DNA of 46,391 bases, from contig JAAYQQ010000104.1 in the NCBI GenBank assembly GCA_012519255.1, forward strand, positions 1-46,391. Reading direction: 5' to 3'. A program made the translations under genes and the position numbers. The notes under the pieces were generated by a model. The model made no database searches. It saw nothing but the letters and a program-made list of their open reading frames with translations, and was not told the DNA's origin. Of this stretch, positions 1-46,391 are shown in pieces (position 1 is the first letter of the stretch; the number at the start of each line of letters is the position of its first letter). This stretch comes from Methanobacteriota archaeon (GTDB taxonomy: Archaea; Thermoplasmatota; Thermoplasmata; Methanomassiliicoccales; Methanomassiliicoccaceae).

Positions 1-52
1 CCGCCTGTGTCGAGCTTGATTGTGAATTTACAATTAAAAGGTTTGTAGTGAC

Positions 53-307
53 TTACTTCACCGTTTCCAGCTGGCTTATTATATTCCAGATCTGCGTCCT
101 GCCGTGAAGCGGGATGTTCGGATCATTGGCCAGCTCGTCCAGTATGGATATAGCGCTGGCTGCCCTGACATCCATAGCATCAGTAGGATGGAGGAGGCGC
201 CCCTTGGCATCGGTTGCCCCCCGCCGGATATTTCGTGGGACCGAAGTATCCTCTGCCAACTGATCTAATACGTCCATTATTTGCTTGAGTTTGGTGTTGT
301 CTACCAT
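53..307 (-). CDS. UPF0147 family protein
   Basis: 84-aa ORF with LxQLAEDTSVPRNIRRGA...ILDELANDPNIPLHGRTQIWNIISQLE pattern typical of archaeal UPF0147; TAA stop. Confidence 0.9.
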   Translation of the reverse strand: MVDNTKLKQIMDVLDQLAEDTSVPRNIRRGATDAKGRLLHPTDAMDVRAASAISILDELANDPNIPLHGRTQIWNIISQLETVK

Positions 308-342
308 AGTTCACACCTCCCGACGCTGCGGTAAAGGTATCT

Positions 343-702
343 TCACTTGTTGGTGCTGGCGGCCAGGGCGGGCTCAGCCTCGCTGCTGCACTCCCCGCCC
401 TCCTTGAAGGTCGTGACCACCATGGCGGTCTTCGATTCTTTCACGCCTGGAATAGAGGATATGGTTTCCACCAAGAACCTCTTGAGCTGAGGGTAGGTCT
501 GAAACTTCACCACGGCCACCAGATCGGTGTCTCCCGTGACGAGATACAGATTCTCTACATTGTCATGTTCAGAGATGGCCTCAGCTATCACGTCTGCATC
601 CTTGGTCTCCACCTTCATATGGATGATGGCAGCGACCTGCTCCTCTCCGAAATAAGAGGAGATGACTGAATCATACTCCGACCTCTCCTTGTTATGCATC
701 AT
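343..702 (-). CDS. Stand-alone Lrp/AsnC ligand-binding (RAM) domain protein, no HTH
   Basis: VAAIIHMKVETKDADVIAEAISEHDNVENLYLVTGDTDLVAVVKF...IPGVKESKTAMVVTTFK matches AsnC C-terminal domain pattern. Confidence 0.85.
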   Translation of the reverse strand: MMHNKERSEYDSVISSYFGEEQVAAIIHMKVETKDADVIAEAISEHDNVENLYLVTGDTDLVAVVKFQTYPQLKRFLVETISSIPGVKESKTAMVVTTFKEGGECSSEAEPALAASTNK

Positions 703-787
703 AGCACCTCTTAAAGGGGTTTAGGAAGAGAAATACCATTAGGCTGATAGCCACATATGTTATTATGTATTAACTAGGGAAAAGGCC

Positions 788-955
788 TTAACCAGCAGTC
801 TCGAACTCTTCCTGGAGGTCAATGATCACCTGTTCGAGCACTTCCTCAAGTGCGGAACTGCGATACTCCCTTAGGCCACCTATCTCGCTCTGTACCTTGG
901 CTATATACTCGTTGTTATCTTTTATGAACTCAACGTTGCAGAGAGTCTCTTCCAT
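788..955 (-). CDS. Small acidic hypothetical protein (55 aa), below the ORF track cutoff
   Basis: Reverse-strand translation MEETLCNVEFIKDNNEYIAKVQSEIGGLREYRSSALEEVLEQVIIDLQEEFETAG; fills the gap better than the antisense + ORF 822..1025. Confidence 0.6.
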   Translation of the reverse strand: MEETLCNVEFIKDNNEYIAKVQSEIGGLREYRSSALEEVLEQVIIDLQEEFETAG

Positions 956-1073
956 CGTTCATACCTCGAGCCGTACATCTGTGACAGATGACTGCAGGGC
1001 GAATACGACGATGTCTATATATTGATTTTCCCCGACCTTAACGCTATATGCTTCCTGGATAGAGCATAGGGCC

Positions 1074-1547
1074 TCAAACTCGCTCCAAAATCTTGTCCAT
1101 GAGATAGGCATCCCTCCTTCGGCCGTAGTAATCCTTCAAGATGCCCTGTAGCACGAATCCCCGGCGCAAATATAGATTCATAGCCGCGACGTTGATCACG
1201 CTTACCTGGAGCACCAGGCGCCTGTTGCCTCGTGCGAGGGCCCTCTCTTCTATCTCATCCATTAGTGCGGAGGCGATCCCGCGTCCCCGATACCTTGGAA
1301 GAACTCCAAGTGATATTATCTGCGTTCCTTCCTTGCCATGGCAAATAGCTGCTGAACCTAGCACCTCTCCCTCTTCGGCCAAGAGGACGGTGAAATAATC
1401 CTCTGCGAGCATACCCTCTAGAATCTCTCGGGAATACCTCTCCCTGTTGAAGCACGCCCTTTCTATGGCCATCACTATCTCTATATCTTCCAGACCTGCC
1501 TCGCGGATGCTCACGACCCCACCTATCGGAAGGCCGCGATATTTCAT
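1074..1547 (-). CDS. rimI: GNAT N-acetyltransferase, RimI-like
   Basis: SLGVLPRYRGRGIASALMDEIEERALARG...VINVAAMNLYLRRGFVLQG acetyl-CoA binding motifs. Confidence 0.88.
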   Translation of the reverse strand: MKYRGLPIGGVVSIREAGLEDIEIVMAIERACFNRERYSREILEGMLAEDYFTVLLAEEGEVLGSAAICHGKEGTQIISLGVLPRYRGRGIASALMDEIEERALARGNRRLVLQVSVINVAAMNLYLRRGFVLQGILKDYYGRRRDAYLMDKILERV

Positions 1548-1852
1548 TTACTCTATCGATAGGAGAAGTCGGCATGCCCATGGAGATCAACACTCAAAGG
1601 GGCCCAAGGCATCCACTCATTTTGCATGTCCGCGAGATAATCCTAAGAGCGAGAATCCCCGGCGATCATAGGCCGGTACCTCCCTGGCCGGATTACATCT
1701 CACAGACCTCATTCTGCGATGAGAAAACATCCGCGTCTTGCCCCCATAATAATGAATCTCGTGCAGGAGCGGTCTTGGACGAACGATGAGTGATGAGTCC
1801 CCAAGAAGATCTCAACACTGGCACGGTGCCCTCCGTGGACTCGGTCAAGAGT

Positions 1853-2899
1853 TTATTCTAGAGCATACTTGGCGATGTGGATCAACAGATCATACATCCC
1901 CTCAAGCTCCCCTATCTCGACGAACTCATCGGGGGCATGTGCAAGCGGAGGATCTCCGGGACCACAGATGCATATCCGTGGATTCACGGCGGCATACTTG
2001 GGCGCTTCTGTGGCGTAGGGCACAACCACGGGCTCGGTGCCCAGGAAGCGCGTTAGTTCGGCCACGATAGGGGAGGAAGCATCGAACTCGAACGCCTCAA
2101 CAGTGTGATCAACGTTCATGGTATACGACTCGCCTCGTAGCTGGTTAAGGATTATATTGTGAATGTCCAGAGGGGTCTGAGGGAGTGGGAAGCGCACGTC
2201 TACCTCCATGGTGCAGCGGTCCGCTACCACATTGTTCTTGATGCCTCCCTGGATGGTGGAGAAGCAGAGAGTTATGTCGGTGGGTCGCTGGGAGGACGTC
2301 TCAGCGAGGTCAAGGAGCCGGTCCATGCAGTAGTGCATCTTGAGGATGGCATTCTCTCCCAACCAGGGCTGGCTGGAGTGGACGGCCTTTCCATGTGTGG
2401 TCAGTCGGAACCGGAAGATCCCCTTCTCGCGGTATGCCGGACACAGGCCGGTAGGTTCCCCAATAATGATACCTTTGGCCTGGCGAACAGCCTCCTCCCT
2501 TATGAGGGCCGCTACCCCATTCATTTGCTCCTCTTCGTCAGTGGTAAATGCCACCGCCACCGGGACCTCTTCTTGAACGAGGGTCCCGGCCGCTTCGATC
2601 ATGGCAGCGCAAGCGCCTTTCATATCGGCGGCACCGCGACCATAGATGCGCGACCCCGCCCTCTCGCCCTGCGCCTTGGTCCATCCAGAACCTATGGGCA
2701 CGGTGTCTAGATGGCCGGAGAAGAGCATCCCCCTCTCATGTCCATAGGTCGCGAGTAAGGCAGGCGTCTCCTTGGGACCAACCACCTTAACATCGAGGCC
2801 CGCCTCAGAGAGCCGATTTCTAACGTAGGAGAGGATAGGTGTGGGATCATGGTTGAGATCGCTCTCTATGGCCATGAGGTCCATTAGAGTGGAGACCAC
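1853..2899 (-). CDS. M20 family metallopeptidase (ArgE/DapE-like deacetylase)
   Basis: LFSGHLDTVPIGSGWT...GRGAADMKGACAAMIEA...TTDEEEQMNG motifs. Confidence 0.9.
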   Translation of the reverse strand: MVSTLMDLMAIESDLNHDPTPILSYVRNRLSEAGLDVKVVGPKETPALLATYGHERGMLFSGHLDTVPIGSGWTKAQGERAGSRIYGRGAADMKGACAAMIEAAGTLVQEEVPVAVAFTTDEEEQMNGVAALIREEAVRQAKGIIIGEPTGLCPAYREKGIFRFRLTTHGKAVHSSQPWLGENAILKMHYCMDRLLDLAETSSQRPTDITLCFSTIQGGIKNNVVADRCTMEVDVRFPLPQTPLDIHNIILNQLRGESYTMNVDHTVEAFEFDASSPIVAELTRFLGTEPVVVPYATEAPKYAAVNPRICICGPGDPPLAHAPDEFVEIGELEGMYDLLIHIAKYALE

Positions 2900-2915
2900 A
2901 TCCTCTTTCAGCCCC

Positions 2916-4049
2916 TCACCCCTTCTTGATGAACGGGGGCGTTACTATCTTCGCCCCTACCCAGCTATTCCTTAAGCCTATCTCTACTTCCTTCCCCTCT
3001 ATAGCATAGTCTGCAGTGACATATCCCAGGGCTATGCCTCGATTTAGAATGGGAGATAGTGTCCCCGAGGTGACCTTGCCAATAATTTTGCCATCTGCTC
3101 GTATTGGATGGCCCTGGCGTGGTATTCTTCTACCCATAAGCTCAATCCCCACCAGTCGGGGAAATGATCCTTCCTTCTGCCTAAGAAGGGCCTCCCGGCC
3201 AACGAAGGCGTGGTCCCACTTGATGATCCATCCAGGGCCAGTCTCCAGGGGAGTCTGGGCGCCATCGAAGTCGGTGCCAGATAGCAGAAAACCCATCTCC
3301 AGTCGGAGGAGGTCCCTCGCTCCCAGCCCGCATGGCGTGATGCAATCCACTTTGCCCGCGGCCATGAGCGCGTCCCAGATTGGCACGGCCACGGCGGCGT
3401 CTACCAAGATCTCGAATCCATCCTCGCCGGTGTAGCCACTTCTGGTAACATAGGCGAGCACCCCTTCAGAGGGAGGCGACACGTCTATTATATCGGCGAG
3501 GAAGGCTCCACCCTCCGGGGCCTCCACGTTAAGCACCATGAACGCCCCATGCATCCTTCTCAACCCCGCCACGTCCGCATCGGTGAGCCGTTGCAGGATA
3601 GCCGCTGAACGAGGTCCCTGAAGGGCCATGCAGGCAAGGCGCTCCGAGACGTTTATGACCCTGGCGTCAACATGTTCCTCGATCCATTGGCATATCTTTG
3701 GAGTGGTTGAGGCGTTGGGTATCTGAAGATACGTGCCGGGGAGTATTTGGAAAGTGATGACATCATCCTGGGTCCTTCCCTGTTCGTCGAGAATGTGGGC
3801 GTAGAGGCCCCTGCCCACGGAAAGTCCTTTAATGTCGTTGGTGAGAATGCCACGAAGCCCCTCCTCAGCTCCTTCTCCCTGGATGATTATATCTCCCATG
3901 TGAGATATGTCGAACAGTCCTGCTGCGTTCCGTACCGCCCGGTGTTCTTTAAGGATACTGGTATACTGTACAGGCATCTCCCACCCCGCGAAGTCGATCA
4001 TACGCGCGGATAAGGCAAGGTGGGTGGAGTATAGAGGGGTCCGCTTCAT
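2916..4049 (-). CDS. gcvT: Glycine cleavage system aminomethyltransferase T
   Basis: MKRTPLYSTHLALSARMIDFAGWEMPVQYTSILKEHRAVRNAAGLFDISHMG...; start trimmed to 4049 because the 82-aa upstream extension is antisense to the ALDH gene. Confidence 0.95.
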   Translation of the reverse strand: MKRTPLYSTHLALSARMIDFAGWEMPVQYTSILKEHRAVRNAAGLFDISHMGDIIIQGEGAEEGLRGILTNDIKGLSVGRGLYAHILDEQGRTQDDVITFQILPGTYLQIPNASTTPKICQWIEEHVDARVINVSERLACMALQGPRSAAILQRLTDADVAGLRRMHGAFMVLNVEAPEGGAFLADIIDVSPPSEGVLAYVTRSGYTGEDGFEILVDAAVAVPIWDALMAAGKVDCITPCGLGARDLLRLEMGFLLSGTDFDGAQTPLETGPGWIIKWDHAFVGREALLRQKEGSFPRLVGIELMGRRIPRQGHPIRADGKIIGKVTSGTLSPILNRGIALGYVTADYAIEGKEVEIGLRNSWVGAKIVTPPFIKKG

Positions 4050-4143
4050 TGGGCCCGAGTAGCTCTCCGGGTGTCTAAAAGGATTTCGACGACATCCAGG
4101 GGGCGGCGAGGTTGTGAAATATGGCCTTGGCGATGTCGATTCC

Positions 4144-5520
4144 ATGACCGTCCGCAGCATAAGCCCTCTTGACGGGACCCTGATCGAGGAACTGAATGAG
4201 ACCACCCCTGCTGAATTGAAGGAGGCCTTGGGACGGGCCAGAAGCGCCCAGCAGGAGTGGTATCGTGGCACCTCCCGACAGGAGCGCATTGACATGCTGC
4301 GAGAGCTGGGTAAAACATGTCAGGGGGCTCAGGAAGAAATGGTCGACCTGATCCATAGAGAATGCGGCTTCCCCAAGGCGGCCATCGCCGCCTCCTATAA
4401 GGGTGCGGTCAATGGCATCGAGCACTATGTCCAGGAGTATGAAGGCTGGAGCGAGGACTTCCCGCTGAACCCGAAGTCCTGGAAGGACACCACTGCACGC
4501 GTGGAGCGGGTGCCGCATGGAGTCATCGGGCAGATCGGCGTATGGAATTTTCCCTTCTGGCAGACAATGATCTCTGCCATTCCTGGGCTTCTCACGGGCA
4601 ACGCCTTCGTCTTCAAGCCCTCCGAGTTCTCCACACTCTCTGGGCTTAGGGCGGCTCAACTCATTGCTGAGGCCGGCTATCCCCAGGATATCTATCCGGC
4701 GGTGGTAGGCGGCCCGGAGCTTGGCCGGGCAATGGTAGTCGAGGACTTCGATGCCCTAGTGTTCACAGGGAGTATGGCAACGGGCAAGGACGTCGTTCGC
4801 CGCGCGGGCATCAAGCCGCTCATTCTAGAGCTGTCGGGAAACGACGCTGCCATCGTACGCGCCGACGCAGACCTGGACATGGCTGCGCGGGGCATTGCAA
4901 CTGGAACCTTCTCCCGGGAGGGACAGATATGCATCCGCATCAAGCGCGTCTTCGCACATAGGGACATCGCCGACGAATTCACCGAGCGGCTGTTGGACGT
5001 GGCATCTAGGATAGGCCCCAAAGATATCGGACCGCTCATCCGTGAGGAGGCCAGGGATAGGGTCCATGCCGTTGTCGAGGATGCCGTCGCCAATGGAGCC
5101 AGGCTGCTCCTGGGTGGCAAGAAGGCGGAAGGGCCAGGCTTTTTCTATGAGCCAACGGTGCTGGCGGTGCCCAATCAGGACCTTGAGGTGGTGCGGGAAG
5201 AAACATTTGGCCCTGTATGCCCCATTCAGACGGTACAGGATGACGAGGAGGCGCTCCGCCTGGCCAATCAAACACCTTATGGCCTTGGGGCCACAATATG
5301 GACGCAGGACTGGCAGGCCGGTGAAGAACTCGCCTCCCGTCTAGAGGTTGGTAATGTGTGGATCAATGACTGTGTCCGCACCCTGCCCTGCGGAGAGCTC
5401 TTCCAGGGATGGAAGCAGAGCAGCATCCCCTCGGCACAGAGGAGGCTGGAGATGTTTGTGAAGAAGCGTACGGTGATCACACACCATACCTGTGAGCCCC
5501 GGCCATCCTGGTTCGCCTAG
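4144..5520 (+). CDS. NAD(P)-dependent aldehyde dehydrogenase (succinate-semialdehyde dehydrogenase-like)
   Basis: VIGQIGVWNFPFWQ, VFTGSMATGK, LELSGNDAAIV, SREGQICIRIKRV, EETFGPVCP motifs; ORF track start is 4114; TAG stop. Confidence 0.92.
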   Translation: MTVRSISPLDGTLIEELNETTPAELKEALGRARSAQQEWYRGTSRQERIDMLRELGKTCQGAQEEMVDLIHRECGFPKAAIAASYKGAVNGIEHYVQEYEGWSEDFPLNPKSWKDTTARVERVPHGVIGQIGVWNFPFWQTMISAIPGLLTGNAFVFKPSEFSTLSGLRAAQLIAEAGYPQDIYPAVVGGPELGRAMVVEDFDALVFTGSMATGKDVVRRAGIKPLILELSGNDAAIVRADADLDMAARGIATGTFSREGQICIRIKRVFAHRDIADEFTERLLDVASRIGPKDIGPLIREEARDRVHAVVEDAVANGARLLLGGKKAEGPGFFYEPTVLAVPNQDLEVVREETFGPVCPIQTVQDDEEALRLANQTPYGLGATIWTQDWQAGEELASRLEVGNVWINDCVRTLPCGELFQGWKQSSIPSAQRRLEMFVKKRTVITHHTCEPRPSWFA

Positions 5521-5558
5521 GGCGAATCCTCCCTCGGCGAATGATCCATGAGCAGTCT

Positions 5559-6776
5559 TCAGGACTCTTCGTCGGCCTCTCCCGACAGGATGTCCTCCAG
5601 CATCTCCCTCAGCACCTTGACAGGAATGTCTGGGATGGAGATGTAGGTGGTACGGCCTCCCGATGGATCGCCCGAGACCTTGGTCTCCAGCAAACCCTCG
5701 TTAGATATTGACCGAAGGTAGGCCCAGAATTGCGTATGCCCCCTGGCCCTCTGCCCATATTCCTCGGCAGCCACCCTATATGTCTTTTCAACGTCCCCGG
5801 TGGTCACATAGGCGTGGTCCTTAAGTGCCCTGGCCGTGGCCAATAGGACCAGGCGCCGCTGTAGGTCCAGGCTCTCCACCTTCGACCGCGTGACCACGCT
5901 ATACGTAAGGGCCTTGGCCGAACGTACGTTCTCGGCAGTCACTTGCTCTCCCCGCTCCTCTTCAGCCAGCATGCCTGCCTTCTCAAGGATCTCGATGGCA
6001 AAGCGAGCATCCCCGAACTCGGCGGAGATGTCGGCGATCAGGTCTATAACGTCTTCTTGCACAACGCTGGGGAAGAAGGCCAGCTTCACACGGTCGGCCA
6101 CAATGTCCCTTAGTTCGGCAGCATTATAGCGGTCGAAACGAATGGTATTGGCCCTCCGGAACGTGGACATGGAGGCAGGATCGAGTTTGTCCAGCAGATA
6201 TTTCTGGGAGATCATGATGAGCGAAAGGGAGGCCTGTCCGCCGATCTTTTCTTCGTCAAATCGGGATAAATGGTAGATCAGGTCTCCTGCGCCCTTGCGC
6301 AGCAACACATCCGCCTCATCCAGCACCACTACCAGATGTACCTTGCAACTCTCCAGGTGCCTGCGCAGCACCCGCAACATCTCCGCTATGCTAAACCCTC
6401 GGTCGGGGAAGCCTTCGTCAAAATAGTTGATCAGACGAAGGAGCACCGCTGACTCGGTGTTACGTTGGCGACAGTTCACCACTATGAAGTCTATGGGTCG
6501 GCCTTTGGCGCTCCCCTCCTTGACGAGATCCAGGCAGAACCTTTTGGACGTGGCTGTCTTGCCAGTGCCTACGCTGCCGATGAGCAGGGCTGTCTGAGAG
6601 ACCCTGTTCTCGAGCACGGGACGGAAGATCATGTATAGTCTTCTCATCTGCCGCTCCCGGTGAACCAGTCTCTCGGGCACATAGTCAAAGGATAGCTTGG
6701 AGGGGTCCTTCAAGATCCTTGGAGCTGCTCCATATCGTCCTGTCACTTGCGTCTCACCCTGATGAATCCGGAGCAA
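5559..6776 (-). CDS. cdc6: ORC1-type DNA replication initiator Orc1/Cdc6 AAA+ ATPase
   Basis: LIGSVGTGKTATSKRF Walker A, HLVVVLDEADVLL Walker B, C-terminal winged helix; start uncertain because it overlaps the NIF3-like gene. Confidence 0.93.
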   Translation of the reverse strand: MLRIHQGETQVTGRYGAAPRILKDPSKLSFDYVPERLVHRERQMRRLYMIFRPVLENRVSQTALLIGSVGTGKTATSKRFCLDLVKEGSAKGRPIDFIVVNCRQRNTESAVLLRLINYFDEGFPDRGFSIAEMLRVLRRHLESCKVHLVVVLDEADVLLRKGAGDLIYHLSRFDEEKIGGQASLSLIMISQKYLLDKLDPASMSTFRRANTIRFDRYNAAELRDIVADRVKLAFFPSVVQEDVIDLIADISAEFGDARFAIEILEKAGMLAEEERGEQVTAENVRSAKALTYSVVTRSKVESLDLQRRLVLLATARALKDHAYVTTGDVEKTYRVAAEEYGQRARGHTQFWAYLRSISNEGLLETKVSGDPSGGRTTYISIPDIPVKVLREMLEDILSGEADEES

Positions 6777-7696
6777 GGAATAATGGTGATGCCATGCTCT
6801 TCAAACTTGTCTGCAATGAGGTTGGTCCCAAGGGAGTCAGATGCCATGTGGCTTGCGACCACTATATTGATGTGATGCTTTTTCGCCTCTTCTATGTGAC
6901 TTTTAGGAACGTGCATGCACACCACAGTACCTGTTCCAGCCCGGGCAAGGTATTCGTATACATCCTTGGATGAGGATGTGCCACCTGCGAACTTGACCGC
7001 AATGGCCCCTGCTCGTCTGTTCTTATCCCCAGCGAAGACCTCAGGAGGATTGCACTCCCTTGCCATGGCCTGATATTCTGGCAGGGCCAGGAGCGCCTCT
7101 ATGACATCTCGTACCCGTGTTGGTGATTCTCTCTCCAGGTGTTCCTCCATGAATCGCTGGCCGAGCAGGTCAGCTGGCTGGTGCAGGCACATGAGGGGAA
7201 TGTCCAGCAGGGCAGCGGCATCTCTGACCCGGGCGTGGTTGGCTGCATGGCTAGAGTGCATGACCTCCTGTGCCCGCGGACCAACGAGGCACTCGGCGGT
7301 TGTGATAGGCACACCCCAACTTTCCATCATATCCTCTTGGACATCCATCACCCTGTGAAGGCTGGCCCCCGCCCTCCCTCGAGGATGGTGGCCGATGACC
7401 GCATCTATCTGTCGCCCCTTCTCCCGCAACCGATCAGCCAACAACAGTTCTGGCGTGTTTATGTCGATGCCCCACATTATTGACCTCACTTCGGTGTTGG
7501 GATCTCCGTGGACAATGCGGCTGTCTGCGTAGGGGTTCCACAGAGCATCAGCATCGAACAACTTCTCTTTCTCCCCCTCTAGCCGGTCGTGGACCTGTTT
7601 GGCCTGCTCCAACAGCTCACTCATCTCGGCCCCCTGGCGGGGATCCGCGGCCATCCCTTCCTGTATTGCTAATCGGTATAGGTCAATTAATTGCAT
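6743..7696 (-). CDS. NIF3-like (Nif3/YbgI) family metal-binding protein
   Basis: DAVIGHHPRGRAGASLHR, MSSWGVPITTAECLVG-like region, GDKNRRAGAIAVKFAGGTSS, NIVVASHMASDSLGTNLIADKFEEHGI. Confidence 0.75.
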   Translation of the reverse strand: MQLIDLYRLAIQEGMAADPRQGAEMSELLEQAKQVHDRLEGEKEKLFDADALWNPYADSRIVHGDPNTEVRSIMWGIDINTPELLLADRLREKGRQIDAVIGHHPRGRAGASLHRVMDVQEDMMESWGVPITTAECLVGPRAQEVMHSSHAANHARVRDAAALLDIPLMCLHQPADLLGQRFMEEHLERESPTRVRDVIEALLALPEYQAMARECNPPEVFAGDKNRRAGAIAVKFAGGTSSSKDVYEYLARAGTGTVVCMHVPKSHIEEAKKHHINIVVASHMASDSLGTNLIADKFEEHGITIIPCSGFIRVRRK

Positions 7697-7773
7697 ATGA
7701 GCCAGCGAACCCCCTATAGAGACTTAAACCTCCCGCAAATCTCGAATAGGGGATACTCGCAACCTCTCTCCCA

Positions 7774-8121
7774 ATGAACGACGTAGCATACGACATATCC
7801 TCTATTGTGAGAAATTCTCTCAACGCTCTAAAGGTGGAGGACTTGGTGATAGAGGCGCTCCGTGACCTGATGAAGGACGAAATCAAGCGACACATCCGGA
7901 ATAAACTGGAACGGGACACTCAGCTTCAAGCAGAGATACGTGCCGCCATCACCGAGCTGCTGGAGGCCAAGGTCCGCGAGACATATGCCCTGGTAAGGAT
8001 TGGAAAATGCGGAGCCGAGCTGGGCATATCGATGGTGCCAGATGAGATGAAGAAACGTATCGAGAAGGATATCGCCGATCTCCTGGAGAGAGAGGTAGAG
8101 CGAATGATAGAGGAGCTTTGA
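7774..8121 (+). CDS. Conserved-looking hypothetical, charged helical protein
   Basis: 115-aa ORF divergent from the NIF3 gene with clean start and TGA stop; no family recognised. Confidence 0.65.
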   Translation: MNDVAYDISSIVRNSLNALKVEDLVIEALRDLMKDEIKRHIRNKLERDTQLQAEIRAAITELLEAKVRETYALVRIGKCGAELGISMVPDEMKKRIEKDIADLLEREVERMIEEL

Positions 8122-8317
8122 GCCCAAGCATCGATGAGCTAAATGACAGATTCCCTCCAGTGCCGAGGTCATACTGCACAGTCCAGTATTCTCAATACAT
8201 TAGGTATAAAAATTAAAAGTAAAGGGAAAGGGGTTGGAAGGTGGGCACAAGGCCCGTTGAGATAGGCCGGCGGGATAAAGGCGAAGACCTTTTCCAGGAC
8301 CCGCTGCAAGCGTCTGT

Positions 8318-8626
8318 TCAGCCGAACAGTGCGCTAAGGCCTGCAGCGGCTTCTTCCTCGCTGACCTCGGGCTTCTTCTCTTCTTCCTTTTTCTCTTCTT
8401 CCTTCTTCTCCTCAGCTGGGGCAGCGGCAGGGGCCGCGGCAACGGGGGCGACAGCAGCAGAGGCGATGGCCTCATCGATGTCGATACCTTCGAGGGACGC
8501 GGTCACAGCCTTTATCCTGGCAGCATCCGGCTCGACGCCGGCGCCCTTCAGGACATTGGCGATCTCTTCCTCGCTAACGGTCTTACCAGCGGCGTGAAGA
8601 ACTAAGGCGCTGTATATGTATTCCAT
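8318..8626 (-). CDS. rpl12: 50S ribosomal protein L12/P1
   Basis: [50 protein letters not shown] + Ala-rich hinge + [21 protein letters not shown]; start trimmed from 8644. Confidence 0.98.
8331..8389. repeat. Direct repeat copy 1 (L12 C-terminal coding)
   Basis: gcgctaaggcctgcagcggcttcttcctcgctgacctcgggcttcttctcttcttcctt; 58/59 nt identical to 8664..8722. Confidence 0.95.
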
Positions 8627-8650
8627 TTTCATTCCTCCATTCACTTTCGT

Positions 8651-9655
8651 TCAATCAAATAGAGCACTAAGGCCTGCAGCGGCTTCTTCCTCGCTGACCT
8701 CGGGCTTCTTCTCTTCTTCCTTCTTCTCTTCGGCCTCCTTCTCCGGGGGCGCTGGGGCGGCAGAGGCCTTGGCGGCCAACTGCTGCTTCAACCTATCGTC
8801 CTCAAGTCCTGGAACGTGAGAGGCAATGGCGAGCATTTCCGCGTTCGCCTTGGCCAGGAGAAGTTTGATATTGTCCTTTGTGGGGATGGCAGCCTCCATA
8901 CTTACGGCATTGGCCTCGCGATACGCCTTAGCCAGCAGCTGTGTGATCGTCTGCTTGGTTGGGTATGCGATACTGACGCCGAGAGCGATGGCATTGCGAG
9001 CCCCAGTGGCTAATAGAGATGGATAATAGTCGGCTGGTATGTCCAGGACATCCTTCTTGTATAGAATACCGTCCTCGAACGCGGCCAATAGATCCATTCC
9101 AATTATCATGGGCAAGATCTCTAGTTTGGGAAGGATCTTGGCAAGCCCCTCTGGGACCTCCTCACCCTTCTTCACCATGACCTTGTCCTTGCGGATAATG
9201 ATCTTGCCACCTTCAATGGCAGCAGGGATGCCCGCCTTCTGCAGTTCGCCTACAATCGGGCCGGGCTTGAAGGGCGTCTCGCCCCCCTTTACTACAATAT
9301 CCTCGGGCGCGATATCGCCGGGCTTGGCGGGTGCCTTGGCCTTGGTGGCCTCCATCTGCTGGAACAACTTGAAGGGATTAGTGGGCGTGGCCACTATGGC
9401 GCACTGACCACTTATCATTGGCTTGATCTGCTCAAGTCCCGGTTTCTGCTTGGCCGCCTCATCGATGGCGATATGCATTAGCCTGTTACGGCTCATCATG
9501 ATCGTGGCATCTTTGGCCCTCATCCCCTGTCGCATGAGCTGCATCTGTGGAGATGGGATGCCGTGGACGTCGACAATGGCCACAACTGGGCTATTCACCA
9601 TGACATCGGCGATCTTCTTGACCCGTTCCTTCTTCCATGCTGCAACGTGTGCCAT
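8651..9655 (-). CDS. rplP0: 50S ribosomal protein L10/P0
   Basis: WKKERVKKIADVMVNSPVVAIVDVHGIPSPQMQLMRQGMR...; acidic C-tail shared with L12. Confidence 0.98.
   Translation of the reverse strand: MAHVAAWKKERVKKIADVMVNSPVVAIVDVHGIPSPQMQLMRQGMRAKDATIMMSRNRLMHIAIDEAAKQKPGLEQIKPMISGQCAIVATPTNPFKLFQQMEATKAKAPAKPGDIAPEDIVVKGGETPFKPGPIVGELQKAGIPAAIEGGKIIIRKDKVMVKKGEEVPEGLAKILPKLEILPMIIGMDLLAAFEDGILYKKDVLDIPADYYPSLLATGARNAIALGVSIAYPTKQTITQLLAKAYREANAVSMEAAIPTKDNIKLLLAKANAEMLAIASHVPGLEDDRLKQQLAAKASAAPAPPEKEAEEKKEEEKKPEVSEEEAAAGLSALFD
8664..8722. repeat. Direct repeat copy 2 (L10 C-terminal coding)
   Basis: gcactaaggcctgcagcggcttcttcctcgctgacctcgggcttcttctcttcttcctt; 58/59 nt identical to 8331..8389. 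Confidence 0.95.
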
Positions 9656-9666
9656 TCAAGACCCTC

Positions 9667-10305
9667 CTACAGCACCCTCTCCGACGGGCCCATGGTTGTT
9701 TTTACGTAGGCCGAGTCGATGTTCATTCTTCCCTTTTCAAGCTTAACAGTCACTCTCTTGAGGATGGTCTCGATATTCTCTGCCAGCTGTTCAGGGCTCA
9801 TCTCCACCGTGCCCACCGGAGCCTGGAAGGTTCTCCTGTTCCTAGTTCGTATGGAAACAGTCTTCCGAAGACTCTCTATCATGGGCGCGGGGTCGTCGCC
9901 AGGTAGTATGGGTTTGGGCATCTTGCCCCTGGGAGCTAGAACGATACCCAACCTCTTACCGATCTGGGGCATGAGGGGGGCCTCGGCGATGAAATAATCG
10001 ACCTGAGAGGCCACCTTCTTGGCTTGTTTCTTGTCGTCAGCAATCTCCCCAAGTTCCTCGGGGGTGATGACAAGATCGGCGACGCCTTTGGCCTTTTCAG
10101 CCAGTTCTGCGCCTCCGATAACACAAACCTTCAAGGCCTTGCCGTGACCATGTGGCAGAATGATATCTTCCTGTATCCTGTTCTTTGGAACAGACAGGTC
10201 TACATCCTTGAGGTTGATGGCCAAATCAACAGATTCCCTGAAATTCCTTTTAGGGGACGATTCCAGGGCCTTTTTGACGGCCACTATAGTTGTCTTATCT
10301 ACCAA
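9667..10305 (-). CDS. rpl1: 50S ribosomal protein L1
   Basis: FRESVDLAINLKDVDLSVPKNRIQEDIILPHG..., PRGKMPKP, SAYVKTTMGPS; TAG stop. Confidence 0.98.
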   Translation of the reverse strand: MVDKTTIVAVKKALESSPKRNFRESVDLAINLKDVDLSVPKNRIQEDIILPHGHGKALKVCVIGGAELAEKAKGVADLVITPEELGEIADDKKQAKKVASQVDYFIAEAPLMPQIGKRLGIVLAPRGKMPKPILPGDDPAPMIESLRKTVSIRTRNRRTFQAPVGTVEMSPEQLAENIETILKRVTVKLEKGRMNIDSAYVKTTMGPSERVL

Positions 10306-10408
10306 TCAAATTCCTCCTGTAGTGCAAGCGAGCCAATGCTCTCCTACAGTGCGAGGTTCCTAAACTAAGATATGCTTTTTAAACTTTGTGGAAGGGGGGA
10401 CCCTCGCT

Positions 10409-10888
10409 TTACTCAGCGAGGTGTTGGTCGAACTTGCCGGCCAGGATATCTTCGCGAATCGCTTTTGGATCCACTCCTTCCACGTTCACTCCCATAGATG
10501 TGCAGGTTCCTATGACCTCGAGCACCTTTCGCTTGAGGTCCTTTCCCATAAGGGAATCCCCCTTCATCTGTGCAACCTTGATCGCCTGTTCCATGCTGAG
10601 ATTCCCAACCTTGATGGAAGGTGCGGCGCCAGAGCCTTTCTCTATTCCTAGCTCCTTGGTTATGAGCGAGGAGGTTGGTGGGGTTCCGACCTTGATCTCG
10701 AAGTCTTTGGTCTTTGGATCGATGGAGATCTTGACTGGGACCTTCATCCCATCGAACGCTTTGGTCTTGGCATTGATCTCCTGGACGACCTTGGGAATAT
10801 TCACTCCCAGCGGGCCCAACGCAGGGCCCAGGGGCTGACCAGGGGTGGCTTTGCCTCCCTCTACTAGTACTTCAACTACATCTGTCAT
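10409..10888 (-). CDS. rpl11: 50S ribosomal protein L11
   Basis: VVEVLVEGGKATPGQPLGPALGPLGVNIPKVVQEINAKTKAFDGMKVPV; start trimmed from 10897. Confidence 0.98.
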   Translation of the reverse strand: MTDVVEVLVEGGKATPGQPLGPALGPLGVNIPKVVQEINAKTKAFDGMKVPVKISIDPKTKDFEIKVGTPPTSSLITKELGIEKGSGAAPSIKVGNLSMEQAIKVAQMKGDSLMGKDLKRKVLEVIGTCTSMGVNVEGVDPKAIREDILAGKFDQHLAE

Positions 10889-10909
10889 AAAGAACACCTC
10901 TCTCTATCG

Positions 10910-11791
10910 TTACCTATCTTTCTCAAGCACCCGGACATGGTCCCCGCGCACCGTCACCGGAATGGGAACCATGGCCTCGAACAGTTCCACCGTGATCTCT
11001 TCCTTGGCCTCGTCGATCTGCTGTACCCGGGCCTTCTCTCCCTTGAATGGGCCGGCCACAAGCTCGACGACGTCCCCCTCAGTGATCCCGGAGACCAATG
11101 GTTTGGGGGCGAGATAATGATCAATTTCTTCATAGGTGGTCTCACCATCTACGAAGCTGTGTGCTCTGCGCACACCCCTCACCGTCTCGCGCAGTTTTTC
11201 TGTATTCATTCCCTCGATGAGCACATATCCTCGCAGGTTTGTAGGGGAAAGGATAGCAGAGACATCCGACTTACCTGCCTTGGCTCGGCTGGAAATGTCA
11301 TCAGCAACATTCTTCTCATGACCGATGGATGTTTTGAGAGCTAGGATGGATTGCCTCGCTTCTGCGACATACTGAACCTGGTCGCAGTCTGTAGGGCAAT
11401 CTACCATGCACGCTTCCAGATCGATCATTACCTTATCCTTGTAAGAGGAACCTATGGGGGCGTGGGCCTCTAGGCGGAGATCCTTAGGCTGGGACCCCTC
11501 CAGGAAGAACTCGAACTCCTCTGTGGACTGGGAAGAGTGATTGTCATAAAGGGATGTACCTGTAGAATCGAACAGCCTTATGCTCCACTCCGCTGCATCA
11601 GCAGGGACCAGGGTAAGGTGTATCTTCATGCGCACCTTCTTCCTGGAATCCTCCTTACACTTGAGCTGGAGGCCCCAGCTGGTTGAACCTGAAGCGGGGA
11701 CCTTAGCCTCCACTCCCCTTTCCACGAATGATATCCTACCACTGGCCTCTTCAGAGGTCGCGGTTTGAAGGTCTTGAGTCATTTTAATCAA
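10910..11791 (-). CDS. spt5: Transcription elongation factor Spt5/NusG with extra N-terminal domain
   Basis: C-terminal ~155 aa are NGN + KOW (ILSPTNLRGYVLIEG..., GDVVELVAGPFKGEKARVQQIDEAKEEITVELFEAMVPIPVTVRGDHVRVL); N-terminal ~138 aa is additional. Confidence 0.95.
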   Translation of the reverse strand: MIKMTQDLQTATSEEASGRISFVERGVEAKVPASGSTSWGLQLKCKEDSRKKVRMKIHLTLVPADAAEWSIRLFDSTGTSLYDNHSSQSTEEFEFFLEGSQPKDLRLEAHAPIGSSYKDKVMIDLEACMVDCPTDCDQVQYVAEARQSILALKTSIGHEKNVADDISSRAKAGKSDVSAILSPTNLRGYVLIEGMNTEKLRETVRGVRRAHSFVDGETTYEEIDHYLAPKPLVSGITEGDVVELVAGPFKGEKARVQQIDEAKEEITVELFEAMVPIPVTVRGDHVRVLEKDR

Positions 11792-11807
11792 TTCCAGTGA
11801 TTTGCAT

Positions 11808-12032
11808 TTAGCCGAAATAGCCAGGCAGGACGTTCATGAGCAGATAGATAAGGAATCCTAGGCCTCCGATTATCAAGAGACCTAGACCCGTGATCTGCAT
11901 CACCTTTATGTATTCCTCAGTGGTGGGCTTGCGAGCCATTCTGATGACTCTTCCATATTTGCCCTTACCAATTCTCTTGGTCCGGTCCTCGATCCTGTGC
12001 TGCATCTCCCAGGATTTATCCACTATGTCCAT
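11808..12032 (-). CDS. secE: Protein translocase subunit SecE/Sec61-gamma
   Basis: 74 aa, PTTEEYIKVMQITGLGLLIIGGLGFLIYLLMNVL single TM; position next to nusG. Confidence 0.92.
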   Translation of the reverse strand: MDIVDKSWEMQHRIEDRTKRIGKGKYGRVIRMARKPTTEEYIKVMQITGLGLLIIGGLGFLIYLLMNVLPGYFG

Positions 12033-12075
12033 GTCACACCATCTCAGGACTGTAAGTTTCTATGATTAAAGACAT

Positions 12076-13179
12076 CTACTTAATAAAATCGACGTCTACT
12101 ATCTTTGAGGTCCTCTCTCTCTGTGGGCCGATGATGTTTTTGGACTTTACTCCGGTTATTACGACCATGACTCGAACGGCCTCTTCCAGGGCAGGATCGA
12201 CCGCGGCACCCCAGATGATACGGGCATTCGGTGACACCTTGGACTGGATAATTTGTGCGACCCTCTCCGCCTCGGCGATGGTCATACTCTCTCCACCGGT
12301 GACGTTGACCAATGCTCCAGTGGCTCCGGAGATGTCCACGTCGATCAAGGGAGAGTTTATAGCCTCGTTGACGGCGACATCTATGCGATCCTCTTCCTCA
12401 GACTCGCCCAGTCCGATCATGGCCACACCTGCGCCCTTCATGATAGTCTTGAGGTCGTTAAAGTCCAGGTTCACCAGTCCAGGCTTGGTGATGAGCTCGG
12501 TGATGCCCTTTATTGCTCTAACCAGCACCTCATCGGCAACCTTGAAGGCGGCGTTAAGGGCGAGCCGGGGACACAGCTCGATCAATTTGTCGTTGGGAAT
12601 AACAATTACAGTATCGGCGCTGTTGCGCAATCTCTCCAATCCCCACTCTGCATTCTCTGAGCGAATGACTCCCTCAGCCTTGAATGGATATGTAACCACT
12701 GCAACGGTCAAGGCGCCCATGTCCTTGGCGATCTTGGCCACGTAGGGGGCGGAACCAGTGCCCGTCCCTCCTCCCATGCCCGCGGTCACGAAAACGATAT
12801 CTGCGCCAGTGAGGAGTTTCCGAATCTCATTCTCTGCTTCCCTGGCCGCCTCCTCGCCTACCTGCGGCAATGCGCCTGCTCCCAGACCACGAGTGGCTCG
12901 GCGGCCCAATAATATCTTATGGGGAGATCGGACGGCCAAAAGGTGCTGCGCGTCAGTGTTGGCAGCATAGATATCTGCTCCGGCGATACCCACTTCAGAT
13001 AGGCGATCGATTGTGTTGGCGCCCCCTCCACCGCAACCGATGATCTTGATATTAGTTTTCAAGCTCTCCAGTACCTTGATGAGCTCTTGATCGGCGGAGG
13101 ATAACTCCTGATAGGTCGGACCTACATCCCCACTCTGTGAACCAGCGCGGGATATGGCGTCGCTGAGGAATGATTTCAT
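12076..13179 (-). CDS. ftsZ: Cell division protein FtsZ (copy A, FtsZ1-like)
   Basis: [49 protein letters not shown]; start MKSFLSDA at 13179; TAG stop. Confidence 0.97.
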   Translation of the reverse strand: MKSFLSDAISRAGSQSGDVGPTYQELSSADQELIKVLESLKTNIKIIGCGGGGANTIDRLSEVGIAGADIYAANTDAQHLLAVRSPHKILLGRRATRGLGAGALPQVGEEAAREAENEIRKLLTGADIVFVTAGMGGGTGTGSAPYVAKIAKDMGALTVAVVTYPFKAEGVIRSENAEWGLERLRNSADTVIVIPNDKLIELCPRLALNAAFKVADEVLVRAIKGITELITKPGLVNLDFNDLKTIMKGAGVAMIGLGESEEEDRIDVAVNEAINSPLIDVDISGATGALVNVTGGESMTIAEAERVAQIIQSKVSPNARIIWGAAVDPALEEAVRVMVVITGVKSKNIIGPQRERTSKIVDVDFIK

Positions 13180-13279
13180 GACAAGCCCTCCGGGGCGAAG
13201 CTCAGCACTAATAGTGATGAAGCGCCCGGGCAAGGGCTAACATACGTTGTTACTTTTAAACTTTTGCGGATGTGCATTT

Positions 13280-13299
13280 GCGGACAAGTGGTCCGACAG
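13280..13299. promoter_or_regulatory. Inverted repeat upstream of ftsZ-A, possible operator
   Basis: gCGGACaagtgGTCCGacag; about 100 nt upstream of the ftsZ-A start; shares GTCCGACA with the repeat upstream of the RHH gene. Confidence 0.35.
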
Positions 13300-13460
13300 C
13301 GTACTGGGATGAGCATTCGGCAACCGATGATAGTATTTGAGAACCACTCTCGCCGTTCTTGCATGGACCTCGTCATGATAGGTCGCTTAGCAAGATAGAA
13401 GGAAAGAAGGCCAAGGATCTCTCCCCAGCCTAGGGATTGCACTATGGTTGTTGGCCAGGC

Positions 13461-14591
13461 TCATCTGATTATATCTACATCAGTGTCCTTTAGACGACTA
13501 TTCTCAGAACTCCTACCCAATATCTGATTGGACTTTACTCCGGTTATTACGACCATGACTCTCATCTTGTCTTCCAGGGCAGGATCGACCGCGGCACCCC
13601 AGATGATACGGGCATTCGGTGACACCTTGGACTGGATGACCTCCGCGACCTTCTGCGCCTCAGAGATAGACATATCTGCCCCTCCCACCACGTTGACCAG
13701 TACTCCAGTGGCTCCGGAGATGTCCATGTCCAGTAATGGAGAGTTGAGGGCATCGTTGATCGCTTCGGTAGCGCGATCGTCGGCATCCTTGTCAGACTCG
13801 CCCAGTCCGATCATGGCCACACCTGCGCCTTTCATGATGGTCCTCACATCGTTAAAGTCCAGGTTCACCAGTCCAGGCTTGGTGATGAGCTCGGTGATGC
13901 CTTTTATGGCTCGCATGAGGACCTCATCGGCAACCTTGAAGGCGGCATTAATACTCAGGCGGGGACACAGCTCGATCAATTTGTCGTTGGGAATAACAAT
14001 TACAGTATCGGCGCTGTTGCGCAATCTCTCCAATCCCCACTCTGCATTTTCCATCCTGAGCCGCCCCTCGCCGCGGAACGGTAGAGTGGTCACGGCGACA
14101 GTCAATGCACCCATATCTTTGGCCTGCTTGGCCACGACAGCCGATGAGCCAGTACCGGTCCCGCCACCCATACCTGCAGTCACGAAGACGATATGAGCAT
14201 CAACAAGAGCTTTGCGCAGTTCATCTTCGGCTTCCCTGGCCGCCTCCTCGCCTACCTGCGGCAATGCGCCTGCTCCCAGACCACGAGTGGCTCGGCGGCC
14301 CAATAATATCTTATTTGGAGATCGAACGGCCAAAAGATGCTGCGCGTCAGTGTTGGCAGCATATAGCTCGGCCCCTACAATGCCTTCCTGGGCAATCCGG
14401 TTGATGGTGTTGCATCCACCTCCACCGCAACCGATGATCTTGATATTTGTTTTTAGCGTCTGGAGCAGTTCCAGCAGGTCAGCGTCAACATCACTGGGCT
14501 GCTCAAATGTTGGCCTGGCTGATGACGTGGGTGCGTATTGAGCACCGACAGGGTCTTCTCTAGCCAGGGCGTCTTCGACCAAAGATTTCAT
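13461..14591 (-). CDS. ftsZ: Cell division protein FtsZ (copy B, FtsZ1-like)
   Basis: [13 protein letters not shown]..., [39 protein letters not shown]. Confidence 0.97.
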
Positions 14592-14700
14592 AGTGCATCC
14601 CTTGAGCGTAGTAATCGTAATTTTAGGTATTAAATAATTATTGACCAGAGGTAAGCAATGGCAAAAATGAATATATGCTCCCTAGGGGATAGCCAGGAGC

Positions 14701-14976
14701 ATGATGGTACGGGCGGAGGCAAGGTTCATTGGTCTGGTCCAAGGAGTCTATTTTAGAGCCTACACGGTGAAGTTCGCCCGGCGGCGCGATCTCACCGGCT
14801 GGGTACGAAACCTTGAAGATGGGACGGTGGAAGCAGTGTTCGAGGGAACAAGAGAAGATATCTTAGAAGTCGTCCGCCAGCTACGAGAGGACCATCCATA
14901 TGCCAGGGTAGATGATCTGGAGATCAACTGGCTGCCTGCCACTGGAAAGTTTAGCTCCTTTGATATACATTATTGA
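14701..14976 (+). CDS. acyP: Acylphosphatase
   Basis: ARFIGLVQGVYFRAYTVKFARRRDLTGWVRNLEDGTVEAVFEG; VxGxVQGVxFR motif. Confidence 0.97.
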   Translation: MMVRAEARFIGLVQGVYFRAYTVKFARRRDLTGWVRNLEDGTVEAVFEGTREDILEVVRQLREDHPYARVDDLEINWLPATGKFSSFDIHY

Positions 14977-15822
14977 TCAGAGCACCTCTATGGAAACTCC
15001 ATAAGTCTTCTCGGGGAGATCCTTATGAACGCGCCAGGCAACGGCCTCGTCCATCTGCCCAGAGGCAAGGAACGCCTTTGTACGTTTGGGCACAGTGGTG
15101 ATGTTCATGACTGCTCCAGGCCGGGAAGGATCATCGAGGAAATCTGTCTCCATAAGGAAGCGGTCTCCCTTGGACAGGGCTTCTCTCATAGCGCTGCGGC
15201 TGGCCAATATCGATGGAACCAAGCCATAATTCTCATCTTCTCTTACCAGGGGTGAGGAATAGTGTTTGATCACTTTGTTTCTCTCCAATCCTGCCCGGTC
15301 AGCCATGGCAGCAAGCTCGGCCATTACTTGTGGAGTGCCCGATTCAGTGTGCAAGATGACTGGACAAGACGCTTCAGCTGCCAGCTCCATACCGTAGTAG
15401 AGAATGTCATTAGAAGCCTCCCAGATCTCTGAGCTTACCGGGAAGTGGGGTCGCCCGATCTCTCCAATCCCCACAGCCTCTTTTTCCAGCACCAGGTTCT
15501 GAGCCGCCTCCAAACCTTTCTTCATAATGTCTACACCCATCTCCAGTCCGTGTCTTTCTGCCAACCCAAGCAGCAGGACAGGATAGGGTCCCAGAGCGAC
15601 GAACACTCTGGTTTTACAGGTTTCATTGGCCTTCTTGGCCAGCTTAAGGGTGATCTCATAGGAGGTCCGGAAATCCTCACCTTTGACAATAGGGACCTCT
15701 TCATATGGGCTATGGCACAGCACGGCATGGGTGCCGCCGGCCCTGTAAAAATCAGCAAGGGCCACTAACCCTCGCCCATGGGGCTGGAGGTGAATATGAT
15801 TGTCTAATATGGGAATCTTCAG
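14977..15822 (-). CDS. TatD-related metal-dependent hydrolase; start apparently a non-canonical CTG overlapping the TBP stop
   Basis: Frame contains IPILDNHIHLQPHGRGLVALADFYRAGGTHAV; the HxH metal motif lies upstream of the first canonical start (GTG at 15765); no ATG/GTG/TTG in frame after the upstream TAG (15853-15855). Confidence 0.78.
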   Translation of the reverse strand: MKIPILDNHIHLQPHGRGLVALADFYRAGGTHAVLCHSPYEEVPIVKGEDFRTSYEITLKLAKKANETCKTRVFVALGPYPVLLLGLAERHGLEMGVDIMKKGLEAAQNLVLEKEAVGIGEIGRPHFPVSSEIWEASNDILYYGMELAAEASCPVILHTESGTPQVMAELAAMADRAGLERNKVIKHYSSPLVREDENYGLVPSILASRSAMREALSKGDRFLMETDFLDDPSRPGAVMNITTVPKRTKAFLASGQMDEAVAWRVHKDLPEKTYGVSIEVL

Positions 15823-16382
15823 CGCAGCAACCCCGCACTTTTGAGCTCTTCGCTAATCTTCGCGACAGCATCATCAGCGTCCTGCGGCTTCTTTGCCCCA
15901 GTACAAACAAGTTTTCCGGAGCCGAAGAGGAGGATTACCACCTTTGGCTCGTCGAGACGATACACCAGTCCAGGGAACTGTTCCGGTTCGTACTCTACCT
16001 TCTCCAGGCCAAGTGAAATAGCTATGGCGTTGAGATTTATCTCCTGTTCGAGATCTGACGAGGCGACGATGTTCTGGACTTCGACCTTAGGTTCCAGTGT
16101 AACCTTCATACCGATCTCTTGGAGCTGTTTGGCGACCTTGTGGATGGCCACTTTCACTTCCCCAAGGCTCTTGGCCCCGGTGCACACAACCTTGCCGCTC
16201 CGGAACAGCAGAGTAGCTGTCTTAGGTTCTTTGAGGCGATAGATGAGGCCGGGAAACTGCTCCGGTTCATACTCGGCACCATCTAATGCAAGGGCAATTG
16301 CCTGCAGGTCAAGCTCATCCCCTAACGCAGTGGAAGCCACCACGTTTTCGATCTTTATCTTGGCCATGAGGTCACCGCTCAT
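15819..16382 (-). CDS. tbp: TATA-box-binding protein
   Basis: Two TBP repeats: IENVVASTALGDELDLQAIALALDGAEYEPEQFPGLIYRL / VQNIVASSDLEQEINLNAIAISLGLEKVEYEPEQFPGLVYRL; start may be MAKIKIE. Confidence 0.98.
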   Translation of the reverse strand: MSGDLMAKIKIENVVASTALGDELDLQAIALALDGAEYEPEQFPGLIYRLKEPKTATLLFRSGKVVCTGAKSLGEVKVAIHKVAKQLQEIGMKVTLEPKVEVQNIVASSDLEQEINLNAIAISLGLEKVEYEPEQFPGLVYRLDEPKVVILLFGSGKLVCTGAKKPQDADDAVAKISEELKSAGLLR

Positions 16383-16610
16383 GGTATTTAAATGCCTTTA
16401 TATAGCTTTATCCTTAGACGCCCTACTCCTTTAAGGTGTTTTACAAGTGTGAATGCTCCGTCGAGGAAGACATCTGACCGGACCAACAATGCCTTAGAAA
16501 ATACAATTTTATATTGTGAGAATGAAGTTTCTACTGGGGGGCCATAGGATATCTGGCACTGCTGTGGCCTATGCGTTAAGTCTTATATAGTCAATAAGTC
16601 ATAATGACGT

Positions 16611-16643
16611 TTGTCCGACAAATTTAAGAAAATCGTCGGACAA
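16611..16643. promoter_or_regulatory. 9-bp perfect inverted repeat (TTGTCCGAC-N15-GTCGGACAA) near the predicted transcription start of the RHH gene
   Basis: Seen directly; lies between a TATA-like element (tcttatatag, 16581-16590) and the RHH start codon (16662). Confidence 0.6.
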
Positions 16644-16661
16644 TGCTCCCCGAGGCCTGAC

Positions 16662-16973
16662 ATGAGCGAAACTGAAAGGATCACTATCAGAATACCGAGC
16701 GAAAAGGTGAGCGCACTCAACAGCTTGGTAAAGGAGGGCAAATTCCCCACGATCTCCGATGCTATACGTGCAGCAATCGACAGTTTCGTGGAGACACACT
16801 TTACACCCGATCACATTGAAAGAATCACAGTGGAACTTCCCAAGGGGAATGTGGTAGAGCTCGAGTGCCTGGTTAAGGACGGGGATTCCATCTCTATCGA
16901 CGACGCCATTCGAAATGCGGTCAGAGAGTACACCCGCAAGAGGATCACCCGAGCTATGGAGGAGATGGACTAA
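16662..16973 (+). CDS. Tandem ribbon-helix-helix (CopG/CdrS-like) transcriptional regulator
   Basis: Two RHH-like units: ERITIRIPSEKVSALNSLVKEGKFPTISDAIRAAIDSFVE and ERITVELPKGNVVELECLVKDGDSISIDDAIRNAVREYTRKR; ORF track start is 16611. Confidence 0.85.
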   Translation: MSETERITIRIPSEKVSALNSLVKEGKFPTISDAIRAAIDSFVETHFTPDHIERITVELPKGNVVELECLVKDGDSISIDDAIRNAVREYTRKRITRAMEEMD

Positions 16974-16985
16974 CCGCCTCTCCGG

Positions 16986-18035
16986 GTGATGATGGTGGTC
17001 ATTCGAGACATAGATCGGGAGCTCAGCGAGGAGTGTGCCCCGCTCAAGATTCATGTTATCGGCTGTGGAGGGGGTGGCTGCAATAGTGTCAACCGTCTCA
17101 TGGATATAGGCATCCGGGGAGTAGAGACTGTAGCCATCAATACAGACAAGGTCCACCTCCAGACCATTAATTCCCATCGCCGTCTTCTGATCGGCGCTGC
17201 CATGACCAGGGGGCTGGGGGCTGGCGGTATTCCTGATGTGGGAGAGGCATGCATGGAGAATGCATTGGAGCCGCTGAATACCATCCTTAAGGATAGCGAT
17301 CTGACATTCATCACAGTAGGCATGGGCGGCGGAACAGGCACTGGTGTAGCGCCAATTGTGGCCAAGCAGGCCAAACGCCATGGTTCCGTGGTAATAGCAC
17401 TGGCCACCACTCCTTTTGACTTCGAGCGAGGCCGTCGCATGGAAGCGGCCTTATGGGGCATCAAGAAGCTAAACGAGAATGCTGATATGCTACTCTTGCT
17501 GGATAACAATCGTCTCCTCAATATGGCGGGAAACCTGCCAATGAATCAGGGCCTGGCGGTTATGGATCAGCTCATATCTGAAATCATAAAGGGGCTGGTG
17601 GAAGCACTCACTCTGCCGTCTTTGGTAAATCTTGATTATGCCGATCTCAGGACCATAATCCGCCATCGTGGTGTATCTACCATACTATATGGAGAGAGCA
17701 TCGACCCCGAGGGGGCTGTGCAGGATGCACTTAGTAATCCTCTTCTCGAGGTCGACTACGAGGGTGCCACTGGCGCGCTTATCCATGTTACGGGAGGGTC
17801 CAATCTTTCCACCAGGAAGGTCACCAAAGTGCTAAACGGCATCAGCGAGCAACTCGATCCAAATGCTCAGGTCATTTTCGGAGCCAGGGTGGATCCATCC
17901 TTGAGGGATCTGATAAAGGTCATGGCGGTGATCACGGGAATTCGTGAGACGCCGTCTCGCGAAAAGTTTCCGAGAAAGAGCAAGACCAGGTTAGACGATA
18001 CCCTAGGTGAGATCGCCTGCTCCTGCCGAGGGTGA
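16986..18035 (+). CDS. ftsZ: FtsZ-family GTPase, third copy (FtsZ2-like)
   Basis: [50 protein letters not shown]. Confidence 0.93.
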   Translation: MMMVVIRDIDRELSEECAPLKIHVIGCGGGGCNSVNRLMDIGIRGVETVAINTDKVHLQTINSHRRLLIGAAMTRGLGAGGIPDVGEACMENALEPLNTILKDSDLTFITVGMGGGTGTGVAPIVAKQAKRHGSVVIALATTPFDFERGRRMEAALWGIKKLNENADMLLLLDNNRLLNMAGNLPMNQGLAVMDQLISEIIKGLVEALTLPSLVNLDYADLRTIIRHRGVSTILYGESIDPEGAVQDALSNPLLEVDYEGATGALIHVTGGSNLSTRKVTKVLNGISEQLDPNAQVIFGARVDPSLRDLIKVMAVITGIRETPSREKFPRKSKTRLDDTLGEIACSCRG

Positions 18036-18752
18036 TCTGCTCTTCTCCGGCTTCTTGCCAGAGATACATTTCACCGCGTCGCTGAGGACGCCCATGGTGG
18101 TATAGTACTCCCACTTGGTAGGGATGGAGCGCCCCATCAACCGACGGAACATGACCTCGGTCTTCTCCCGACGGAATTCCGGATAGTCAATCACTTCCAG
18201 CAGTTGATGGAAGAAGTCGAAAAGCATATCATTCTCCTCTGCTGAGGCAGGGCGGGGACATTGTATTGGGGCACCAGTGAGGTATATCTCATAAAGCACG
18301 ATGGACAGTGCGTGGGAGAGATTGAGTATGGGGTAATCATCGTGAGAAGGGATGTGCACCAGCAGGTCGCACCTCTCTAATTGCTCCTGGGAGAGGCCCA
18401 GGTCCTCTGGACCGAAAACCACGGCGATGCGCCCCTCATGGTCTTTGACTTTCTCGGCGAAGGCCCGGGGAGTCTCGGGGATGCGCACGAAATGTTTCTC
18501 TCCTTCCGTTACAATTCCCGAGGTGCCCACTACCAGGGAGCAGTCCCGAAGGGCCTCCTCAAAGCTTGTGACAATGGTGGCGTTGCGCAGAATATCCCCA
18601 GCATGCTTGGCCCTCTTGTAGGCCTCGTCGGTCAGAGGGCAAGGGTCCAGCATGAAGAGCTCGGTGAATCCGAAGTTCCCCATCGCCCGCGCTACGGCGC
18701 CCACGTTACCATCGTGCATGGGGGAGACCAGAACTACTCGATATGCAGGCAT
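18003..18752 (-). CDS. TrmJ-like RNA 2'-O-methyltransferase (SpoU/TrmH family)
   Basis: YRVVLVSPMHDGNVGAVARAMGNFGFTELFMLDP, VVFGPEDLGLS, LNLSHALSIVLYEIY. Confidence 0.92.
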   Translation of the reverse strand: MPAYRVVLVSPMHDGNVGAVARAMGNFGFTELFMLDPCPLTDEAYKRAKHAGDILRNATIVTSFEEALRDCSLVVGTSGIVTEGEKHFVRIPETPRAFAEKVKDHEGRIAVVFGPEDLGLSQEQLERCDLLVHIPSHDDYPILNLSHALSIVLYEIYLTGAPIQCPRPASAEENDMLFDFFHQLLEVIDYPEFRREKTEVMFRRLMGRSIPTKWEYYTTMGVLSDAVKCISGKKPEKSRSPSAGAGDLT

Positions 18753-18791
18753 ATCGGAGAGCTTAAGAACACATTCCTACTTAATGCTGAT

Positions 18792-19583
18792 GTGGTCTGG
18801 CACGCCGCGGTGAAGTTGGCATATGACGGCAGGCCCTTTATAGGCTCTCAGCGTCAGCCAGAAGGACGGACGGTGGAGTCAGAAACCATCACCGCGCTGC
18901 AGCGCATCGGGGCGATCACCTCGCCGGAAGAATCACGATTTTTTCTCGCCAGCCGCACAGACCGTGGCGTGAGCGCCCTGGGCAATGTCGCCGCATTCAA
19001 GACTTCCTTCAGCAGGGAGGCTCTACTGAGGGCGCTGAACGCCGCCGCGAAAGATGTATTATTCTATGCCTGGGCGGAGGTCCCTGATACCTTCAAGCCT
19101 CGCCGTGCCAGGGAACGCTGGTACCGCTATCTGCTCCCCTCTCACGGGTTGGATGTGGAAGCAGTGAAGCAATGCGCCACTCTGCTGGAAGGCCGCCATG
19201 ATTTTCGCCGTTTCTGCAAGCCCAATGGCAGGCCTACAGTGAGAACGCTAAACTCTATTGAGATCGAGGTCTGCGATGGTATTATCGTCGTAGATCTGCG
19301 AGCAAGAGAGTTCCTGCATAATATGGTCCGCCGCATGGTGGCAGCAATGACGGAGGTGGGGGCGGGAAGAGTCTCGCTTGAAGCGGTATCAAGGGCGCTG
19401 GAGGGTGAAGCCATATCCTTCGGCCTGGCCCCTCCGGAGCCACTCACTCTTATGGACGTGAGCCATGACATTGTGTTCAACGTGCAGTACCCTCCAACTC
19501 TAAGACGTAAAGTGGCGGCTTACCAGATTGATGTACTTTCTCGGAGCGCCTTCGTTCAATCTTTATGTGAGCGCCTGGAATGA
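18792..19583 (+). CDS. truA: tRNA pseudouridine synthase A
   Basis: VKLAYDGRPFIGSQRQPEGRTVES, ASRTDRGVSALGN catalytic Asp motif; GTG start at 18792 preferred over the 18381 extension that is antisense to the trmJ-like gene. Confidence 0.9.
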   Translation: MVWHAAVKLAYDGRPFIGSQRQPEGRTVESETITALQRIGAITSPEESRFFLASRTDRGVSALGNVAAFKTSFSREALLRALNAAAKDVLFYAWAEVPDTFKPRRARERWYRYLLPSHGLDVEAVKQCATLLEGRHDFRRFCKPNGRPTVRTLNSIEIEVCDGIIVVDLRAREFLHNMVRRMVAAMTEVGAGRVSLEAVSRALEGEAISFGLAPPEPLTLMDVSHDIVFNVQYPPTLRRKVAAYQIDVLSRSAFVQSLCERLE

Positions 19584-19749
19584 TCGCCGTAACTTCCTGA
19601 AGATCATCCTGGCCGGCAATTATTATCGGAAGTCTGGGGAGTGAAATAGGGAGAGATCGGAAGGAAGATGGCGAACTTCATTTATGGCGATCGGCGCTGG
19701 TGCCCATCGCGGGGAAAGCTTTTTTCGATAGGTGGCTTTAACCAATGTA

Positions 19750-20277
19750 ATGATCGTCGCGCTAACTGGAACCCCCGGTACGGGCAAAAGCACAATAGGA
19801 GAACTGCTCCGCTCGAGCGGCTGGACGGTCGTCGAACTGTCTGACATTGTTAGGGACGGAAAGGTCTCCACCAGTCTGGACACAGAGCGAGGCAGCCTGG
19901 AGGTTGACCCGGAGGAACTCGACAAGGCAGTTAGTAGCACCCTGCCATCCGGTGATGCGCTCCTGATCGGTCATCTTTCTCATCTACTCACCGTTGATCT
20001 CATCATCATCCTGAGGTGTAGGCCATCAGTGCTGGCGGAACGTTTGCGCTCCCGTGGCTGGTCCGAGGATAAGATCTGGGAGAACATGGAGGCAGAGGCC
20101 TGCGATGTCATCCTGGTAGAGTCGGTGGAGATGGGAGGGGAGGTCGTTGAGCTTGACACCACGTCATTGGATCCGTCTCAAGCCGTTGCCGCGGTCGAGG
20201 AGATACTGGCTGGAGAAAGGGAGAAGTATGCTATCGGACATGTGGACTGGAGCGATGAGGTGATGGGGTGGTTCTAG
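19750..20277 (+). CDS. Adenylate kinase family protein (AK6/Fap7-like)
   Basis: MIVALTGTPGTGKSTIGELLRSSGWTVVELSDIV P-loop; TAG stop overlapping the next gene. Confidence 0.88.
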   Translation: MIVALTGTPGTGKSTIGELLRSSGWTVVELSDIVRDGKVSTSLDTERGSLEVDPEELDKAVSSTLPSGDALLIGHLSHLLTVDLIIILRCRPSVLAERLRSRGWSEDKIWENMEAEACDVILVESVEMGGEVVELDTTSLDPSQAVAAVEEILAGEREKYAIGHVDWSDEVMGWF

Positions 20278-20903
20278 ATGCCAAGAGGGACAGCGTGGAA
20301 TTCATCATGGAACCCATGGCCAAGATCTTTTCACGTTGGAGTCCCAATGCCATTTCCTGGCTGGCCTTTGCATTGGCGGTGCTGGCTGGAATACTTATCT
20401 TTCTGAGCCCCTGGTACTGGACGCTGCTTCTTCCCCTGGCGGCAGTGGTGGTCCTACTCTCTGGTTTCTTCGATGCCCTTGATGGAAAGGTCGCCCGACT
20501 GACCGGTATGGCATCGCGTCGAGGAGATCTCCTGGACCACGTCCTGGACCGCTACGCCGATGTATTCATGATAGGCGCCGTCGCGTTCAGCTCATGGTGT
20601 GATCCCTACATAGGGATCCTCGCCATCATCGGCGTGCTCATGACCAGCTACATGGGTACGCAATGTCAGGCCATTGGGGCAGGCCGTCTGTATTCCGGAT
20701 TGCTCGGACGCGCCGATCGGGTGGTCCTGCTGGTCCTTGCTCCACTGTTGCAGATAATATTCATGGCCTTCACTGACGGCTGGATCCACATTGGGGCGGT
20801 GAGTCTGTCCGCCTTTGAGATGGTTATGCTCTGGTTCGCCGTGGTAGGCAACCTCACCGCGGTGCAGCGGGCTTTGAAGATTTGGGAGATGGTGCCCCCT
20901 TAG
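20268..20903 (+). CDS. CDP-alcohol phosphatidyltransferase family protein (archaetidylinositol phosphate synthase-like)
   Basis: SGFFDALDGKVARLTGMASRRGDLLDHVLDRYAD matches the DGxxAR-G-DxxxD class motif; multiple TM segments; GTG start, TAG stop. Confidence 0.92.
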   Translation: MVLDAKRDSVEFIMEPMAKIFSRWSPNAISWLAFALAVLAGILIFLSPWYWTLLLPLAAVVVLLSGFFDALDGKVARLTGMASRRGDLLDHVLDRYADVFMIGAVAFSSWCDPYIGILAIIGVLMTSYMGTQCQAIGAGRLYSGLLGRADRVVLLVLAPLLQIIFMAFTDGWIHIGAVSLSAFEMVMLWFAVVGNLTAVQRALKIWEMVPP

Positions 20904-21936
20904 AAGTGCGTCGCAGCGGGCGGTTCTTTATACGATAGTAGCTCAGAGGATGTTTGACATATCCATTGGGATGGTTGCACAAGGAGTCAGGCTCGAAGCA
21001 AATGCCATAGCTCTTCATGGTAGTGCATTCGGGAGGCGTATATTCCGTCCCGGAGATCTCACCGGTGATGTGATCAACCTGATACTTGGTCTTGGAGACA
21101 TCGAAGTCAGGAGATGTCGCGAACAGGGCAAGGATCTCCTCAGCAGATAGTCCAATGTGATGTAGGAACGCGGTTAGGGAGAAACGAGCGGAGTGAGGCA
21201 TATTTTCCCCGGCTTGAGCCATGCCGATGAAGTGCTTCATGCAGGGAGGAAAATTCTCTACGCTTACCGTGCCGAAGTCTTCTGCCTTGTACTGGTTGCG
21301 CATCACGGTGGCACTATCTTTTAGCTCGCGGACATCATCACCCAGCGCATTTAGGATATCGTCATTCAGGGGCAAGGGCAACTCGCTTTCCAGGCGGTCC
21401 TGGAGAGCCTGTTGGAGCACCCGGGCGAACTTGGCCTGTGAGAGGAATACATACCCGCGCTTCACTTCGGTATTCACAAGTTTCCACTCCTTGCTGCGCA
21501 TGCGTGAGGTGTAGCGCAAATAGTCAGTGAAATGTATTCTCAGCAAGTTTCCCTCTTGGGAGGCTGCCACGTCTAGCTGGTATGCAACTTCCTCAACCAT
21601 ATCTAGGTCCTCCCGCTCTAGCCGCTCACGCATTGCCACTCCCTCGGCGAGCGCGTATCGCCGGGTCAAAAACCTATCATCCACTCCCGAGACATACATC
21701 CTGGCCATGGGATAGGAGAGGATCTCCTCCAGACAATCTTCCTCATTGGCCATGGGACGTATCTGGATGATGCCATGCATAAGCGCATCGATCACCCTGG
21801 CCTTTCCACGCGCCCTTGCTCCTTGAAAAGCACGATGAGTTAGCAGTTCATCCAGTGCTATTCCATGGTCCTTAACGTGTTCGGCCGCATCGCGCAAGAA
21901 TGGATATTTGGCATAGCTAAGGGAGTCCACATTCAA
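20854..21936 (-). CDS. priL: DNA primase large subunit
   Basis: LSYAKYPFLRDAAEHVKDHGIALDELL..., FPPCMKHFIGMAQAGENMPHSARFSLTAFLHHIG, TTMKSYGICFEPDSLCNHPNGYVKHPLSYY (Fe-S Cys residues). Confidence 0.95.
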   Translation of the reverse strand: MNVDSLSYAKYPFLRDAAEHVKDHGIALDELLTHRAFQGARARGKARVIDALMHGIIQIRPMANEEDCLEEILSYPMARMYVSGVDDRFLTRRYALAEGVAMRERLEREDLDMVEEVAYQLDVAASQEGNLLRIHFTDYLRYTSRMRSKEWKLVNTEVKRGYVFLSQAKFARVLQQALQDRLESELPLPLNDDILNALGDDVRELKDSATVMRNQYKAEDFGTVSVENFPPCMKHFIGMAQAGENMPHSARFSLTAFLHHIGLSAEEILALFATSPDFDVSKTKYQVDHITGEISGTEYTPPECTTMKSYGICFEPDSLCNHPNGYVKHPLSYYRIKNRPLRRTSKGAPSPKSSKPAAPR

Positions 21937-21982
21937 ACCAGGGCATGCGGTGATAAAAAGGTTCCACCTTGTTCGACAGCCC

Positions 21983-23605
21983 TCAATCGAAAGATATCAG
22001 TCCACGCAGTTCCTCTGCTATGGCGGGATCATCTAGAGAGGCGACGAGGTCCTCATAGGTTCGCAGCGGCCGCCCGTGAAATAGGCGGATGGCCCTCTTT
22101 CTACCAATCTTTGGCAGGGCCTGTAAGGCAGCAAGGGGGCAACTGTTCACTTTCAATGGATACTCTATGGCGGTGACGCTGCGGTATCCCCATGACATCA
22201 CCATGGCATCTACGAACTGATCCAGTTCGATGGGGTAAGGGAATCCTACCAGCAGCGGATATGAGCCGATCTGGCGGCCGAAGGTCGTGTTTCCATCCCT
22301 TGCTTCAGTGTATACCCGTCGGAGGACGGTGCCGGCAGGCACAAGGCGTTGAAGCATGGGTCTGTCGATCTCCTTCCTCACGCGTTCCTTGAACCGGATG
22401 AACTTGCGGCGATTGATGGCAGGGGCGAACTCCTTGCGCACCGCGATGACCTGTCGGATATTCAGCCGGCGAAGCAGGTAGCCCCTCCGAAGGACCTCGT
22501 GGAGAAATGTCATATTCCGTTCTGGCGTGGCCGCGGTCTCGCCATCCAGGCCAACGATTAGATTTAGTCCTGGGAGGAGGTAGGGGAGGCCACTATCTCC
22601 CCTTGCTCCCCCGACCTCATTGATCATTCGTATCGCCTCCATGGCCTGCTCCGCGGTGGAATTGAGGTTGTTGGCCCTCTGCACCTCTGGGTCAGCGCTC
22701 TCCAATCCCAAGGCGAGGACGTTCCCTGGAGTGCAGTACTTCACAAGGGTCCGTAGTATGGCCGCCGACTCCTCCGGGTAGGAGGCAATAACTGCAGGAT
22801 TGGCATTGTCTACGTGGAGCACATCGGGCTGGAGAGCTGTCACTCCGGACAACAGTCTCTCAACAGCTCTTGGGTTTGGTCGGGGAGGATCGCCAGTGCC
22901 CAGATCAGCCTTGTATGAGATAATGCAGCTCTGTCCCCCCAGCCTGAAGTTGCGCACCCCGATCTCGGCCAACCTTTTGCATTCGGCGATAATGGCCTCC
23001 TCATCTCGATAGACTGGCTTTCCCTTCAGCGGTTCCACACAGAAGGAGCATCCCCCGGAAGCGTAGCGGACGCATCCGCGGTATGTCTCTATCTCGGCCA
23101 TCAGTGGCTGCGGAAAATCAGAATGCTTGGCCACGATCTCCGCCCCGGCGAGCAACCAACGTTCCCATTGCTCCATGGTCCGCCAGCGGTCCTGCGGCTC
23201 TTCTCCCTGCAGGAGTGAATATACTACCATGGCGGGATCTCTATGGGCCAGCAGGTCGTACTTGTCTTGTAATAAGGGCTCTAGTGTGGCAGGCCCACCC
23301 AACACTCGAACTCCCGGAAGTCTTTCGACAAGCCTCTGGATCTCTTGACTGGAGGCGGGAGAGGCTCGCAGGTATTTCCCCGGAACGGCCACGCCGGCGA
23401 TAACCAATGTGAGATCTGCGGGTGGGATCTTATCTCCCCTTCGGAGATGATCGATGGTAATGTATTCAACCTCGGCCCCCGCATCACGGGCTGCCCCTGC
23501 CGCTGCCCTGACCTGTGGTGAGAGATATGGAGGAACGCCCAGGCAGGCCGGTTCATCCACGAAACCGTCGATAAGGAGAAATCTCGCTTGCGGGGACACG
23601 ACCAA
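21983..23605 (-). CDS. Radical SAM protein with C-terminal helix-hairpin-helix (COG1031-type)
   Basis: ETYRGCVRYASGGCSFCVEPLKGKPVYRDEE radical SAM cluster; C-terminal QALPKIGRKRAIRLFHGRPLRTYEDL HhH. Confidence 0.88.
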   Translation of the reverse strand: MVVSPQARFLLIDGFVDEPACLGVPPYLSPQVRAAAGAARDAGAEVEYITIDHLRRGDKIPPADLTLVIAGVAVPGKYLRASPASSQEIQRLVERLPGVRVLGGPATLEPLLQDKYDLLAHRDPAMVVYSLLQGEEPQDRWRTMEQWERWLLAGAEIVAKHSDFPQPLMAEIETYRGCVRYASGGCSFCVEPLKGKPVYRDEEAIIAECKRLAEIGVRNFRLGGQSCIISYKADLGTGDPPRPNPRAVERLLSGVTALQPDVLHVDNANPAVIASYPEESAAILRTLVKYCTPGNVLALGLESADPEVQRANNLNSTAEQAMEAIRMINEVGGARGDSGLPYLLPGLNLIVGLDGETAATPERNMTFLHEVLRRGYLLRRLNIRQVIAVRKEFAPAINRRKFIRFKERVRKEIDRPMLQRLVPAGTVLRRVYTEARDGNTTFGRQIGSYPLLVGFPYPIELDQFVDAMVMSWGYRSVTAIEYPLKVNSCPLAALQALPKIGRKRAIRLFHGRPLRTYEDLVASLDDPAIAEELRGLISFD

Positions 23606-23996
23606 ACGAACGCCGCCAATCTATATTTAGAATTCTCTAGCCACTCCAGGTACTGGGTGCCCAATATTATGGTGGCATGATCATGCAGGGCCTTGTGGAA
23701 TGAGGGGATGATCATGGAGGGTCCACGGGGCTGCTCCCGGCGATCCGATCTCCGCTCGGTCATGGGCACAAGCAACGATTCTATATATTGGGTTTGGGGC
23801 AACTCGTAACAAATCTAAATTCTTCGAGGAATCACAAATTATATCGAAATTCGTAGAGAAGAAGGTCGTTATCCTCCCCAAATACGTAATAACACCGCCA
23901 AAGCTACCCAATGATTATATAATAAAATAGTAAATCCCCAAAAGGTCCCGGCTGTTGGAACAATTATCACCCCGGGGTTATACGGAGTAATGATTC

Positions 23997-25346
23997 ATGA
24001 AGCCCGTAGATAAGAAGACTGAGGATGAGCTGCTGAAGAAAGCGTATGAGCCGGCCCGACTAGCCATGAAGTACCATCCCTTCTACGAGGGCAAAATCTA
24101 GATTACCGCAAAGTGTCCCGTGCGCAATTTTTCGGACTTTGCCATCTGGTACACTCCAGGTGTGGCTGAGCCATGTAAAGATATCCAGAAGAACCCTGAG
24201 ACTGTCTACGAGCACACTAGCAAGGGTAACATGGTTGCCGTGATCTCAGATGGCACCAGAGTCTTGGGGCTGGGAGATATCGGTCCGGAGGCTGGCCTTC
24301 CAGTCATGGAGGGTAAGTCCCTATTATTCAAGTATCTAGGTGGTGTGGACGCAATCCCCATCTGCTTGGCCACGAAGGATGCTGAGGAGATAATCAAGAC
24401 TGTAAAATATCTGGCACCTTCCTTCGGAGGCATTAATCTAGAGGATATCGAGAATCCCAAGTGCTTCGAGATCCTGGACCGCCTTCGGGCAGAGATGGAT
24501 ATCCCCGTATGGCACGATGATCAGCAGGGTACTGCCACAATAGTCACCGCTGGAGCGATCAATGCCCACAAGGTTGTAGGCAAGAAGATCAGCGAGTCCA
24601 AGGTGGCCATGGTAGGGGCAGGCGCTGCCAACATTGCCATTTCTCGTCTAATGGTAGCCGCCGGGTTTGATATCAAGAACATTGTCATGGTGGACTCCAA
24701 AGGAACACTCCACTCTGGTAGAGAAGATATCGAGAACTCTCATGCCAAGAAGTGGTACATGTGCACCAACTCCAACGCTGAGGAAGTAGTCGGAGGGATC
24801 GAGGATGCCATGAAGGGTGCGGACATCCTTGTTGCGGCCTCTCGCCCAGGCCCTGGAGTCATCCGCAAGGAGTGGATTAGGGGCATGGCCGATGACGCCA
24901 TCGTTTTCTCCACTGCCAATCCCATCCCTGAGATCTGGCCATGGGAGGCTACCGAGGGCGGAGCCAAGGTCGTAGCGACGGGACGCTCCGACTTCCCTAA
25001 TCAGGTCAATAACTCTCTGGGCTTCCCAGGTATCTTCCGTGGTGCCTTGGACGTCCGTGCCAAGACCATCACAGATGAGATGTGCATCGCCGCTGCGTTG
25101 GAGATCGCCAAGACTGCGGAGGACAGGGGCCTTAGCGAGGAAAATATTGTTCCCACCATGGATGATTGGGAACTCTTCCCGCGTGAGGCTGTGGCAGTTG
25201 GCATGAAGGCCGTGGAACAAGGACTCGCCCGAGTCAAGCTGAGCCGGGACGAGCTCATGCACCGCGCTGAAACGGCAATCCGTCGCGCCAGGGGCGAGAC
25301 CAAGCTCCTCATGAATGAGGGCTACATCAAACCCTTCCCAGAGTGA
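23997..25346 (+). CDS. NAD(P)-dependent malic enzyme with in-frame TAG at codon 35 (24099-24101)
   Basis: Reading through TAG gives MKPVDKKTEDELLKKAYEPARLAMKYHPFYEGKI[TAG]ITAKCPVRNFSDFAIWYTPGVAEPCKDIQKNP...; both sides look like malic enzyme; ORF track begins at GTG 24120 after the TAG. Confidence 0.9.
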
Positions 25347-25389
25347 GTCCTCACTCAAACCCATTCTCCATTTTATCCCCGGTGTTCTC

Positions 25390-25833
25390 ATGAAGTTTTC
25401 CCAAGCCCGTACTGGCCGCGTGTTCGTATTGCGTCTGGAACAGGGCGAGGTCATACATGAGGTGCTGGAGCGCTTTGTTGCTGAGCACGGGATCCAATGT
25501 GCCGCTGTTACTATGGTGGGGGCGACGGACCATGGGAGCCAACTCGTGGTGGGCCCACGCGATGGAAAAGCTCTCCCAATAGTTCCGCTTCGACACCTTC
25601 TGACTGACGTACATGAGCTCACTGGGGTAGGAACGATCTTCCCAGATGGCAATGGTCGACCAACCCTTCACGCTCATGTCTCGGTGGGACGGGAAGGCGG
25701 CGCCGCCACGGGGTGCATCCGCGGAGGAATAGTTGTTTGGAACATAGTCGAGGTCATACTTCTAGAATTGACCGACTGCACGGCGAAGAGGGTGTTGGAT
25801 CCTCTGACTGGCTTTGAGCTGTTAGATCCGTGA
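25390..25833 (+). CDS. PPC/DUF296 domain DNA-binding-like protein
   Basis: RVFVLRLEQGEVIHEVLERFVAEHGIQCAAVTMVGATDH...GRPTLHAHVSVGREGGAATGCIRGGIVVWNIVEVILLEL; start trimmed from 25315. Confidence 0.9.
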   Translation: MKFSQARTGRVFVLRLEQGEVIHEVLERFVAEHGIQCAAVTMVGATDHGSQLVVGPRDGKALPIVPLRHLLTDVHELTGVGTIFPDGNGRPTLHAHVSVGREGGAATGCIRGGIVVWNIVEVILLELTDCTAKRVLDPLTGFELLDP

Positions 25834-26101
25834 TGGATCATTGAAAAGCCCGTGTCCGCTGTCCATCGATCTTTCTTGTTTTGACTACTTTAGGTCTGGC
25901 AGTCCATCTCAAGGAACTATCTCCAGAAGGATTGCATATTTGTAAGGTGAGCATTGATCTTGGGCTCTGTTCTGTCCAAGAGCGCGACCGCTTAATATTC
26001 GCCCTGAGAGAGCTTGCGTAGGCAGAAAAATCTCGTGATAAATAATCTTATCCGAAAATAGGAAGGGCGCGAAGCCCCTGAGGTTTGACCTTAGGACGAA
26101 T

Positions 26102-26368
26102 TTATACTAAGGTAATGGTAACGGCATTCACTCCCTGGACCTGGGGGACCGAGCGGAGCGATTCCTCGAACTTCCCGATGAGGCCATCCTGATCCTCCAT
26201 AATGCCAGTGACCTCGATGATCTTAAGGCCGAAGGCGAAGGGCTTAACGTTCATCGTGGCCACTTCGACGCCCTGAGGGACCTTCTGAGGAATATCTGCC
26301 ATAATCTGTTCGACAGAGACCTCCGGACTCTCCGGGATCACATTGTATACAGCAGCGACCTTTCCCAT
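26102..26368 (-). CDS. ef1b: Translation elongation factor 1-beta (aEF1B)
   Basis: MGKVAAVYNVIPESPEVSVEQIMADIPQKVPQGVEVATMNVKPFAFGLKIIEVTGIMEDQDGLIGKFEESLRSVPQVQGVNAVTITLV. Confidence 0.95.
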   Translation of the reverse strand: MGKVAAVYNVIPESPEVSVEQIMADIPQKVPQGVEVATMNVKPFAFGLKIIEVTGIMEDQDGLIGKFEESLRSVPQVQGVNAVTITLV

Positions 26369-26378
26369 AAGAACACCC

Positions 26379-26549
26379 TCACGGTCCGCTGAATCCGCAA
26401 TTAGTGCAGGTATAGGTAACGCCTTGGTCACGACACTGAGGGCAACGACCGATCTCTGCCTCGCCACAGTTCGGGCATTTGAAGAAAGTCATGCCATCGC
26501 CCCTGCCCAACCGGACGCCACATGAGCTACAGACCTTTTCATGCTCCAT
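26379..26549 (-). CDS. Small zinc-ribbon protein (HVO_2753/DUF1610-like), missing from ORF track
   Basis: Hand translation MEHEKVCSSCGVRLGRGDGMTFFKCPNCGEAEIGRCPQCRDQGVTYTCTNCGFSGP (56 aa, four CxxC pairs) immediately upstream of aEF1B. Confidence 0.9.
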   Translation of the reverse strand: MEHEKVCSSCGVRLGRGDGMTFFKCPNCGEAEIGRCPQCRDQGVTYTCTNCGFSGP

Positions 26550-26591
26550 GATATTCACCTAATATAGGCCGATGAAGTTTTGTCTATCTAT

Positions 26592-27614
26592 TTAAGCTCT
26601 TTTCTTCTCCACAAAGATCCATCCTTTCCTGTAAAAATACAGCACCATCAATGAAGATATGGATGCCATTAGGATCAAGGCCATAGGATATCCGAGAAAA
26701 TGTGCTAGTTCTGGCATGTGCTCGAAGTTCATTCCGTAGATGCCGGCTATGAGGGTGAGTGGGGCGAACACCACGGAGAAGACCGTTAGCACCTTTACAA
26801 TCTGGTTGAGTTGATTGCTGGTGCTGGTCTCATATAGGTCGATTAGCTGAGGAATGATCTGACCGAGCCCATCGACCTCATGAAGCAGGAGATCCAGATT
26901 ATTGAAAAGCTCTCTGAAATACATCTGATTGGAACTCTTTATGACTGCCAAATTTCTCTCTGCCAGGGATTCTGCCGTCTCTCGAAGGGGCCAGGCCGCT
27001 CTCCACATGTTTCCAATACGTGCTCTCATTTGCCGGACTTCCTGCAACACCTCGCGATTGGAGTTAGCGATGAGGCGGTCCTCCAGATGGTCGATGGCGT
27101 TGGAGAGTTCCTCCACGCGATCGAAGAACACTCCTATTATCTCGGCCAAAAGGGCGAATAGGAGAAAATCTGGGCCACTCTTCCTAAGGCGGGAATGCTC
27201 ATTCCTCAGACGCGCTACGATTTCATCATAGCGTATATTAGTATCTTGGAAGGTGACGAGATAGTCGATGCCGAGCACGAAATAAGCAGGCTGGACCTCC
27301 GCCATCTCATGATTCTCGCTTGGTACGGGCCAGGAGACGAACAAGGCGTTGCCAAAATCCTCCATTTTGGCTCGCCCTCTGGAGTACTCAATGATGGTCT
27401 TCATCTCATAGGCGTCGATGTTGAGGTACCCACTGATCTTTTCGAGCAACTTAAGATCAGGAGGGGCATTCATGCATACCCAGGTGACCTTCCTCTTGCC
27501 GATCATGCGGAATGCCTGCTCCATCGGGATCCCCTCCCTTTCTTCATACTCCCTATGATCATATGATCGCACATGGAGGGGGCTCATAATCGTCGCCGGG
27601 GATCCATTCATCAT
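26592..27614 (-). CDS. corA: CorA-family Mg2+/Co2+ transporter
   Basis: IAGIYGMNFEHMPEL (GMN motif) followed by a second TM; start uncertain. Confidence 0.93.
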   Translation of the reverse strand: MMNGSPATIMSPLHVRSYDHREYEEREGIPMEQAFRMIGKRKVTWVCMNAPPDLKLLEKISGYLNIDAYEMKTIIEYSRGRAKMEDFGNALFVSWPVPSENHEMAEVQPAYFVLGIDYLVTFQDTNIRYDEIVARLRNEHSRLRKSGPDFLLFALLAEIIGVFFDRVEELSNAIDHLEDRLIANSNREVLQEVRQMRARIGNMWRAAWPLRETAESLAERNLAVIKSSNQMYFRELFNNLDLLLHEVDGLGQIIPQLIDLYETSTSNQLNQIVKVLTVFSVVFAPLTLIAGIYGMNFEHMPELAHFLGYPMALILMASISSLMVLYFYRKGWIFVEKKRA

Positions 27615-27697
27615 ATCTTATATGGTCCCTGGAATAGACATATCTTCCCGCCCAGCATCGCAGTTGGCGTTTTGCCCGTCATCACCACGGAGAATAG

Positions 27698-27727
27698 TAT
27701 GATACGGGCTACGATGCCCGTATCATA
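27698..27727. promoter_or_regulatory. 12-bp perfect inverted repeat with 6-nt loop upstream of corA
   Basis: tatgatacgggc-tacgat-gcccgtatcata. Confidence 0.6.
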
Positions 27728-27866
27728 TATAGATAAGATAGAGTATACGGTGGATGTTAGTAGGGGCGGCAAGGCTGGGCTCAGGGGAGCGTCAGCTACC
27801 AAACAATAATCTTTATATATTTTGAGGCTTTACATGGGCTTCTGCAATGCCGGTTTAGCTTGCCAT

Positions 27867-28003
27867 GGGCTCGTAGCTCAGCTAGGTAGGACGGACGTCT
27901 AAACGCGCCGTCCCTAGAAAGAGCATCTGGCTTTTAACCAGGTGGTCCGGGGTTCGAAAAGTGTACGGCCATCCCGTACGCTCCGAAAATCCCCGCGAGC
28001 CCG
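27867..28003 (+). tRNA. tRNA-Lys(UUU) with two non-canonical introns (D-loop ~27888-27919; T-loop ~31 nt within 27957-27989)
   Basis: Spliced sequence GGGCTCG-TA-GCTC-AGCTAGGTA-GAGC-A-TCTGG-CTTTTAA-CCAGG-TGGTC-CGGGG-TTCGAAT-CCCCG-CGAGCCC-G folds as a perfect cloverleaf; anticodon TTT at 27933-27935; no encoded CCA. Confidence 0.92.
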
Positions 28004-28124
28004 CTCTGACACTTAAGGAGAAGGATGAATGGAAGGCACTACGGTCAGGAATCCAGTGCGGTGGTGTTTTATAACTTTGAAGCCTAGTGAAAGGTGTCCA
28101 GCAGAAATGTCGAGGTGATTTGAG

Positions 28125-28394
28125 GTGGCCGAATCCGATTTTAATGTCTTAGAGCACGATCTCGTCCCGGAACATCATTTAATGTCCGAGGAGGAGGCCG
28201 AGCAGAAGTTGTCCGAGCTGAATATTACAAAAGACCAGTTGCCCAAGATCAGGAAGGGAGATGCCTGCATCCGGCTACTGGAGAAGATCCATGGCCCTAT
28301 TCCCGAGGGGAGTATTATTAGAATAGTACGGCGGAGCGCCACCGCGGGGTCATTCGAGATCTACCGTTTGGTCATCAAAGAAGTGAAGAGGTGA
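28125..28394 (+). CDS. rpoH: DNA-directed RNA polymerase subunit H (Rpo5)
   Basis: VLEHDLVPEHHLMSEEEAEQKLSELNITKDQLPKIRKGDACIR; GTG start. Confidence 0.97.
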   Translation: MAESDFNVLEHDLVPEHHLMSEEEAEQKLSELNITKDQLPKIRKGDACIRLLEKIHGPIPEGSIIRIVRRSATAGSFEIYRLVIKEVKR

Positions 28395-28401
28395 AAGGTA
28401 A

Positions 28402-31400
28402 TTGCGCGATCTGATCGAATTATATTTCAAGGAGAGAAGCATAGTCAATCACCACATATCCAGTTTTAACGATTTTCTATCTTCTCTCGACAATCCGAAC
28501 AGCAGGATGCAGAAGATCGTGGATAACCTCCGCGTCTCCGCGGACGATGCCGAGAGGGGCATCATAACTCTTGACCCTGATCGCACCGACGGCCGCGATA
28601 TCAAGATCCGTGTAGGGCGTCGCCGGGATGAAAAAACTGGCAGCATCGATCCCCAGGCCCGTCCGACCATCCGTGTAAACACTCCCGTGGTAAGGGAGGC
28701 CAACGGGGCTACCCACAAGCTCACTCCCATGGAGGCAAGGCTAAGGAATCTCAACTACCTCGCCCCAATGGAACTCGAGTTCACTGTAATCGAGGATGGC
28801 ATAGAAAAAGAGCCCGAGCGTGTCCACATCGGCGATCTGCCTATAATGCTCCGTTCCAAGCGCTGCAACCTATTCAAGGAGAATATGGAGGAGGATCGCG
28901 AACTATCCGATGAGGAGTATCGCGTGAAGCTCATGGAAGCTGGCGAAGATCCTGCCGACCCTGGTGGATACTTTATCATTGGGGGTACTGAGAGGGTACT
29001 CATCTCTTTAGAGGATCTTGCCCCCAATAGGGTCATGGTGGAGTTCAACCAGCGGTATGGCACTCAGCTGGAAGTGGCCAAGGTATTCTCTCAGAGAGAG
29101 GGGTATCGCGCCCTGACACTGGTGGAGAAGAAGAAGGACGGCATTCTTATGGTTACCGTCCCCGCCGCATCTGGCCAGATACCTCTGGTGGCACTCATGA
29201 AGGCGTTGGGCATGGAGAATGATAAGGACATCTACGACGCCATAGTGAGCGTTCCGGAGATGGCCAACATCATCTATGCCAACATTGAGGAGTGTCACGA
29301 TAAGAAACTCTACCCACCAAATGGCATATTCACCACCGATGATGCAATTACCTATCTGGAACGCAAGTTCGCTACCGGTCAGGCCAAGGAATACCGGGAA
29401 AGGAAGGTAGAGTCCATCATCGATCGTTCCCTACTCCCCCATCTTGGCGACACCAGCGAGGATCGCCTCAAGAAGGCCTTCTTCTTAGGCAGGATCGCCC
29501 GCTCTGTACTCGAACTAAGTATCGGGATGAGGAAGGAGGATGACAAGGACCACTATGCCAACAAGCGTCTCAAGCTATCTGGAGATCTTATGGAGGATCT
29601 CTTCCGGGTTTCATTTACCAATCTGATGAAGGATCTTAAGTATCAGTTGGAAAGAAGATTCGCGCGCAAGAGGGACGTCAACATTCGCATAAGCTCAGCC
29701 ATTCGGCCAGACCTACTAACCCATCGCCTTTTGCATGCTCTTGCCACGGGTAACTGGGTTGGCGGACGGGCAGGTGTCTCCCAGCTGCTGGATCGCACTT
29801 CTAACATGAGCACGTTGTCCCATCTGAGAAGGGTCACCTCTTCACTTACTCGTTCCCAGCCTCACTTTGAGGCCCGTGACCTTCACCCCACTCAATGGGG
29901 TCGACTGTGTCCGAATGAGACGCCAGAGGGTCAGAACTGCGGGCTGGTCAAGAACGCCGCTCTCATCATCGATGTATCGGAAGGATTCCGGGAGGAGGAT
30001 GTTCATTGGCTTCTCCGCGATCGCGGGGTGATCGACGTCACGTCGGACGAGGCTCATATTGGGTCCAAGGTCTACGTCAATGGAGACCTGGTTGGTCATA
30101 TTGAAAACCCCAAGGTACTGGTATCGGAGATTCGGGCCGGCCGCCGACAGGGTTTGCTCTCCAATGAGATCAACATCCGCTATGACGACGAGATGAATGA
30201 GGTAATAATCAACTGTGACGAGGGTCGCTTGAGGCGCCCTCTCCTGACAGTTCAGGAAGGTCGCACAATCCTCAACCGCAAGCACATCGAAGACATCCGC
30301 GAGGGTAAGATAAACTGGTCCGATCTTCTACGTGAGGGCGTGATAGAGTGGATCGATGCTGAGGAAGAAGAGGATACGTTCATCGCCGTGAGTCCTTATG
30401 ACGCACCTGAGCGGTGTGCTTCCTGCCATCGGGCCATCTCCCTCCCTGACGTGGACTGGATGAATCCCGGCGTTGAGACTACTGAAGCGATCCTTCAGTG
30501 TAAATATTGTGGCGGCGAGACCAGTGTTCCCCTGCTCATCGGGCGAGAACACACACATCTGGAATTGGACCCAATGTGCATCCTGGGAGTCGCTGCTGCG
30601 CTGGTGCCCTATCCCGAGCACGACTCGTCACCGCGTGTGACCATGGGCTCAGGTATGGCCAAACAGTCTCTTGGACTCAGCTGCACCAATTATCGCAAGC
30701 GGCCCGACACTCGGGGACACCTCTTACACTATCCTCAGAAGGCCATGGTCCAGACCAAGCCCATGGAATTTGTGTCGTTCAATGACCGTCCGGCTGGACA
30801 GAACTTTGTGGTCGCGGTGTTATCGTACCATGGATACAACATGGAGGATGCGCTTGTCTTGAACAAGGCCTCCATCGAACGTGGTCTAGGACGCTCGACC
30901 TTCATGAGGACGTATCGTGCGGAGGAGCGTCGCTACCCTGGTGGGCAGGAGGATCATTTCGAGATCCCCTCTCCCGATGTTAGAGGCGCCCGTGCTGATA
31001 TGTCATATGCCAATCTGGGAGAGGATGGCCTCATCTCGCCCGAGACCTTTGTCTCAGGCGGCGATGTCCTGGTCGGCAAGACCTCTCCGCCAAGGTTCTT
31101 GGAGGAAGACACGGATTTCCTCACGCCCCAGAAGCGCAGGGAGACGTCAGTTACCATCCGTCCTGGTGAGAGCGGTTACGTTGACTCAGTCATGCTTACA
31201 GAGTCGGAGAACGGCTCTCGCCTGGTCAAGGTCAAGGTGCGTGACGAGAGGATACCGGAGCTCGGTGACAAGTTTGCCTCGAGGCATGGCCAGAAGGGAG
31301 TAATAGGCCTCCTCGCTCCACAGGAAGACCTGCCCTTCACAGTCGACGGTGTCGTCCCTGACCTGGTCATAAATCCGCACGCTATCCCTTCCCGTATGAC

Positions 31401-32000
31401 CGTTGCCCATGTATTGGAGATGATCGGTGGAAAGGTAGGTAGCATGGAAGCGCACCCCGTCGATGGGACTGCCTTCTCTGGAGAGAAGGAAGAGGCCCTA
31501 CGTGAGGCCCTTGTGCGCAACGGCTTCCGTCACACTGGTAAGGAGGTCATGTATGATGGCATGACTGGAAAGATGTTCGATGCGAACATCTTCACAGGTG
31601 TGATCTATTATCAGAAACTACATCATATGGTAGCAGGCAAGATGCATGTACGATCCCGTGGACCCGTACAGATCCTAACCCGTCAGCCCACCGAAGGCCG
31701 ATCCAGACAGGGAGGTCTTAGGTTCGGTGAGATGGAAAGGGACTGCCTCATCGGTCATGGAGCAGCCATGGTCATTAAGGACCGGCTGCTTGATGAGTCC
31801 GATGGCACCTATCTGTATGTGTGCGGGCAGCCCAACTGCGGTCACATCGCCATGATGGATCGTAGGGGAGCCATACGCTGCACTGTCTGCGGGAATAATA
31901 CTAATGTGCATCTGGTTCAGACATCTTATGCTTTCAAACTGCTTTTGGATGAGCTACTATCACTTGGCGTCGTAATGCGCCTTCAGCTGGAGGATCTAAG

Positions 32001-32004
<4 letters not shown>
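28402..32004 (+). CDS. rpoB: DNA-directed RNA polymerase subunit B (unsplit)
   Basis: 1200 aa; [60 protein letters not shown] start. Confidence 0.99.
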
Positions 32005-36501
<4,497 letters not shown>

Positions 36502-36506
36502 TCTTC

Positions 36507-36935
36507 ATGACTGCTGAGATTACATTCACTGAGGACACCCTGAGATACATCAACCTGTTTGAACAGGTTACCAGGACCAGGGTGAAGGATTGCATGGAAG
36601 CTGGGGACAAGCTTGTCTTCGTGGTCGAGCCAGGACAGGCCAACCGAGCAGTGGGCAAGGGCGGGGAGAACGTCATCCGCCTCAATAAACAGACCGGGAA
36701 GAACATTCAGGTTGTCGAATATTCCGACGATCCGGAGAAGTTCATACGGAACGTGTTCTACAATTATAAGGTCCAGAAAGTGGTCATAGAGGACCGGGGC
36801 AATATTGTACATGCTACCGTCACGGTGGACCCGCAGGTCAAGGGGCGCGCCATCGGCAAGAATGGCCGCAACCTCAAGATAGCACGGGACATCGTGAACC
36901 GGCACCACAACGTTCAGAGCATCAACGTGGCCTGA
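36507..36935 (+). CDS. nusA: NusA-like KH-domain transcription factor
   Basis: DKLVFVVEPGQANRAVGKGGENVIRLNKQTGKNIQVVEYSDDPEKFIRNVF...KGRAIGKNGRNLKIARDIVNRHHNV; ORF track start is 36498. Confidence 0.95.
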   Translation: MTAEITFTEDTLRYINLFEQVTRTRVKDCMEAGDKLVFVVEPGQANRAVGKGGENVIRLNKQTGKNIQVVEYSDDPEKFIRNVFYNYKVQKVVIEDRGNIVHATVTVDPQVKGRAIGKNGRNLKIARDIVNRHHNVQSINVA

Positions 36936-37986
36936 GCGGCTCCCTCTCCACTTCCAGACGATCGGCAGTGGGATATTCTTCCACCAGGAAGGAGGCGAAG
37001 GGGAGCTGATCAGCGATTTGCTTCAGCACCCAGGGAGCCACCTCAACCCTCTTTTTTTCCATATCTTTAAAGAGCATGTTATCCGGAACGCCGAATTTTT
37101 CCTGTAGATGATGAATGATCTCATCCATTGGGCCTTCCACCACTCCTTTGATTAAGGTTCCCTCATCGGTGATAATGTCGGTAGTCCGCGCTACCCGGCG
37201 CGCCCGGCGCTTGATGCGTCGGCGAAGCTGTACACTATCTTTGAATCGCGAAGAGCAGTAATGCATTGACACGGCCCTCTTCCGACCGAGTCTGCGGAGG
37301 GCGGCCTCCTCACTTCCCTTTACCGCGCCAGATGTATCGTCCCGCACCTCAAGTCCGCGCTTCTGCAATTGGTCCCAGTTTCCTTCAGAGAACTCCAGTT
37401 CATTGAGATTAACAAAATCCATCCCAGCATCTTCAGCAAAATCTATGAGGCGCTCGGTGCGGTCCTCCTCTCCGGGCAAGGCGGGGATCTCCAAACCGAC
37501 TTTCATATTGGTGCGGGTGATGAACTCCTGCAATTCTTTTCCATCCAGATCCCCCCACCGTTCCAACGGGGGGTGCAGACGCAGCTCATCCAGCCCTGCT
37601 TCTTCCAGCTGGCAAAATGCCTGCACGTCCAGGGATGAGGTGTATAAATGGATGTGATGTCTCCGGCCGAACTCTTTCTTGAGCAGGCGTATAAAGTGAA
37701 GCGTTCGATCTAGACAGGCAAGAGGGTCTCCTCCCGTGATGCCGGTGCCTTCGGCCCCTATCATGCGGGCCTCTTCTATTATCTCTTCGTCTGAGGAGCA
37801 TCTTCTCTCATTGGCGAAGAGAACGTCCTTGCCCTTCTTCTCCAGGGAAAGGGGGCAATAGAAACACCCGGTGGAGCAACGTCCAGAGACTAACAGGACC
37901 ATCTTTGTCCCCCGGCGACACTGAACGCATCCTTTAGGCAGACGACCAGTGTAGGCGGAGCCTGCTTCCATACCTTTTAACGCCAT
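36922..37986 (-). CDS. Radical SAM protein (COG2108-type)
   Basis: GRCSTGCFYCPLS CxxxCxxC, EGTGITGGDPL. Confidence 0.88.
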   Translation of the reverse strand: MALKGMEAGSAYTGRLPKGCVQCRRGTKMVLLVSGRCSTGCFYCPLSLEKKGKDVLFANERRCSSDEEIIEEARMIGAEGTGITGGDPLACLDRTLHFIRLLKKEFGRRHHIHLYTSSLDVQAFCQLEEAGLDELRLHPPLERWGDLDGKELQEFITRTNMKVGLEIPALPGEEDRTERLIDFAEDAGMDFVNLNELEFSEGNWDQLQKRGLEVRDDTSGAVKGSEEAALRRLGRKRAVSMHYCSSRFKDSVQLRRRIKRRARRVARTTDIITDEGTLIKGVVEGPMDEIIHHLQEKFGVPDNMLFKDMEKKRVEVAPWVLKQIADQLPFASFLVEEYPTADRLEVEREPLRPR

Positions 37987-38144
37987 CTGGCCGAAACACG
38001 CTGGACTGAGTTATAAACATATTGTATTGGGCAAGAGCGCAGGGGCATCCCTTCGTTAACCTTTGTAAAGGAAAGCGCCCCGATGGCGGCCAAATGAAAA
38101 TATATATACGAGCTGCTCAAGAATAATCGGCGGAGGAAGTCGGA

Positions 38145-38666
38145 GTGAATTTTAGTGGAGGAAGTTCTGAGACGATTCTGTCACTAAGCAGGAGAACATT
38201 CCCTGGCGTGGATGGGGAACAACCCATCCGCACTCCTGCGCGAGACATATGTGTCACGGCTGAGGATATGCCGCTGCTGTGGAGGGAGGAGAAAGTTAGC
38301 GTGATGGAGCAGCCTCGGTTTGGCCAGCGTGATTATGCTACCAGCAGGTTTAGCATAGTCGAGGATGGCGTAGAAAGGGCCGTGATTAGTTTTGAAGTGG
38401 TCATCTATAGCGATCGCCATACTGCCGCCAATGTATTCTCTGGGACACTTGGCAAGATGAGATTCCTGCATCTGGCCAGGTTGGAACTGGGGGATATGGG
38501 CGCCATGATCGAGGTACCCGGGCATCCATCTCGCAGACTTTGCGCTCTTCTTTTCACGGAGCGCAACGTGATGAGTCTGATCATGCTCTCGGTATCCAGG
38601 GACCATGAGATCTCAGATCGCTGGCTTATCAGTATGGGGCGCCTCATGGCATCCCGAATAAGGTAG
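38145..38666 (+). CDS. Hypothetical protein
   Basis: 173-aa ORF, GTG start with TATA-like aaaatatatatac upstream; TAG stop with a TAA three codons later. Confidence 0.65.
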   Translation: MNFSGGSSETILSLSRRTFPGVDGEQPIRTPARDICVTAEDMPLLWREEKVSVMEQPRFGQRDYATSRFSIVEDGVERAVISFEVVIYSDRHTAANVFSGTLGKMRFLHLARLELGDMGAMIEVPGHPSRRLCALLFTERNVMSLIMLSVSRDHEISDRWLISMGRLMASRIR

Positions 38667-38711
38667 GCAGTCTAAAATAAGGGCGGGGCCGTTCCTCGAC
38701 TAAGTGACAGG

Positions 38712-39356
38712 ATGAGGAAGGATACTCGCATAGTTCTAGCACTGGACGAGACGGACGAGAGAAAGGCCCTCCAGGTGGTGGACGAGGTCGGCGAGCTAGT
38801 CGATGCTATCAAGATAAATTGGCCTCTTGTACTTTCTGCTGGCCCATCGATAATCACTGAGCTTGCCCAGCTATCCTCAGTCATCTGCGATTTCAAGGTC
38901 GCAGACATACCCAACACCGTCCGTCTGATCGCCGAGCAAGCCTTCCGCCGGGGCGCCTCTGGTCTTATTGTGCATGCCTTCACCGGTACCGACTCGCTGA
39001 GAGCGGCGGTGGAGGCGGCGGCGGGCAAGGACATATTTGTGGTCACGGAAATGTCGCACCCTGGTGGGCAGGAGCACACTGCCCCCCTGGCCGAACGCTT
39101 TGCAGCCATGGCTGCGGAGGCGGGCGCTAGCGGTGTCATCGCCCCGGCCACGCGCCCGGAACGCATAGCCAAGATCCGTTCGGTGGTCGGTGATATGCTC
39201 ATCCTTTCTCCAGGAGTGGGGGCCCAGGGAGGTAGTGCCTCGGCAGCTATCCGCATGGGTGCTGACTATGTCATCGTGGGGCGCTCCATCTATAAGAGTG
39301 AACATCCCAGGAAGGTCGCTCAGGCATTGGCCCGCGAGATATCCACATCACTTTGA
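38712..39356 (+). CDS. pyrF: Orotidine 5'-phosphate decarboxylase
   Basis: IVLALDETD, VDAIKINWPL, CDFKVADIPNTV, SPGVGAQGG. Confidence 0.95.
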   Translation: MRKDTRIVLALDETDERKALQVVDEVGELVDAIKINWPLVLSAGPSIITELAQLSSVICDFKVADIPNTVRLIAEQAFRRGASGLIVHAFTGTDSLRAAVEAAAGKDIFVVTEMSHPGGQEHTAPLAERFAAMAAEAGASGVIAPATRPERIAKIRSVVGDMLILSPGVGAQGGSASAAIRMGADYVIVGRSIYKSEHPRKVAQALAREISTSL

Positions 39357-39422
39357 GGCTTCATCTTGTCAAATATAGATATGGAGAATATTAATCAGCC
39401 AGTATGGCATGACTCGCCATCT

Positions 39423-39436
39423 AGAATGGCCATTCT
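39423..39436. promoter_or_regulatory. 14-nt perfect palindrome just upstream of the aglB TATA-like element
   Basis: AGAATGGCCATTCT; TATA-like gtttttatact at about 39446-39456. Confidence 0.45.
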
Positions 39437-39499
39437 CAGGATAGAGTTTTTATACTGGACCTGTAATCAGAGAGCGATTCCGTCTAGGAGACTCTAACG

Positions 39500-42400
39500 A
39501 TGGAGACAAAAAAGGGAAGGCGGATTAGCCAGACCCTAAGGGAGAGGAAGCCTCTGAAGGGCGGTCTCCGTTCCCGGCAAAAGGACACCTGGCTGTCCCG
39601 GAACTGGAGCACCTTACTCATCCTGGTAGCTATCATTTTCATCGCACTGTTCGTGCGCACCTACTTTGGATACTCCACTGCTGTGGATAATGGCTTCCTT
39701 GTCGCCGGCGGTTCAGACTCTTACTATCATCAGCGCGTCATTGATTATATCCAAGAAACCGGCACCCATCTCGTCAACGATCCTCTCCTGAATTATCCTA
39801 TCGGCATGAGGAACGCCCGCCCCCCTCTGTATGACTGGTCGGTCGCCGTAAGCGGACAGTTACTGTCCGGCATAACGGGGATGGGGATTGACAGTGCAAC
39901 TGGCTATGCTCTACTATGCTCCACTGCTATATGGGGCGCCCTCACCTGCATACCCGTCTTCCTGATCACTCGTGCAGCGTTCGGGAATCGTGCCGGCATC
40001 ATCGCAGCGTTTCTCCTGGCAATCATGCCAGGTCATATTCAGCGGAGCGTCTTTGCCAACGCTGACCACGATGCTATGATCCTATTCTTTGTGGTCTTCG
40101 CGTTCTATTTCCTGCTCCGGTCGCTTATGACGATATCGGGTACCAAATGGGTATCCAACTGGAAGAGCGGCAAGGCGATAACAGAAGGTATAAGGGAATA
40201 TCTGAGAACCAATCAGAGATCTCTCATCTACGCCCTTTTGGGCGGAGTGTGCGTGGCAACAGTAGCCATGATGTGGACGGGCTTCACATATGTGCTCGTC
40301 ATAGTTCTAGTATATTTCCTGATCCAGGTTGTAATCAACCGTTTCCGCAACGTCGACTCGATGGGCGAGTTCTTCATAGTAGGCACCATGCTGCTGAGCG
40401 CCTTCCTCATAATGGCTCCGCTGTACTGGCAGATGAACTACTGGACTCAGTGGTTCGACGTGCCATTCTATCTCTTCCTCGGTTCGATGTTCATCGGCGG
40501 GCTCTTTACGGTCACCAGGGACTATCCCTGGACGCTGGTTATTCCAGCGATCATCATTTTGGTGGCCATCGCTCTAACAGCCGTCTTCTTCATCTCTCCC
40601 AGCCTCTTTGAGGCCATAGTCTCGGGCCAGGGCTACCTGGTCAAGAGCAAACTATATGCTACTATTCAGGAGGCCCAGGCTCCTTACTTCTCAGATTTGG
40701 CGCTTTCCTTTGGGGCAGTTACCTTCTGGTTAGCTCTCATTGGAGTGGCCTGGGCAGCGATCAAGATTCCCAGGAATGTCGCCCCCCATTTCACGTTCGT
40801 GGTGGTGTGGATGGGCGTGTCCATGTACATGGCCGCCTCCGCAGGGAGATTCATGTTCAACGCCTCTCCCGCCTTTGCCATGGCGGCAGGATGGACACTC
40901 GCGCTGTTCATTGGCCTGGTCAAGTTTGAAGAGATTCCCCGAGCCCTATCGGGATTCTTCGCCCACCCATGGACCACGTTGCGAAAAGCATTCAAGCTGC
41001 GTCATGTCGTGGCCGCCCTGTTCCTGGCATTTATGATACTTCTCCCAAACGTCTGGGGAGCGGTGGATGCGGGAATTCCTTCGGAGATCAAGAGGGACTA
41101 TGACAAGCAGATCTACTTTGCCCTCCCCGACTTCCTGCACCCTTCCAATTATGACCGTATTAACGGCTCATACTGGTATCTTGGTGCATTCTCTTACTCC
41201 ATGCCTCTGCCTACAAGCTACTGGCCAACGGCCTGGCGATGGTTTGAGCAACAGGATAACGAGCTTGATGTTACTGAACGGCCAGCCTTCCTATCATGGT
41301 GGGACTATGGATTTGAGGCCATCCAGGCTGGACAGCACCCCACGGTAAGTGATAACTTCCAGAATGGATATCAGTACGCAGGCAGTTTCATTACTTCGCA
41401 GAGTGAGAATGATGCAGTAGCACTGTTTATCATACGCATCCTGGAGGCTACTGGCTTCGATGATCACATTAACGACACCTTGAGTGCTCATGGTGTCGAC
41501 GCCAAGAAGCTACAGGACATCATGGCCAACCCCAACAATTATATCGACGAGGTCAAGAAAAACCCGAATGTCTATGGCCCTTACGACAGCGAGCTCAGCG
41601 CCCAGAATGCCAAGTATGCGGCAGCCAGAGTGGAGCTACAGAGGGCTGATCTGTCTGATCTGGTTGAGATCTACCATGACCTCCGTGAATATAGTGGCAA
41701 GGAGATCGGTTACTTTGCCATGGACAGCCGTCTATTCCCATTCAGCGCTACATATCAGAGCATCTTCTATGCCCCGGCGAAACTGTCTGACCGCAATATC
41801 GATCCATATACCAATGCGCCCTCTGACTTCTATGAGATAAAGGCAATAACTGCGCAGGGGCAGACCAAGAGTGTCCAGGATCTAACTTCCAGCGATCGGG
41901 TGATCAATTACGTCATTGTCTACAAAGAGGCGTTCTATGACACCATGCTGTACCGGACCATGATGGGATACTCTCCATCGGACGTCGGCAAGAACCGCCA
42001 GGGTATCCCAGGCATATCCGGCAGCCTGTCAGACATGGCACCCATGCCCGCCTGGAACCTTACTCATTTCAAGCAGGTGTACCGCACTGCCTATTACTCT
42101 CCTTACAGCAGCACTGAGGTGGCCAACCATGCTGATTCCTGGTATGCCATTTCCTATGAGGAGGCTGTCCAGCGGCAGAAGGATATTGCCGCTGGGAAGG
42201 ACAACGGTACAGTGGATCTTAGCGCTTCCACGCTCACCAATGGTGTGGTCTTCATCCAATACTATGATGGAGCTATTCTCCAAGGCCGGGCCGTCTCCAA
42301 TGATGGCACGCCATATGAGAACATCTACGTGACAGCAGTGGACGAGTATGGCATCCCGCACGACGTGGTGCGCACAGATGAGGATGGATACTACAGCCTC

Positions 42401-45400
42401 ATCCTACCGTTCGGCAACATCAGCGTGGTGTACTCCGCTGGTACTCTGGACAAGCAGAAGCAGGTCGCCACTGTGATGAAGACTGAGACTTATGATGTGT
42501 CCTATGATCAGGCCATGAGGCGAGATGGTGTGAATTACACCTTCAATGGTGACATCACCCTGCCTGGCTCGATCGTATCTGGCACCGTGTTCTGGGACAA
42601 TGACGGTAACGGCCGCTATACTTCCGGCGACGAGTCTATCTCCAACGCCACGGTGGTGCTGGAGAACCCTGTCAACGGGTTCAAGCAAGAGGTCGTTACA
42701 GATGCCAATGGCACTTACAAGATCATCGGCCTGGCCGGGGGCAACAATAACCTCTACGCAAGGTACAATGGTCATACCTTCGGAGCAAGTAGTATAGATA
42801 TGAGCTCTGGCACACATAGCCAGAACATCGCTATCGAACCTGCTGAGATCTCCGGCACGCTGGAGTTTGATAATGGCGACCCCGCGCCCAATGTGGAGAT
42901 GCGCCTGACCGACAAGACATCCGGTGAGACCAGGACCAAAAATACCACGGCCGACGGCGGTTTCACCTTTGATAAGCTCTTGCCAGGAGAATATTCCCTA
43001 ACTCCCTCTTATGTGAGCCTTGGCGCGGGAACACAGGAGTATAATCTCACCGCGGGTGAAGAGAGGAAAGACCTCGCTCTCAGGCTGATATCTGCCACTC
43101 AGGTCACCGGTGAAGTGACTATCGATGGAGAGGTTCAGAAGAATGTGGCGGTGGGATTCCTATCTGAGCAGAAGGAAATATGGGTTCATACGGATGATAA
43201 TGGCAGCTATGTTGCCACCATTCCTCGGGGCAATTACACCGCCTATGCCCTAACCAAGTCGGGCGAGACGGATTATGTGGTCATGGAACACTTTGGGGCC
43301 AACGACCAGACGATGACGCTGGACCTGAATATGGTCAAGGCGGCGACAGTCTCTGGCCGGGTCAGCGCTGACAGCCCTATTAGTGGCGCTTCTGTAGTGT
43401 TTACTGACTCCAATGGGGCCTATCTCAAGACCAAAACTAACGACGCTGGTCAGTACAAGCTATTCCTGATGCCCGATGAAAAGTACTTCGTCTACGCAGC
43501 GGGTTCCGGGAAGGCGTATTGGGACACCGTTGATGTAAAAGCGGGCGCTACCACCGTCGATCTCGCCCTTAATAAGGACAGCGCTGCCCTCTCTGGAACA
43601 GTCTATCGTAACATGAATGGCAACGGGGCCGTTAATAACGGCGAGGCCATTGCCAACGCCCTTCTGAGGGTACAGAGTTCTACCGATACGGCGCAGGCGG
43701 TGTACTTCGTGTCCGACAGCTCGGGCAAGTTCAACATTGCCCTTCCCAAGGGGGCGGACTATAGTATCACCGTCTCCATGGATGGCTATGATGTGATGGA
43801 GCTGGCCCATGATACATTCGAAGGCAAGGCCGAGAACATCGCCCTGACCGCCCAGCCTCGCAGCGTCACCGGCACGGTGGACTTCGAGGGGACTTCGCAG
43901 GACAATTACGCCATCGAGTTTGAAGGCACAGGTGGAGGTGCAGTGGACGCCTCCGCCAACATCACCGACGGAAAATTCACTGTGGATCTGGCCCCAGGCT
44001 CTTACAAGGTTACCATCGACCGCGAGGGCAAGATGGCATCCAAGTACACCTATGAAGGCACGTTGGTGGTGCCTGTGGCCCGGGATCCCGAGCCCTTCAA
44101 TATTGAAACGGTGCGCAAGGTCCTGGTCAACATCACCCTGAGCCAGGAAGGCTCTGGCTCGGTCCGCTTCATAGGGCCGGAGAACCGGACGGTCAACGCG
44201 GCTCCAGAGCTCAGTGAATATCTGAGGCCGGGCCAGTACACCATCTACGCTGACATCACTTCCAGCGGTGCACACTACGCTAGCCTCACCACTGAGACTA
44301 TAGGCGAGGGGAGCGACATAGTTCTTAACACTATGGCTGCCTACAAGCTGAGCGGATCAGTTCAGTACGACAACAAGACGCTCACTGGCACGTCCAGTGT
44401 GACCGTATCCGTTGGCGGTGCCAGTCTGCCTCTGACCACTGGAAGCTCAGGTACATTCTCGACTTATCTCCCCTCTCTCCCCTCTGGCACCTATGATTTA
44501 GAGGTAGAGAGGGCGGCCAAGCAGGCTGTGGATGGCGTACAGCGCTACGTCCTGTACACCGGCAGCGAGTCTGTCACCATCAGCGATGCGACACCGGATC
44601 CGGTTGACATTGCTACCCAACGTGGCTATGATAATGTCACCCTGAGCGGTAACATTGACATTGCCGGCTTCTCTGGCGAACTTGAGTTCACGGCCATGAG
44701 CGAGACGGCCATGGATGCCACCACCAGCGTCACTGCGGGCGACTACTCTATTGACCTCGCACCGGGCATATACTCTGTCTACGGCACCGACGGCACCAAT
44801 GTGGTGTTACGGATGATCGAGGTCAAGCCCAGTCAGGATAATACTATCGACCTCAACACGGATACTGGATACGAGGTCACTGGAAAGGTGACTTATGATG
44901 GCAAGGACATGAGCAACGCCAAGATCACCTTCACCGACGTGGCCAGTCATACAGAGGTGTCGGATGAAAGCGGCACCTATCGTGTCATCTTGCCCAAGGG
45001 TTCCTACTACGTAAGTGCCATCGGCACGGTGGTTGAACAGGGGGTCACAGTGACCTGGGCAAATTCATCCGAACTTGAACTCGACAATGACACTACCAAG
45101 GATATCGAGCTAGAGCTTCAATATCGTAGCGTGGTCGAGGTGGAATGGGATGACACTGCCAAGAGGACCGTCGATGCTGGCGAGACTGTGAAATACAACA
45201 TTATCATCCACAACCGCGGCAACGTCAACGATACGTATAAGCTGTCTACCACTTCCTCCTGGGGAGTCACCTTCTCCAATAACGAGGTTTACCTACCCTG
45301 GGGTTCGGGCAGCAACGAGACGATTGTGGTGACCATCAAGACACCAGTCGATGCAAAGGTCGCTCATCCACTGATCAGCATCAAGGCGACGTCGACGAAC

Positions 45401-45955
45401 GATACAACGGTCTACGACCTCGTGGCCCTTGACGTTGGAATCAACCCAAGATACGCCGTGGAGGTTCAACAGGCAGCCGCACAGACCAACGGCACCGCCT
45501 ATGTGTTGCCTGTTGAGGTGAAGAACACTGGTAATGCAGATGACACCTATACCTTCGCGATATCTGATGATGCCCGCGATGCCCTAGCCAAAAAGGGCTG
45601 GACAGTCTCCATACCTGGGAAATCCAACCTGAGTACGAATATTAAGGTGGATGCGGGGAAGAGTAAGATAGTCAACCTGGAACTAATTCCCAGAGAATCC
45701 CCAGATCCCAACGCCTCACTGGAGATCGGTGTAAGATCAGACAATATTGAAGAAGAGACTACCAAATTGTCGGTGGAGACGCTGCAGCTGAGCGCGCCCG
45801 ACGGGCCGACCGTGTCCGGAGGAGGCGCGTCCATGGAGGCGCCCAAGATACCGGCCATCACCTGGCTGATGATGGGCCTGGTCGCGATATTGGGGGTCAT
45901 CTTTGTGATCCTTAAGGTTAACAAGGGGGTGTTTGGACGAAGAAGAAAGAGGTAA
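39500..45955 (+). CDS. aglB: AglB/STT3 oligosaccharyltransferase fused to a long tail of CarboxypepD_reg/SdrD-like repeats and two NEW3-like domains plus C-terminal TM
   Basis: GSDSYYHQRVIDYI, NADHDAMI, WWDYGFEAI motif, many N-terminal TMs; repeated SGTVxxDG...V...D.NGxYxxxLPxGxY units from about residue 920; C-terminal TM then GRRRKR. Confidence 0.95.
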   Translation: METKKGRRISQTLRERKPLKGGLRSRQKDTWLSRNWSTLLILVAIIFIALFVRTYFGYSTAVDNGFLVAGGSDSYYHQRVIDYIQETGTHLVNDPLLNYPIGMRNARPPLYDWSVAVSGQLLSGITGMGIDSATGYALLCSTAIWGALTCIPVFLITRAAFGNRAGIIAAFLLAIMPGHIQRSVFANADHDAMILFFVVFAFYFLLRSLMTISGTKWVSNWKSGKAITEGIREYLRTNQRSLIYALLGGVCVATVAMMWTGFTYVLVIVLVYFLIQVVINRFRNVDSMGEFFIVGTMLLSAFLIMAPLYWQMNYWTQWFDVPFYLFLGSMFIGGLFTVTRDYPWTLVIPAIIILVAIALTAVFFISPSLFEAIVSGQGYLVKSKLYATIQEAQAPYFSDLALSFGAVTFWLALIGVAWAAIKIPRNVAPHFTFVVVWMGVSMYMAASAGRFMFNASPAFAMAAGWTLALFIGLVKFEEIPRALSGFFAHPWTTLRKAFKLRHVVAALFLAFMILLPNVWGAVDAGIPSEIKRDYDKQIYFALPDFLHPSNYDRINGSYWYLGAFSYSMPLPTSYWPTAWRWFEQQDNELDVTERPAFLSWWDYGFEAIQAGQHPTVSDNFQNGYQYAGSFITSQSENDAVALFIIRILEATGFDDHINDTLSAHGVDAKKLQDIMANPNNYIDEVKKNPNVYGPYDSELSAQNAKYAAARVELQRADLSDLVEIYHDLREYSGKEIGYFAMDSRLFPFSATYQSIFYAPAKLSDRNIDPYTNAPSDFYEIKAITAQGQTKSVQDLTSSDRVINYVIVYKEAFYDTMLYRTMMGYSPSDVGKNRQGIPGISGSLSDMAPMPAWNLTHFKQVYRTAYYSPYSSTEVANHADSWYAISYEEAVQRQKDIAAGKDNGTVDLSASTLTNGVVFIQYYDGAILQGRAVSNDGTPYENIYVTAVDEYGIPHDVVRTDEDGYYSLILPFGNISVVYSAGTLDKQKQVATVMKTETYDVSYDQAMRRDGVNYTFNGDITLPGSIVSGTVFWDNDGNGRYTSGDESISNATVVLENPVNGFKQEVVTDANGTYKIIGLAGGNNNLYARYNGHTFGASSIDMSSGTHSQNIAIEPAEISGTLEFDNGDPAPNVEMRLTDKTSGETRTKNTTADGGFTFDKLLPGEYSLTPSYVSLGAGTQEYNLTAGEERKDLALRLISATQVTGEVTIDGEVQKNVAVGFLSEQKEIWVHTDDNGSYVATIPRGNYTAYALTKSGETDYVVMEHFGANDQTMTLDLNMVKAATVSGRVSADSPISGASVVFTDSNGAYLKTKTNDAGQYKLFLMPDEKYFVYAAGSGKAYWDTVDVKAGATTVDLALNKDSAALSGTVYRNMNGNGAVNNGEAIANALLRVQSSTDTAQAVYFVSDSSGKFNIALPKGADYSITVSMDGYDVMELAHDTFEGKAENIALTAQPRSVTGTVDFEGTSQDNYAIEFEGTGGGAVDASANITDGKFTVDLAPGSYKVTIDREGKMASKYTYEGTLVVPVARDPEPFNIETVRKVLVNITLSQEGSGSVRFIGPENRTVNAAPELSEYLRPGQYTIYADITSSGAHYASLTTETIGEGSDIVLNTMAAYKLSGSVQYDNKTLTGTSSVTVSVGGASLPLTTGSSGTFSTYLPSLPSGTYDLEVERAAKQAVDGVQRYVLYTGSESVTISDATPDPVDIATQRGYDNVTLSGNIDIAGFSGELEFTAMSETAMDATTSVTAGDYSIDLAPGIYSVYGTDGTNVVLRMIEVKPSQDNTIDLNTDTGYEVTGKVTYDGKDMSNAKITFTDVASHTEVSDESGTYRVILPKGSYYVSAIGTVVEQGVTVTWANSSELELDNDTTKDIELELQYRSVVEVEWDDTAKRTVDAGETVKYNIIIHNRGNVNDTYKLSTTSSWGVTFSNNEVYLPWGSGSNETIVVTIKTPVDAKVAHPLISIKATSTNDTTVYDLVALDVGINPRYAVEVQQAAAQTNGTAYVLPVEVKNTGNADDTYTFAISDDARDALAKKGWTVSIPGKSNLSTNIKVDAGKSKIVNLELIPRESPDPNASLEIGVRSDNIEEETTKLSVETLQLSAPDGPTVSGGGASMEAPKIPAITWLMMGLVAILGVIFVILKVNKGVFGRRRKR

Positions 45956-46391
45956 TCGCCTCCTTCGCGCTGCTAGGCATGCTGGTGATGGCCACCCTGG
46001 TCATCCCGGCACCGGCGGCTGCACAAGATGGAACAGATTTCTTGATCGAGATCAGCGGTCCGCAGACCCTGATTCCTGAGGAGACGGCAAAGTATGTTGT
46101 GAATGTGGATGGCGGGCCGAGCGGTGACATCAAGTATGAAGTCACTGCCTCTAGCGGGGGCAGTGTCAGTCCCTCAAGCGGCAAAACCAGTGCCAATAAC
46201 TTTACCGTCACGGTGACCGCACCTGCCGACACTGGGAAGTTCATTGTCACATTCATCATCTCATCAGAAGATGGTCTGGTCAAAAAAACCGCCCAACAGA
46301 CTATAGAGGTCATCCCTCCAGTAGTGATCTCGGCAGAAGTGTTCAATAGCGGAAACGTCGCCGCCAAAGACGTGCCGGTGGAATTCTATGC
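45937..46391 (+). CDS. Secreted/surface protein with signal peptide and beta-sandwich/CARDB-like domain, truncated by window end; start uncertain
   Basis: Frame reads (T)KKKEVIASFALLGMLVMATLVIPAPAAAQDGTDFLIEISGPQTLIPEETAKYVVNVDGGPSGDIKYEV...AEVFNSGNVAAKDVPVEFYA; first canonical ATG is 45979. Confidence 0.75.

Follow-up and report, generated by a model that had tools for sequence, protein, structure and literature searches.

The window (the whole 46,391-nucleotide stretch of DNA analysed here) carries a gene for a CdrS-like protein with two RHH units directly 5' of an ftsZ2-type gene, and the promoter ahead of the two genes holds a pair of palindromic GTCNGAC boxes whose position and spacing recur in related genomes. 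We consider it likely (probability of about 0.7) that this duplicated CdrS-type regulator is co-transcribed with ftsZ2, binds GTCNGAC and holds cdrS-ftsZ2 under negative autoregulation. What is new is the predicted operator with its regulon, together with the doubled-RHH variant of CdrS. The predicted operator was missed in the preliminary description of this DNA and is stronger evidence of regulation than the points raised there.

A tandem-RHH gene next to ftsZ2

The regulator gene (16662-16973, + strand, stop codon at 16971-16973) encodes a protein of 103 aa. The preliminary description had read two RHH units and a CdrS-like sequence in it, and both readings held up: Pfam RHH_1 (PF01402; whole-protein E 9.4e-10) and the NCBIfam CdrS model each matched two stretches, the latter with 64.7 bits, which differs from CdrS itself in lying below the 100-bit cut-off of this haloarchaeal equivalog. 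When the genome was scanned as a whole, the CdrS model separately matched unit 1 (16674-16796, +), with the conserved strand R6-x-T8-x-R10, and unit 2 (16815-16940, +), with Glu58 at the Arg place of its strand. A sequence search of the PDB for relatives of the regulator returned nothing convincing, and in a fold search the top matches were mostly RHH proteins, none of them significant.

Downstream lies the gene of a 349-aa cell-division GTPase (16986-18035, +), a full FtsZ with PF00091 and PF12327. The gap between the two open reading frames is 12-18 nt, with GTG 16986 or ATG 16989/16992 as the FtsZ start, in agreement with the 12 nt given earlier, and the linkage is kept across the class. 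M. jannaschii FtsZ1 matched the other FtsZ of the window (13461-14591, -) far better (382 bits) than the regulator-linked one (267 bits), and the linked protein was therefore assigned to the FtsZ2 type; linked FtsZs of other genomes likewise gave better scores against the FtsZ2 of the window than against FtsZ1. The short gap and the common upstream promoter suggest that the regulator and ftsZ2 are co-transcribed. A TATA-binding-protein-like gene, recognised by eye, occupies 15819-16382 (-) and is divergent from the putative cdrS-ftsZ2 operon.

Its named relatives put the window in Methanomassiliicoccales, class Thermoplasmata. Of 200 genomes sampled from this class, 191 had a match to the tandem protein, and this class-wide presence rules out a quirk of one genome. 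About 70 loci from about 30 families were read, and the tandem gene stood directly 5' of ftsZ2 in nearly all families examined, the exception being f20, without an adjacent ftsZ. The FtsZ partners of family f2 were divergent; at its loci (L036-L039) both the tandem regulator and the partner have strongly diverged and the promoters carry no paired boxes, as if the module were decaying. The preliminary description had taken the fused form as a sign of an older module. In sister classes within the phylum, however, the place at ftsZ2 is taken by a single-RHH protein of ~80 aa, so the single form is probably ancestral and the doubled form derived, maybe more than once, although tandem forms also occur in families f40 and f49, the f49 copy adjoining ftsZ2. 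The wider CdrS-FtsZ2 module proposed for this lineage is borne out and was already published: cdrS-ftsZ2 co-occurrence is wide in archaea, DPANN excepted (Darnell 2020, PMC7439475), and the accessible part of that paper contains no mention of a tandem CdrS form.

Further RHH-FtsZ pairs were seen beside this module. On C145 of the window's genome (L003), a second tandem-RHH gene (1387-1767, -) lies upstream of a third FtsZ-like gene (476-1279, -), whose 267-aa product has the GTPase domain only, without FtsZ_C; no GTCNGAC box was found in the promoter of this tandem-RHH gene. Contamination as the source of the pair (the assembly is 5.28% contaminated) was ruled out, since the RHH protein is present in 49 of 61 genomes of the order. 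Haloarchaeal plasmid ftsZ genes were also found, one of them with a single RHH gene directly upstream (L360 1539-3233, +, Salinibaculum sp. KK48 plasmid).

GTCNGAC boxes at the cdrS-ftsZ2 promoter

Upstream of the regulator gene, a TATA-box-like element TATATA (16584-16589, +), recognised from its sequence and from its spacing to the box across homologous promoters, is followed by an inverted repeat (16611-16643) that consists of two palindromic boxes. Promoter comparison marks both as predicted operator boxes: box 1, GTCCGAC (16613-16619, +, within TTGTCCGACAA), lies 29 bp 3' of the TATATA start at the presumed transcription start, and box 2, GTCGGAC (16635-16641, +), follows 22 bp from box 1. 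The promoter consensus adds a half-box GAC (16606-16608, +, in the context TGAC) in register 11 bp 5' of box 1; among promoters with the 22-bp spacing, the TGAC half-box is kept at 62-77% per position.

In families sampled broadly, and in counts that ignore relatedness, 64 of the 69 promoters of tandem genes and 33 of the 34 of single-RHH genes had GTCNGAC, while no other of the 64 possible XYZ-N-Z'Y'X' palindromes exceeded 9/69 and 8/34, and shuffled promoters contained the box in a mean of 2.1 of 103 cases (maximum 6). The five tandem promoters of the 69 that have no box belong to families f2 and f20. Spacing separated the two gene types: pairs 21-23 bp apart occurred in 42/69 tandem vs 0/34 single-RHH promoters and pairs 10-12 bp apart in 3/69 vs 9/34, the single-RHH promoters having one box or an 11-bp pair. 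A literature search, with most subscription journals outside its coverage, found no paper naming the GTCNGAC motif.

The distance from the TATA-like element to the box was mostly 25-33 bp in homologous promoters. This would put the box across the transcription start, and archaeal repressors usually sit in this place, 3' of the TATA box (Liao 2021, PMC8406309). The proposed mechanism follows this geometry. The tandem protein is predicted to bind GTCNGAC boxes including those of its own promoter, and because the box pair with its 22-bp spacing overlaps the presumed start immediately 3' of the TATA box, the bound protein would most likely block RNA polymerase and thereby exert negative autoregulation on cdrS-ftsZ2. 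It is the box position that points to a repressor role. The protein might instead be an activator that helps to recruit the basal machinery from the boxes, as proposed for haloarchaeal CdrS, which is mostly located 5' of promoters and is regarded as an activator (PMC8406309); CdrS supports ftsZ1 expression in Haloferax (PMC8406309) and ftsZ2 expression in Halobacterium (PMC7439475). Unlike those CdrS sites, the boxes predicted here lie at the presumed start and not 5' of the promoter, in the usual archaeal repressor place, and we regard activation as unlikely.

The inverted repeat could also act in the RNA, as a leader hairpin instead of a DNA operator, and the window arms TTGTCCGAC and GTCGGACAA could indeed pair as a 9-bp stem. 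Each box is itself palindromic, however, and spacings of 11, 22 and 33 bp as well as single boxes all occur. The boxes also reach across the presumed start and are seen again at smc and ftsZ1. Little covariation was found between the variable centres of paired boxes (11/39 Watson-Crick vs 7 expected), and the hairpin was rejected as very improbable.

Pairing and proposed roles of the two RHH units

Conservation differs between the units. Arg10 of unit 1 was present in 69/69 homologues and its strand keeps R-x-T-x-R, whereas the equivalent residue of unit 2 was Glu in 47 and Asp in 11 (58/69) and never Arg. The missing reading Arg of unit 2 is also a difference from CdrS, a protein of ~55-60 aa with a single RHH domain as opposed to 103 aa with two units here. 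Unit 2 probably serves mainly for oligomerisation, having lost the reading Arg, and unit 1 would provide the DNA-reading strand. A role of unit 2 in oligomerisation could explain why the spacing at tandem-linked promoters is 22 bp and not 11 bp.

The preliminary description had the protein as a single-chain RHH dimer. In such an arrangement the two units of one chain would pair with each other, one chain would occupy one box, and two chains would stand 22 bp apart, a simple match of two boxes to two chains. There is a precedent in AvtR of Acidianus filamentous virus 6 (PDB 4hv0), a protein that likewise has two tandem RHH motifs per chain and that binds DNA in monomeric form (PMC5569661). AvtR differs in being viral and in having another operator, and intrachain pairing is established for AvtR only; it represses its own gene (PMC5569661), as is only predicted for the tandem protein. 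Two AlphaFold monomer models, both of low pTM (0.43 and 0.44), contained all four expected helices as two helix pairs, and neither formed a two-stranded ribbon within the chain. Moreover, only ~6 residues link helix B of unit 1 to the strand of unit 2, and unit 2 is without the reading Arg although both halves of the box are conserved. We rate intrachain pairing as possible but doubtful. Monomer models cannot settle pairing, and our preferred arrangement, in which unit 1 pairs between chains and unit 2 serves in assembly, is at least as likely.

The predicted GTCNGAC regulon

Across whole genomes, box pairs were far more frequent than in the control: counts in 120 genomes gave 89 pairs at 22 bp and 117 at 11 bp, vs 8 and 16 for the reversed pattern. 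Within the window's genome, TTGTCNGACAA occurred in two places only, the promoters of the tandem cdrS and of a second, single-RHH CdrS-like gene on C144 (L002/L108, about 8509-8745, +). This gene is unlinked to ftsZ2, and its promoter has two GTCNGAC boxes 14 bp apart. Paired boxes were also located 5' of smc (C47) and 5' of the gene of a 302-aa membrane protein without a Pfam match (C115). The membrane protein is conserved behind an 11-bp box pair (L220:1286-2194, -, and relatives) and is a candidate new division factor. Further pairs were found on C58, close to the gene of a TPR protein, and on C61, close to a small membrane protein; the C58 target is uncertain because the TATA box faces away from the TPR gene, toward a stretch without a clear ORF. 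At smc and the TPR locus (L218, L223, L224, L227, L232, L256 and others), an element resembling GATGGGATGC recurred directly downstream of the boxes.

Relatives showed boxes again at smc, the membrane protein and the single-RHH gene, with ftsZ1 added (G160, G188, f9, f29); no box was found in the window's own ftsZ1 promoter. ChIP-seq has placed Haloferax volcanii CdrS upstream of ftsZ1 as well (PMC8406309). The boxes at smc, ftsZ1 and the single-RHH paralog point to a cell-cycle regulon, in which chromosome and division genes, the paralog and the membrane-protein gene would be tied to one regulator level.

A box is not assignable to one protein, because many box-bearing genomes hold more than one CdrS-like gene. 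The unlinked single-RHH paralog, or some other factor, might read the boxes and leave the tandem protein with another target or a partner's role. The single-RHH gene was detected in 70 of 120 genomes of the class and has the box in its own promoter, and 11-bp pairs numbered 1.33 per genome with this gene vs 0.48 without it (p 3e-5, a test that ignores relatedness). Yet tandem promoters are boxed in f12, f16, f27, f28 and most of f20, with no single-RHH gene at E 1e-8, and the 22-bp arrangement goes with the tandem gene. We think it improbable that the paralog or another factor is the reader, and take the tandem protein as the predicted reader at its own promoter.

Compared with known systems, the tandem protein is closest in kind to haloarchaeal CdrS (cell division regulator short; NF058555; PMC7439475; PMC8406309), with which it has in common the RHH_1 fold, the direct ftsZ2 linkage, a significant match in both units and, in the window's relatives, ftsZ1 among the predicted targets; smc, predicted here, is absent from the table of published Haloferax ChIP sites (PMC8406309). 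CdrL of haloarchaea (RHH plus zinc ribbon) is likewise an RHH protein of the same locus that regulates cdrS-ftsZ2, whereas the tandem protein has no zinc ribbon and its second domain is another RHH. Saccharolobus aCcr1 is also an RHH cell-cycle factor, controlling the division gene cdvA (PMC7617429), and its model matched the tandem protein weakly; it differs in its single RHH and in ESCRT-based division.

More tentatively, with confidence a little short of even, we propose a phylum-wide cell-cycle regulon of CdrS-type proteins read through GTCNGAC and linking ftsZ1 and ftsZ2 with smc, in which RHH duplication in Thermoplasmata went with a change from a single or 11-bp to a 22-bp operator and unit 2 became a non-reading assembly module. 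Division timing in FtsZ-based archaea is largely open, and known RHH factors control only a small fraction of the cell-cycle genes (2024 review, PMC7617429). With a conserved, explicit operator and named targets, the CdrS-FtsZ2 link moves from synteny to a testable regulon. This regulon would couple division with smc in a phylum for which we found no studied division regulator, and the tandem protein and the box spacing that goes with it offer a natural experiment in the joint change of a DNA-binding fold and its operator.
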